Positions 1-42,238 of a stretch of DNA of 42,238 nucleotides are shown here, one piece after another (the first letter of the stretch is position 1; every line of letters begins with the position of its first letter). The stretch lies in the NCBI GenBank assembly GCA_017694515.1, contig JADIMV010000140.1, positions 1 to 42,238 on the forward strand, in the 5' to 3' direction. A program made the position numbers and the translations under genes. Source of the stretch: Candidatus Aphodosoma intestinipullorum. GTDB lineage: Bacteria > Bacteroidota > Bacteroidia > Bacteroidales > Paludibacteraceae. Below the pieces are notes generated by a model. That model was given only the letters and a program-made list of their open reading frames with translations, searched no databases and was not told the DNA's origin.

Positions 1-2
1 CC

Positions 3-1493
3 GTAGGGCGTGAGACGTGGAACAATGTTCAGTACCGCCTTGACCGGGAAACAAATGCGATAGAGGAGACAGTGCTCGGCACATACTCCCAGATACCGCT
101 GCGACTGGCGTGGGCCATCACCATACATAAGAGTCAGGGACTGACGTTCGACAGGGTAATTATCGATGCGGGGGCGGCGTTTGCCTCCGGTCAGGTGTAT
201 GTCGCACTGAGCCGTTGCCGTACGCTCGACGGCATAGTATTCACCACTCCGATTAATCCGGACAGCCTGTCGGTCAGCAGCCACATTATTGGCTATTCGT
301 CGTCGCGCCTGCCCGTCGGGGAGCTTGAAAAGATGGCCGAGGCCATGAAACGGCAGTATAATTTGCAGATACTCATAAGGCTGTTCGGCATGGACGACAT
401 GATGGAGAGCGTGCGAGACTTCACAGACGCGTTTATGCGTCTCTCGTCAGATTTCACCGGAGGTGCGGAGGAGTATCTGGAAAAGTTGCGCGGGTGCGCT
501 ATGGATATATACACAGTTGCGCAGAAGTTTATCATACAGCTCGACACGCTTGCGCAGTCGCGTTCGCCGCGCCTGGGTGAGAGGATAGCCGCCGCGTCGG
601 CGTATTTCACGGAGCGGCTCGGGGAGATGCTGTCGCTTTTCGCGTCATCGCCGCTCATGACCGATTCGCGTGCGGAGGCAGATGAATATATAGAACAGCT
701 GAAAGCCCTGCATGAGACAGTGGCACAACGGGAGTGGATTATTGACGGCATAAAGGAGGACTACTCCGTGTCGAACTATTTTGCCGTCAAGGCATCATTC
801 CGCACGCCGGACTTCACGGTGAAAGCCTATTCAGGCGATAATGTGCGCACGCTTATCAGGACAGAGCATCCCGCGCTGTATAAGCTCCTCGCGGCGAAAC
901 GGAATGAGATATGCGAGGAACGGTCATTGCCAGTCTACATGGTCGCCTCAACCAAGATGCTTGCAGAGATGGCCGACGCGCTGCCAGTCACAGCCGAAGA
1001 ACTGATGAAAATCAAGGGGTTCGGTCGAGTGAAAGCCAAGAGCTACGGTCAGGATTTCATAGACATAATAAAGGAATACTGCGATGAGAACGGAATAGCG
1101 CCGCAGGAGAGAGTGATGCCGTTCAGCCCTGAGACCAATGGTGACACGGAGGACAAGGATAAACCGAAACGGGAGAAGCGTCGCAAAGGCAAATCACTGG
1201 AGGAGAGCCTCGAACTGTTCCGCCGGGGAATGTCGGTAGATGAGGTAGCTGCGGCCAAGGGGCTGGCACGCTCCACTATCATGGGACATCTGCAGAGGCT
1301 TGTTCGCTCGGGAGAGGTACAGGCACGTGACCATGTGCCGGAGGAGAAATACCACGCGGCGCAGGAGGCTCTTGCGGAAAGTGGCGACACGGCTTCGCTA
1401 TCCTCTGTATATGAGGCTCTCGGCGGCAGCCTGACATACGATGAACTCAGGCTTGTGAGGGCGCAGATGGAGGCCGACGGGGTGTTCGGGTGA
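3..1493 (+). CDS. PIF1/RecD-like helicase, C-terminal part (5' truncated by window start), with an HRDC-like region and a C-terminal helix-turn-helix domain
   Basis: The frame is open from the window edge. Motif '[21 protein letters not shown]...[15 protein letters not shown]' is typical of the SF1B helicase C-terminus. HRDC-like '[38 protein letters not shown]' is followed by '[29 protein letters not shown]' (HTH). Confidence 0.88.
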
Positions 1494-1507
1494 GGTTGCC
1501 AGTCTGT

Positions 1508-2101
1508 TCAGTCTTTCTTCCCTTTCTGTTTTTCCTTGCTGTAACAGCAACGGCAGATGGGTTCATATTTGTCCGTCTCTCCAAGCAAAACCTGCTTTTC
1601 TCCCGCCACTGTGCGGTGGGATATGTAGGCCGGCGCACCGCAGCGTACGCAGACGGCGTGTTCTTTCGTCACATCATCGGCTATCGCCATGAGTGCGGGC
1701 ATCGGGCCGAACGGGTTGCCACGGAAATCCATGTCGAGTCCGGCCACAATCACGCGGTAGCCCTGTTCAGCGAGAGTGTTGCAGACATCGGTTATGCCGC
1801 TGTCGAAAAACTGCGCCTCGTCGATGCCAATGACATCGACATCGCCTGCCATCAGCAGGATATTCTGTGAGGATTCCACTGGGGTGGAGATAATGGCGTT
1901 GTTGTCATGGCTGACAACTTCGGTTTCCGAATAGCGCGTGTCTATACATGGTTTGAAGATTTCCACTTTCTGTTTCGCAATCTTGGCCCGCTTGAGCCGT
2001 CTCAGCAGTTCTTCCGTCTTGCCTGAGAACATAGACCCGCAGATCACTTCTATGCTGCCGCGCTGGTGGCCGGTGCAGATGTTCGATTCGAAAAAATACA
2101 T
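1508..2101 (-). CDS. tdk: Thymidine kinase
   Basis: Walker A '[37 protein letters not shown]', '[11 protein letters not shown]', and zinc-binding '[13 protein letters not shown]...YEPICRCCY'. Confidence 0.96.
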
Positions 2102-2185
2102 AGATTACAAGTGAGGTTTCCATTATATGGACTTGAACATGAAAATTTATATGGTAAATATATGCGATGATTAATCCTTTTGTCG

Positions 2186-2382
2186 TATCTTTGCGTGCTT
2201 GCACACGCAAGATAGGATGCGCCTCGGCAATGCTATATATGACCAACTGCCGTCGGCCATTACAAGCCGCTGCACTATGCCCTGGCATTATGCCACGGCA
2301 TATGACAGAGCACAGTACAACGTCTTGTAAAGCAAAACTGCCGTTTTGCATTTAGCATTGCTCTCGGCTTTCACTATCTTTG
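2186..2382. repeat. Palindromic intergenic repeat (family B, copy 1) with TATCTTTG boxes at both ends
   Basis: TATCTTTGCGTGCTTGCACACGCAAGATA hairpin at 2186-2214. The left arm 'AAGATAGGATGCGCCTCGGCAATGC' and the reverse complement of the right arm 'AAGATAGTGAAAGCCGAGAGCAATGC' (2355-2382) form an imperfect inverted repeat. Related to 11856-11957. Confidence 0.6.
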
Positions 2383-2501
2383 TTCTGCCGTTGCGGCGGT
2401 GTTCGGAGTGCAAAGTTAGTCCAATTAGGATTTACTGCCAAACGCGGCGGTGCGGTGTGCCGTATCAAAAACAGTTTCTGAGAATAAGTGTGTATGAAAA
2501 T

Positions 2502-3545
2502 ATGAGTAGAGAAGTATTGATAGCCTTGATAGACAAGGATATAAAGGAGCTGGCGAAACTCACTTGCGGACTTTCCGCCATGAATGAGTTCCCCGCACCA
2601 TATATGGAACTGGCTGTGGACAAGGCCAAGGCGTTGGTAGACAACCTTACGGCTCTTTCGTCCGCCGGACATACATCAGTTGCCGAAGCGGAGAGGGATT
2701 GCGGTGCGCAGCACGATGTGCATGAGAAGGCATTGGAGTGCATTGTTGTATCTCAGCCGTTTGCGGCGGATGACACTGAGTGCGAGCCGTGTTGCGCTGA
2801 CGATAAGGCGGGACAGGATGTCACAGTTGAGACAACGGCTGCCGCAGAGCCTGAACCTGTGCCGGTAGCTGTGGAGCATAAGGAGGAAAGTGAGCCTGTT
2901 GCTGAAGAGGTTGTTGGAGGGGAGGAATTTGCGTCAGACGTTGAAGCGGAACAGACTGAGACAGATGTTGCTTTGGAGACATCGCCAGAGAATGCGGTTA
3001 CCTCGGAGGCGGATGCCGTAGGAGATATGTCCGCCGGTCACGATGATGCCGTTGAGGAGGTTACTGGGGATGTGGTCGATACTGATGAGGAGAAAATTGA
3101 CAGTCAGGAAGATATTGTTGCTCATGAAGAGCCTGCCGATGTCGCTGAAAGGAAGGCAACGGTCATGCCGGTTGCCGAGGAGAAGGACGATGTGCCTCTT
3201 GCCGAGTCTGTCCAGCATGTGACAACCGTGGCTGATGCATTGAGGTCGGGCGAGTCGCTGCACGACACCCTTTCCAAGGAGCAGGACAACAACACAATAG
3301 CCGCATCGGTGGCAGCCAAGAAGATAGCTGACCTGAAAACGGCTCTGACCCTCGCGGACCGTTTCCGTTTCCAGAGGGAGCTGTTCGGCGGAGACGGAGA
3401 GAAGATGATGCAGGCGTTGGCTGATTTCAACGCTATGGGCTCTATAGCCGAGGCTAAAAAATATATAGACACGAAACTGTCGTGGCGTATGGATACTCCC
3501 TGTGTCGAGACATTCATGGCTCTGTTGGAAAGGCGTTATATGTAA
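2502..3545 (+). CDS. Hypothetical protein with conserved-looking ends and a long acidic Glu/Val/Ala-rich central region
   Basis: ORF 2346..3545; the ATG at 2502 (MSREVLIALIDKDIKELAKL...) is the more plausible start. The C-terminus 'LTLADRFRFQRELFGGDGEKMMQALADFNAMGSIAEAKKYID' looks globular. Confidence 0.8.
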   Translation: MSREVLIALIDKDIKELAKLTCGLSAMNEFPAPYMELAVDKAKALVDNLTALSSAGHTSVAEAERDCGAQHDVHEKALECIVVSQPFAADDTECEPCCADDKAGQDVTVETTAAAEPEPVPVAVEHKEESEPVAEEVVGGEEFASDVEAEQTETDVALETSPENAVTSEADAVGDMSAGHDDAVEEVTGDVVDTDEEKIDSQEDIVAHEEPADVAERKATVMPVAEEKDDVPLAESVQHVTTVADALRSGESLHDTLSKEQDNNTIAASVAAKKIADLKTALTLADRFRFQRELFGGDGEKMMQALADFNAMGSIAEAKKYIDTKLSWRMDTPCVETFMALLERRYM

Positions 3546-3549
3546 GGCG

Positions 3550-4272
3550 ATGGATGACAAGACTCCGAGACTGTATCTGATACCAACGCCGGTAGGCAAC
3601 CTTGAAGACATAACCCTGCGTGCGCTCAGGCTTCTGAAAGAGGTGGATCTGGTACTCGCGGAGGACACTCGGACAACGGGCATACTGTTCCGTCATTTCG
3701 ACATACACACGCCCATGATGCCGCATCATAAGTTCAACGAGCACAAGACTGTGGAACGCATAGCCGACCGCATAGAGGGAGGTGAGACAGTGGCACTTGT
3801 CTCTGATGCAGGTACTCCCTCCATTTCCGACCCGGGCTTCATGCTCGTGCGCGAGTGTGTAGGCCGTGGAGTAAAGGTGGAGTGTCTGCCCGGTGCGACG
3901 GCGTTTGTCCCGGCTCTTGTAGACTCAGGACTGCCTTCCGACAGATTCTGTTTCGAGGGTTTCCTGCCGCAGAAAAAGGGACGGATGAAAAGGCTTGAGG
4001 CACTGCGTGAGGAGACGCGCACGATGATTTTCTACGAGTCGCCTTTCCGTCTGGTCAAGTTTCTGATGCAGCTTGCCGAGGTGTTCGGAGGCGTGCGACG
4101 CGCTTCAGTGTCGAGAGAGATATCAAAGGTGCATGAGACCACAGTGCGAGGTACGCTTGACGGGCTTGTTTCCTTTTTCACAGCCAATGCACCTAAGGGA
4201 GAGATAGTTGTGGTTGTAGCCGGAGCCGGCATGGATGAAGATGAGACAGATGACGAGGACGTTATGGAGTAA
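3550..4272 (+). CDS. rsmI: 16S rRNA (cytidine(1402)-2'-O)-methyltransferase
   Basis: 'LYLIPTPVGNLEDITLRALRLLKEVDLVLAEDTRTTGILFRHF', 'VALVSDAGTPSISDPGFMLVREC', 'LPGATAFVPALVDSGLPSDRFCFEGFLP'. Confidence 0.96.
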   Translation: MDDKTPRLYLIPTPVGNLEDITLRALRLLKEVDLVLAEDTRTTGILFRHFDIHTPMMPHHKFNEHKTVERIADRIEGGETVALVSDAGTPSISDPGFMLVRECVGRGVKVECLPGATAFVPALVDSGLPSDRFCFEGFLPQKKGRMKRLEALREETRTMIFYESPFRLVKFLMQLAEVFGGVRRASVSREISKVHETTVRGTLDGLVSFFTANAPKGEIVVVVAGAGMDEDETDDEDVME

Positions 4273-4292
4273 GTATTGAATTCGATTTGTAT

Positions 4293-5162
4293 ATGAGATA
4301 CTTGTATGTAGTGTTGGCAATATATGCCGTGATTTCGCTTGCGTCGTGTGGTGGCGGTGTCGAGAGTGAGAGACTCCGGCACGAAAACGATTCGCTGCGT
4401 GCGGTGAACAGTCGCATAGAGGAGGAGGTCAACGCCTATTTCGATGCTGTGGCTGTGATTTCAGCCGGCATGGAGAAAGTGAAATCGATCGGCGGGTACA
4501 TTTCTTCCAGAATAGAGGAGGAGACCGATTCGCTCAACCGACTGAAAATGATAGAGGAGGACATGAGGCTTGTTGAGACCATCCTCGACAAGAACAGGCA
4601 GGACATAGAGTCGCTCAAAAAGAGGCTGGCCAACAGCGGCCTTAAAATACAGAACCTCGAGAAGACCATAGACGCTATGACTTCTGAAGTGAACTCGCTG
4701 TCGTACAGCATAGACTCGCTTAATACTGTCATAGTGCGGAAAGACAGCATGATAGCCATGCAGAAAAGCTCCATTGAAACCTTACAGGAGGATATGACCG
4801 CCCTGCGTTCGGAAAAACAGGCTGTGGACGAGGCTCTTGCCCGCCGCACAGATGAGTTTTATACCGCGTGGTATGTTTTCGGCACATCGAAGGAACTCAA
4901 AGATCAGGGCATTATAGCCCGCAGCGGGGCGTTTTCGCAGAAGAAGGTTCTGGAGGGCGATTTTAACCGCGACTATTTCGTGAAAGTGGATCGCAGGGAG
5001 ATAAGCCATATACCGCTATATGCAAAGAAAGCAAAGGTGCTGACATTGCACCCGGCCGATTCATATATTCTTGAGAAGCAGGGGGGGCAGTACACGCTGC
5101 GCATCATCGATGCAGATGCATTCTGGAGCGTGTCGCGCTATCTGGTCGTGATGATCAACTGA
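4293..5162 (+). CDS. Coiled-coil lipoprotein, resembling the Bacteroides Cbp1-like family
   Basis: Lipobox 'VISLASC', long heptad-like coiled coil, and C-terminus 'AWYVFGTSKELKDQGI...FWSVSRYLVVMIN'. Confidence 0.8.
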   Translation: MRYLYVVLAIYAVISLASCGGGVESERLRHENDSLRAVNSRIEEEVNAYFDAVAVISAGMEKVKSIGGYISSRIEEETDSLNRLKMIEEDMRLVETILDKNRQDIESLKKRLANSGLKIQNLEKTIDAMTSEVNSLSYSIDSLNTVIVRKDSMIAMQKSSIETLQEDMTALRSEKQAVDEALARRTDEFYTAWYVFGTSKELKDQGIIARSGAFSQKKVLEGDFNRDYFVKVDRREISHIPLYAKKAKVLTLHPADSYILEKQGGQYTLRIIDADAFWSVSRYLVVMIN

Positions 5163-5294
5163 ACAGGCGTATCGTGGAGAAAACTGGCGATATCTCCGAA
5201 GTCCAAGTGTTAAAACGGAAGTTTTATCGCGATACTGGTTCGATATTTGTCATCTGAATCATATGTTTTATAACATATTGTCGTGACCTTATGA

Positions 5295-5334
5295 AGTGCA
5301 AGGCATAAAGGCATAACGTCATGCCTCACTTTGC
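5295..5334 (+). terminator. Candidate hairpin/terminator after the coiled-coil lipoprotein gene
   Basis: AAGTGCAAGGCAT...ATGCCTCACTT inverted repeat followed by TTGC. No clear U tract. Confidence 0.35.
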
Positions 5335-5466
5335 TATTTGCGCGTAAGATATTGATATTCAGTGATGATAGTGATGGTTGTTTACAACAGGGCTTGGCAA
5401 TCTGCGTATGCAGGAAAAACAGATTTCAGAGTGTTTGAGAATAAAACTATAATTTTTATGCCAGGT

Positions 5467-5498
5467 CTTGTGTATTAGAACATGATTATATAACTTTG
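5467..5498 (+). promoter_or_regulatory. Bacteroidetes-type promoter for the susC-like gene
   Basis: CTTG (-33) at 5467-5470, 20-nt spacer, then TAACTTTG (-7, TAnnTTTG) at 5491-5498. Confidence 0.65.
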
Positions 5499-5621
5499 CT
5501 GATTAGATAGTATGTATGTGGGGGAGTATTGTGCGCATCCATGGCGCAAATACAGTATAATGGGGAAGACAGAGACTCAATACATTATTTATAAACAACT
5601 AAAAACGAAAAAGTATTATCT

Positions 5622-8600
5622 ATGAGAAAACTAGCGCTATTGTTCGCTGCGCTGCTGCTGTGTGCGGGAGCAGTTTTCGGACAGGAGAAGACGGTTTCCG
5701 GTACAGTCATGTCCTCGGCGGACAACTTACCGGTCATCGGAGCTGCTGTTCAGGTGAAAGGTGCGGAGTCCGTGGGTACGATTACGGATTTCGACGGTAA
5801 ATTTACTATCACTCTGCCCGAAGGTACCACGACGTTGGTCATCTCTTTCATGGGTCTTCAGACTCAGGAAGTTGTGGCCAAAAACGGCATGGTTGTGACT
5901 CTTAACGAGGAGGCGACAGAGATGGACGAGGTGATGGTTGTCGCTTATGGTACTACCACGAAGAAGACCTATTCGGGTGCCGCGACAGTCGTGAAGGGCG
6001 AGACACTCGAGAAGAAGAATCCTACCGAGGTCACCAAGGCACTGGCGGGTGAGATTGCCGGCGTGCAGGTCATAACGACCAGCGGACAGCCGGGTACAAA
6101 CGCTTCGATCTCTATCCGTAACATCGGTTCGTTCTCGTCGTCTACAGCACCTCTTTATGTGGTTGACGGTATACCTTACGATGGTGATATCTCTGCTATA
6201 GACCCGTCAGATATAGCATCGACTACTGTGTTGAAAGATGCAACAGCAACAGCACTTTACGGTTCGCGTGGATCTAACGGTGTCATCCTCATCACGACCA
6301 AAAAAGGTACGGCAGGAGAGGCTGGACAGATAGACGTAGATGTAAAGTATGGTGCCAATATGCGTTTGATACCGCTCTATGAGACAGTACAGAATCCTGA
6401 GACATTTATGGAACTTGCATGGCAGGGTCTGTATAATAACTATGCAAGGACAATGGATGACGCGCAGGCGCGCCAGAGCGCGACGGACAACCTTATTTCC
6501 GGAAGCTGCATACCGTCACGCTATAACATGTGGACAACCAATGCGCTGATAGACCCGAGAACCGGGAAATTCCGTACCAATGGTGTAAGGCTTAAACAGG
6601 GATATGTTGATGATCCGTACACCACATGGGAGGACAATATCTTCCGCGTGGGTCAGAAACTCGACGCTTCAGTGAAGATACACGGAGGTTCGGACAAGAC
6701 CACATACTATACATCTATCGGTTACCTGATGGACGAGGGTTACTATATGTCGTCAGACTATAACCGCTTTACGGCGCGTGCCAACATAGACCATCAGGCC
6801 AAGAAATGGCTGAAAGGTAACATGAACATGTCATACGCATATTTCACGATGAACTCTCCGGGTCAGGAGACAGACGGTACGATGAACAACGGTTTCATGT
6901 ATGTGAACAATGCACCGTGCATATATCCTGTTTTCGTGCGTGATGAGAACGGTTACAGAGTAGCCGACACTCAGATAGGAGGTTACCAGTATGACTACGG
7001 TATGTATGCCGACGGCGGTTCGCGCCTTTACGGCCCGGGCATCAACCCGGCGGGCGCATTGCAGCTTGACCGTACATATCAGTCAGGCCATCAGTTCACC
7101 GGTAACGCGATGCTGGAGGTTACATTCGTCAAGGGTCTTACCTTGACTGCCAATATCGGTCTCCAGTACCTTATGGTAGACTATAAGGATCTCACGAACC
7201 AGTACTATGGCGATGCACAGGGTGTAGGCCGTGTTACAAACCAGATATCGAACAACCTTAGCTTTACGGCCAACCAGATTTTGGCATATAACACCACTAT
7301 AGCCAATGACCACAACCTGAGCGCATTCGTGGCACATGAGTCCCAGTACTATGGTTCGGGATATGTAGGCGGCAGCAAGAACTATACGGCGCGCCCCAAC
7401 GGCATTTATCTTTCAAATGCTGCTGAGATGTCTGCTATAGCCGGTGATTATGACTGTTATACTCTGGATTCTTATTTCGGTCAGGTACGCTATAACTATA
7501 AGGAGCGTTATCTGTTCGATGGTAATATACGTGCCGATGGTTCTTCCCGTTTCGCAAAGGGACATCGTTGGGGTGTGTTCGGGTCTCTCGGTGTATCGTG
7601 GATTATCTCGAACGAGGACTTCATGCAGAATGTGAACCTGTTGCGCAACCTGAAGGTCAAGGCTTCTTGGGGTCGCCTCGGTAACCAGAATATTAGCCTT
7701 TACTTGACATCTGACACATACGCTATGACAGTGTTCAGCAACCGTCCAGCGTTTGTATGGAACTCTTTCGGTACGGAAGACCTCACATGGGAGAGTTCGG
7801 AGGTATGGAATGCCGGCGTTGAGTTCGACCTTGGCAAATATCTGACCGCAGACATCAACTACTTCCATCAGACGACGACCAATATGCTTTCCGGGCGTGC
7901 CACTGCGCCGTCTCTCGGTTATTCGTCATATTATGTGAACGACGGGGAGATAGCGACACAGGGCGTAGAGTTCCAGTTTGCCATTCATGCGGTCAATACG
8001 CGTAATGTGAAATTGGATATACGTCTCAACGGAGCACACTATGACCAGGAGGTACTGCGTATGCCGCTCGAAATCGACGGGACAGAGATGCTGATGAACG
8101 GTTCGATATCGAAGGGCCGCTCGCTGTGGGACTGGATGCTTGCACATTATGAAGGTGTCAATGAAAACGGTGTGGCACAGTATACGAAAGTGACGAGAAT
8201 GGTAGAGATGGAAGACGGGACTACACAGGAAGTGTGGGTGTCCAACGTTCCGCAGGAGCTGTTGTCCAATCCCGGTCTGACAAGAAAGGATCTTAAATAT
8301 TCGGTTACTACCGATTATAACGAGGCAAGCTCGGATTATGTCAACAAGAGGGCAATGGCAGACCTTTCAGGAGGTTTCGGCTTTGACCTGTCACTGTACG
8401 GCTTCGATATATCCGCATCGTTCATGTACGGCATAGGCGGCTGGGGTTATGACAACACGTACGCCGGACTGATGCATTCGGATAAGGCGGGTACCAACAA
8501 CTGGCACGTGGATATGCTTGATGCATGGACTCCGACGAATACAAGCTCTAACATTCCGCGTCTGTCTAACGGTACTGACCGTTACAACAATGCGGCATCG

Positions 8601-8846
8601 GACCGTTTCCTGACGACCAACTCGTATCTGAACCTGTCCAATGTGCGTATAGGCTACTCATTCCCGAAAAAATGGACTGAGAAGATACTGCTCAACAACC
8701 TGAACATCTGGGTTTCGGGAGATAACCTGTTCTGCCTTTCCGCGCGTAAGGGATATATCCCGTATGCATCGGCTGACGGATCAAGCTCCGCATCGCAGTA
8801 TTCGCCGCTCAGTACAGTGATGTGCGGTATTAAACTACAATTCTAA
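5622..8846 (+). CDS. SusC/RagA-family TonB-dependent outer-membrane receptor
   Basis: Signal peptide, carboxypeptidase-regulatory-like domain 'VSGTVMSSADNLPVIGAAVQVKG', plug 'LYVVDGIPYDGDISAIDPSDIASTTVLKDATATALYGSRGSNGVILITTKKG', and a C-terminal beta-barrel ending in F. Confidence 0.96.
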   Translation: MRKLALLFAALLLCAGAVFGQEKTVSGTVMSSADNLPVIGAAVQVKGAESVGTITDFDGKFTITLPEGTTTLVISFMGLQTQEVVAKNGMVVTLNEEATEMDEVMVVAYGTTTKKTYSGAATVVKGETLEKKNPTEVTKALAGEIAGVQVITTSGQPGTNASISIRNIGSFSSSTAPLYVVDGIPYDGDISAIDPSDIASTTVLKDATATALYGSRGSNGVILITTKKGTAGEAGQIDVDVKYGANMRLIPLYETVQNPETFMELAWQGLYNNYARTMDDAQARQSATDNLISGSCIPSRYNMWTTNALIDPRTGKFRTNGVRLKQGYVDDPYTTWEDNIFRVGQKLDASVKIHGGSDKTTYYTSIGYLMDEGYYMSSDYNRFTARANIDHQAKKWLKGNMNMSYAYFTMNSPGQETDGTMNNGFMYVNNAPCIYPVFVRDENGYRVADTQIGGYQYDYGMYADGGSRLYGPGINPAGALQLDRTYQSGHQFTGNAMLEVTFVKGLTLTANIGLQYLMVDYKDLTNQYYGDAQGVGRVTNQISNNLSFTANQILAYNTTIANDHNLSAFVAHESQYYGSGYVGGSKNYTARPNGIYLSNAAEMSAIAGDYDCYTLDSYFGQVRYNYKERYLFDGNIRADGSSRFAKGHRWGVFGSLGVSWIISNEDFMQNVNLLRNLKVKASWGRLGNQNISLYLTSDTYAMTVFSNRPAFVWNSFGTEDLTWESSEVWNAGVEFDLGKYLTADINYFHQTTTNMLSGRATAPSLGYSSYYVNDGEIATQGVEFQFAIHAVNTRNVKLDIRLNGAHYDQEVLRMPLEIDGTEMLMNGSISKGRSLWDWMLAHYEGVNENGVAQYTKVTRMVEMEDGTTQEVWVSNVPQELLSNPGLTRKDLKYSVTTDYNEASSDYVNKRAMADLSGGFGFDLSLYGFDISASFMYGIGGWGYDNTYAGLMHSDKAGTNNWHVDMLDAWTPTNTSSNIPRLSNGTDRYNNAASDRFLTTNSYLNLSNVRIGYSFPKKWTEKILLNNLNIWVSGDNLFCLSARKGYIPYASADGSSSASQYSPLSTVMCGIKLQF

Positions 8847-8869
8847 AACGATAAACGAGGAATAGACTT

Positions 8870-10420
8870 ATGAAACTCTTAAAGTTATATTTCGCCATTT
8901 TCGCCATGGTTGTGGCGATGGCATCATGTTCCGAGGCGTGGTTAGACAAGAGTAAGCCTAACGGTTCTGTCGTCACTCAGGAACAGTATGATGAGCTTGA
9001 CGGTACAATGGCGGCTCATACGAACGGGCTTTACACCCTTATGGATATGTCGAACGGCAGTTCGCACGATTATTTCGGACAGAAGTCAATCGATATAGCC
9101 TGCGATCTGCTCTCTTCCGATATGGCTATCACGAATCAGGGTTACGGATGGTTCGAGACCGACGCCACTCTGACCACATGGCAGCAGTCGGCATCGCGCA
9201 ACAGCTTCATATGGGCATACTACTACCGCATCATCAAGAACTGCAATGTGCTGCTGACGCGTATAAACAATGAAGGCACGCTCGAGAGCAGCGAAGAGGT
9301 ACAGGGCTACTATGCTCAGGCTCTTACGATGAGGGGATTCGCATATTACAACCTTTATATACTGTATGGCCAGTCTCTCACACAGCTTGGCGGTGATCCT
9401 GCCCGTCTCGCCGAGACAGATCTTGTGCCGTACTACAATGAGAGGTCGAGGGTGGACAGCGCGGTATCACTGTCATCAATGGAAGACATAGCCGGTATGA
9501 TAGAGTCCGATCTGACTACCGCAATGGATTATTTCGAGAAGAGCGGTTTCGACAGGCAGAACGACAAGCAGCGTTTCGACTACTATGTGGCCGAGGCATA
9601 TCTGGCAAAGCTCCTGCTCGAGATTGGCCGTTATGACGAGGCGTTCGATTACGCCGCCGACGTATGTGACAACAGCGGATATACAATCATACCGCTGAGT
9701 GAAGTGACGGACAACGGTTTCAATGACATAGAGGACAACTCGTGGATTTGGGGACGCAATGTGGATGCCAACAACAGGGGCGCTCTCCGCTCTTTCTGGG
9801 GTCATATAGACGTGCATACGTATTCTTACGCATTCAGCGGCGCGTATAAGGCTATTGATAAGCTGCTTTACGATTCGATACCGGACAATGATGTGCGTAA
9901 GGGATGGTTCAGTGAGATGCGTAACCTTTGTCCAGTCTACAAGTTCTTCCCGGTCGGCAAGAAGGAGGCCTATACGGCAGCTGAGATTGACAGGGACTGG
10001 CTGAGTGACGACGTACTGCTGCGCATAGAGGAGATGTATCTCGTGACGGCAGAGTCAGCTGCAAGGAACAATGACGTTACGAATGCGCGGGCTTATCTGA
10101 AGAAGCTTGTCGAGCAGCGTTACAGCACTGACGGCGGTCAGACGGCTGATGCTGCCGAACTGGCGGAGATTGATGCCATGGATATATCCACGATGATAGA
10201 TGGCGAAAATTCGCGCCTCTATTATGAGTGGCGTATTGAACTGTGGGGCGAAGGCAGGTCGCTGAACGTCTTCAAGCGTTTCAACCCGGTAACAAAAAAC
10301 AGGGGCGATAACCACTTCTCTTATTCACAGGGTACAAGAACAGCGGAGCCTGTCGTATTCCAGATACCTTCAGCCGAGCTTTATTACAACCTTAACCTGA
10401 GGGATTATTACAACCTGTAA
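8870..10420 (+). CDS. SusD/RagB-family outer-membrane lipoprotein
   Basis: Lipobox 'VVAMASC', immediately downstream of susC-like gene. C-terminus 'LYYEWRIELWGEGRSLNVFKRFN...FQIPSAELYYNLNLRDYYNL'. Confidence 0.95.
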   Translation: MKLLKLYFAIFAMVVAMASCSEAWLDKSKPNGSVVTQEQYDELDGTMAAHTNGLYTLMDMSNGSSHDYFGQKSIDIACDLLSSDMAITNQGYGWFETDATLTTWQQSASRNSFIWAYYYRIIKNCNVLLTRINNEGTLESSEEVQGYYAQALTMRGFAYYNLYILYGQSLTQLGGDPARLAETDLVPYYNERSRVDSAVSLSSMEDIAGMIESDLTTAMDYFEKSGFDRQNDKQRFDYYVAEAYLAKLLLEIGRYDEAFDYAADVCDNSGYTIIPLSEVTDNGFNDIEDNSWIWGRNVDANNRGALRSFWGHIDVHTYSYAFSGAYKAIDKLLYDSIPDNDVRKGWFSEMRNLCPVYKFFPVGKKEAYTAAEIDRDWLSDDVLLRIEEMYLVTAESAARNNDVTNARAYLKKLVEQRYSTDGGQTADAAELAEIDAMDISTMIDGENSRLYYEWRIELWGEGRSLNVFKRFNPVTKNRGDNHFSYSQGTRTAEPVVFQIPSAELYYNLNLRDYYNL

Positions 10421-10458
10421 AGACGGGTTAATACGGAACCATATAAATTGTTATTAAT

Positions 10459-11661
10459 ATGAAAACTATCAAATTCTTATTGTTGTGCTCGTGTGCGGTA
10501 TTGCTGCTTACAGGCTGTCCTAACAACGGGCCTGAGACTGGGGCAAAGTTCCAGTATCTCAATCTGAATGTGACAGAGCTTACGCTCTCTCACAGTGAGA
10601 CTTATAGCCTTATACCGGAGGCGAACGAAGGTGCGGATCTTCTGTTGGTGGAGTGGGCATCGTCAGATACGATGGTTGAGGTTGATATGGACGGTAACCT
10701 TACGGTAAAAGGTTGGGTGTCGCTTGAGCCAGAAGTGACTATCACCGCATCTGTCAGCGGTGAAAACACCGAGAGCGGCCAGACGCTGACAGCGACTTGT
10801 ACAGTCAGAGTGGTAAATGAGCAGAAGCTTATAACTTTCAACACGATGTATGGTCCGTGGAACGAAAGAACTCCGATGGGTATCAAGGCTGATATTCCTG
10901 TCATATTTAGTGACGGCCGGGAAGACACTCTGCCCGGCGAGCTGTATAAGGCCATGTTGATTATACAGGGCGGCAGTTCGGGCATAATTAGGGGAGATGA
11001 TCCCAGATATGTGAATTGGGTTTCCGTACCGGGTGATTTTGTCATACCTACGAGTGATTGGTATTGCGCACTTGTCTATTATGAGGGAGACACTCTGTCA
11101 TTGAACCCGGCAGGCGGCGATACGATGCGTGTGGTATCACAGGAGGTTTTTGCTGACAGCGTGAGACAGTATTTCATCTCCGCAGGGTCTATGGATGATG
11201 AGAAGGTAATGGCAACGGGTCAGCTCACGTCAGACTGCCTGATCAGTTCGTGGATATGGAGATTCACTGACAATCAGCTTGGCATGAATCCTTGCAGTTT
11301 CATACGTGAAGGCAGTTATTTCGTTGTGGGTAACGGACAATACAGTGATGTGAATGTGGCGTGGCCGTTATTAGCATACGAGGTGTTCTCTTCCCCATTC
11401 TATAATGGTGTCGATGAAAGCGGCAGTCAGGTTATCCTGCATCCTACATATAGATTGAGAATGGACGGTCAGGGTAATTATGAGGATACTGATGAGGTTG
11501 TCGACGAGACTGTTACCAGTGCTCCTGCGGCTAATTGGGCTAACAAGCAGTATCGCGTGGGCTACTCCAATCAGGAGCTGAGATACAGGGAGAACATGAT
11601 GAAGACGCTGAATTATGCGTGGACTATGCGCATCAATGAAGTGGTTTCTGCAATGAAATGA
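10459..11661 (+). CDS. Surface lipoprotein with an N-terminal Ig-like (Big_2-type) domain, third gene of the SusC/D locus
   Basis: Lipobox 'VLLLTGC'. 'LNVTELTLSHSETYSLIPEANEG...VEWASSDTMVEVDMDGNLTVKGW...VTITASVSG' resembles Big_2 folds. Confidence 0.78.
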   Translation: MKTIKFLLLCSCAVLLLTGCPNNGPETGAKFQYLNLNVTELTLSHSETYSLIPEANEGADLLLVEWASSDTMVEVDMDGNLTVKGWVSLEPEVTITASVSGENTESGQTLTATCTVRVVNEQKLITFNTMYGPWNERTPMGIKADIPVIFSDGREDTLPGELYKAMLIIQGGSSGIIRGDDPRYVNWVSVPGDFVIPTSDWYCALVYYEGDTLSLNPAGGDTMRVVSQEVFADSVRQYFISAGSMDDEKVMATGQLTSDCLISSWIWRFTDNQLGMNPCSFIREGSYFVVGNGQYSDVNVAWPLLAYEVFSSPFYNGVDESGSQVILHPTYRLRMDGQGNYEDTDEVVDETVTSAPAANWANKQYRVGYSNQELRYRENMMKTLNYAWTMRINEVVSAMK

Positions 11662-11726
11662 TATCTTCAGAGAGCAGAACCGGCAGGGCGGACTGAGAGA
11701 TTTTCAGCAGTCAGCCGGGAAGAACA

Positions 11727-11754
11727 GGGCAGTGCCGAAAGCACTGCCCTTTTT
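11727..11754 (+). terminator. Rho-independent terminator of the SusC/D operon
   Basis: GGGCAGTGC-CGAAA-GCACTGCCC followed by TTTTT. Confidence 0.9.
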
Positions 11755-11832
11755 GTGTCAAGAAAGTGGGAGAGCTATCGTGAGGAAAAGTGAGGCTGTT
11801 TTTCCCAGCACAGGATAAAAAATGCGGGTTTG

Positions 11833-11863
11833 TTTGCGGTTACACTAACTTTTTGTATCTTTG
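11833..11863 (+). promoter_or_regulatory. Bacteroidetes-type promoter
   Basis: TTTG (11833-11836), 19-nt spacer, TATCTTTG (11856-11863). Confidence 0.55.
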
Positions 11864-11957
11864 CTTCGCGAAGATAGCTTTGTCTCGGCATAATCAAAGT
11901 GAGCTTTGCTTCTGCTCTCGACTTTCGCTATCTTTGCGTGCGGTACACACAAGATAG
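11856..11957. repeat. Palindromic promoter-bearing repeat (family B, copy 2)
   Basis: AAGATAGC(TTTG)TCTCGGCA..CAAAG-TGAG-CTTTG..TGCTCTCGACTTTCGCTATCTT inverted repeat, followed by TATCTTTGCGTG-CGGTA-CACACAAGATAG. Same order of motifs as 2186-2382. Confidence 0.6.
11905..11936 (+). promoter_or_regulatory. Second Bacteroidetes-type promoter, inside the repeat
   Basis: TTTG (11905-11908), 20-nt spacer, TATCTTTG (11929-11936). Confidence 0.6.
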
Positions 11958-12095
11958 GAGTCGGTTCGACAAAGGCAATCAAGTGGTGCACCGCAGTCGG
12001 GCGGAGATGGGGAATGATGCGCTGGCGAGGAATATGTGTGGGCGGACAAGGAGCTGTGATGCAGAGAGGAGAGAAATTTAACCTAAATATCTGAT

Positions 12096-15062
12096 ATGAA
12101 ACATTTTTATTTTGTGGTCATGTGCCTTTTGCTCATCGGCACATACGACCTTTTCGGAGTTCCCGCGTATCCGGGTGTCGTGGAGGTGACACAGCCGGAC
12201 GGTACGGTGCTGAAAATCAAGTTGCATGGGGACGAGTACTTTTCCTATGCCACGACCGATGACGGTTATCTGTTGAAAACCAATGCCGAAGGAGTATATG
12301 AGTATGCCTATGTGGACGGAATGTCGATAAAAGGCAGCGGGGTGAAGGCGCAACCGGCAGAGATGCGTACGCAGAAGGATGCGGCACTGCTCATGGAGAT
12401 TCCGTTCGGGGAGAACCTTGCCCGGCAGGTGAAGGCAATGAGGAGCGCGGCAATGGCGAAGGTGCAGACCTTGCGTGCGCAGGCCGCACAGAGGATGCCG
12501 ATGAAAAAGTTCCCGCTCTCAGGACAGCCGAAGAGCATAGTAATACTTGCGAACTTCAGCGATATAAAGTTTACAGTCCGTAATCCGCAGGAGGCTTATA
12601 CCAGACTGCTGAATGAGTCAGGGTATGACGAGAACGGCGGTACGGGTTCGGCACGCGATTATTTCATAGCGTCGTCCGACAGCCTGTTCCAGCCGGAGTT
12701 CGTAGTGGTCGGGCCTGTAGACCTGCCGCAGACGTGCGAATTTTACGGCAAACATGTAGGGGAGAATGATAATGACGAGAACCCTCAGCAGATGGTTATC
12801 GACGCATGTAACGCGGCAGCGCGGGCAGGTCTCGTGAATTTCGCCGATTACGACACGGACGGTGACGGTACGGTGGACAATGTGTTCATCTACTATGCAG
12901 GCCACAATGAGGCAGAAGGTGGTGGAGATAACACTATCTGGCCTCACCGGTCGAGGGTGTACAGCGGGTCGCCGACGTATGACGGAGGCGTGCAGCTGGG
13001 CGATTATGCCTGCACGTCGGAATACCGTGGCGGCGGCGGAAGTAGTATGTGCGGCATAGGCACATTCTGCCATGAGTTCGGCCATGTGCTGGGTCTGCCT
13101 GACCTGTATGTGACGGACTACAGCAGCAACCACGCGACACCGGAGACATGGGACATCATGGACCACGGGTCATACAACAACAACGGGCGTACGCCGCCGA
13201 CATATTCATCGTATGAGAGGTTTTTCTTAGGGTGGAGCACACCAGTGCAGCTGACCGAGCCGGGAAGCTATGAACTTGAGCCTCTGGTGACGAGCGGGCA
13301 GTCGTATCTCGTTGCGGCAACCGAGCATAACATGAACGGCGGAAGCCCGAACCCGAGGGAGTTCTTCATGATAGAGAACCGCCAACGATTGGACATGGAC
13401 GAATACGGTTTGCCGGGGACGGGTCTGCTGGTGTGGCACATACGCTACAACCCCTCGACATGGAACAGCAATGACCCGAACAATGACCCGAACAATATGG
13501 GTGTCGATATAGTGAGGGCGCGTAAGTCGCCAGTGTCGGACTGGGCATTCCCGAGTGAAGAGATAGACTTCTGCCAGTTGGAGCTGGCGGACGGCACGCT
13601 GCTGGAGCAGCTGTCGAATATAGTACAGGACGGGGACAATATGACGTTCCTTTATGCAGGAGGCGGTGAGGATTATCCTAACATATCGGTCATCAACCGC
13701 CCGAATGTGTTTGTCATGACTGAAGGCGACACGTCGGCCGTGCAGATACTTGAGGTGGCAGGACGGCATCTGCCGTCGGAGGTTACGGTCAGCATGACCA
13801 CTAACAATACGCCGTTCTATTTCAGACTGGCGGATACGGACGACGAGTTCGTGCAGGAACTTAAACTTGAGCCGCAGGCAAGCGATTCTTCGCTGTATAA
13901 GGAGATAGAGGTGATGGTGACCGGCGCAACGGTGACCCACAATATCATAAGGGATGCGGTGATGAAGTTTACGTGCGATTCTAACGAATCGATAACATTC
14001 AGCCTGCCCGTGCAGTGGCAGGTGCTGAGACCTGTGTATGTCGTTCCTCCCGTGGCATACGAGGCTGAGAACGTGACTCCCTATTCGTTCGTGGCCTCGT
14101 GGGACAGTGTGTGGGATGCCTCGTTGTATTATTTCACGCTCTATACGCTGTCTGACGAGAGCGGAGAGCTGGTGGAGAACTTCGACGCGTTCGACGAGGA
14201 GACTCCGATAGAGTGGCAGGCTACGTTCAATAGAACCAATTCCACAGTGTCGGAGTCGGGCAAGGCCGCTTATTTCTCCGAGGCATCGGACACGATAGTG
14301 ACTGAGGAGTACTTTATGGCAGCAACGGGCATATCGTTCTGGCTGTCGGGCTGGAACGCAGTGGGCGTGTTTACAGTCGAGGCAAACAGCGATACAGGAT
14401 GGGTGACGCTCGAGAAGCTGGAGGTGGAGAACATAAGGTCGTCTACACTCACGTATGACTTTACGGAAGGACAGGACTACAGGCAGTTCCGGTTCTCGTA
14501 TCTCCCGGCATCGGGAAGCGGCGGCGCTATGCTTGACAACTTCACGTTCAGGACAGCAAAGAAGATGGAGTATATCTACCGTCAGACGAATGTGATGGAG
14601 GTCGGGGCAGGACGGCAGACAGACACTGTGCTGTATCTCGGCAACCTTAAACCAGAGGTGAATTACTACTACAAGGTTCAGGCGACTGACCAGACATATA
14701 ACGGCTTCACTGGAGCACTTATGTATGACAACATAACGGACTATTCGAACACGATAGAGGTCAAGACGCTGGCGACGGGGATACCTGAAGACCTGAAGCC
14801 GAAGCACAAGGAGCGGTGGATAGCGGTGTCGGTGCGTCCGGACGGGTCGGGCTATGTGGCCTATGTGCCTGAGGTGCTGGAGAACCACTACCTGTATATC
14901 TATACGATAAACGGTTCGCTGGTGGCTTCCGTGCCGGTTACATCGAACGAGATAGTCATCCCGCAGCTGACTAACGGTCAGGTGTATATCATAAAGTACT
15001 CGGCGGAGAACGATATAAAGAGGAAGGACAAGTACGCGAAGTTCTTCTATAATATCAACTGA
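12096..15062 (+). CDS. M6-family metalloprotease domain protein (secreted) with a C-terminal region suggestive of a sorting domain
   Basis: 'GIGTFCHEFGHVLGLPDLYVTDYSS...ETWDIMDHGSYNN' (HExxHxxGxxD) and propeptide 'VPAYPGVVEVTQPDGTVLKIKLHGDEYFSYATTDDGYLL', which is typical of M6 peptidases. Confidence 0.95.
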   Translation: MKHFYFVVMCLLLIGTYDLFGVPAYPGVVEVTQPDGTVLKIKLHGDEYFSYATTDDGYLLKTNAEGVYEYAYVDGMSIKGSGVKAQPAEMRTQKDAALLMEIPFGENLARQVKAMRSAAMAKVQTLRAQAAQRMPMKKFPLSGQPKSIVILANFSDIKFTVRNPQEAYTRLLNESGYDENGGTGSARDYFIASSDSLFQPEFVVVGPVDLPQTCEFYGKHVGENDNDENPQQMVIDACNAAARAGLVNFADYDTDGDGTVDNVFIYYAGHNEAEGGGDNTIWPHRSRVYSGSPTYDGGVQLGDYACTSEYRGGGGSSMCGIGTFCHEFGHVLGLPDLYVTDYSSNHATPETWDIMDHGSYNNNGRTPPTYSSYERFFLGWSTPVQLTEPGSYELEPLVTSGQSYLVAATEHNMNGGSPNPREFFMIENRQRLDMDEYGLPGTGLLVWHIRYNPSTWNSNDPNNDPNNMGVDIVRARKSPVSDWAFPSEEIDFCQLELADGTLLEQLSNIVQDGDNMTFLYAGGGEDYPNISVINRPNVFVMTEGDTSAVQILEVAGRHLPSEVTVSMTTNNTPFYFRLADTDDEFVQELKLEPQASDSSLYKEIEVMVTGATVTHNIIRDAVMKFTCDSNESITFSLPVQWQVLRPVYVVPPVAYEAENVTPYSFVASWDSVWDASLYYFTLYTLSDESGELVENFDAFDEETPIEWQATFNRTNSTVSESGKAAYFSEASDTIVTEEYFMAATGISFWLSGWNAVGVFTVEANSDTGWVTLEKLEVENIRSSTLTYDFTEGQDYRQFRFSYLPASGSGGAMLDNFTFRTAKKMEYIYRQTNVMEVGAGRQTDTVLYLGNLKPEVNYYYKVQATDQTYNGFTGALMYDNITDYSNTIEVKTLATGIPEDLKPKHKERWIAVSVRPDGSGYVAYVPEVLENHYLYIYTINGSLVASVPVTSNEIVIPQLTNGQVYIIKYSAENDIKRKDKYAKFFYNIN

Positions 15063-15103
15063 GGAGAGTGAGCGCATAGCGCGATAGGGGAAAAAGATGA
15101 GTG

Positions 15104-15142
15104 AACGCCCCGCCATGCTCATTCGCATGGCGGGGCGTTTTG
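15104..15142. terminator. Rho-independent terminator after the M6 peptidase gene
   Basis: AACGCCCCGCCATG-CTCATTCG-CATGGCGGGGCGTT followed by TTG. 14-bp perfect stem. Confidence 0.85.
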
Positions 15143-15164
15143 TATTCCGGATAACTAGGGATGG

Positions 15165-15426
15165 GTGTTATGGTGCGCGGGACGATGTGGTTTCTCTTTT
15201 TTGACGTTTGGGGCAGAAAAGGCGCGAAAGTGCGCGATGGCTAAGGAGAGGCTTGGGAGGAGGTAGCTGCGGGGTGGCTGAGAGGTGGTTGGATGCCTTG
15301 GGTATGAGGTGGTTATGTGTGCGAAACGATAGTGCGCGGGAGTGTGTTTCTGCGGAGCGATGGTGGTTATGTCTAGTACGGATGTGTGTGTAGTGCTGCT
15401 TGGAGTAGGTGGGAGAGGTGCGGCGT
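15165..15426 (-). repeat. Degenerate intergenic repeat (family C, copy 1), strongly C/A-biased on the minus strand
   Basis: Minus strand 'CAGCTACCTCCTCCCAAGCCTCTCCTTAGCCATCGCGCACTTTCGCGCC' aligns with plus-strand 'CAGCTATCTCCTCCCTATCCTCTCCTTAGCGATTCGGCATTTTTGCGCC' near 41.98-42.04 kb. Weaker similarity continues on both sides. Confidence 0.6.
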
Positions 15427-16044
15427 TCATGTCGCGTCGCGCAGTGTGCGGAACTCGTAGCCCTGTTCACGGAGCCACTCTATGCTGGGGCCTATGGCGC
15501 GGAACATATTCTTGGAGGCTTTGAGGGAGTCGTGGAATACGATGATTGAGCCGTTGCGCGAGTAGCGCCGCACGATGGAGGTGACTTTCTCCGGTGAGAG
15601 TTTGGCGTTGTAGTCGCGGGTTATGACATCCCACATGATGACTGTGAAGCGGCGTTTGAGCTGGCGGAGCTGGCGGAGGCTGATGCGCCCGTAGGGCGGG
15701 CGGAAGAGCGGGCTGCGGATGAGGCTGTCGGCGGCATCGACATCTTTCATGTATTCCCGCACGGTGTAGTTGAAGCCGCGCAGGTGGTGCATGGTGTGGT
15801 TGCCTACAGCGTGGCCGCGACGCAGCAGTTCCTCGAACAGGGCGGGGTGCTTGCGCACGTTGTCGCCCACGCAGAAGAATGTGGCCTTGACCCCGTAGCT
15901 GTCCAGAATGTCGAGCAGCCGGGGGGTGGTGTCGGGGCATGGGCCGTCATCGAAGGTCAGGTAGACGCATTTCGGGTTGCGGGGCAGCCGCCAACGGGCG
16001 CGCCAGATGCGGCGCAGTATGAATGGTGGTTGTTCGATGAACAT
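15427..16044 (-). CDS. Polysaccharide deacetylase (NodB homology domain) family protein
   Basis: 'KCVYLTFDDGPCPDTTPRLLDIL', 'ATFFCVGDNV', 'HAVGNHTMHH', 'FRPPYGR', 'IIVFHDS'. Start taken at the internal Met of ORF 15427..16074. Confidence 0.94.
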   Translation of the reverse strand: MFIEQPPFILRRIWRARWRLPRNPKCVYLTFDDGPCPDTTPRLLDILDSYGVKATFFCVGDNVRKHPALFEELLRRGHAVGNHTMHHLRGFNYTVREYMKDVDAADSLIRSPLFRPPYGRISLRQLRQLKRRFTVIMWDVITRDYNAKLSPEKVTSIVRRYSRNGSIIVFHDSLKASKNMFRAIGPSIEWLREQGYEFRTLRDAT

Positions 16045-16127
16045 ATTTAATCGAATGGTTTTTCCGTGTGACAAAGGTGTCCGCGCCTGCCCGCGCTGAC
16101 AGCGGTGCGGGCAGGCGGGAATGTTAC

Positions 16128-19100
16128 TTATCTGCCGAGAAGCGGGGCGTATTTCTGCATCACTTCGTTGAGCTGTCCGACAGCCGGTGAGTCGTTACGG
16201 CGTGCGCACCGTTGCAGTTCCTGCATTATGGCAAGGCTGTTCCCCAGCGACATTCCGGACGAGACACGTCCTTGCTTGTGGGGCGGGAGCGACAGCATCC
16301 ATTCCGCGCTGCGGTCGCATTCGGTGAAGAGACCTATGAGAATGGAGTCGGCCACGGAGGTCTCTCCGAGCGCGTAATAGCCGTCAATTATGCCCCGTGC
16401 AGACCAGTAGTCGAACGGTACGGCGTAGTCCGGTAGTTCTTCCAGACTCTTGTCAAGCACCTTTTTTGCCTCGTCTTTCCTGCCTTCGCGGATAAGAGTG
16501 CCGGCCAGTTCGTTCATGACCATCCGGAGCGAGCGGCATGAGCGCGAATATGGCTCATCCAAGTAGACCGAAGGTATTTTGGCGTTACCGAAACGGAAAT
16601 GCTCCATGATGTTGCGGTACATGACATCTGAGTTTACTCTGCGCCCGGCAGCCGGGTCGAGCGGTACTATGCGCTGAGCCATGCCTTCGAGCTGGAGATA
16701 GGCGTTCACGTCGGGGTAGAATGACTCACCGACTGTGGTCGCTATGTATATGGGGCGCACCCAATCGTTGGTGTACAGCATTTCAAGGAACATGATCTGC
16801 GACTTGTTTATAATGTTGCCGTTCAGACGGATGTACATGGTGTCGGCTATCAGTTCGCGGTCTTTTTCAGGCACAGTCCCTGTGCGTATGACCTGCTCCT
16901 TGTCTATGGGCAGTGTCAGAGTGCGGGCGAAGAAGCAGCCTGTACCGTCCTCATCGATGAACCGACTGTCGCGCAGCAGCATCAGCGCGAGGCCGAGATC
17001 CATCTTGCCCCCGAACTGCGGGTGGTCTATGACGTGGGCGAAGTCGAGATGCCCTGCCGCGTAGTCTTTCGGATGCCACGATATGGGCAGAGGGGCTGAC
17101 TCGTATGCGCCGCGTTTCATCTGGTCAATGTACCAGTCGGTCGAGAGGTATGAGAGGTTGCAGGCGCGGACATCGGTGCGGCGGCCTTCTACCTCCTGAT
17201 TGAACCAGACGCAGAATGTGTCGTTGTCGCCGTTGCAGAAATATATCGCGTCCTCTTCGCAGGAGTTTAGGTAGTCCGAGCCGAGGTCGCGTGCGAGCGT
17301 GCGCTGTGAGCGGTCGTGGTCGTCCCAGTTCTGCTGTGCCATCAGGGCCGGCACGCCAAGGCAGAGCAGCGACACGGCGACGGCAGCCGCTGTGCGTGGC
17401 GCGAAACGCTTCACGAGGTCATAGAAGAACATCACGCCGAGGCCAATCCATATCGAGAAGGCGTAGAATGAGCCTGCGTATGCGTAGTCGCGTTCGCGGG
17501 GCTGGTATGGTGTCTGGTTGAGGTAGACCACTATGGCAAGCCCCGTCATGAAGAACAGGGTGAACACAATCCAGAAATTGAGTATGCCGCTCCGTTTCGA
17601 CGAGAGCTGCCACAGCAGGCCGAGCAGGCCGAGCAGGAGCGGAAGCATGAAGTAGACGTTGTGTCCACGGTTATTGCGGTAGCTGTCAGGCAGTTTCGAC
17701 TGGTCGCCGTACAAGGCGTTGTCAATGAACGGCAGTCCGGTAATCCAGTTGCCCTTGTCTATCTCGCCATGTCCCTGAAAGTCGTTCTGCCGTCCGGAGA
17801 AATTCCAGAGGAAATATCGCCAATACATGAAGCCGACCTGATAGGAGAAGAAGAAGCGCAGGTTTTCGCCGAATGTCGGCATGACGCGCTGTTCCTGCCG
17901 TCCGCAGATGTCCACTGTGTACGGCGTGCCTTTCACCTTGCCCCACTGTTCATACACCTGAATGTGTGACTGCTCCGTGGAGTACATACGCGGGAAAAGC
18001 GTCTTGAAGCGCGGGTCTACCTCAACGCCTTTCACCCTTTTCCCGGCACTGATGTAGCTGTCCTTCTCCCCGTCCGTCTCCTTGACCTTGCGTTGCCATA
18101 TAGTGCTGCCATCAATGATGATAGGCTTGCACATATTGCCCTCCACCTCATATATTCGCGGGGCGGAGTAGAGCGGGCCGTAGAAGAGCGGATTGTCGCC
18201 GTACTGTTCGCGGTTGAGGTACGACTGCAATGAGAATACGTCTTCCGGCGAGTTCTGGTCCATCGGCGTATTGGCCATGGAGCGCACCACGAGCATGGTA
18301 TATGACGAATAGCCTATCAGCATCACCGTCATGCAGACCACTATCATGTTGAGCCAATGGCGGTTGAGCTCCTTGCGCACAAAGATGAACACGGCGATGG
18401 CGGCGGTGATGACAATACCGAGCATCAGCCCGTTGCCCATGAACGGGACTCCGAGGATTACCACCGCGAGAAGGAACGCTATGCGCCGGCGCAGCCAGCT
18501 GTTCCCGGCCTGTGTCTCATAGATTGCCCAGATGAGGATTGCCGCCGTCAGGACGATGTAAACCGCCATACCGGTGTTGAAACTGCATCCTAAACCGTTG
18601 ACAAATAGCAGCTCAAAGCGGCTTGCCACCTTGATGAACCCCGGTATCATGCCGTATAGCACGGCGGCGAGCAGCAGCACCGACGCTATGACGGCGGCTA
18701 TGGTGTTGCGTGCGTTGACGGGGTATTTCCTGAAATAGTAGAGCAGCACGAGAGCCGGGATGGCGAGCAGGTTGAGCAGGTGCACGCCTATGCTCAGCCC
18801 CATGAGGTACGATATGAGTACGAGCCAGCGCGCCGACGAGGGGCTGTCGGCCTGGTCTTCCCATTTCAGCATACACCAGACAACCAGCGCGGTAAAGAGC
18901 GACGAGTATGCGTAGACCTCACCCTCAACGGCCGAGAACCAGAATGTGTCGGAGAATGTGTAGGCCAGTGCGCCCACCGCACCTGAGCCGAGTATGGCTA
19001 TGCCCTGCGGGAGGGTAATTTCCTTGCCGTCGCGGGTCACGATGCGCCTTGCAATGTGGGTTATAGACCAAAAGAGCAGCAGTATGGTGAATGCGCTGCA

Positions 19101-19352
19101 CAGGGCGGACATGGAGTTGACCATGGCGGCCACTTTCGTCGGGTCCGATGCGAAGAGGGAGAAGAGCCTCCCGGTGAGCATGAAAAACGGTGCTCCGGGC
19201 GGATGGCCGACTTCCAGTTTATAGGCTGATGATATGAATTCCCCGCAGTCCCACAGCGAGCCAGTAGGCTCTATGGTCATCAGATACACAGTGGCCGCCA
19301 CGGCGAATACCGCCCATCCGGTCACTGTGTCATAGAGTTTGAAACGTTTCAT
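16128..19352 (-). CDS. DUF2723 family multi-pass membrane protein (PMT-like glycosyltransferase fold)
   Basis: 'MTIEPTGSLWDCGEFISSAYKLEVGHPPGAPFFMLTGRLFSLFA' and 'NQTPYQPRERDYAYAGSFYAFSIWIGLG' are characteristic, with many transmembrane segments and a soluble C-terminus. Confidence 0.93.
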   Translation of the reverse strand: MKRFKLYDTVTGWAVFAVAATVYLMTIEPTGSLWDCGEFISSAYKLEVGHPPGAPFFMLTGRLFSLFASDPTKVAAMVNSMSALCSAFTILLLFWSITHIARRIVTRDGKEITLPQGIAILGSGAVGALAYTFSDTFWFSAVEGEVYAYSSLFTALVVWCMLKWEDQADSPSSARWLVLISYLMGLSIGVHLLNLLAIPALVLLYYFRKYPVNARNTIAAVIASVLLLAAVLYGMIPGFIKVASRFELLFVNGLGCSFNTGMAVYIVLTAAILIWAIYETQAGNSWLRRRIAFLLAVVILGVPFMGNGLMLGIVITAAIAVFIFVRKELNRHWLNMIVVCMTVMLIGYSSYTMLVVRSMANTPMDQNSPEDVFSLQSYLNREQYGDNPLFYGPLYSAPRIYEVEGNMCKPIIIDGSTIWQRKVKETDGEKDSYISAGKRVKGVEVDPRFKTLFPRMYSTEQSHIQVYEQWGKVKGTPYTVDICGRQEQRVMPTFGENLRFFFSYQVGFMYWRYFLWNFSGRQNDFQGHGEIDKGNWITGLPFIDNALYGDQSKLPDSYRNNRGHNVYFMLPLLLGLLGLLWQLSSKRSGILNFWIVFTLFFMTGLAIVVYLNQTPYQPRERDYAYAGSFYAFSIWIGLGVMFFYDLVKRFAPRTAAAVAVSLLCLGVPALMAQQNWDDHDRSQRTLARDLGSDYLNSCEEDAIYFCNGDNDTFCVWFNQEVEGRRTDVRACNLSYLSTDWYIDQMKRGAYESAPLPISWHPKDYAAGHLDFAHVIDHPQFGGKMDLGLALMLLRDSRFIDEDGTGCFFARTLTLPIDKEQVIRTGTVPEKDRELIADTMYIRLNGNIINKSQIMFLEMLYTNDWVRPIYIATTVGESFYPDVNAYLQLEGMAQRIVPLDPAAGRRVNSDVMYRNIMEHFRFGNAKIPSVYLDEPYSRSCRSLRMVMNELAGTLIREGRKDEAKKVLDKSLEELPDYAVPFDYWSARGIIDGYYALGETSVADSILIGLFTECDRSAEWMLSLPPHKQGRVSSGMSLGNSLAIMQELQRCARRNDSPAVGQLNEVMQKYAPLLGR

Positions 19353-19396
19353 TTATAAGTCCGGTCTTTTTCTCTTGTCGTTGAATGTCATGTCCG

Positions 19397-20977
19397 TTAC
19401 TTCTCCTCCGTATTCTTTTTCGGGTAATCGATGGTGTAGTGCAGTCCCCGGCTCTCCTTGCGTGCCGTGGCCTGTTTGATGATGAGGTATGCCACCGATA
19501 TGCAGTTGCGCAGTTCGCAGATGTCGCGGCTCACGGTCGAGCGGTCGAAGAGGCTCTCCGTCTCGCGGAACAATATCTCGAGGCGAGCCTTGGCTCTTTG
19601 CAGACGCAGGTCGGAGCGCACTATGCCCACATAGGAGCTCATAATCTGCTGCACTTCCTTGAGGCTCTGAGTGATTAGCACCATCTCCTCAGGCCAGCTT
19701 GTACCCTCGTCGTCCCACTGCGGTATGTCGTCGCGCAGCGTGATGGAGTCAATGCGCGAGATGGCGTGCTGTGCCGCCGCGTCGGCGTAGACTATGGCCT
19801 CAATCAGCGAGTTGGAGGCGAGGCGGTTAGCCCCGTGCAGTCCTGTGCATGAGCATTCTCCCGCCGCGTAGAGGCGGTTGATTGACGACTCGGCGTTGCC
19901 GTTTACCACAATGCCGCCGCACAGATAGTGAGCCGCCGGTGCCACGGGTATGTACTGCTTTGTGATGTCTATGCCGTAGGAGAGGCATTTCTCGTATATC
20001 ATCGGGAAGTGTTCGCGTGTCTCGTCGGCGGGCTTGTGGGTCACGTCGAGATATACGTGGTCTGTGCCTGCCATCTTCATCTCGTTGTCTATCGCCCGGG
20101 CCACTATGTCACGCGGCGCGAGCGACCCGCGCGGGTCATATTTCTCCATGAACGCCTCGCCCTTCGTTGTCTTCAGTATCGCGCCGTAGCCGCGCATGGC
20201 CTCAGTGATGAGGAACGACGGGCGCACGCCGGGGTGGTAGAACGCCGTGGGGTGGAACTGGACGAACTCCATGTCGCGTATCACGCCGCGTGCGCGGTGA
20301 ACCATGGCGATGCCGTCGCCCGTGGCGACAATCGGGTTGGTCGTCGTGGTGTACACATTGCCTATGCCTCCAGTGGCCAGCATCGTCACCTTGCCGAGGA
20401 ACGTGATGATGTCGTTCGTCTGTGTGTTGAGCGCGTACACGCCGTAGCACTCTATGTCAGGCGTGTGGCGTGTGACTATCTGGCCGAGATGGTGCTGTGT
20501 GATGATGTCTATTGCGAAGTGGTGGTCGAACACCTCGATGTTCGGATGGGCGTTGATGCGCTTTATCAGCGACTGCTGTATCTCCGCGCCTGTCGAGTCC
20601 TTGTGGTGCAGTATGCGGAACTCGCTGTGTCCCCCCTCGCGGTGCAGGTCGAACGAGCCGTCCGGCGCCTTGTCGAAGTCCACTCCCCATTCGAGCAGCT
20701 GCTTTATCTGGGCGGGGGCGTTGGTGACCACTTTCTTCACCGCCTCGATGTCGCATATTCCGTCGCCTGCGATGAGGGTGTCCTGTATGTGTTTCTCGTA
20801 ATTGTCTAATACGGTATTCGTTACTGACGATACACCGCCCTGTGCGAGTGCGGTGTTCGCTTCGTCCAGAGTGGTCTTGCAGAGTATCGCCACCTTGCCT
20901 TTGCCTGCCACTTTCAGGGCGAAGCTCATGCCGGCTATACCGCTGCCGACAACAATGAAGTCAAATTTGCGTACCAT
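19397..20977 (-). CDS. nadB: L-aspartate oxidase
   Basis: 'FDFIVVGSGIAGMSFALKVAGKGKVAILCK', 'ALAQGGVSSV', 'MEFVQFHPTAFYHPG', 'LITEAMRGYGAIL', 'GECSCTGLHGANRLASNSLIEAIVYA'. Confidence 0.95.
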   Translation of the reverse strand: MVRKFDFIVVGSGIAGMSFALKVAGKGKVAILCKTTLDEANTALAQGGVSSVTNTVLDNYEKHIQDTLIAGDGICDIEAVKKVVTNAPAQIKQLLEWGVDFDKAPDGSFDLHREGGHSEFRILHHKDSTGAEIQQSLIKRINAHPNIEVFDHHFAIDIITQHHLGQIVTRHTPDIECYGVYALNTQTNDIITFLGKVTMLATGGIGNVYTTTTNPIVATGDGIAMVHRARGVIRDMEFVQFHPTAFYHPGVRPSFLITEAMRGYGAILKTTKGEAFMEKYDPRGSLAPRDIVARAIDNEMKMAGTDHVYLDVTHKPADETREHFPMIYEKCLSYGIDITKQYIPVAPAAHYLCGGIVVNGNAESSINRLYAAGECSCTGLHGANRLASNSLIEAIVYADAAAQHAISRIDSITLRDDIPQWDDEGTSWPEEMVLITQSLKEVQQIMSSYVGIVRSDLRLQRAKARLEILFRETESLFDRSTVSRDICELRNCISVAYLIIKQATARKESRGLHYTIDYPKKNTEEK

Positions 20978-21090
20978 GGTTGTAATGCTATAAACAGAAT
21001 GCAAATTTATGGAAAATCAGCGATATGTGATGCGTATGACAATATAAATAATAGGGTTGGCCGCCAGACGGGCTGATTACGTGAATTAAG

Positions 21091-21215
21091 GTTAAAAACA
21101 CGTACTCTCCAACTGCCTTGCAAATACCTTCTCCTTACCCTCCGGCTATGGAGGAGATGGGGAGCGGCTTCGGGAGAGCTTCGGGACGGTTACGGCGAGA
21201 GTACGTGTTTTTAAC
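21091..21215 (-). repeat. Inverted-terminus element (family A, copy 1), 125 bp
   Basis: GTTAAAAACACGTACTCTC (21091-21109) and its exact reverse complement GAGAGTACGTGTTTTTAAC (21197-21215). The orientation assignment comes from CCAACTG beside the left arm versus CAGTTGG beside the right arm in copy 2. Confidence 0.9.
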
Positions 21216-21948
21216 TTTTATTTGCTGCCTGTATTCGGGCTGTACGGGGCTACGTGTCCATGGCGTGGAGAGGGGCGGGATTAACAGAATGTGTATCTGA
21301 CGGGGTGTTTATGTCCGTTTTCTGTCTCCACGTCATTTGCCTTCCGGCAGACACCCTGTCGACGGGCTGCTGCACGCCGGAAGTCCCTCGGTTTACCCCT
21401 GTCAGTCCCCTAAATTCAGGTGATTTTCCATTTAGATATTTTTAGCTTATTTTCTTTCGTGCGATGACTCACGGTTATAGATGTTTTTGTAAATTTGCAT
21501 ATTGCAGTCAGAGTACGGTGTAAGGGCTTTGTAGCTTAGAGATTTCTTTTGGGCAATGAGGTAAATACACCGTTACAATGGTATGCTGAAACCGTTAAAT
21601 TAAGAAATATGCATTGAGGCGGCAGTTATTTGTGCAACGGGATGTTTGCATATTTAAGCTGTTGATGCAGTGTGTGTTGTGATGCCGATGCCGCATATTC
21701 GGGATGGTTCTGTGACTTAAAATGTTAAGTTAAAAAGATACTGGGTCAAATTCCCGATGTGCGTTTAATCCGTCAGTTAACGTTTTGCTTTTCTGCAAGA
21801 TAGTGGCGGATGTGTATGCGGATTGACGGGTCGGCTTTATGTTAAAACATTTCGGCGCTGTATTGCGGCGTTTCCTGTTGCCCGCAGTGCATGCTTTGAG
21901 GCCGGAATTTTAGCGGTATGATGTTTTGATATGGTGAGAAAATACGAT

Positions 21949-24900
21949 ATGATAAGAAAAAAACTGTTGCTTTTGCTTTTTGTTGTGGCGGGGTGTTGTG
22001 CGCAGGTGTCCGCTCAGACGGATGGCTATGCGTGTGATTTCGAGGATGCCGGGGAGCTTGACAACTGGACTTGGAACTCCGGAAGGCCGGGCCTTACGGA
22101 GAATGTGTGGGTTGTCGGCGACGCGGTGAACAACGGCGGCGAGAAATCCCTCTACATCTCTGCCGACGGAGGGAAAAGCGCGGGCTATGTGAAGAGCGCA
22201 AATACGGTCATCTCATACAGGATTTTAGAGCTGAAGGCCGGCGAGTACGAGCTTTCGTTCGACTGGCAGGCCGGTGGCTATCAGAACTTCGGCAAGAACG
22301 ATGCGATGTATGTCTGCTGGATTCCTGAAGGCTCTGCGGATGTCGACAGTAAGGCTACGGAGGCTCTTCCGAACTGGATAGAGCAACAGGCATTGGAATT
22401 CAACGTATTGAAGGCAGGCAAGAACACGACCTCCAAGCCTCTTTATTCATCCACGTGGCAGTCGTCATATACGACCATAACGACTGACGGCTCGCGCTAT
22501 ATGCTTGTCTTTGCGTGGAACAACTCGGCAGTGGGTGGGGTGAATCCCGGTGCCTGTGTCGACAATATAAATATAATCCCATCGAGTTCGTGCCAAAGGC
22601 CGTCGAATGTGACGATAGTGCCGGACGGCACGGATGTGGTGATAAGCTGGGACGGGCTGGCCGACTCTTACGATGTGCGCTGCAAATCGTCCAACGATGC
22701 TGAATGGCAGGAGTTCAATGTCACAGCCAAGACCCTGAGGGTCTCCGGCATGAACGAAGGTCTTATAGACGTATATATACGCTCCAACTGCGGCGATTTG
22801 CATAGCGGATGGCAATATTCGAACAAGTTCGTCTTCTTCCCCGGCACGCGCTGCATAGACTATTTGCAGATAGGTGCGGACAACTGTTCCTATGGTTCTC
22901 TGAAGGACGGCAAATGGAATCACGGCATTACCGACAACGGATATGCCGACTCCACAAGCCGCCACACCATACACTATTCGCGCATGGAGACCGACCCGCG
23001 CACCAACAACGGACTTAAGACTGTGCCGGACGACGAAGTGGCTTCAGTGCGTCTCGGCAACTGGTGTACAGGCAGCCAGATGGACCGGATAGAATACAAG
23101 TTTACGGTAGATGCGAAAGAGAACGCCATCCTGCTGCTGAAATATGCCTGCGTGCTGCAAGACCCGGATCATGACGATGCGAACCAGCCGCGTTTCACTC
23201 TCGATGTGCTCGGTGAGGATGGGAAGTCAGTCTCGATGGACGGCCAGCACTGCGCCTCTGTGGACTTCATAGCCGGTGTCACTACGAGTGACGACCCGAA
23301 TGACAAATGGAATCTGATAACGAAACCTCTCGACGGCGGTGAGACAGATAAGATATATTGGAAGGACTGGACTACCGTCGGCATCAACCTCGACAGGTTC
23401 GACGGCGAGGAACTGACCGTACAGGTGACCTCCTATGACTGCGCCGAGGGTGCGCATTACGGCTACGCCTATTTCGCCATAAGCTGCGACGGCGGACAGA
23501 TTACTACATTGGGCTGCAGCAGTGACCCTTATGTCACTTATGTGGCTCCCGAAGGCTTCGATTATAAATGGTACAGGAAGGACGATACGGAAAAGGCTGA
23601 AATCCTGAGCGACAGCATCAGCCTGACCCGCCCGGCCGATGACATGACTGTCTATGTCTGCGATGTCATACAGAAGACAAACCCCGACTGTTATTTCACT
23701 CTGGAAGCCATCAACGAGCCGCGTTTCCCGCTTATCGATGCCAAGCTGGCTCACAGGATGGAGAACTGTCAGAACATAGTGAAGTGCGAGTCGAACGATA
23801 CGCGTATAGTCATTGTGAAGGACAACGGCAGCGATACGGTCACTACGGAAGAGGTGTGTGACAGCGTGGTGTGGGTATTCGGCGACCCTGACAACGGCGG
23901 CTACCGCACTACCGAATGGGCACCGGAATACGTATTCCCCGATAATGTTTCGGGACGGGTGCCTGTTACCCTGACCGCATATCTTGCCGCTTGTGAGGAG
24001 GTGGAGACGTTCATGTTTGATTTGCCTGCTCTCGACATACACCGCGATACGGTGCATGAGGTGATGTGTGACGACGTGCCGTTCGTCTGGCGCGGTGAGG
24101 AGTACAGCACGCCCGGACTCTTCAGCGACACTTTGCAGTCCACTGTCACCATGTGCGACTCCATCAAGTTCCTTGACCTTGTGGCAAGCGATTCCGATAC
24201 TGTCAGATTTGACACGACGATATGCTCCGGCGACCTGCCGTATGTCCTTAACGGGAAGGAGTTCTGGTCTTCAGGACTTTGTTCGGACACACTCTCTACC
24301 TATATGGGGTGCGACTCTGTCGTGCTTGTAAATCTGACCGTCAATGAGTCGCTTGTCATCGATATGACTAACGAGTTCAATGTCTGTGCCGATGCAGGAG
24401 AGCTTGACATACCTATCGACATTCGTTCGGGCATGATTTCGGCCTATGACCTGACCTTCGAGAACAGCGATGCCGCGTCGATGGAGACGGCGGACGAGCC
24501 TGTCGAAAACTCTCAGGTCGTGATTGCCATCCCCGATGATCTGAAGCCTAACCGCTATAAGGGACGGATAGTGTTCCAGAACCTCGAGTGCGGGAATGAC
24601 ACTGCCGATATAATAATAAATGTAAGCTATCCAGACAGCCTGCTTATGCAGAGGTGGAATGATGTCATCGGCATACGCAACTCAAGTTACAACGGCGGCT
24701 ATACGTTCGAGTCATACCAGTGGTATAAGGACGGTGAGCCGATTGACGGACAGACCGGCGCGAACCTCTATCTGCCTGATGGCCTTGATTTCGGCGCACA
24801 GTACAATGCCAAAGTCAGGCGTGCGGATGATCAGGTCGAGGCGTTTATTTGCCCGATAGTTCCGGAGGAGTTCCCCGAAAGCGGTATAGAAGTTGTGCCT

Positions 24901-25119
24901 ACCGTCTCATTTACGGGCGGTACTGTGCAGATAAGTTCCAAAGGTGCTGCCGCCGGTACGGCTCGCCTGTGGACCATGACGGGCATGCTGGTGGAAAGCA
25001 TCCCGCTGGCGGACAGTGTGACGGATTTCTCCGCCCCCGATGTGCCCGGTACTTATATTCTGGAGATAAGGATGGACGACGGCTATACCCGGACGGAGAA
25101 ACTGATTGTACGGGAATAA
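21949..25119 (+). CDS. Large secreted surface protein with a probable type IX secretion C-terminal sorting domain
   Basis: Signal peptide 'MIRKKLLLLLFVVAGCCAQVSAQ', fibronectin-like 'RPSNVTIVPDGTDVVISWDGLADSYDVR', two 'TICSGDLPYVLNGKEFW...GCDSVVLVNLTV' modules, and C-terminal 'ARLWTMTGMLVESI...GTYILEIRMDDGYTRTEKLIVRE'. ORF opens at 21931. Confidence 0.86.
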   Translation: MIRKKLLLLLFVVAGCCAQVSAQTDGYACDFEDAGELDNWTWNSGRPGLTENVWVVGDAVNNGGEKSLYISADGGKSAGYVKSANTVISYRILELKAGEYELSFDWQAGGYQNFGKNDAMYVCWIPEGSADVDSKATEALPNWIEQQALEFNVLKAGKNTTSKPLYSSTWQSSYTTITTDGSRYMLVFAWNNSAVGGVNPGACVDNINIIPSSSCQRPSNVTIVPDGTDVVISWDGLADSYDVRCKSSNDAEWQEFNVTAKTLRVSGMNEGLIDVYIRSNCGDLHSGWQYSNKFVFFPGTRCIDYLQIGADNCSYGSLKDGKWNHGITDNGYADSTSRHTIHYSRMETDPRTNNGLKTVPDDEVASVRLGNWCTGSQMDRIEYKFTVDAKENAILLLKYACVLQDPDHDDANQPRFTLDVLGEDGKSVSMDGQHCASVDFIAGVTTSDDPNDKWNLITKPLDGGETDKIYWKDWTTVGINLDRFDGEELTVQVTSYDCAEGAHYGYAYFAISCDGGQITTLGCSSDPYVTYVAPEGFDYKWYRKDDTEKAEILSDSISLTRPADDMTVYVCDVIQKTNPDCYFTLEAINEPRFPLIDAKLAHRMENCQNIVKCESNDTRIVIVKDNGSDTVTTEEVCDSVVWVFGDPDNGGYRTTEWAPEYVFPDNVSGRVPVTLTAYLAACEEVETFMFDLPALDIHRDTVHEVMCDDVPFVWRGEEYSTPGLFSDTLQSTVTMCDSIKFLDLVASDSDTVRFDTTICSGDLPYVLNGKEFWSSGLCSDTLSTYMGCDSVVLVNLTVNESLVIDMTNEFNVCADAGELDIPIDIRSGMISAYDLTFENSDAASMETADEPVENSQVVIAIPDDLKPNRYKGRIVFQNLECGNDTADIIINVSYPDSLLMQRWNDVIGIRNSSYNGGYTFESYQWYKDGEPIDGQTGANLYLPDGLDFGAQYNAKVRRADDQVEAFICPIVPEEFPESGIEVVPTVSFTGGTVQISSKGAAAGTARLWTMTGMLVESIPLADSVTDFSAPDVPGTYILEIRMDDGYTRTEKLIVRE

Positions 25120-25170
25120 GGCGTTTGCCCGAAGTGTTTAATGTTTATTATCAGGAGAATAATATATCCG

Positions 25171-28100
25171 ATGCAGAGATTTAAGATTTATATAGCAGGA
25201 CTTTTTACATTACTGTGCGCGGTTCAGCTCTCCGCGCAGAGCGGCAATGCGATAACTGTGCCATATACCATAGATTTTGAGAACCCGACTGAAAACCAGA
25301 ACTGGGTGACCGATGATGCTGTCGGTACTGACCGGTGTACAGATAAATGGTATATCGGCAGTGCGCCCGGTGCCGCCCTCGATGGGGCGAACTCTCTCTA
25401 CATATCGTGTGACGGGGGTAAGACCGCCGAATATTGCACCGAGCGTAACATCGTGGTGGCGTACCGCCTTGTTGAACTGCCGGCAGGAAATTACAACCTG
25501 TCTTTCGACTGGAAGAACCTTGCCCCGGAGTCGTCTCCGCAAAGCGGCCTGTACTGCGTCATTTATGATTTATCCTCGTATGATGGAGAACTGCCGGAGT
25601 CTTTCCCCGGAAGCGGTGATGTCAATGATGCAATGTATCTGGTAGACCAAAAGCAGTGTACGATGGCAGACGGTACTACGATGACATGCATGAAAGGCTC
25701 GCAGGAATGGCTCAATGCAATTACTAATTTTACCGTACAGGGGAACAATTCCACTATGGTCATAGCGTTCGTTTGGGTCAATGATGAGCGTAATGAGCAG
25801 GCATTCCCTATCGCCGCTTGTGTGGACAATATACAGATATCCAGCGCGAATTGCTTCGTTCCTACGGGTCTCATGGTGGACGGCGGCTGCGACTCCATCG
25901 GTCTTTCGTGGACCGGATCTTCCATGTCCTACGAGCTTCAGTACCGCCCCGCAGATGCAGAGCAGTGGCGCAGCATAAAGGATATTGTAGAGACCGAGTA
26001 TAAGCTCCCTCCGATGGATGAGGGACTGTATGATTTCCGCGTACGTGCGGTCTGTTCAGAGGATATGGTGAGCGCATGGGTCTCGCTTTATTCCGAACTT
26101 GTTTTCTGCCCCGAAAATCACTGTATAGACTATATAGATTTCTACTCTCCGAACGTACATTTCTACGAAGCGGCGATTGCAGACAATGCCATAGGCTCTT
26201 ATTCTGAGTTGGCCGGTCCGATAGATTACGGTACAAATGAACAGGCAAGCCGTCATACGGTCTATTGGAAGCGCAATGAATATGACCCCCGCACTCAGTA
26301 TAAGCTGAAAACCATACCTGACGGAGAGTATGCCTCTGTCCGTATAGGTAACTGGGAAGCCTACGAGGGTCATGCTTACGGTGACCGTATAGAATACGAG
26401 TACACTGTCGATCCGGCCAAGCCTATCCTGATTCTGAAATATGCTATCGTATTGCAGAATCCTAATGATCCTACTCACCAACAGAAAGACCAGCCGTATT
26501 TTGAGTTGGCGGTAGTTGACAATAGTGGCAACGAGATAAACCCGGATTGCGGCAAGGTGGAGTTCTATGCGGACAAGAATGCCGAAGGGTGGAACTCATA
26601 TTGGCCAGATCCAAATGTTCAGACTGAGGTGATCGTTTGGAAAGACTGGACTACTATGGGATTGGATCTCAGCGGATATGCCGGCAATATAAGGATTCGT
26701 CTCACTGCGAGGGATTGCCTGCTGGGTGCGCACTACGGCTATGCCTATTTCACTCTCGGTTGTGCCGAGAAGGAACTGAAGAACGTCTCCTGCGGCGCAT
26801 CGGACAGCGTGAAGCTCGAAGCGCCGATGGGATTTGACTATGCATGGTTTCTCAATGCGCGTGGTGAGGACGGTTCTGACAATATAGACTGGAACGACAC
26901 CGTCAGCCATGAGCAGATACTCGGCGTAGAGCCCTCTGACGTGAACGAATATGTCTGCGTTGTTTCGCAGACGGAGAAGCCCGGGTGTTCTTTCCAGATA
27001 CGTTCGACAGTCTCGCCGCGCGAACCGTATGCCGGAATCGGATGGCGGTTTGTGCCGAAGGAGTGTACCAACATTGTCCAGCTGATAAACAACAGCCAGG
27101 TCATATCCTTCGACAGCAATGGCGATACAATCTATACCGGAGAGCCGACAGAGACAGCATATTGGGATTTCTTCGACGGCAATCCTGTCTATGAGGAGAA
27201 TCCTACATACGTAATGCCGGCAGAAGGCGGACAGCTGAAGGTCTCGCTTAAGGCGGGCATAGCGGGCGATGCGTGCGTGGATGATACGATTGTGATTATT
27301 GACGTGCCGTCCATCCTCACTCCCGATTCCGTAATAGACACCACTATATGTGGCGGGTACAGCGTGCAATTCGCCGGGCAATCTTATGGAGAGACTGGCA
27401 TATACTATGACTCCTGTGTGAATAGAGCCGGATGCGACAGTGTCGTCATATTGAATCTGAAAGTGCGTGACCGTATTCCTGATGTCGATGTGGTGGACAC
27501 CATCTGTTTCGGAGAGACATATTATGTGGGCTGGCGTGAGTATACATCCGGCGGAGTGTTTGATGATATAATAATTACCAGTGCGAACGGATGCGACAGT
27601 ATTGTCAATCTCCGGCTGACAGTTCTGGAGGAGGTGACTTTCTCGTATGAGGTGAAAGATGAGGTTGGTTTGCCCAACTCCGGTGAGATAATAATAAAGG
27701 ATGCACCTGACGGCTATACGTACAGTGTGAACGGTGAGATGGGAGGTTCGTTGACCGGACTCGAAGGCGGTATATATAAGGTGGTAGTCTTCGCAGGTGA
27801 GGGCACTCACATCTGTCAGAGCGATACGGCTGTGATAGAGGTGAAGAAAGTGTGCTCCACTGTCGAGGTAGACACGGACTCCTCGTTCCATGTATGCGCA
27901 GATGTCGAGAAACTTTCCATCCCGTTTGATATTGTCGAGGGCGCACTGTCGCGGATTGACGTGAAGTATGGCGACAAGGCCAAGAGCGCGGGTTTTGAGG
28001 ATATATCGTTAGACCCGGGTGCTAATGCTGTCGACCTCTTCCTCCCTGAGGCGGTCAGGCCGGATACATACGATGCTTCCCTTGATTTCATCGATCCTAT

Positions 28101-28629
28101 ATGCGATACGATTTCTTATCCTGTGACGTTCGATGTCTACTATGCCCCTGGGATAGTCCGGCAGAAATGGAACAATGTGCTCGCCGTGCAGAACAGCGGC
28201 TACAACGGAGGGTTTGACTTCTCCGCATTCCAGTGGTATAAGAACGGTGAACCCATATCGGGCGAGGTCTCTTCCGTACTCTATCTTGGAGAAGGGGTGT
28301 CGTTCGATATAAACGATGTCTATCATGTACTGCTGACGCGTGCGGATGATGAGGTGTCGATGCCGTCATGCCCTGTCACACTTGTGCAGAAAGAAGACAT
28401 AAGCGCATATCCGCAGCAGACGGTTGTGCCGGCCGGTGCGCCGCTGAAAATAGCGAATGTCCAGTCTGACGTGTCTGTCGCGCTGTACAGTGTGTCGGGT
28501 ATGCTCTGTTATACCGGCACTGTGGATGCTTACTCAGACCAGATTGTGATGCCGGAAACTGTTGGCGTATATGTCATGGTCTTGAAAAACGGAGAAACAG
28601 AAAAATATTATAAAATATTGGTAAGATAA
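25171..28629 (+). CDS. Large secreted surface protein, paralogue of the preceding gene, with a probable T9SS sorting domain
   Basis: Same layout as 21949..25119: 'CIDYI..', 'YEYTVDPAKPILILKYAIVLQNP', 'GAHYGYAYFTLGC', 'TICGGYSVQFAGQSYGETGIYYDSCVNRAGCDSVVILNLKV', C-terminal 'ALYSVSGMLCYTGTVDAYSDQIVMPETVGVYVMVLKNGETEKYYKILVR'. ORF opens at 25141. Confidence 0.87.
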   Translation: MQRFKIYIAGLFTLLCAVQLSAQSGNAITVPYTIDFENPTENQNWVTDDAVGTDRCTDKWYIGSAPGAALDGANSLYISCDGGKTAEYCTERNIVVAYRLVELPAGNYNLSFDWKNLAPESSPQSGLYCVIYDLSSYDGELPESFPGSGDVNDAMYLVDQKQCTMADGTTMTCMKGSQEWLNAITNFTVQGNNSTMVIAFVWVNDERNEQAFPIAACVDNIQISSANCFVPTGLMVDGGCDSIGLSWTGSSMSYELQYRPADAEQWRSIKDIVETEYKLPPMDEGLYDFRVRAVCSEDMVSAWVSLYSELVFCPENHCIDYIDFYSPNVHFYEAAIADNAIGSYSELAGPIDYGTNEQASRHTVYWKRNEYDPRTQYKLKTIPDGEYASVRIGNWEAYEGHAYGDRIEYEYTVDPAKPILILKYAIVLQNPNDPTHQQKDQPYFELAVVDNSGNEINPDCGKVEFYADKNAEGWNSYWPDPNVQTEVIVWKDWTTMGLDLSGYAGNIRIRLTARDCLLGAHYGYAYFTLGCAEKELKNVSCGASDSVKLEAPMGFDYAWFLNARGEDGSDNIDWNDTVSHEQILGVEPSDVNEYVCVVSQTEKPGCSFQIRSTVSPREPYAGIGWRFVPKECTNIVQLINNSQVISFDSNGDTIYTGEPTETAYWDFFDGNPVYEENPTYVMPAEGGQLKVSLKAGIAGDACVDDTIVIIDVPSILTPDSVIDTTICGGYSVQFAGQSYGETGIYYDSCVNRAGCDSVVILNLKVRDRIPDVDVVDTICFGETYYVGWREYTSGGVFDDIIITSANGCDSIVNLRLTVLEEVTFSYEVKDEVGLPNSGEIIIKDAPDGYTYSVNGEMGGSLTGLEGGIYKVVVFAGEGTHICQSDTAVIEVKKVCSTVEVDTDSSFHVCADVEKLSIPFDIVEGALSRIDVKYGDKAKSAGFEDISLDPGANAVDLFLPEAVRPDTYDASLDFIDPICDTISYPVTFDVYYAPGIVRQKWNNVLAVQNSGYNGGFDFSAFQWYKNGEPISGEVSSVLYLGEGVSFDINDVYHVLLTRADDEVSMPSCPVTLVQKEDISAYPQQTVVPAGAPLKIANVQSDVSVALYSVSGMLCYTGTVDAYSDQIVMPETVGVYVMVLKNGETEKYYKILVR

Positions 28630-28641
28630 ATTTTTAATACT

Positions 28642-29553
28642 ATGAAAAGAGGACACGCATTATTGATTTTGCTGTTGCTGCCCTTGGCAGTGATGTCGCA
28701 GAGACTTGTGCAGAAAGGCAACTTTTTCACGATGTGGGTTTCCGGCGGGTATTCCAACTTCATGCACACCATCCCGGATACGAAGGCCGATGGCCTTGGC
28801 GGCGGTGCGCTCGGTGTGGGATATGAGTACCAGTACGGCAAGTTCTTCCTTAACCTCGGTGCCGAGTTTTCGTATCTGAACTCCATTTCGTCAATGAATA
28901 TGGATCAGTACACTATCGACGGTGTAGATACGGAGGGACAACAGATGGAATACCACTACAACTTCAGCCAGTTCAATGACCTGCACTCTGCGGGCTATGT
29001 TTCTGTGCCTTTTGCCCTCGGCTTCAAGACGAACTATTTCTATATGTCGGTCGGTGCAAAGTTGGGTTATGCCGTGATGGGTTCAAGCAAGACTACTGCC
29101 AAGTTCACTACGACAAGTACTTATAAAGAGTTTTTTGAGGATTTTGAAGGTATGCCGGATCATTTCCTTGGGGAATATTCATCCTCTGCCACAGAGCAAG
29201 TGCCGTATAACCTCAATGTCAGCGGCACATTTGAGATGGGCTGGTACATAGGCCCGGATCTCGGCGACAAGAAAGCAAAGTGGAGATACAAGCTCGGTGT
29301 CTTTGCTGAGTACGGCTTCCTCTCGATGCACAGCAGCGAAAACGCTGGGGATGTACTGACTGTCAATCCGGAGAACCTGACGGATGTAGCTGTGCGTCCG
29401 CTTTTCCTGAGGACTCCGACTAAGGATTATTCCATCAATCCGCTCTATGTAGGCGTGAAGTTTACAGCCCTGCTGCGTCTGCCTGATAAGGAGTTCTGCT
29501 TCTGTATCGACGGTCACACTAAGGCTAAACGTATAAAGACCAAGAAGAGATAA
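28642..29553 (+). CDS. Outer-membrane beta-barrel protein
   Basis: Signal peptide 'MKRGHALLILLLLPLAVMSQ', alternating amphipathic strands ('GGGALGVGYEYQYGKFFLNLGAEFSYLN', 'GYVSVPFALGFKTNYFYMSVGAKLGYAV'). 12 bp after the upstream gene. Confidence 0.8.
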   Translation: MKRGHALLILLLLPLAVMSQRLVQKGNFFTMWVSGGYSNFMHTIPDTKADGLGGGALGVGYEYQYGKFFLNLGAEFSYLNSISSMNMDQYTIDGVDTEGQQMEYHYNFSQFNDLHSAGYVSVPFALGFKTNYFYMSVGAKLGYAVMGSSKTTAKFTTTSTYKEFFEDFEGMPDHFLGEYSSSATEQVPYNLNVSGTFEMGWYIGPDLGDKKAKWRYKLGVFAEYGFLSMHSSENAGDVLTVNPENLTDVAVRPLFLRTPTKDYSINPLYVGVKFTALLRLPDKEFCFCIDGHTKAKRIKTKKR

Positions 29554-29666
29554 TCGGGTAATGAGGCTTTGTCTGTCCGGTTATTCCTGCCGGACGGACA
29601 AGGGCTTTATTCCTTCTTCGGGTTTCCCGATATTTTTTTTGCGTATCCTGCTTTTTAATATAGAAA

Positions 29667-29716
29667 GCGGGGGGCGATTGTGGGTTTTTCCCATTGTCGC
29701 TCCCCGTTTTGTGTTT
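29667..29716. terminator. Probable bidirectional terminator between convergent genes
   Basis: CGGGGGGCGATTGTGGG-TTTTT-CCCATTGTCGCTCCCCG followed by TTTT, between the barrel gene (+) and engB (-). The stem is imperfect. Confidence 0.6.
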
Positions 29717-29734
29717 CAGGTCGTTGCCTGGCTC

Positions 29735-30343
29735 TCATTTCTCCACTGGATGTTCTGCCAATATTTTCTCTATATAGTCGAGCAGTTCGTCACGTCCCTG
29801 TTTTTTTTCACTCGATGAGATGAAAATTGGAGGAAGTGTCTCCCATGTCTCAAGGAGTGCCTGCTTGTAATGCTCAATATTCCTGTTGAGCTGCGCAGGG
29901 CTGAGCTTGTCGGCTTTGGTGAAGACTATGGAGAACGGTATGCCCATCTCGCCGAGCCACTGCATGAACTCCGTGTCGATCTTCTGCGGCTCATGGCGGC
30001 AATCTATCAGCACAAAGAGGTTGGTAAGCTGCTGACGAAACAGTATATAGCTCTCTATTATCTGCCTCAGAGCATCCCTTTGCGACTTGCTTGTGCGTGC
30101 GTAGCCGTAGCCGGGCAGGTCGACTATGTACCATTCGCGGTTGATGATGAAATGGTTGATAAGCAGTGTCTTGCCGGGCTTGGAAGATGTCTTGGCCAGA
30201 CCGGGCTGGCCGGTCAGCATATTTATCAGTGACGATTTGCCTACATTGCTTCGTCCGATAAATGCAAATTCATGCCGGTTGCCGAGCGGGCATTTCCTGT
30301 AATCGGTGTTCGAGATTGTAAATTCCGCGCTTTTGATAATCAT
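29735..30343 (-). CDS. engB: Ribosome biogenesis GTPase EngB/YihA/YsxC
   Basis: '[58 protein letters not shown]', 'VFTKADKLS'. Start at the Met of MIIKSAEF. Confidence 0.96.
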
Positions 30344-30347
30344 ATTT

Positions 30348-31811
30348 TCAACGTATTTGTTTGTCGTCTGTTTGTGTTGCGGGCATTGCCTCAGCCTTGC
30401 CTTTCGCGAATAAAGATGTCGCATAGAGTGCGGCGAATGTAATCAGTCCGTTCAATATCAGCAGCTCATATCCGAAACGGTAGCCGACGGCGGCGCACGC
30501 GCGTTCGGTCAGGAAGCACACGGCGGGGGAGAGTATGGCGATGAACGGTACGCAGCGGTCGATTACCCGCCTGTGTGTCAGCAGTCCGAAAGCGAACAGT
30601 CCGAGCAACGGGCCGTACGCGTAACCCACTATCGTGTAAATGGTGTCGATAATGCTTTTGTCAGATATGTATTTGAACGCTATGACGAGCAGTGCGAACA
30701 CTGCGCACACTGCGAAGTGCAGCGCGTTGCGCTTCAGGCGGTCTCCGCTTTTTCCTTTGAGAAAATCTATGTATAGCGATGTGGTCACTGACGTGAGTGC
30801 GGAGTCCGCGCTGGAAAACGATGCGGAGATGATGCCTATCACTAATATGGCCGATGCGTAAGGCGGCGCGAAGTACTTGGTGTACCACGGCAGCAGGTCG
30901 TCCGGCGCGCCCGGCAGTGCCGCCTCGTGCCGTCCCGCGCTTATCACTATCAGGCTGCCGAGCAGGAGCAGCAGCAGATTGACCGGCACAAACGCCGCCC
31001 CATAGCTCAACATATTCCTGCGGCTCTCACGCAGGTTCTTGCAGGTCAGGTTCTTCTGCATCATGTCCTGGTCAAGGCCGGTCATCACTATCACTATGAA
31101 TATGCCGCTCACGAACTGTTTCACGAAGTGGCGTGGCGATGACCAGTCGTCCCACTCGAATATCTGTGACGTGCCTGACGACCTTACCGTCTGCCATATT
31201 CCGCCATGACTCGCGACATCGTCAGCTGCCGTGACGGTCAGGACTATTATCGCCCCCACCATTAGCAGTGTCTGTAGCGAATCGGTCCAGACCAATGTCT
31301 TTATTCCCCCGCGCCGCGTGTAGAGCCATATCATGGCGATGCAGATGACCGTGGTCAGCCAGAACGGCACGCCCCATTCCTCGAAGACGAACATTTGCAG
31401 CAGCAGTGCCGCTATGTACAGTTTCGTGGCGGAGGTCACCATCTTGGCCACAATGAAGAGAGCCGAGCCTGTCTTCTGCGATGCAAGGCCGAAGCGTGTG
31501 CCGAGATATTCGTATATCGATGTGAGCCTTAGCCTGTAATATAGCGGCAGCAGGATGTACGCCACGGCAATATAGCCGAAGAAGAAGCCGATGCAAGTCT
31601 GTAGGTAGGTCCATTGCCCTGTGGTGACCATACCCGGTACGGAGACAAGCGACACGCCCGAAATTGACGCGCTTATCATGCCGAACGCCACCAAGTACCA
31701 GCGGGACGAGTGTGATGCGGTGAAAAATTCACTGTCGGTCGCCTTCCTGCCGGTCAGATGCGAGATCAGCATCAGCACGGCAAAATATCCGATGAGTATT
31801 GTCAGGTACAT
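30348..31811 (-). CDS. Sodium:solute symporter family protein
   Basis: '[60 protein letters not shown]' and multiple TM segments. ORF called to 32162, but residues before MYLT overlap queG in another frame. Confidence 0.93.
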
Positions 31812-32725
31812 CTTTTGCTTTCCATTATGGCGTTTATCCTCTCCTTTATTTTCCTGTAACCAGCCCTGCGCAGTGGTGAATGCGCGAACATACGGTCGAA
31901 TCCGCCGCGTGTGAGGTTTGCCCAGTCCATCCCGAACAGACCTTCCAATGGGTTCAGTTCCTGATGGTTGTGCGGATGGAGATGCCTGTTCCACGGGCAG
32001 GCTTCCAGACACCCGTCGCAGCCGAACAGCCTGTTGGCGGCAACCCCGGCAATCCATTCCGGCATGGGTTCGCGGTTTTCGATGGTCTGGTATGAGATGC
32101 ACCGCCGTGCGTCGAGCGTGTACGGCGCGATGATGGCGCGGGTCGGGCAGCTTTCTAAGCATGAGGTGCAGTTTCCGCAGCGGTTCTCCATCGTTTTAGT
32201 GCTGTGTGCAATCTTTGCTGTTGTCAATAGCACGCCTATGAATGTGTATGAGCCGAGGCGCGGATTGATGAGCATACCGCTCTTGCCAATCCAGCCTAAT
32301 CCTGCCTGCTGAGCCAGCCGCCGTTCGAAGAGTGGGGCGGAGTCGGTGAATACAGCCGAACTGCTGCCGGGCAGACGTTCCGTCAGCCTGTCAGCGATGT
32401 GGCGCAGTTTCTGTTTGACAATATAATGATAGTCAACTCCGTAGGCGTATGTGGCTATTTGGGGTGCATCCTCCGGCTGCCTTTCGCGTGGATAGTAGCT
32501 GAGCAGCGTGACAACGGCGCATCTCGCCCCCGCCAGCAACAGCGTGGGGTCGGCACGCAAGTCGGTATTGCGGTTCATGTAGCCCATATTGCCCGCGTAG
32601 CCAAGAGCATTCCATCGGGTGAGATACGCGCTGTCTTCGGGCATCGGGCCGATGTCCGTCACTCCGCACGCGTCGAACCCCGCCTCTTTGGCGTAGCGCG
32701 CAATCTCCTCCTCCGTGATGTCCAT
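31802..32725 (-). CDS. queG: Epoxyqueuosine reductase
   Basis: 'AGLGWIGKSGMLINPRLGSYTFIGVLLT', 'CGNCTSCLESCPTRAI', 'FGCDGCLEACPWNR' (two 4Fe-4S motifs). Confidence 0.96.
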   Translation of the reverse strand: MDITEEEIARYAKEAGFDACGVTDIGPMPEDSAYLTRWNALGYAGNMGYMNRNTDLRADPTLLLAGARCAVVTLLSYYPRERQPEDAPQIATYAYGVDYHYIVKQKLRHIADRLTERLPGSSSAVFTDSAPLFERRLAQQAGLGWIGKSGMLINPRLGSYTFIGVLLTTAKIAHSTKTMENRCGNCTSCLESCPTRAIIAPYTLDARRCISYQTIENREPMPEWIAGVAANRLFGCDGCLEACPWNRHLHPHNHQELNPLEGLFGMDWANLTRGGFDRMFAHSPLRRAGYRKIKERINAIMESKRCT

Positions 32726-32755
32726 TCTTTTATGGGCTGTTCCCGTAGTTATGAA

Positions 32756-33868
32756 TCAGCCGTTTACAGCCTCCCGTATGGCCTGCTCCACCTGTTCATG
32801 GTCGAAACGGCCTATGATGTCGCCATCGCGGTTCATGATGAACATCGTGGGTATCTCCGTGACGTTATATGTGAGCAGGCACTGGCTTCGGGGTGCATCC
32901 GCATCGCGCACGCATATCCATGGCGTGGTGCGCGACTGCTCCATCCACAGCAGCTTGTTCTCGTCGATTGACACTTGGTATATCTCAAGTCCCGCATCGT
33001 GCCAGCGGTCGTACATCTCGCGTAGGAACAGCGTGTGGGCCGATGCGCCCTCCATGCTGTACGCTGAGAAGTCTATCAGCACTACTTTGCCTTTGAGCGA
33101 CGAGAGAGCCACAGTCTCGCCCGTCCTGTCGGGCAGCGCGATGTCTATCATGCCTTGCAGCGGGGCAGTGATGGTGATTTCCCCGGCATCGGCCATCCTT
33201 TGCGCGCGCAGTGACCGCAGCGTTATCTCTTTCAGTTCCTTAGAGCGATAATAATCAGGACGGTAGAGGTCAAATGCCGTTGCAACGGCTGCCCACAGCT
33301 GCAACTGCTCACGGTTGTTCGGCGAGAAGAAGTACATCCCGTTAAGTGTCTGGTGTACTGCATAGTATGCCGCCATTGACTTCGTGTCTTCCAGAATTAT
33401 CTCTGTCGCCATTTGCCTGTGACCGGCCAGCAGTGTGTTGAAGTTGGCCTCATCGCCATCCTTCGCCTCTGTCTGTATCCGCATGGCCGATGCCCGTAGT
33501 TCGCGTATCTTTTCCGTAGCCGCGCTGCCCTCAACGCTGAAGCCTGCGGTCATGTTCTCTTTCGTGGCGTCAATCTCCACTGTCTCTGTCGAGTCTATCG
33601 CGACTATGATGTTGTCGTTGCCGAGCCTCAGGCGGTAGAGGTCGGGATAGTCAGGCGCATCAGCCTTGAACTTGAATTTGCCACCCGCACCTAACCGCAC
33701 GGAGTCCAGTGTCTCCGCTGCGGTGATGGTCATGCGGTCGAGATAAAGTGTCTCGCCCTTTGCGCCGCTTATGTGGCCGCGTATCTTGAACGTCTCGCCC
33801 CCGCAGGCTGCAAGCAGGACGGCAGCCAATGAGAGTATTGCAAATCTGGCAATAGTGTTATTATTCAT
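32756..33868 (-). CDS. Thioredoxin-like (TlpA/AhpC-TSA) lipoprotein with an N-terminal DUF4369-like domain
   Basis: Lipobox 'AAVLLAAC', 'FKIRGHISGAKGETLYLDRM', 'LPDRTGETVALSSLKGKVVLIDFSAYSMEGA', 'YQVSIDENKLLWMEQSRTTPWICVRD'. The usual CxxC is replaced by 'YSMEG'. Confidence 0.88.
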   Translation of the reverse strand: MNNNTIARFAILSLAAVLLAACGGETFKIRGHISGAKGETLYLDRMTITAAETLDSVRLGAGGKFKFKADAPDYPDLYRLRLGNDNIIVAIDSTETVEIDATKENMTAGFSVEGSAATEKIRELRASAMRIQTEAKDGDEANFNTLLAGHRQMATEIILEDTKSMAAYYAVHQTLNGMYFFSPNNREQLQLWAAVATAFDLYRPDYYRSKELKEITLRSLRAQRMADAGEITITAPLQGMIDIALPDRTGETVALSSLKGKVVLIDFSAYSMEGASAHTLFLREMYDRWHDAGLEIYQVSIDENKLLWMEQSRTTPWICVRDADAPRSQCLLTYNVTEIPTMFIMNRDGDIIGRFDHEQVEQAIREAVNG

Positions 33869-33937
33869 ATAACAGATTTATTTATAGTGTTTTGCAGTAT
33901 ATTTTATTGCTCTGTCGTCAATAGGTTTTTACTGTAG

Positions 33938-34441
33938 TTATCCGCGCTTTTTAGCATGTTCGCTTTTCTCTTCTGCACTCCATCGGCAGAACGGATGGCT
34001 GAACAGCCGTGCGTTGTAATAGAGCGGGTTGCCCGTCACTTCCATGCCCACGAATGGTGGCAGGGCGAACGGCTCATCCTCGTCATCCAGTTCTATTTCG
34101 GCTATCACGAGCCCCTCGTTTTCGCCGTGGAACTCGTCCACCTCCCACACGTGACCCTCATGTTCGGTCACATAGCGTCTCTTGCTGATAACCGGCTGTA
34201 TGCAGACGCGTTCCAGCATAACCCGCGCATCGTCTGCCGGAATTTCATACTCGAACTCGTCACGCGAGTAGCCTATCGTGGCGTTCTTCACCGTCAGGAA
34301 CGCCCGCCCGTTTTTGAGCCTCACGCGCACCACGCGGTTCTCGTCCGCGCATATATACCCCTGTGCTATGTCGTATGCCGCAGCGTTCTCCTTATAGCTG
34401 TCGCTGATGACTGTAAATTTCCTCTCTATCTCCTTACCCAT
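33938..34441 (-). CDS. CYTH domain protein (triphosphate tunnel metalloenzyme family)
   Basis: 'MGKEIERKFTVISDSYKENA', 'VVRVRLKNGRAFLTVKNATIGYSRDEFEYEIP', 'WEVDEFHGENEGLVIAEIEL'. Confidence 0.93.
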   Translation of the reverse strand: MGKEIERKFTVISDSYKENAAAYDIAQGYICADENRVVRVRLKNGRAFLTVKNATIGYSRDEFEYEIPADDARVMLERVCIQPVISKRRYVTEHEGHVWEVDEFHGENEGLVIAEIELDDEDEPFALPPFVGMEVTGNPLYYNARLFSHPFCRWSAEEKSEHAKKRG

Positions 34442-34657
34442 ACGGTGTTGTTTTTGGCAGGTCAGTCTGATGCTGTCCGCCGTGTTGCGACTGTGCAAAA
34501 TTACGGAAAAATGCCCGAACGGGAAAGGGGAATATGGCGTTCCGGCCAGATAGGTCTGCCCATGCAGGAATGTGGCGTTGCGGTGCGAGCGTTTTGACCT
34601 CAGTCGGTGCTGTATATGCGTGATACGTCGACTCCATTTCTGATATGGCTAATATAA

Positions 34658-34749
34658 GTTAAAAACACGTACTCTCGCCTTAGCTTCAAGCTAACTTCAA
34701 GCTACCCCGCACCTACCTGCCAGTTGGCTCGAGAGTACGTGTTTTTAAC
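34658..34749 (+). repeat. Inverted-terminus element (family A, copy 2), 92 bp
   Basis: GTTAAAAACACGTACTCTC (34658-34676) and GAGAGTACGTGTTTTTAAC (34731-34749), a perfect 19-bp inverted repeat (20 bp with flanking G/C). The interior contains AGCTTCAAGCTAACTTCAAGCTA. Confidence 0.92.
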
Positions 34750-34848
34750 CTTTATTTTAACTTGAGGTTGCTTATGCAGAGCCTGCGCGTCGTCTGCCGT
34801 TTTTATACCGAAGCGGGGTGATGCTACAAAAAATAGCCGTTAGCGGTA

Positions 34849-34879
34849 TTGTGCTTTTTCAAACTCTTTATTATCTTTG
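34849..34879 (+). promoter_or_regulatory. Bacteroidetes-type promoter driving the 35-kb candidate ncRNA/leader
   Basis: TTG (34849-34851), 20-nt spacer, TATCTTTG (34872-34879). Confidence 0.6.
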
Positions 34880-34884
34880 CAATG

Positions 34885-35230
34885 CGATAACTCACGCCGG
34901 CGGCCGCCGAGTGCGGCGGAGGGCGGGAGGGAGGCATATACATAAGAAAGGCGTTTACTTGACGCTTTGGTTTGACATCTTGAGAATCTCGCAAATTCTG
35001 AATTGTTCGTCAAAGACAAAGCAGCGTGGACGCCCCGGTTGGGTGTATTATTATGTGCATCATTACTATGCCTGTATCCATGTGTGCTTGGACTACGGGA
35101 ATGGGGTGTGTATCACATATTTACATCGGCGTGGGGTTTTCGGCGTTGCTCGTTTCGACGGACAGGGCAATGCGAGAGCCTTCAGGATGTGAAGCGGGCG
35201 ACAGTGCTGGCTCCACGTTCTTTTTATGTA
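34885..35230 (+). ncRNA. Candidate structured non-coding RNA or long structured leader
   Basis: Promoter directly upstream. Closing pairing AGCGTGGA (35023-35030)/TCCACGTT (35212-35219). Hairpin GCGTTGC-T-CGT(TTCG)ACG-GACAGG-GCAATGC (35143-35173). No convincing protein despite overlapping ORFs in several frames. Confidence 0.5.
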
Positions 35231-35296
35231 TATACCAGTCACTTAAAATCTAATATTTCTGCCAAGGTAGCCAGCAGAGAAGAATACATTCTGTCT

Positions 35297-35707
35297 ATGT
35301 TAACAGAAGTCCGTCTTCCTGAATGGTTGGACAACTACATTTATTGCGAACTTGGGGCGAAATACTGCCGCTCCAATTCTGACATGACCGTGATAGATTG
35401 GGATAAGAGCGACGTACTCAACTATCTCGGCACATACTTTCCCCGCAGTTATGCTGAGGCATACTGCATCTTCAGCCATTATTTTACTGTTCACCCCGAT
35501 GCATTCTCAGGCAGGGACACTCTCTCCGTCTTTGATTTCGGCTGCGGTACAGGCGGTGAGATTATCGGGCTGCTTACTGCTGTCAAGAAGTGTTTTCACA
35601 ACATAAAACATATAGAAGTTTCCGGACTGGACGGTAACCACCATGCCTTGCGCCTCTTGGAGAATATAGTGGAACGATATTCCCGTAAAGCAGGAAAAAA
35701 AGAATGA
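35297..35707 (+). pseudogene. Truncated SAM-dependent methyltransferase (N-terminal part including motif I only)
   Basis: 'SYAEAYCIFSHYF...LSVFDFGCGTGGEIIGLLTAV...IEVSGLDGNHHALRLLENIVERYS', then stop. No later methyltransferase motifs downstream. Confidence 0.6.
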
Positions 35708-35747
35708 TGGACCATCGTTCGACTTCGGAGATGCGGGGAATGCGGAT

Positions 35748-36068
35748 ATGGAGGGAAGTAAGAAGTATTTTTACAATGATCCTAATTCATGGGAATTAGT
35801 TAAGGATATTATACCCGGCAAAGACAGGAATAGATTTCGGAATGATTGGGATTGGTTCTTGGGTGAAATGCGAAAGCCGAAGGAACAACGAAAACCTTAT
35901 TATCAAGGAATAGACGTGTATAACAACGAATTAGTTATTAAAAAACTGTGTGATCTCAAGAAAAACGACAAGTCATGGTTCACGCCCGAATTAAGAGAAC
36001 TGGTTAGGATGTGTTTATTGGAACACTACGTATATGGACAAAATAACCCTGACAACCGACTCCGGTGA
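35748..36068 (+). CDS. Small hypothetical protein (106 aa), overlapping the DUF1848 gene by 35 bp
   Basis: Compact ORF rich in W/Y/K/D ('MEGSKKYFYNDPNSWELVKDIIPGKDRNRFRNDWDWFLGEM'), same strand as the downstream gene. No recognised family. Confidence 0.6.
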   Translation: MEGSKKYFYNDPNSWELVKDIIPGKDRNRFRNDWDWFLGEMRKPKEQRKPYYQGIDVYNNELVIKKLCDLKKNDKSWFTPELRELVRMCLLEHYVYGQNNPDNRLR

Positions 36069-37080
36069 GCGCGTCTCGACGGTCGCGCCCGTCATCATCT
36101 CGGCAAGCCGCGCCACGGACATCCCGGCATTCTACGCGCGGTGGTTCTTCAACCGCCTGCGGCGCGGCTACTGTGTGTGGTACAACCCGTTCAACAGGCA
36201 GAAGACGTATGTCTCTTTCAGCCGCTGTCGGGTAGTAGTCTTTTGGACGAAAAACCCGCGTCCCATCATGCCCTATCTGCATGAGCTGGACGAGCGTGGC
36301 ATACATTATTATTTCCAGTATACGCTGAACGACTATGAGCGTGAGGACTTCGAGCCTAATGTGCCTCCGTTGGAGCAGAGGGTAGAGACGTTCCGTGAGC
36401 TGTCGCGCATGGTGGGGCGGGAGAGGGTGATATGGAGAACAGACCCACTGATAGTTACACCGGAACTTACGCCGCGTGAACTCCTCCGCCGTATATGGTG
36501 TGTGGGGGATATGCTCCGTGGTTGCACTGATAAGCTGGTGTTCAGTTTCGTGGATGTGAGGGCGTACCGTAAGGTCAGGAGCAATATGGTGCGTGAGACC
36601 GGGTGCTTTTCCGCTGATAATGTGGATGCGGCAGAGTTGGACACCGCTCAGTGTCATGAGATTGCAGCCGGACTGGCGAGGATGCGTGATGCGTGGACAG
36701 GCGATGGTTGGAATGTACAGCTGGCTACTTGCGCGGAAGAGATGCCCCTCGAACATTACGGGATAGGGCATAACCACTGCATCGACGGGGAGCTGATGGA
36801 GAAGGTGTTCGGCGAAGACAAGGCTCTGGTCTACTATCTGCGCACAGGTGTATTGCCTGAGCCTGATCTTTTCGGCGGGATGCCTCCGTTGCCAGACGGG
36901 CATAAGAACCTTAAAGACAAGGGACAGCGCAAGGCGTGCGGCTGTATGGTGAGCAAGGATATCGGGATGTACGACACGTGCCGCCATTTCTGCGTGTACT
37001 GCTATGCCAATGCGGGCAGGCAGTGTGTGCTCCGGAACGCAGCCCGGCATTCGGACTGGTGTGAAAGCCTGATAGAGTGA
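36034..37080 (+). CDS. DUF1848 family protein with a C-terminal radical-SAM-like cysteine motif
   Basis: 'VIISASRATDIPAFYARWFFNRLRRGYCVWYNPFN', 'VVFWTKNPRPIMPYL', 'YFQYTLNDYE', C-terminal 'CGCMVSKDIGMYDTCRHFCVYCYAN' (CxxxCxxC). Confidence 0.92.
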   Translation: MDKITLTTDSGERVSTVAPVIISASRATDIPAFYARWFFNRLRRGYCVWYNPFNRQKTYVSFSRCRVVVFWTKNPRPIMPYLHELDERGIHYYFQYTLNDYEREDFEPNVPPLEQRVETFRELSRMVGRERVIWRTDPLIVTPELTPRELLRRIWCVGDMLRGCTDKLVFSFVDVRAYRKVRSNMVRETGCFSADNVDAAELDTAQCHEIAAGLARMRDAWTGDGWNVQLATCAEEMPLEHYGIGHNHCIDGELMEKVFGEDKALVYYLRTGVLPEPDLFGGMPPLPDGHKNLKDKGQRKACGCMVSKDIGMYDTCRHFCVYCYANAGRQCVLRNAARHSDWCESLIE

Positions 37081-37189
37081 ATACAAGATATTGCGCAGGG
37101 AATGTGTGTGCCGTCATTGGGTGTCACCGGGCGTTGCGGTGCAATAAAAAAAAGTGGGATAATCTGTGTAATATCTCAAAAAAATAGTG

Positions 37190-37197
37190 TACCTTTG
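37190..37197 (+). promoter_or_regulatory. -7 box upstream of the TPR gene
   Basis: TACCTTTG in an AT-rich stretch about 100 nt upstream of the start codon. Confidence 0.45.
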
Positions 37198-37298
37198 CCG
37201 CTCGAACAGCGTATTGCGCCTGTTGCGCGGCGGGTGCACACGTGAGCATGTGTCGCCGTAAGATTCAGAATAATAAAAACAGTATCATTATACATAGT

Positions 37299-37979
37299 AT
37301 GGCTAATAAGAAAAACCAGACAAAGGACGAGCTTGAGAACGTCCAGGAGGCACTTACAAGAAGCGAGGCTTTTATCGAGACTTACCGTAAACCGCTGCTC
37401 ATCACGCTTGCAGCTATTGTGGTAGTAGTGGTGGCGATAGTCCTTTTCCGCAGTTCATATCTCGCCCCGCGTGAAATCGAGGCTGCTGACAAGATGGTGG
37501 CTCCGGTGGACTATTTTGAGCGCGACTCTTTCGCCCTTGCCCTCAACGGCGACGGAGTGAACGACGGGTTCATCGCCATAATAGATTCTTACGGCATAAC
37601 CAAGACGGCCGACCTTGCCGCTTTCTATGCGGGTGTATGCTGCTACAAACTCGGACAGTATGAAGAGGCGGTAGAGTATCTCGGACGTTTTGACGCGAAC
37701 ACCGTCAATGCCAAGCCCGTGGCGATAGGTCTTGCGGGTGACTGCTACTCATCGATGGGTGACTACGCCAATGCAGTGAAATACTATGAGCGCGCAGCAT
37801 CGTTCGACAACGGCTTTACCGCGCCGATATACCTGAAAAAGGCGGGCATACACTATGAGGAACTCGGCGATTTCGCAAAGGCTGAACAGGCGTATACGAA
37901 GATAAAGGAGACTTATTTCGACAGCCCGGCGGCGATGGATATCGACAAATATATAGAGCGCGCCAAGGCGAAGAGATAA
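37299..37979 (+). CDS. Membrane-anchored tetratricopeptide-repeat protein
   Basis: N-terminal TM 'PLLITLAAIVVVVVAIVLF' followed by TPR-like 'AAFYAGVCCYKLGQYEEAVEYLGRF', 'GDCYSSMGDYANAVKYYERAA', 'AGIHYEELGDFAKAEQAYTKI'. Confidence 0.92.
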   Translation: MANKKNQTKDELENVQEALTRSEAFIETYRKPLLITLAAIVVVVVAIVLFRSSYLAPREIEAADKMVAPVDYFERDSFALALNGDGVNDGFIAIIDSYGITKTADLAAFYAGVCCYKLGQYEEAVEYLGRFDANTVNAKPVAIGLAGDCYSSMGDYANAVKYYERAASFDNGFTAPIYLKKAGIHYEELGDFAKAEQAYTKIKETYFDSPAAMDIDKYIERAKAKR

Positions 37980-38007
37980 ACCCCGGTTTACTCCGGTTAC
38001 AAAATAG

Positions 38008-38054
38008 AGGGCTGTGCGGCCTGCGCTGTTTCTGACGCTTCCGCACAGCCTTTT
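38008..38054 (+). terminator. Rho-independent terminator
   Basis: AGGGCTGTGCGG...CCGCACAGCCTTTT. Confidence 0.75.
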
Positions 38055-38085
38055 CATGTTTTCTGAATGAATCAATACCATTGAT

Positions 38086-38577
38086 ATGGCAACGAAATAT
38101 CATAACTTGTCGGATTACGATGCGGACGCACTGCCGTCTGCCGATATCCTTTCCCGCCAACGCTACGCCATAGTCGTGGCGGACTGGAACTCGAATGTCA
38201 CATTCCCCATGTGCCAAGGGGCGATAGACACGCTCGTGCAGCACGGTGTGCCGTTGGACAATATAGTGGTGAAGCATGTGCCCGGCACATTTGAGCTTAC
38301 ATATGCGGCCAAGACGCTCCAGCGTCAGGAGTCGCCCCATGCCATAATCGTCATCGGGTGCGTTGTTCAGGGCGACACCCCGCATTTCGACTATGTGTGC
38401 CAGGGGGTGACCATAGGTGTGGCCAAACTCAATTCAGAGGGAGTATGTCCAGTGATATTCAGCGTGTTGACTACGCTCACCATGGAGCAGGCCGAGGAGC
38501 GTGCCGGTGGCCGACTTGGGAATAAAGGAGTGGAAGGTGCTGTGACCGCAATAAAAATGGCGAATTTATTTGCGTAA
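38086..38577 (+). CDS. ribH: 6,7-dimethyl-8-ribityllumazine synthase
   Basis: '[24 protein letters not shown]', '[17 protein letters not shown]', '[27 protein letters not shown]', '[21 protein letters not shown]'. Confidence 0.96.
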
Positions 38578-38600
38578 TCCAAAAAGTTGTCGTACCTTTG
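38569..38600 (+). promoter_or_regulatory. tRNA-Tyr promoter, -33 box inside the ribH 3' end
   Basis: TTTG (38569-38572), 20-nt spacer, TACCTTTG (38593-38600), ending 11 nt before the tRNA. Confidence 0.7.
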
Positions 38601-38611
38601 CATCCGCTTTA

Positions 38612-38694
38612 GGGCAGTTACCAGAGTGGCCAAATGGGGCTGACTGTAACTCAGCTGTCTTTCGACTTCGGTGGTTCGAATCCATCACTGCCCA
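38612..38694 (+). tRNA. tRNA-Tyr (GTA)
   Basis: GGGCAGT/ACTGCCC acceptor stem, CTGTAAC anticodon loop, GGTTCGAATCC T arm, long variable arm. No encoded CCA. Confidence 0.95.
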
Positions 38695-38705
38695 CAAAGC
38701 ACTTT

Positions 38706-38778
38706 GCGGAAGTAGCTCAGTCGATAGAGCATTAGCCTTCCAAGCTGAGGGTCGCGGGTTTGAGTCCCGTCTTCCGCT
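38706..38778 (+). tRNA. tRNA-Gly (TCC)
   Basis: GCGGAAG/CTTCCGC acceptor stem, CTTCCAA anticodon loop, GGGTTTGAGTCCC T arm. No encoded CCA. Confidence 0.94.
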
Positions 38779-38784
38779 CTGTTG

Positions 38785-38823
38785 AAAGTCAGGAACTTAC
38801 AAAGATAAGTTCCTGACTTTTTT
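38785..38823 (+). terminator. Rho-independent terminator of the tRNA-Tyr/Gly transcript
   Basis: AAAGTCAGGAACTTA-CAAAGA-TAAGTTCCTGACTTT followed by TTT. Confidence 0.92.
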
Positions 38824-38856
38824 ATTGTATGGCGGTCAAGGTCGCCAAAAGGCAAT

Positions 38857-38892
38857 AAAAAAGTCCCACAAAATATTGATTCTGTAGGACTT
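38857..38892 (-). terminator. Rho-independent terminator of tRNA-Lys
   Basis: Minus strand AAGTCCTACA...TGTGGGACTT followed by TTTT. Confidence 0.65.
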
Positions 38893-38924
38893 GTCTTTTT
38901 GTTGTCGCCTTTTGTCTTTTCTTT

Positions 38925-39000
38925 TGGTGATCCAGCTGGGGCTCGAACCCAGGACCCCAACATTAAAAGTGTTGTGCTCTACCAGCTGAGCTACTGAATC
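38925..39000 (-). tRNA. tRNA-Lys (TTT) with encoded CCA
   Basis: Minus strand GATTCAG...CTGGATC acceptor stem, CTTTTAA anticodon loop, GGGTTCGAGCCC T arm, 3' ACCA. Confidence 0.95.
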
Positions 39001-39277
39001 CTATTAAAAACGGCTGCAAAGGTACTGATTTTTGTCTGTATGACAAAATATCCGTGGCGTTTTCATTCATTTTTTACCTGTATGTAAGGATGGAACGCCT
39101 TTTTTGCTAATTTTGCAATGGGAAAGCAGTGGATGTGCCTTTCTGTGATAGGATGTCGTCGTATTATGGCAGTGTCATGAGAGGTATTATGCCTCTGCGG
39201 TCTCTTGCCGTGGCTGGAGGAATGTACTGTGGGCGGTAAATGAGAATGAGAATATTGTTTCTGAATAGGATATGATT

Positions 39278-39802
39278 ATGAAGAGATTGATGTTATTTGT
39301 GTCGGTGTGCGTACTGCTGCTGATGTCAGCCGCGTGCGAAAGGTCGTCTAACTATTCGCAACAGCTGAAGCGGGAGCAGAGGCAGATAGACGAATATCTT
39401 TCCCGTGAAGGTTATACGCTGTTGGATGAGTTCCCATCGGATACGGTGTTCGGAGAGAAAGAGATGTACCATTTTCCGGACGGGATATACATACAGATAT
39501 TGGAGAAGGGCGTGGGTGATACCATACGTCATGGTGATGAGATTATATTGAGATACAGGAAGTCCACTTTGGACGAGTATGCTGTCGTGGAGGACTATTG
39601 GAACACGATGGATCGCCCCTATCCCGACGTGATAAAGATGGGCGACTTGACCAACAGCTGCGAGGGCTGGCAGGATGCTTTTGATGTCATGCAGCGTTCT
39701 GGGGCGCACGCCAATGTGATAGTCCCCTCTCAATTGGGACGTGATGCGACTAATGTCATCCCATATCTTTATGAGATGAAGATCAGGGCTGTGCCGAAGT
39801 GA
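39278..39802 (+). CDS. DUF4827-type lipoprotein (FKBP-like fold expected)
   Basis: Lipobox 'LLLMSAAC', 'REQRQIDEYLSREGYTLLDEFP...GIYIQILEKGVGDTIRHGDEIILRYRKSTL'. ORF opens at 39272. Confidence 0.85.
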   Translation: MKRLMLFVSVCVLLLMSAACERSSNYSQQLKREQRQIDEYLSREGYTLLDEFPSDTVFGEKEMYHFPDGIYIQILEKGVGDTIRHGDEIILRYRKSTLDEYAVVEDYWNTMDRPYPDVIKMGDLTNSCEGWQDAFDVMQRSGAHANVIVPSQLGRDATNVIPYLYEMKIRAVPK

Positions 39803-39881
39803 CGTGTCTGGGTACGGTCGTTCGCAGTGCGTGCGAACTTGTTCTCTGAACATTATTGTGTAATAAAAAGTTGATGATATA

Positions 39882-41276
39882 ATGACTCTAATAAAATCGA
39901 TTTCGGGTATAAGGGGAACTGTCGGCGGCACGGCCGGCGAGGGGCTTTCTCCTGTTGACATAGTGAAGTTTACGGCGGCGTACGCTTTCTGGCTGAAAAA
40001 ATACCGTGGTCGGGAGCGTTGTCGGGTGGTTGTCGGCCGCGATGCGCGCGTGTCTGGAGAGATGGTGAGCCGCATTGTCGTTGGTACACTGATGGGGTGC
40101 GGATGCGATGTGGTGAACATCGGCATGGCATCGACTCCTACGACTGAGGTAGCTGTCACACTGGAGGGGGCTGACGGTGGCATAATCCTCACAGCGAGTC
40201 ATAACCCGAGACAGTGGAACGCGCTTAAACTGTTGAATGAGAGAGGTGAGTTCCTCAATAAGGCCGAGGGAGAGGCTCTGCTGGCTATGGCCGAGAAAGG
40301 TGACTTCGTATATCCCGATGTAGACGGCATTGGCTCTTTGTCCGAACGTGATGACTACACTCGTAAGCATATCGACATGGTACTTGGGCTTGACCTTGTG
40401 GATGTGGAGGCCATACGCCGCGCCGATTTCAAAGTCGCAGTGGATTGCGTTAACTCCGTGGGAGGGATAGCCATCCCCGAATTGCTTAAAGCACTCGGTG
40501 TCACCTGGATAGAATGCCTCAACTGTACGCCCGACGGTAACTTTGCTCACAACCCCGAACCTCTGCCTGAGCATCTTGGCGACATTGCCAATCTCATCTG
40601 TGAGAGCCGTGCCGATGTGGGGTTTGTTGTCGACCCGGATGTCGACCGTCTCGCGGTTGTGTGTGAGACAGGCGAGATGTTCGGCGAGGAGTACACACTG
40701 GTCTCCGTGGCCGATTATGTCTTGAGCCGCACGCCCGGCAACACAGTGTCGAACCTCAGTTCCACACGGGCGTTGGCCGATGTCACCCGTATGCGCGGCG
40801 GCGAATACAGTGCCGCTGCCGTGGGTGAAGTCAATGTCGTGGAAAAGATGAAGGCTGTCGGTGCAGTCATAGGCGGCGAGGGCAATGGGGGAGTGATATA
40901 TCCCGCTGCACACTATGGCCGCGATGCGCTTGTTGGCATCGCGCTCTTCCTGACAAACCTTGCCAGGAGCGGCAAGAAAGTCAGCGAGTTGCGTGCAGGC
41001 TATCCTGACTATCATATCTCGAAAAACAAGATACAGCTTACGCCTGAAATCGATGTGGACGGAGTGCTGTGTGTGATAAAGGGATCCTACAGACAGTTCA
41101 AAATTAACGACATAGATGGCGTGAGGATAGATTTCCCGCAGGGGTGGGTGCATCTGCGCAAGTCGAACACCGAGCCCATCATACGCATCTATTCCGAAGC
41201 CCCCACGCGTGAGCAGGCGGACAAGTTCGCCGCCGCGATAATGGCGGAGATAAAGCGTATAGCGAACATTGATTGA
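39882..41276 (+). CDS. glmM: Phosphoglucosamine mutase
   Basis: 'SISGIRGTVGG', 'GGIILTASHNPRQWNALKLLNERGEFL', 'VDPDVDRLAVV', 'GGEGNGGVIYP', 'RKSNTEPIIRIYSEA'. Confidence 0.95.
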   Translation: MTLIKSISGIRGTVGGTAGEGLSPVDIVKFTAAYAFWLKKYRGRERCRVVVGRDARVSGEMVSRIVVGTLMGCGCDVVNIGMASTPTTEVAVTLEGADGGIILTASHNPRQWNALKLLNERGEFLNKAEGEALLAMAEKGDFVYPDVDGIGSLSERDDYTRKHIDMVLGLDLVDVEAIRRADFKVAVDCVNSVGGIAIPELLKALGVTWIECLNCTPDGNFAHNPEPLPEHLGDIANLICESRADVGFVVDPDVDRLAVVCETGEMFGEEYTLVSVADYVLSRTPGNTVSNLSSTRALADVTRMRGGEYSAAAVGEVNVVEKMKAVGAVIGGEGNGGVIYPAAHYGRDALVGIALFLTNLARSGKKVSELRAGYPDYHISKNKIQLTPEIDVDGVLCVIKGSYRQFKINDIDGVRIDFPQGWVHLRKSNTEPIIRIYSEAPTREQADKFAAAIMAEIKRIANID

Positions 41277-41293
41277 CACGTTTCTTAGTATAA

Positions 41294-41335
41294 GCCTCGG
41301 AAGCCGTTTCCCTATGGCTCCGGGGTTTTTATTTT
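41294..41335 (+). terminator. Rho-independent terminator after glmM
   Basis: CCTCGGAAGCC...GGCTCCGGGG followed by TTTTTATTTT. Confidence 0.7.
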
Positions 41336-41350
41336 AACTGAAGACCACCT

Positions 41351-41803
41351 ATGAATATAGCCCTGTTTCCTGGCAGCTTCGACCCGTTTACCGTTGGTCA
41401 TGCCGACATAGTGCGGCGTGCGTTGCCCCTGTTTGACAGGCTCATAATTGCGGTTGGCATCAACCCGTCAAAACACGGGGAGCAGACCGCCGTGCAGCGC
41501 GTCGAGTCCATCGCGTCCCTCTATCGCAAAGAGCCGCGCATAGAAGTGCGCGCTTACAGTTCGCTTACCGTCGATTTTGCATCCGAATGCGGTGCACGCT
41601 ACATCGTACGCGGTGTACGTTCCCCCATCGACTTTGAATATGAGCACAATATGGCCGAGGTCAACCGCCGTCTCTCCGGAGTGGAGACCGTGATACTCTG
41701 TGCCGACCCGGCTTTGGCGCACATCTCCTCCTCCCTCGTCCGCGAACTCGAGGCCTTCGGCCGTGACGTGAGCGAATACCTGCCCTCGGCATCTGACATC
41801 TAA
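41351..41803 (+). CDS. coaD: Phosphopantetheine adenylyltransferase
   Basis: 'NIALFPGSFDPFTVGHADIVRRALPLFDRLIIAVGIN', 'YIVRGVRSPIDFEYEHNMAEVNR', 'HISSSLVREL'. Confidence 0.97.
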   Translation: MNIALFPGSFDPFTVGHADIVRRALPLFDRLIIAVGINPSKHGEQTAVQRVESIASLYRKEPRIEVRAYSSLTVDFASECGARYIVRGVRSPIDFEYEHNMAEVNRRLSGVETVILCADPALAHISSSLVRELEAFGRDVSEYLPSASDI

Positions 41804-41814
41804 AATATAGGAAT

Positions 41815-42105
41815 TATGATAACGTCAGTTCGATGTAACACTCACGTCCGCGTTTCGGCATTCTTACATACGCATCTTCACTGTGTCTAATACACCTTTC
41901 GTTCTCCAGGTACCATTCACGATGTGTCTGTATCCTGTTAGTAACATCCTGTAATACAGGGCAATTTATTACCTTCTCCTTAGCTCTCAGCTATCTCCTC
42001 CCTATCCTCTCCTTAGCGATTCGGCATTTTTGCGCCAAAGTCGCGCAAAAACGTTCAAATCGTAAACCTCATCACCTCGATACACATTATACCCATCTGC
42101 CAAAT
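41815..42105 (+). repeat. Degenerate intergenic repeat (family C, copy 2)
   Basis: Core 'CAGCTATCTCCTCCCTATCCTCTCCTTAGC' and the following 'AAACGTTCAAATCGTAAACCTCATC...ATACCCATC' align with minus-strand 15165-15290. Outer boundaries are approximate. Confidence 0.55.
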
Positions 42106-42208
42106 CTCATTTTATCCATGGAGAATCGCAGGCTTATACTGGCAGCGCGTTATCGTGGTGCAGCTCGTCGCATTCCCCATACCGTAATATCCCAATAGTA
42201 AAATAAAG

Positions 42209-42238
42209 GTTAAAAACACGTACTCTCGCCGAATCCTC
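42209..42238 (+). repeat. Inverted-terminus element (family A, copy 3), cut by the window end
   Basis: GTTAAAAACACGTACTCTCGCC at 42209-42230 is identical to the left arm of copy 2. The right arm would lie outside the window. Confidence 0.8.

What the first reader, a model, noticed from the sequence alone, without database searches (positions are those of the whole stretch)
34658..34749. Oriented short element with perfect 19-bp inverted termini and a divergent AGCTT-rich interior
GTTAAAAACACGTACTCTC at one end is mirrored exactly by GAGAGTACGTGTTTTTAAC at the other. A second full copy (21091-21215) and a third left arm (42209) have the same termini, but interiors differ in length (54 vs 87 nt between the 19-nt arms) and largely in sequence. 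The interiors still share polarity: CGCC(G/T)TA after one arm and CAGTTGG before the other, so copy 1 is the reverse orientation of copy 2. Perfectly kept ends around a drifting interior suggest selection or recent spread of the termini. Candidates are a MITE-like element moved in trans, a recombination or protein-binding site, or a hairpin RNA. Both complete copies lie between divergently transcribed genes, so a simple 3' terminator role fits poorly.
Basis: seen in the sequence. Interest (0 to 1): 0.72.

Follow-up and report, generated by a model that had tools for sequence, protein, structure and literature searches.

The report
Capped 11-bp-phased intergenic DNA element
The finding is one of several hundred short DNA marks, found in only two closely related bacterial species, that sit between genes and combine an unchanging 19-letter cap with a run of loosely similar 11-letter units kept in exact register, which looks like the landing strip of an unknown DNA-binding protein rather than a recent jumping element.

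Summary
The arms are real and exact, and not a three-copy oddity. The genome holds 135 exact copies (206 with up to 3 mismatches) and a sister species 125 (284). The seven other congeners and the remaining ~350 family genomes searched have no exact copy. The inverted pair is the minority form. The basic unit is a single polar element: AT-rich leader, 19-bp cap, about four degenerate 11-bp units. Successive caps lie at integer multiples of 11 bp (44 to 176; p~1e-18); close inverted pairs always point inward. None of 173 sampled arms lies in a coding sequence. Arms sit outside predicted transcripts, mostly in divergent regions. Copies share no sequence beyond cap and array, so recent MITE spread is disfavoured; single copies have no RNA fold. 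Arm direction follows the GC skew of neighbouring genes (113 of 128 regions). Best reading: a nucleation site (cap) plus 11-bp lattice for a cooperative DNA-binding protein at transcription-unit boundaries; protein and function unknown. Rivals: an old domesticated mobile repeat, a one-regulator operator, an uptake-type motif. Real, lineage-specific and, as far as I could find, undescribed.

The parts
34642..34657 (+). copy 2: left AT-rich leader of the cap (GATATGGCTAATATAA)
   Evidence: semi-conserved leader in 50 aligned copies; A at -7 and -6 in 88-100% of copies
34658..34676 (+). copy 2: left cap, 19 bp invariant
   Evidence: exact match
34677..34730 (.). copy 2: two inward-pointing arrays of 11-bp units meeting in the middle; core-to-core distance 66 bp = 6 x 11
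34731..34749 (-). copy 2: right cap, 19 bp invariant
   Evidence: exact match
34750..34765 (-). copy 2: right AT-rich leader; no target duplication with the left flank
21075..21090 (+). copy 1: left AT-rich leader
21091..21109 (+). copy 1: left cap
   Evidence: exact match
21110..21196 (.). copy 1: inward-pointing 11-bp arrays; core-to-core distance 99 bp = 9 x 11
21197..21215 (-). copy 1: right cap
   Evidence: exact match
21216..21231 (-). copy 1: right AT-rich leader
42193..42238 (+). copy 3: leader, cap (42209-42227) and first 11-bp unit (GCCGAATCCTC), cut by the contig end

Best explanation
A DNA-level recognition element. The invariant 19-20 bp cap (GTTAAAAACACGTACTCTCG, preceded by an AT-rich leader) is a high-affinity nucleation site. 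The following degenerate 11-bp units (consensus NNSNNASCCYC counted from the cap, with a TA, AA or CA step every 11 bp) form a lattice along which a cooperative, sequence-specific DNA-binding protein, one subunit per 11 bp or a regular wrap, extends. A second cap may end the lattice (inverted pairs) or restart it in register (direct pairs). The elements mark boundaries of transcription units, between divergent promoters or between a terminator and the next promoter, and most likely act as chromosome-architecture or insulator/regulatory sites. Shown: copy number, restriction to two species, anatomy, 11-bp register, intergenic and promoter-upstream position, polarity with local GC skew. Inferred: that a protein binds, that it is cooperative, and what it does there.
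For: 135 exact copies in the own genome and 125 in the sister species, 0 exact in the other genomes searched; a sequence profile finds 161 and 151 copies there and nothing below E=0.13 in seven congeners. Lag-11 autocorrelation 0.49-0.53 and lag-22 0.46-0.47 against about 0.28 background. A at cap positions 13, 24, 35, 46, 57 (0-based) in 73-99% of copies. 61 direct core-to-core distances are multiples of 11.0 (60 of 61 within 2 bp, R=0.83, p~7e-19; R=0.54 at 10.5); 16 of 19 inverted distances are exactly 0 mod 11; no outward-pointing pair within 400 bp. In inverted pairs the units of both halves stay on one lattice, which points to double-stranded DNA. 0 of 173 arms in CDS although CDS is 83% of the sequence; divergent regions carry 2-4 times the density of tandem or convergent ones; unbiased sample: 11 of 15 divergent regions of at least 400 bp. 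-7 boxes TAnnTTTG on the + strand lie almost only downstream, those on the - strand almost only upstream. No similarity between copies beyond cap and array, so the cap is kept site by site. No RNA fold in single copies. Orthologous intergenic regions: 4 occupied in both species, 4 in one, 34 in neither (Fisher p about 6e-4, computed by hand).
Against: No binding protein was identified, and nothing was tested in the laboratory. Cap-to-promoter distances are not fixed. A 38-bit cap in ~200 copies carries far more information than a regulator needs, which hints at a copying or homogenising process. Half of the occupied orthologous regions are empty in the sister, and one shared region has the opposite orientation. 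No functional class of neighbouring genes stood out (not tested systematically).
Confidence: 0.5

Rival explanations
1. A non-autonomous mobile repeat (MITE- or REP-like), now old: arms are transposon ends, arrays are sub-terminal transposase sites; copies spread in the ancestor of the two species and their ends were kept by trans-mobilisation.
For: High copy number, intergenic location, restriction to two species, inward-pointing inverted pairs, and presence/absence between orthologous regions with length differences of 88-420 bp. Phased sub-terminal sites are known at transposon ends (general knowledge).
Against: No two copies share sequence outside cap and array, whereas a REP-like family in congener G005 shows near-identical copies over >100 nt. 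Most copies are single-ended. No target duplication at inverted copies. No Y1_Tnp protein (REP transposase family) in the 85%-complete own genome. The length differences are no larger than those of regions without arms. The 11-bp register also links separate direct copies.
Confidence: 0.22
2. Operator or upstream activating region of one global regulator or alternative sigma factor (a large regulon).
For: Position upstream of promoters on both sides, strong enrichment in divergent regions, helical-scale periodicity.
Against: Distance to genes varies from about 90 to more than 800 bp. In tandem regions arms point with and against the gene about equally (28 against 36). A cap without variation in 135 copies is unlike ordinary operators. 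Window neighbours are unrelated (NadB-like FAD oxidoreductase, CYTH protein, cytidylyltransferase-like protein).
Confidence: 0.13
3. A motif maintained by molecular drive, such as a DNA uptake signal: an exact core with helically phased degenerate flank, kept perfect at each locus by biased uptake and recombination.
For: Exact core plus phased degenerate tail; each locus keeps the core while flanks diverge; occurrence in direct and inverted pairs; restriction to close relatives.
Against: Uptake sequences are also common inside genes (general knowledge); here 0 of 173. About 200 copies is few. Competence of this lineage was not tested.
Confidence: 0.07
4. RNA-level element: bidirectional terminator hairpin or Rho-dependent terminator (C-rich, evenly spaced pyrimidine patches).
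For: Inverted copies fold strongly and end in a T-run (z -8.6, -5.7). The + strand is C-rich and G-poor for about 150-200 nt on each side.
Against: Most copies are single and unfolded; elements lie upstream of promoters, not after genes, and are rare between convergent genes. In inverted copies the lattice continues through the G-rich half.
Confidence: 0.05

Closest known systems
BrickBuilt MITE of Porphyromonas gingivalis (PMC4596501)
   Same: Bacteroidales, intergenic, limited host range, tandem repeats inside an element with short inverted ends, no transposase inside, promoter-proximal.
   Different: 19 copies; 23-nt near-identical tandem repeats (consensus AGAYCATARTATCCTCTCRTRTG) with leader and tail; ends resemble known IS/MITE ends. 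Here about 200-280 copies, a 19-bp invariant cap, degenerate 11-bp units in strict register across separate copies, mostly one-ended.
BOX elements of Streptococcus pneumoniae (PMC3049150)
   Same: High-copy modular intergenic repeat with conserved end modules and a variable middle.
   Different: BOX modules form RNA stem-loops and have ends like ISSpn2. Here single copies have no fold and units are 11 bp.
REP/BIME and RAYT-linked repeats (GTAG and CGTC families, PMC3733652)
   Same: Hundreds of short extragenic elements, singles and inverted dimers.
TAACTGA direct repeats of Beggiatoaceae and some Bacteroidetes (PMC4679880)
   Same: Abundant intergenic short-period repeats with patchy distribution, proposed protein-binding sites.
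   Different: Exact heptamers next to start codons, proposed to act in translation; here >90 bp upstream, 11-bp degenerate units with an invariant cap.
ParR/parC-type iterated sites (from general knowledge; PMC9426499 is a ParMRC paper that mentions 11-bp repeats, not read)
   Same: Works-like analogy only: cooperative binding to direct repeats of about 11 bp.
   Different: Plasmid partition sites, one or two per replicon; here hundreds of chromosomal sites; no ParR-like protein was sought.
DNA uptake sequences (Neisseria, Pasteurellaceae; general knowledge)
   Same: Exact short core in hundreds of copies, direct and inverted pairs, degenerate phased flank in Pasteurellaceae.
   Different: Uptake sequences also occur in genes; here never in sampled genes.

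Membership tests
MITE | terminal inverted repeats | tested here: inconclusive
   present in the two window copies and a minority of others; most copies have one arm
MITE | target-site duplication | tested here: not met
   flanks of the listed inverted copies show inverted AT-rich leaders and no direct repeats, by inspection
MITE | copies similar along their length, traceable to a transposase | tested here: not met
   no similarity beyond cap and array in 202 copies; no source transposase found, but only one family was searched
MITE | clean occupied versus empty orthologous sites | tested here: inconclusive
   4 regions occupied only in G000, 88-420 bp longer, but flanks too diverged to align a junction and unoccupied regions differ in length just as much
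REP/RAYT repeats | short palindromic unit | tested here: not met
   single cap plus array has no fold
REP/RAYT repeats | RAYT (Y1_Tnp) transposase in the genome | tested here: not met
   0 matches to PF01797 in G000, which is 85% complete
Structured RNA / intrinsic terminator | conserved hairpin across copies | tested here: not met
   RNAalifold: 0 pairs in 50 copies; inverted copies do fold
Structured RNA / intrinsic terminator | position 3' of genes | tested here: not met
   rare in convergent regions, upstream of -7 boxes
Known Rfam RNA | match at gathering score | tested here: not met
   only 3 tRNAs in the window
DNA uptake sequence | preferential uptake of DNA that carries it | not testable with these tools
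   needs transformation assays
Protein-binding iteron/lattice site | regular spacing of repeated sites | tested here: met
   11.0-bp register within and between copies
Protein-binding iteron/lattice site | demonstrated binding protein | not testable with these tools
   no candidate identified

The most novel reading that the evidence does not exclude
A new class of chromosomal boundary element: hundreds of polar nucleation caps, each followed by an 11.0-bp lattice, on which an unknown lineage-specific protein builds regular nucleoprotein filaments or wraps outside transcription units, oriented by local strand asymmetry of the chromosome.
Probability: 0.3. Interest if true: 0.8.

Novelty: new variant of a known kind. 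Interest (0 to 1): 0.62.

Why it matters
If the reading holds, two sister species carry a genome-wide set of identical, polar, phased binding sites at transcription-unit boundaries that the other congeners searched lack. That would be a recent, clean case for how a chromosome acquires a new architectural or regulatory site family. The exact 11-bp register over up to 176 bp predicts the geometry of the bound protein and is directly testable by pull-down and footprinting. If instead it is a mobile repeat, it is an unusual one whose ends stay perfect while everything else, even the interior, turns over.

Tried and rejected
The catalogue scans of genome contigs and viral contigs gave no answer in four attempts, so named organisms and the full species range are missing. 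REP transposase: none in the own genome. Promoter made by the reversed cap (TAnnTTTG just outside it): only a minority of copies have it. Rho/C-rich RNA idea: dropped because the lattice continues through the G-rich half of inverted copies and the elements lie upstream of promoters. A counterpart motif in congener G005: not found in 0.4 Mb; its commonest k-mers are one 37-copy run (CRISPR-like by inspection) and a REP-like family. The idea that caps cause the local GC skew: weakened, because G005 has the same local skew domains without caps. Autonomous element between distant inward-pointing arms: only four candidate pairs at 0.4-6 kb, not pursued. Papers: none on this element found.

Full report
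Observation. The three sites described are exact: arms at 21091/21197, 34658/34731 and 42209, with no other site in the window at up to 3 mismatches and none expected. The window is the whole contig C113 of a 2.44-Mb, 162-contig, 85%-complete genome (G000).

Copy number and range. Exact arms: 135 in G000 and 125 in one congener, G001, with zero for the reversed control pattern; none in seven other congeners or 92 further genomes of family and order. With up to 3 mismatches the counts are 206 and 284, against 0-1 in the other congeners. The core AAACACGTACTCTCG occurs in 2 of 358 family genomes, and the arm at up to 1 mismatch in 1 of 394 genomes drawn across the order, a sample that did not include G001. 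A 68-position sequence profile built from 50 copies finds 161 and 151 matches in the two carriers and nothing below E=0.13 elsewhere in the genus. The family is therefore confined, in what is held, to two species (one NadB-like gene is 89% identical between them at nucleotide level; median ortholog amino-acid identity about 85%).

Anatomy. Most copies are single, oriented arms. Read from the arm's GTT end: an AT-rich leader, the cap GTTAAAAACACGTACTCTCG, then degenerate 11-bp units. The conserved A recurs at 0-based positions 13, 24, 35, 46 and 57 from the cap start in 73-99% of copies; autocorrelation is 0.49-0.53 at lag 11 and 0.46-0.47 at lag 22, against about 0.28. The cap contains the first unit (CACGTACTCTC). 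Unit sequences are drawn from a few flavours (CGAAG, GCCAG, CGGAC, CCTAT, GCTAC at positions 3-7) and are only slightly more alike within than between elements (5.9 against 4.95 of 11), so the array is a maintained degenerate consensus and not a fresh tandem duplication.

Register. Successive cores in the same direction lie 44, 55, 66, 77, 88, 99, 110, 121, 132, 154, 165 or 176 bp apart, within 2 bp in 60 of 61 cases. The best period is 11.0 (R=0.83, Rayleigh p~7e-19; R=0.54 at 10.5), and it holds for the 46 pairs more than 70 bp apart (R=0.78). The short 44- and 55-bp spacings may partly reflect array units that turned into cores, which is why the long spacings matter. Inverted pairs are inward-pointing in all 19 cases, 16 exactly at 0 mod 11; no outward-pointing pair was seen within 400 bp. 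The two window copies are 6 x 11 and 9 x 11 bp core to core. Units of both halves of an inverted pair stay on one lattice.

Place. In 1.3 Mb sampled from both genomes, 0 of 173 arms lie in predicted CDS, which make up 83% of the sequence; density is 1.4-1.6 per kb in divergent regions, 0.45-0.7 in tandem and 0.3-0.6 in convergent ones. These stretches were partly chosen because they carry arms. A set of 320 kb of G001 taken without regard to arms gives the same picture: 11 of 15 divergent regions of at least 400 bp, 10 of 24 tandem, 0 of 4 convergent. Gene calls are from a simple hexamer-scored ORF finder of my own. The Bacteroidetes -7 box TAnnTTTG lies almost only downstream of the arm on the + strand and almost only upstream on the - strand, so elements sit outside transcripts. 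In one tandem example (L135 and its ortholog in L077) both species show terminator, two elements, promoter.

Age and spread. All-against-all comparison of 202 copies with 250-350 nt of flank finds no pair alike beyond cap and array except three copies in one local 166-nt tandem triplication. In congener G005, by contrast, a REP-like family shows near-identical copies over >100 nt. Of 42 orthologous intergenic regions, 4 are occupied in both species, 4 in G000 only (88-420 bp longer, although unoccupied regions differ in length as much) and 34 in neither; one of the four shared has opposite orientation. At shared sites the cap is kept while flanks and most of the array are not. This argues for site-by-site maintenance with some gain and loss, not recent spread.

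RNA. RNAalifold predicts no pair for 50 single copies. Single copies fold no better than shuffles (z -0.1 to +1.5), while the two inverted window copies fold strongly (z -8.6 and -5.7), as they must. Rfam finds only tRNAs in the window.

Polarity and strand asymmetry. Around arms the arm strand is C-rich and G-poor from about -150 to +200 whichever way the genes point; the sign agrees with arm direction in 58 of 62 one-direction regions of G000 and all 55 of G001. The same holds for neighbouring genes: GC3 skew in arm direction is about -0.2 for genes pointing with the arms and +0.2 for genes pointing against them, within 6 kb in G001 (p~7e-76; G000 p~3e-17; arms close together share genes, so these p-values overstate independence); by region, 113 agree and 15 disagree. 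Skew changes sign every 5-40 kb along single contigs and most arms flip with it. Congener G005 shows the same local skew domains without arms, so the arms probably follow the asymmetry and do not cause it. I have no mechanism for these domains.

Interpretation. The combination of an invariant cap, a degenerate lattice of 11.0 bp continuing across separate copies and across orientation switches, location outside transcripts, and absence of RNA fold is best explained by a cooperative DNA-binding protein that nucleates at the cap and extends in 11-bp steps. That a protein binds is inferred; its identity and the function (insulation, chromosome architecture, regulation) are open. An old mobile repeat remains the main rival, because a 38-bit cap in ~200 copies is more than a binding site needs.

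Noticed in passing
G001:C10, C9, C5 (loci L068-L079, L115-L123); also G000 and congener G005 (L170-L189): Local GC-skew domains: GC3 skew flips sign every 5-40 kb, independent of gene direction (divergent neighbours correlate at about 0.8), conserved between G000 and G001 orthologs (r 0.59), largely lost against G005. Not explained by a single replication origin and terminus.
   Followed up: partly
L171-L188 (congener G005), e.g. L186:3153, L188:5891-6360: REP-like family around GGAGACGGAGCAGGCTCCGTCTTTACAGGGG with near-identical >100-nt copies, some next to what looks like a RAYT-type gene (by eye, not tested).
   Followed up: partly
congener G005, among L170-L189: A 37-copy repeat containing GTTGTGAATTGCTTTGAAATTTGTATCTTGAGCCCA, probably a CRISPR array.
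   Followed up: no
G001 arms, e.g. L043:1611, L038:1667, L072:15-103: In G001 a second set of caps carries GTTAAAAAG(A/T/C)CG or GTTAAAAACACCT variants, often the second member of a direct pair; nearly absent from G000.
   Followed up: partly
G000 cores at 44/55 bp spacing, e.g. L020:1507-1595, L130:2984-3093: Short caps without the GTTAA leader (YGAAACACGTACYCTCG) recur inside arrays, mostly in G000.
   Followed up: partly
G000:C93 near 32881-33213 (L066:3382-3714): Local tandem triplication of a 166-nt unit (about 15 x 11) carrying the element, copies about 85% identical.
   Followed up: no
window 21931-28629: Two long adjacent ORFs (1062 and about 1152 aa) without any Pfam match at E<=1e-5.
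   Followed up: no
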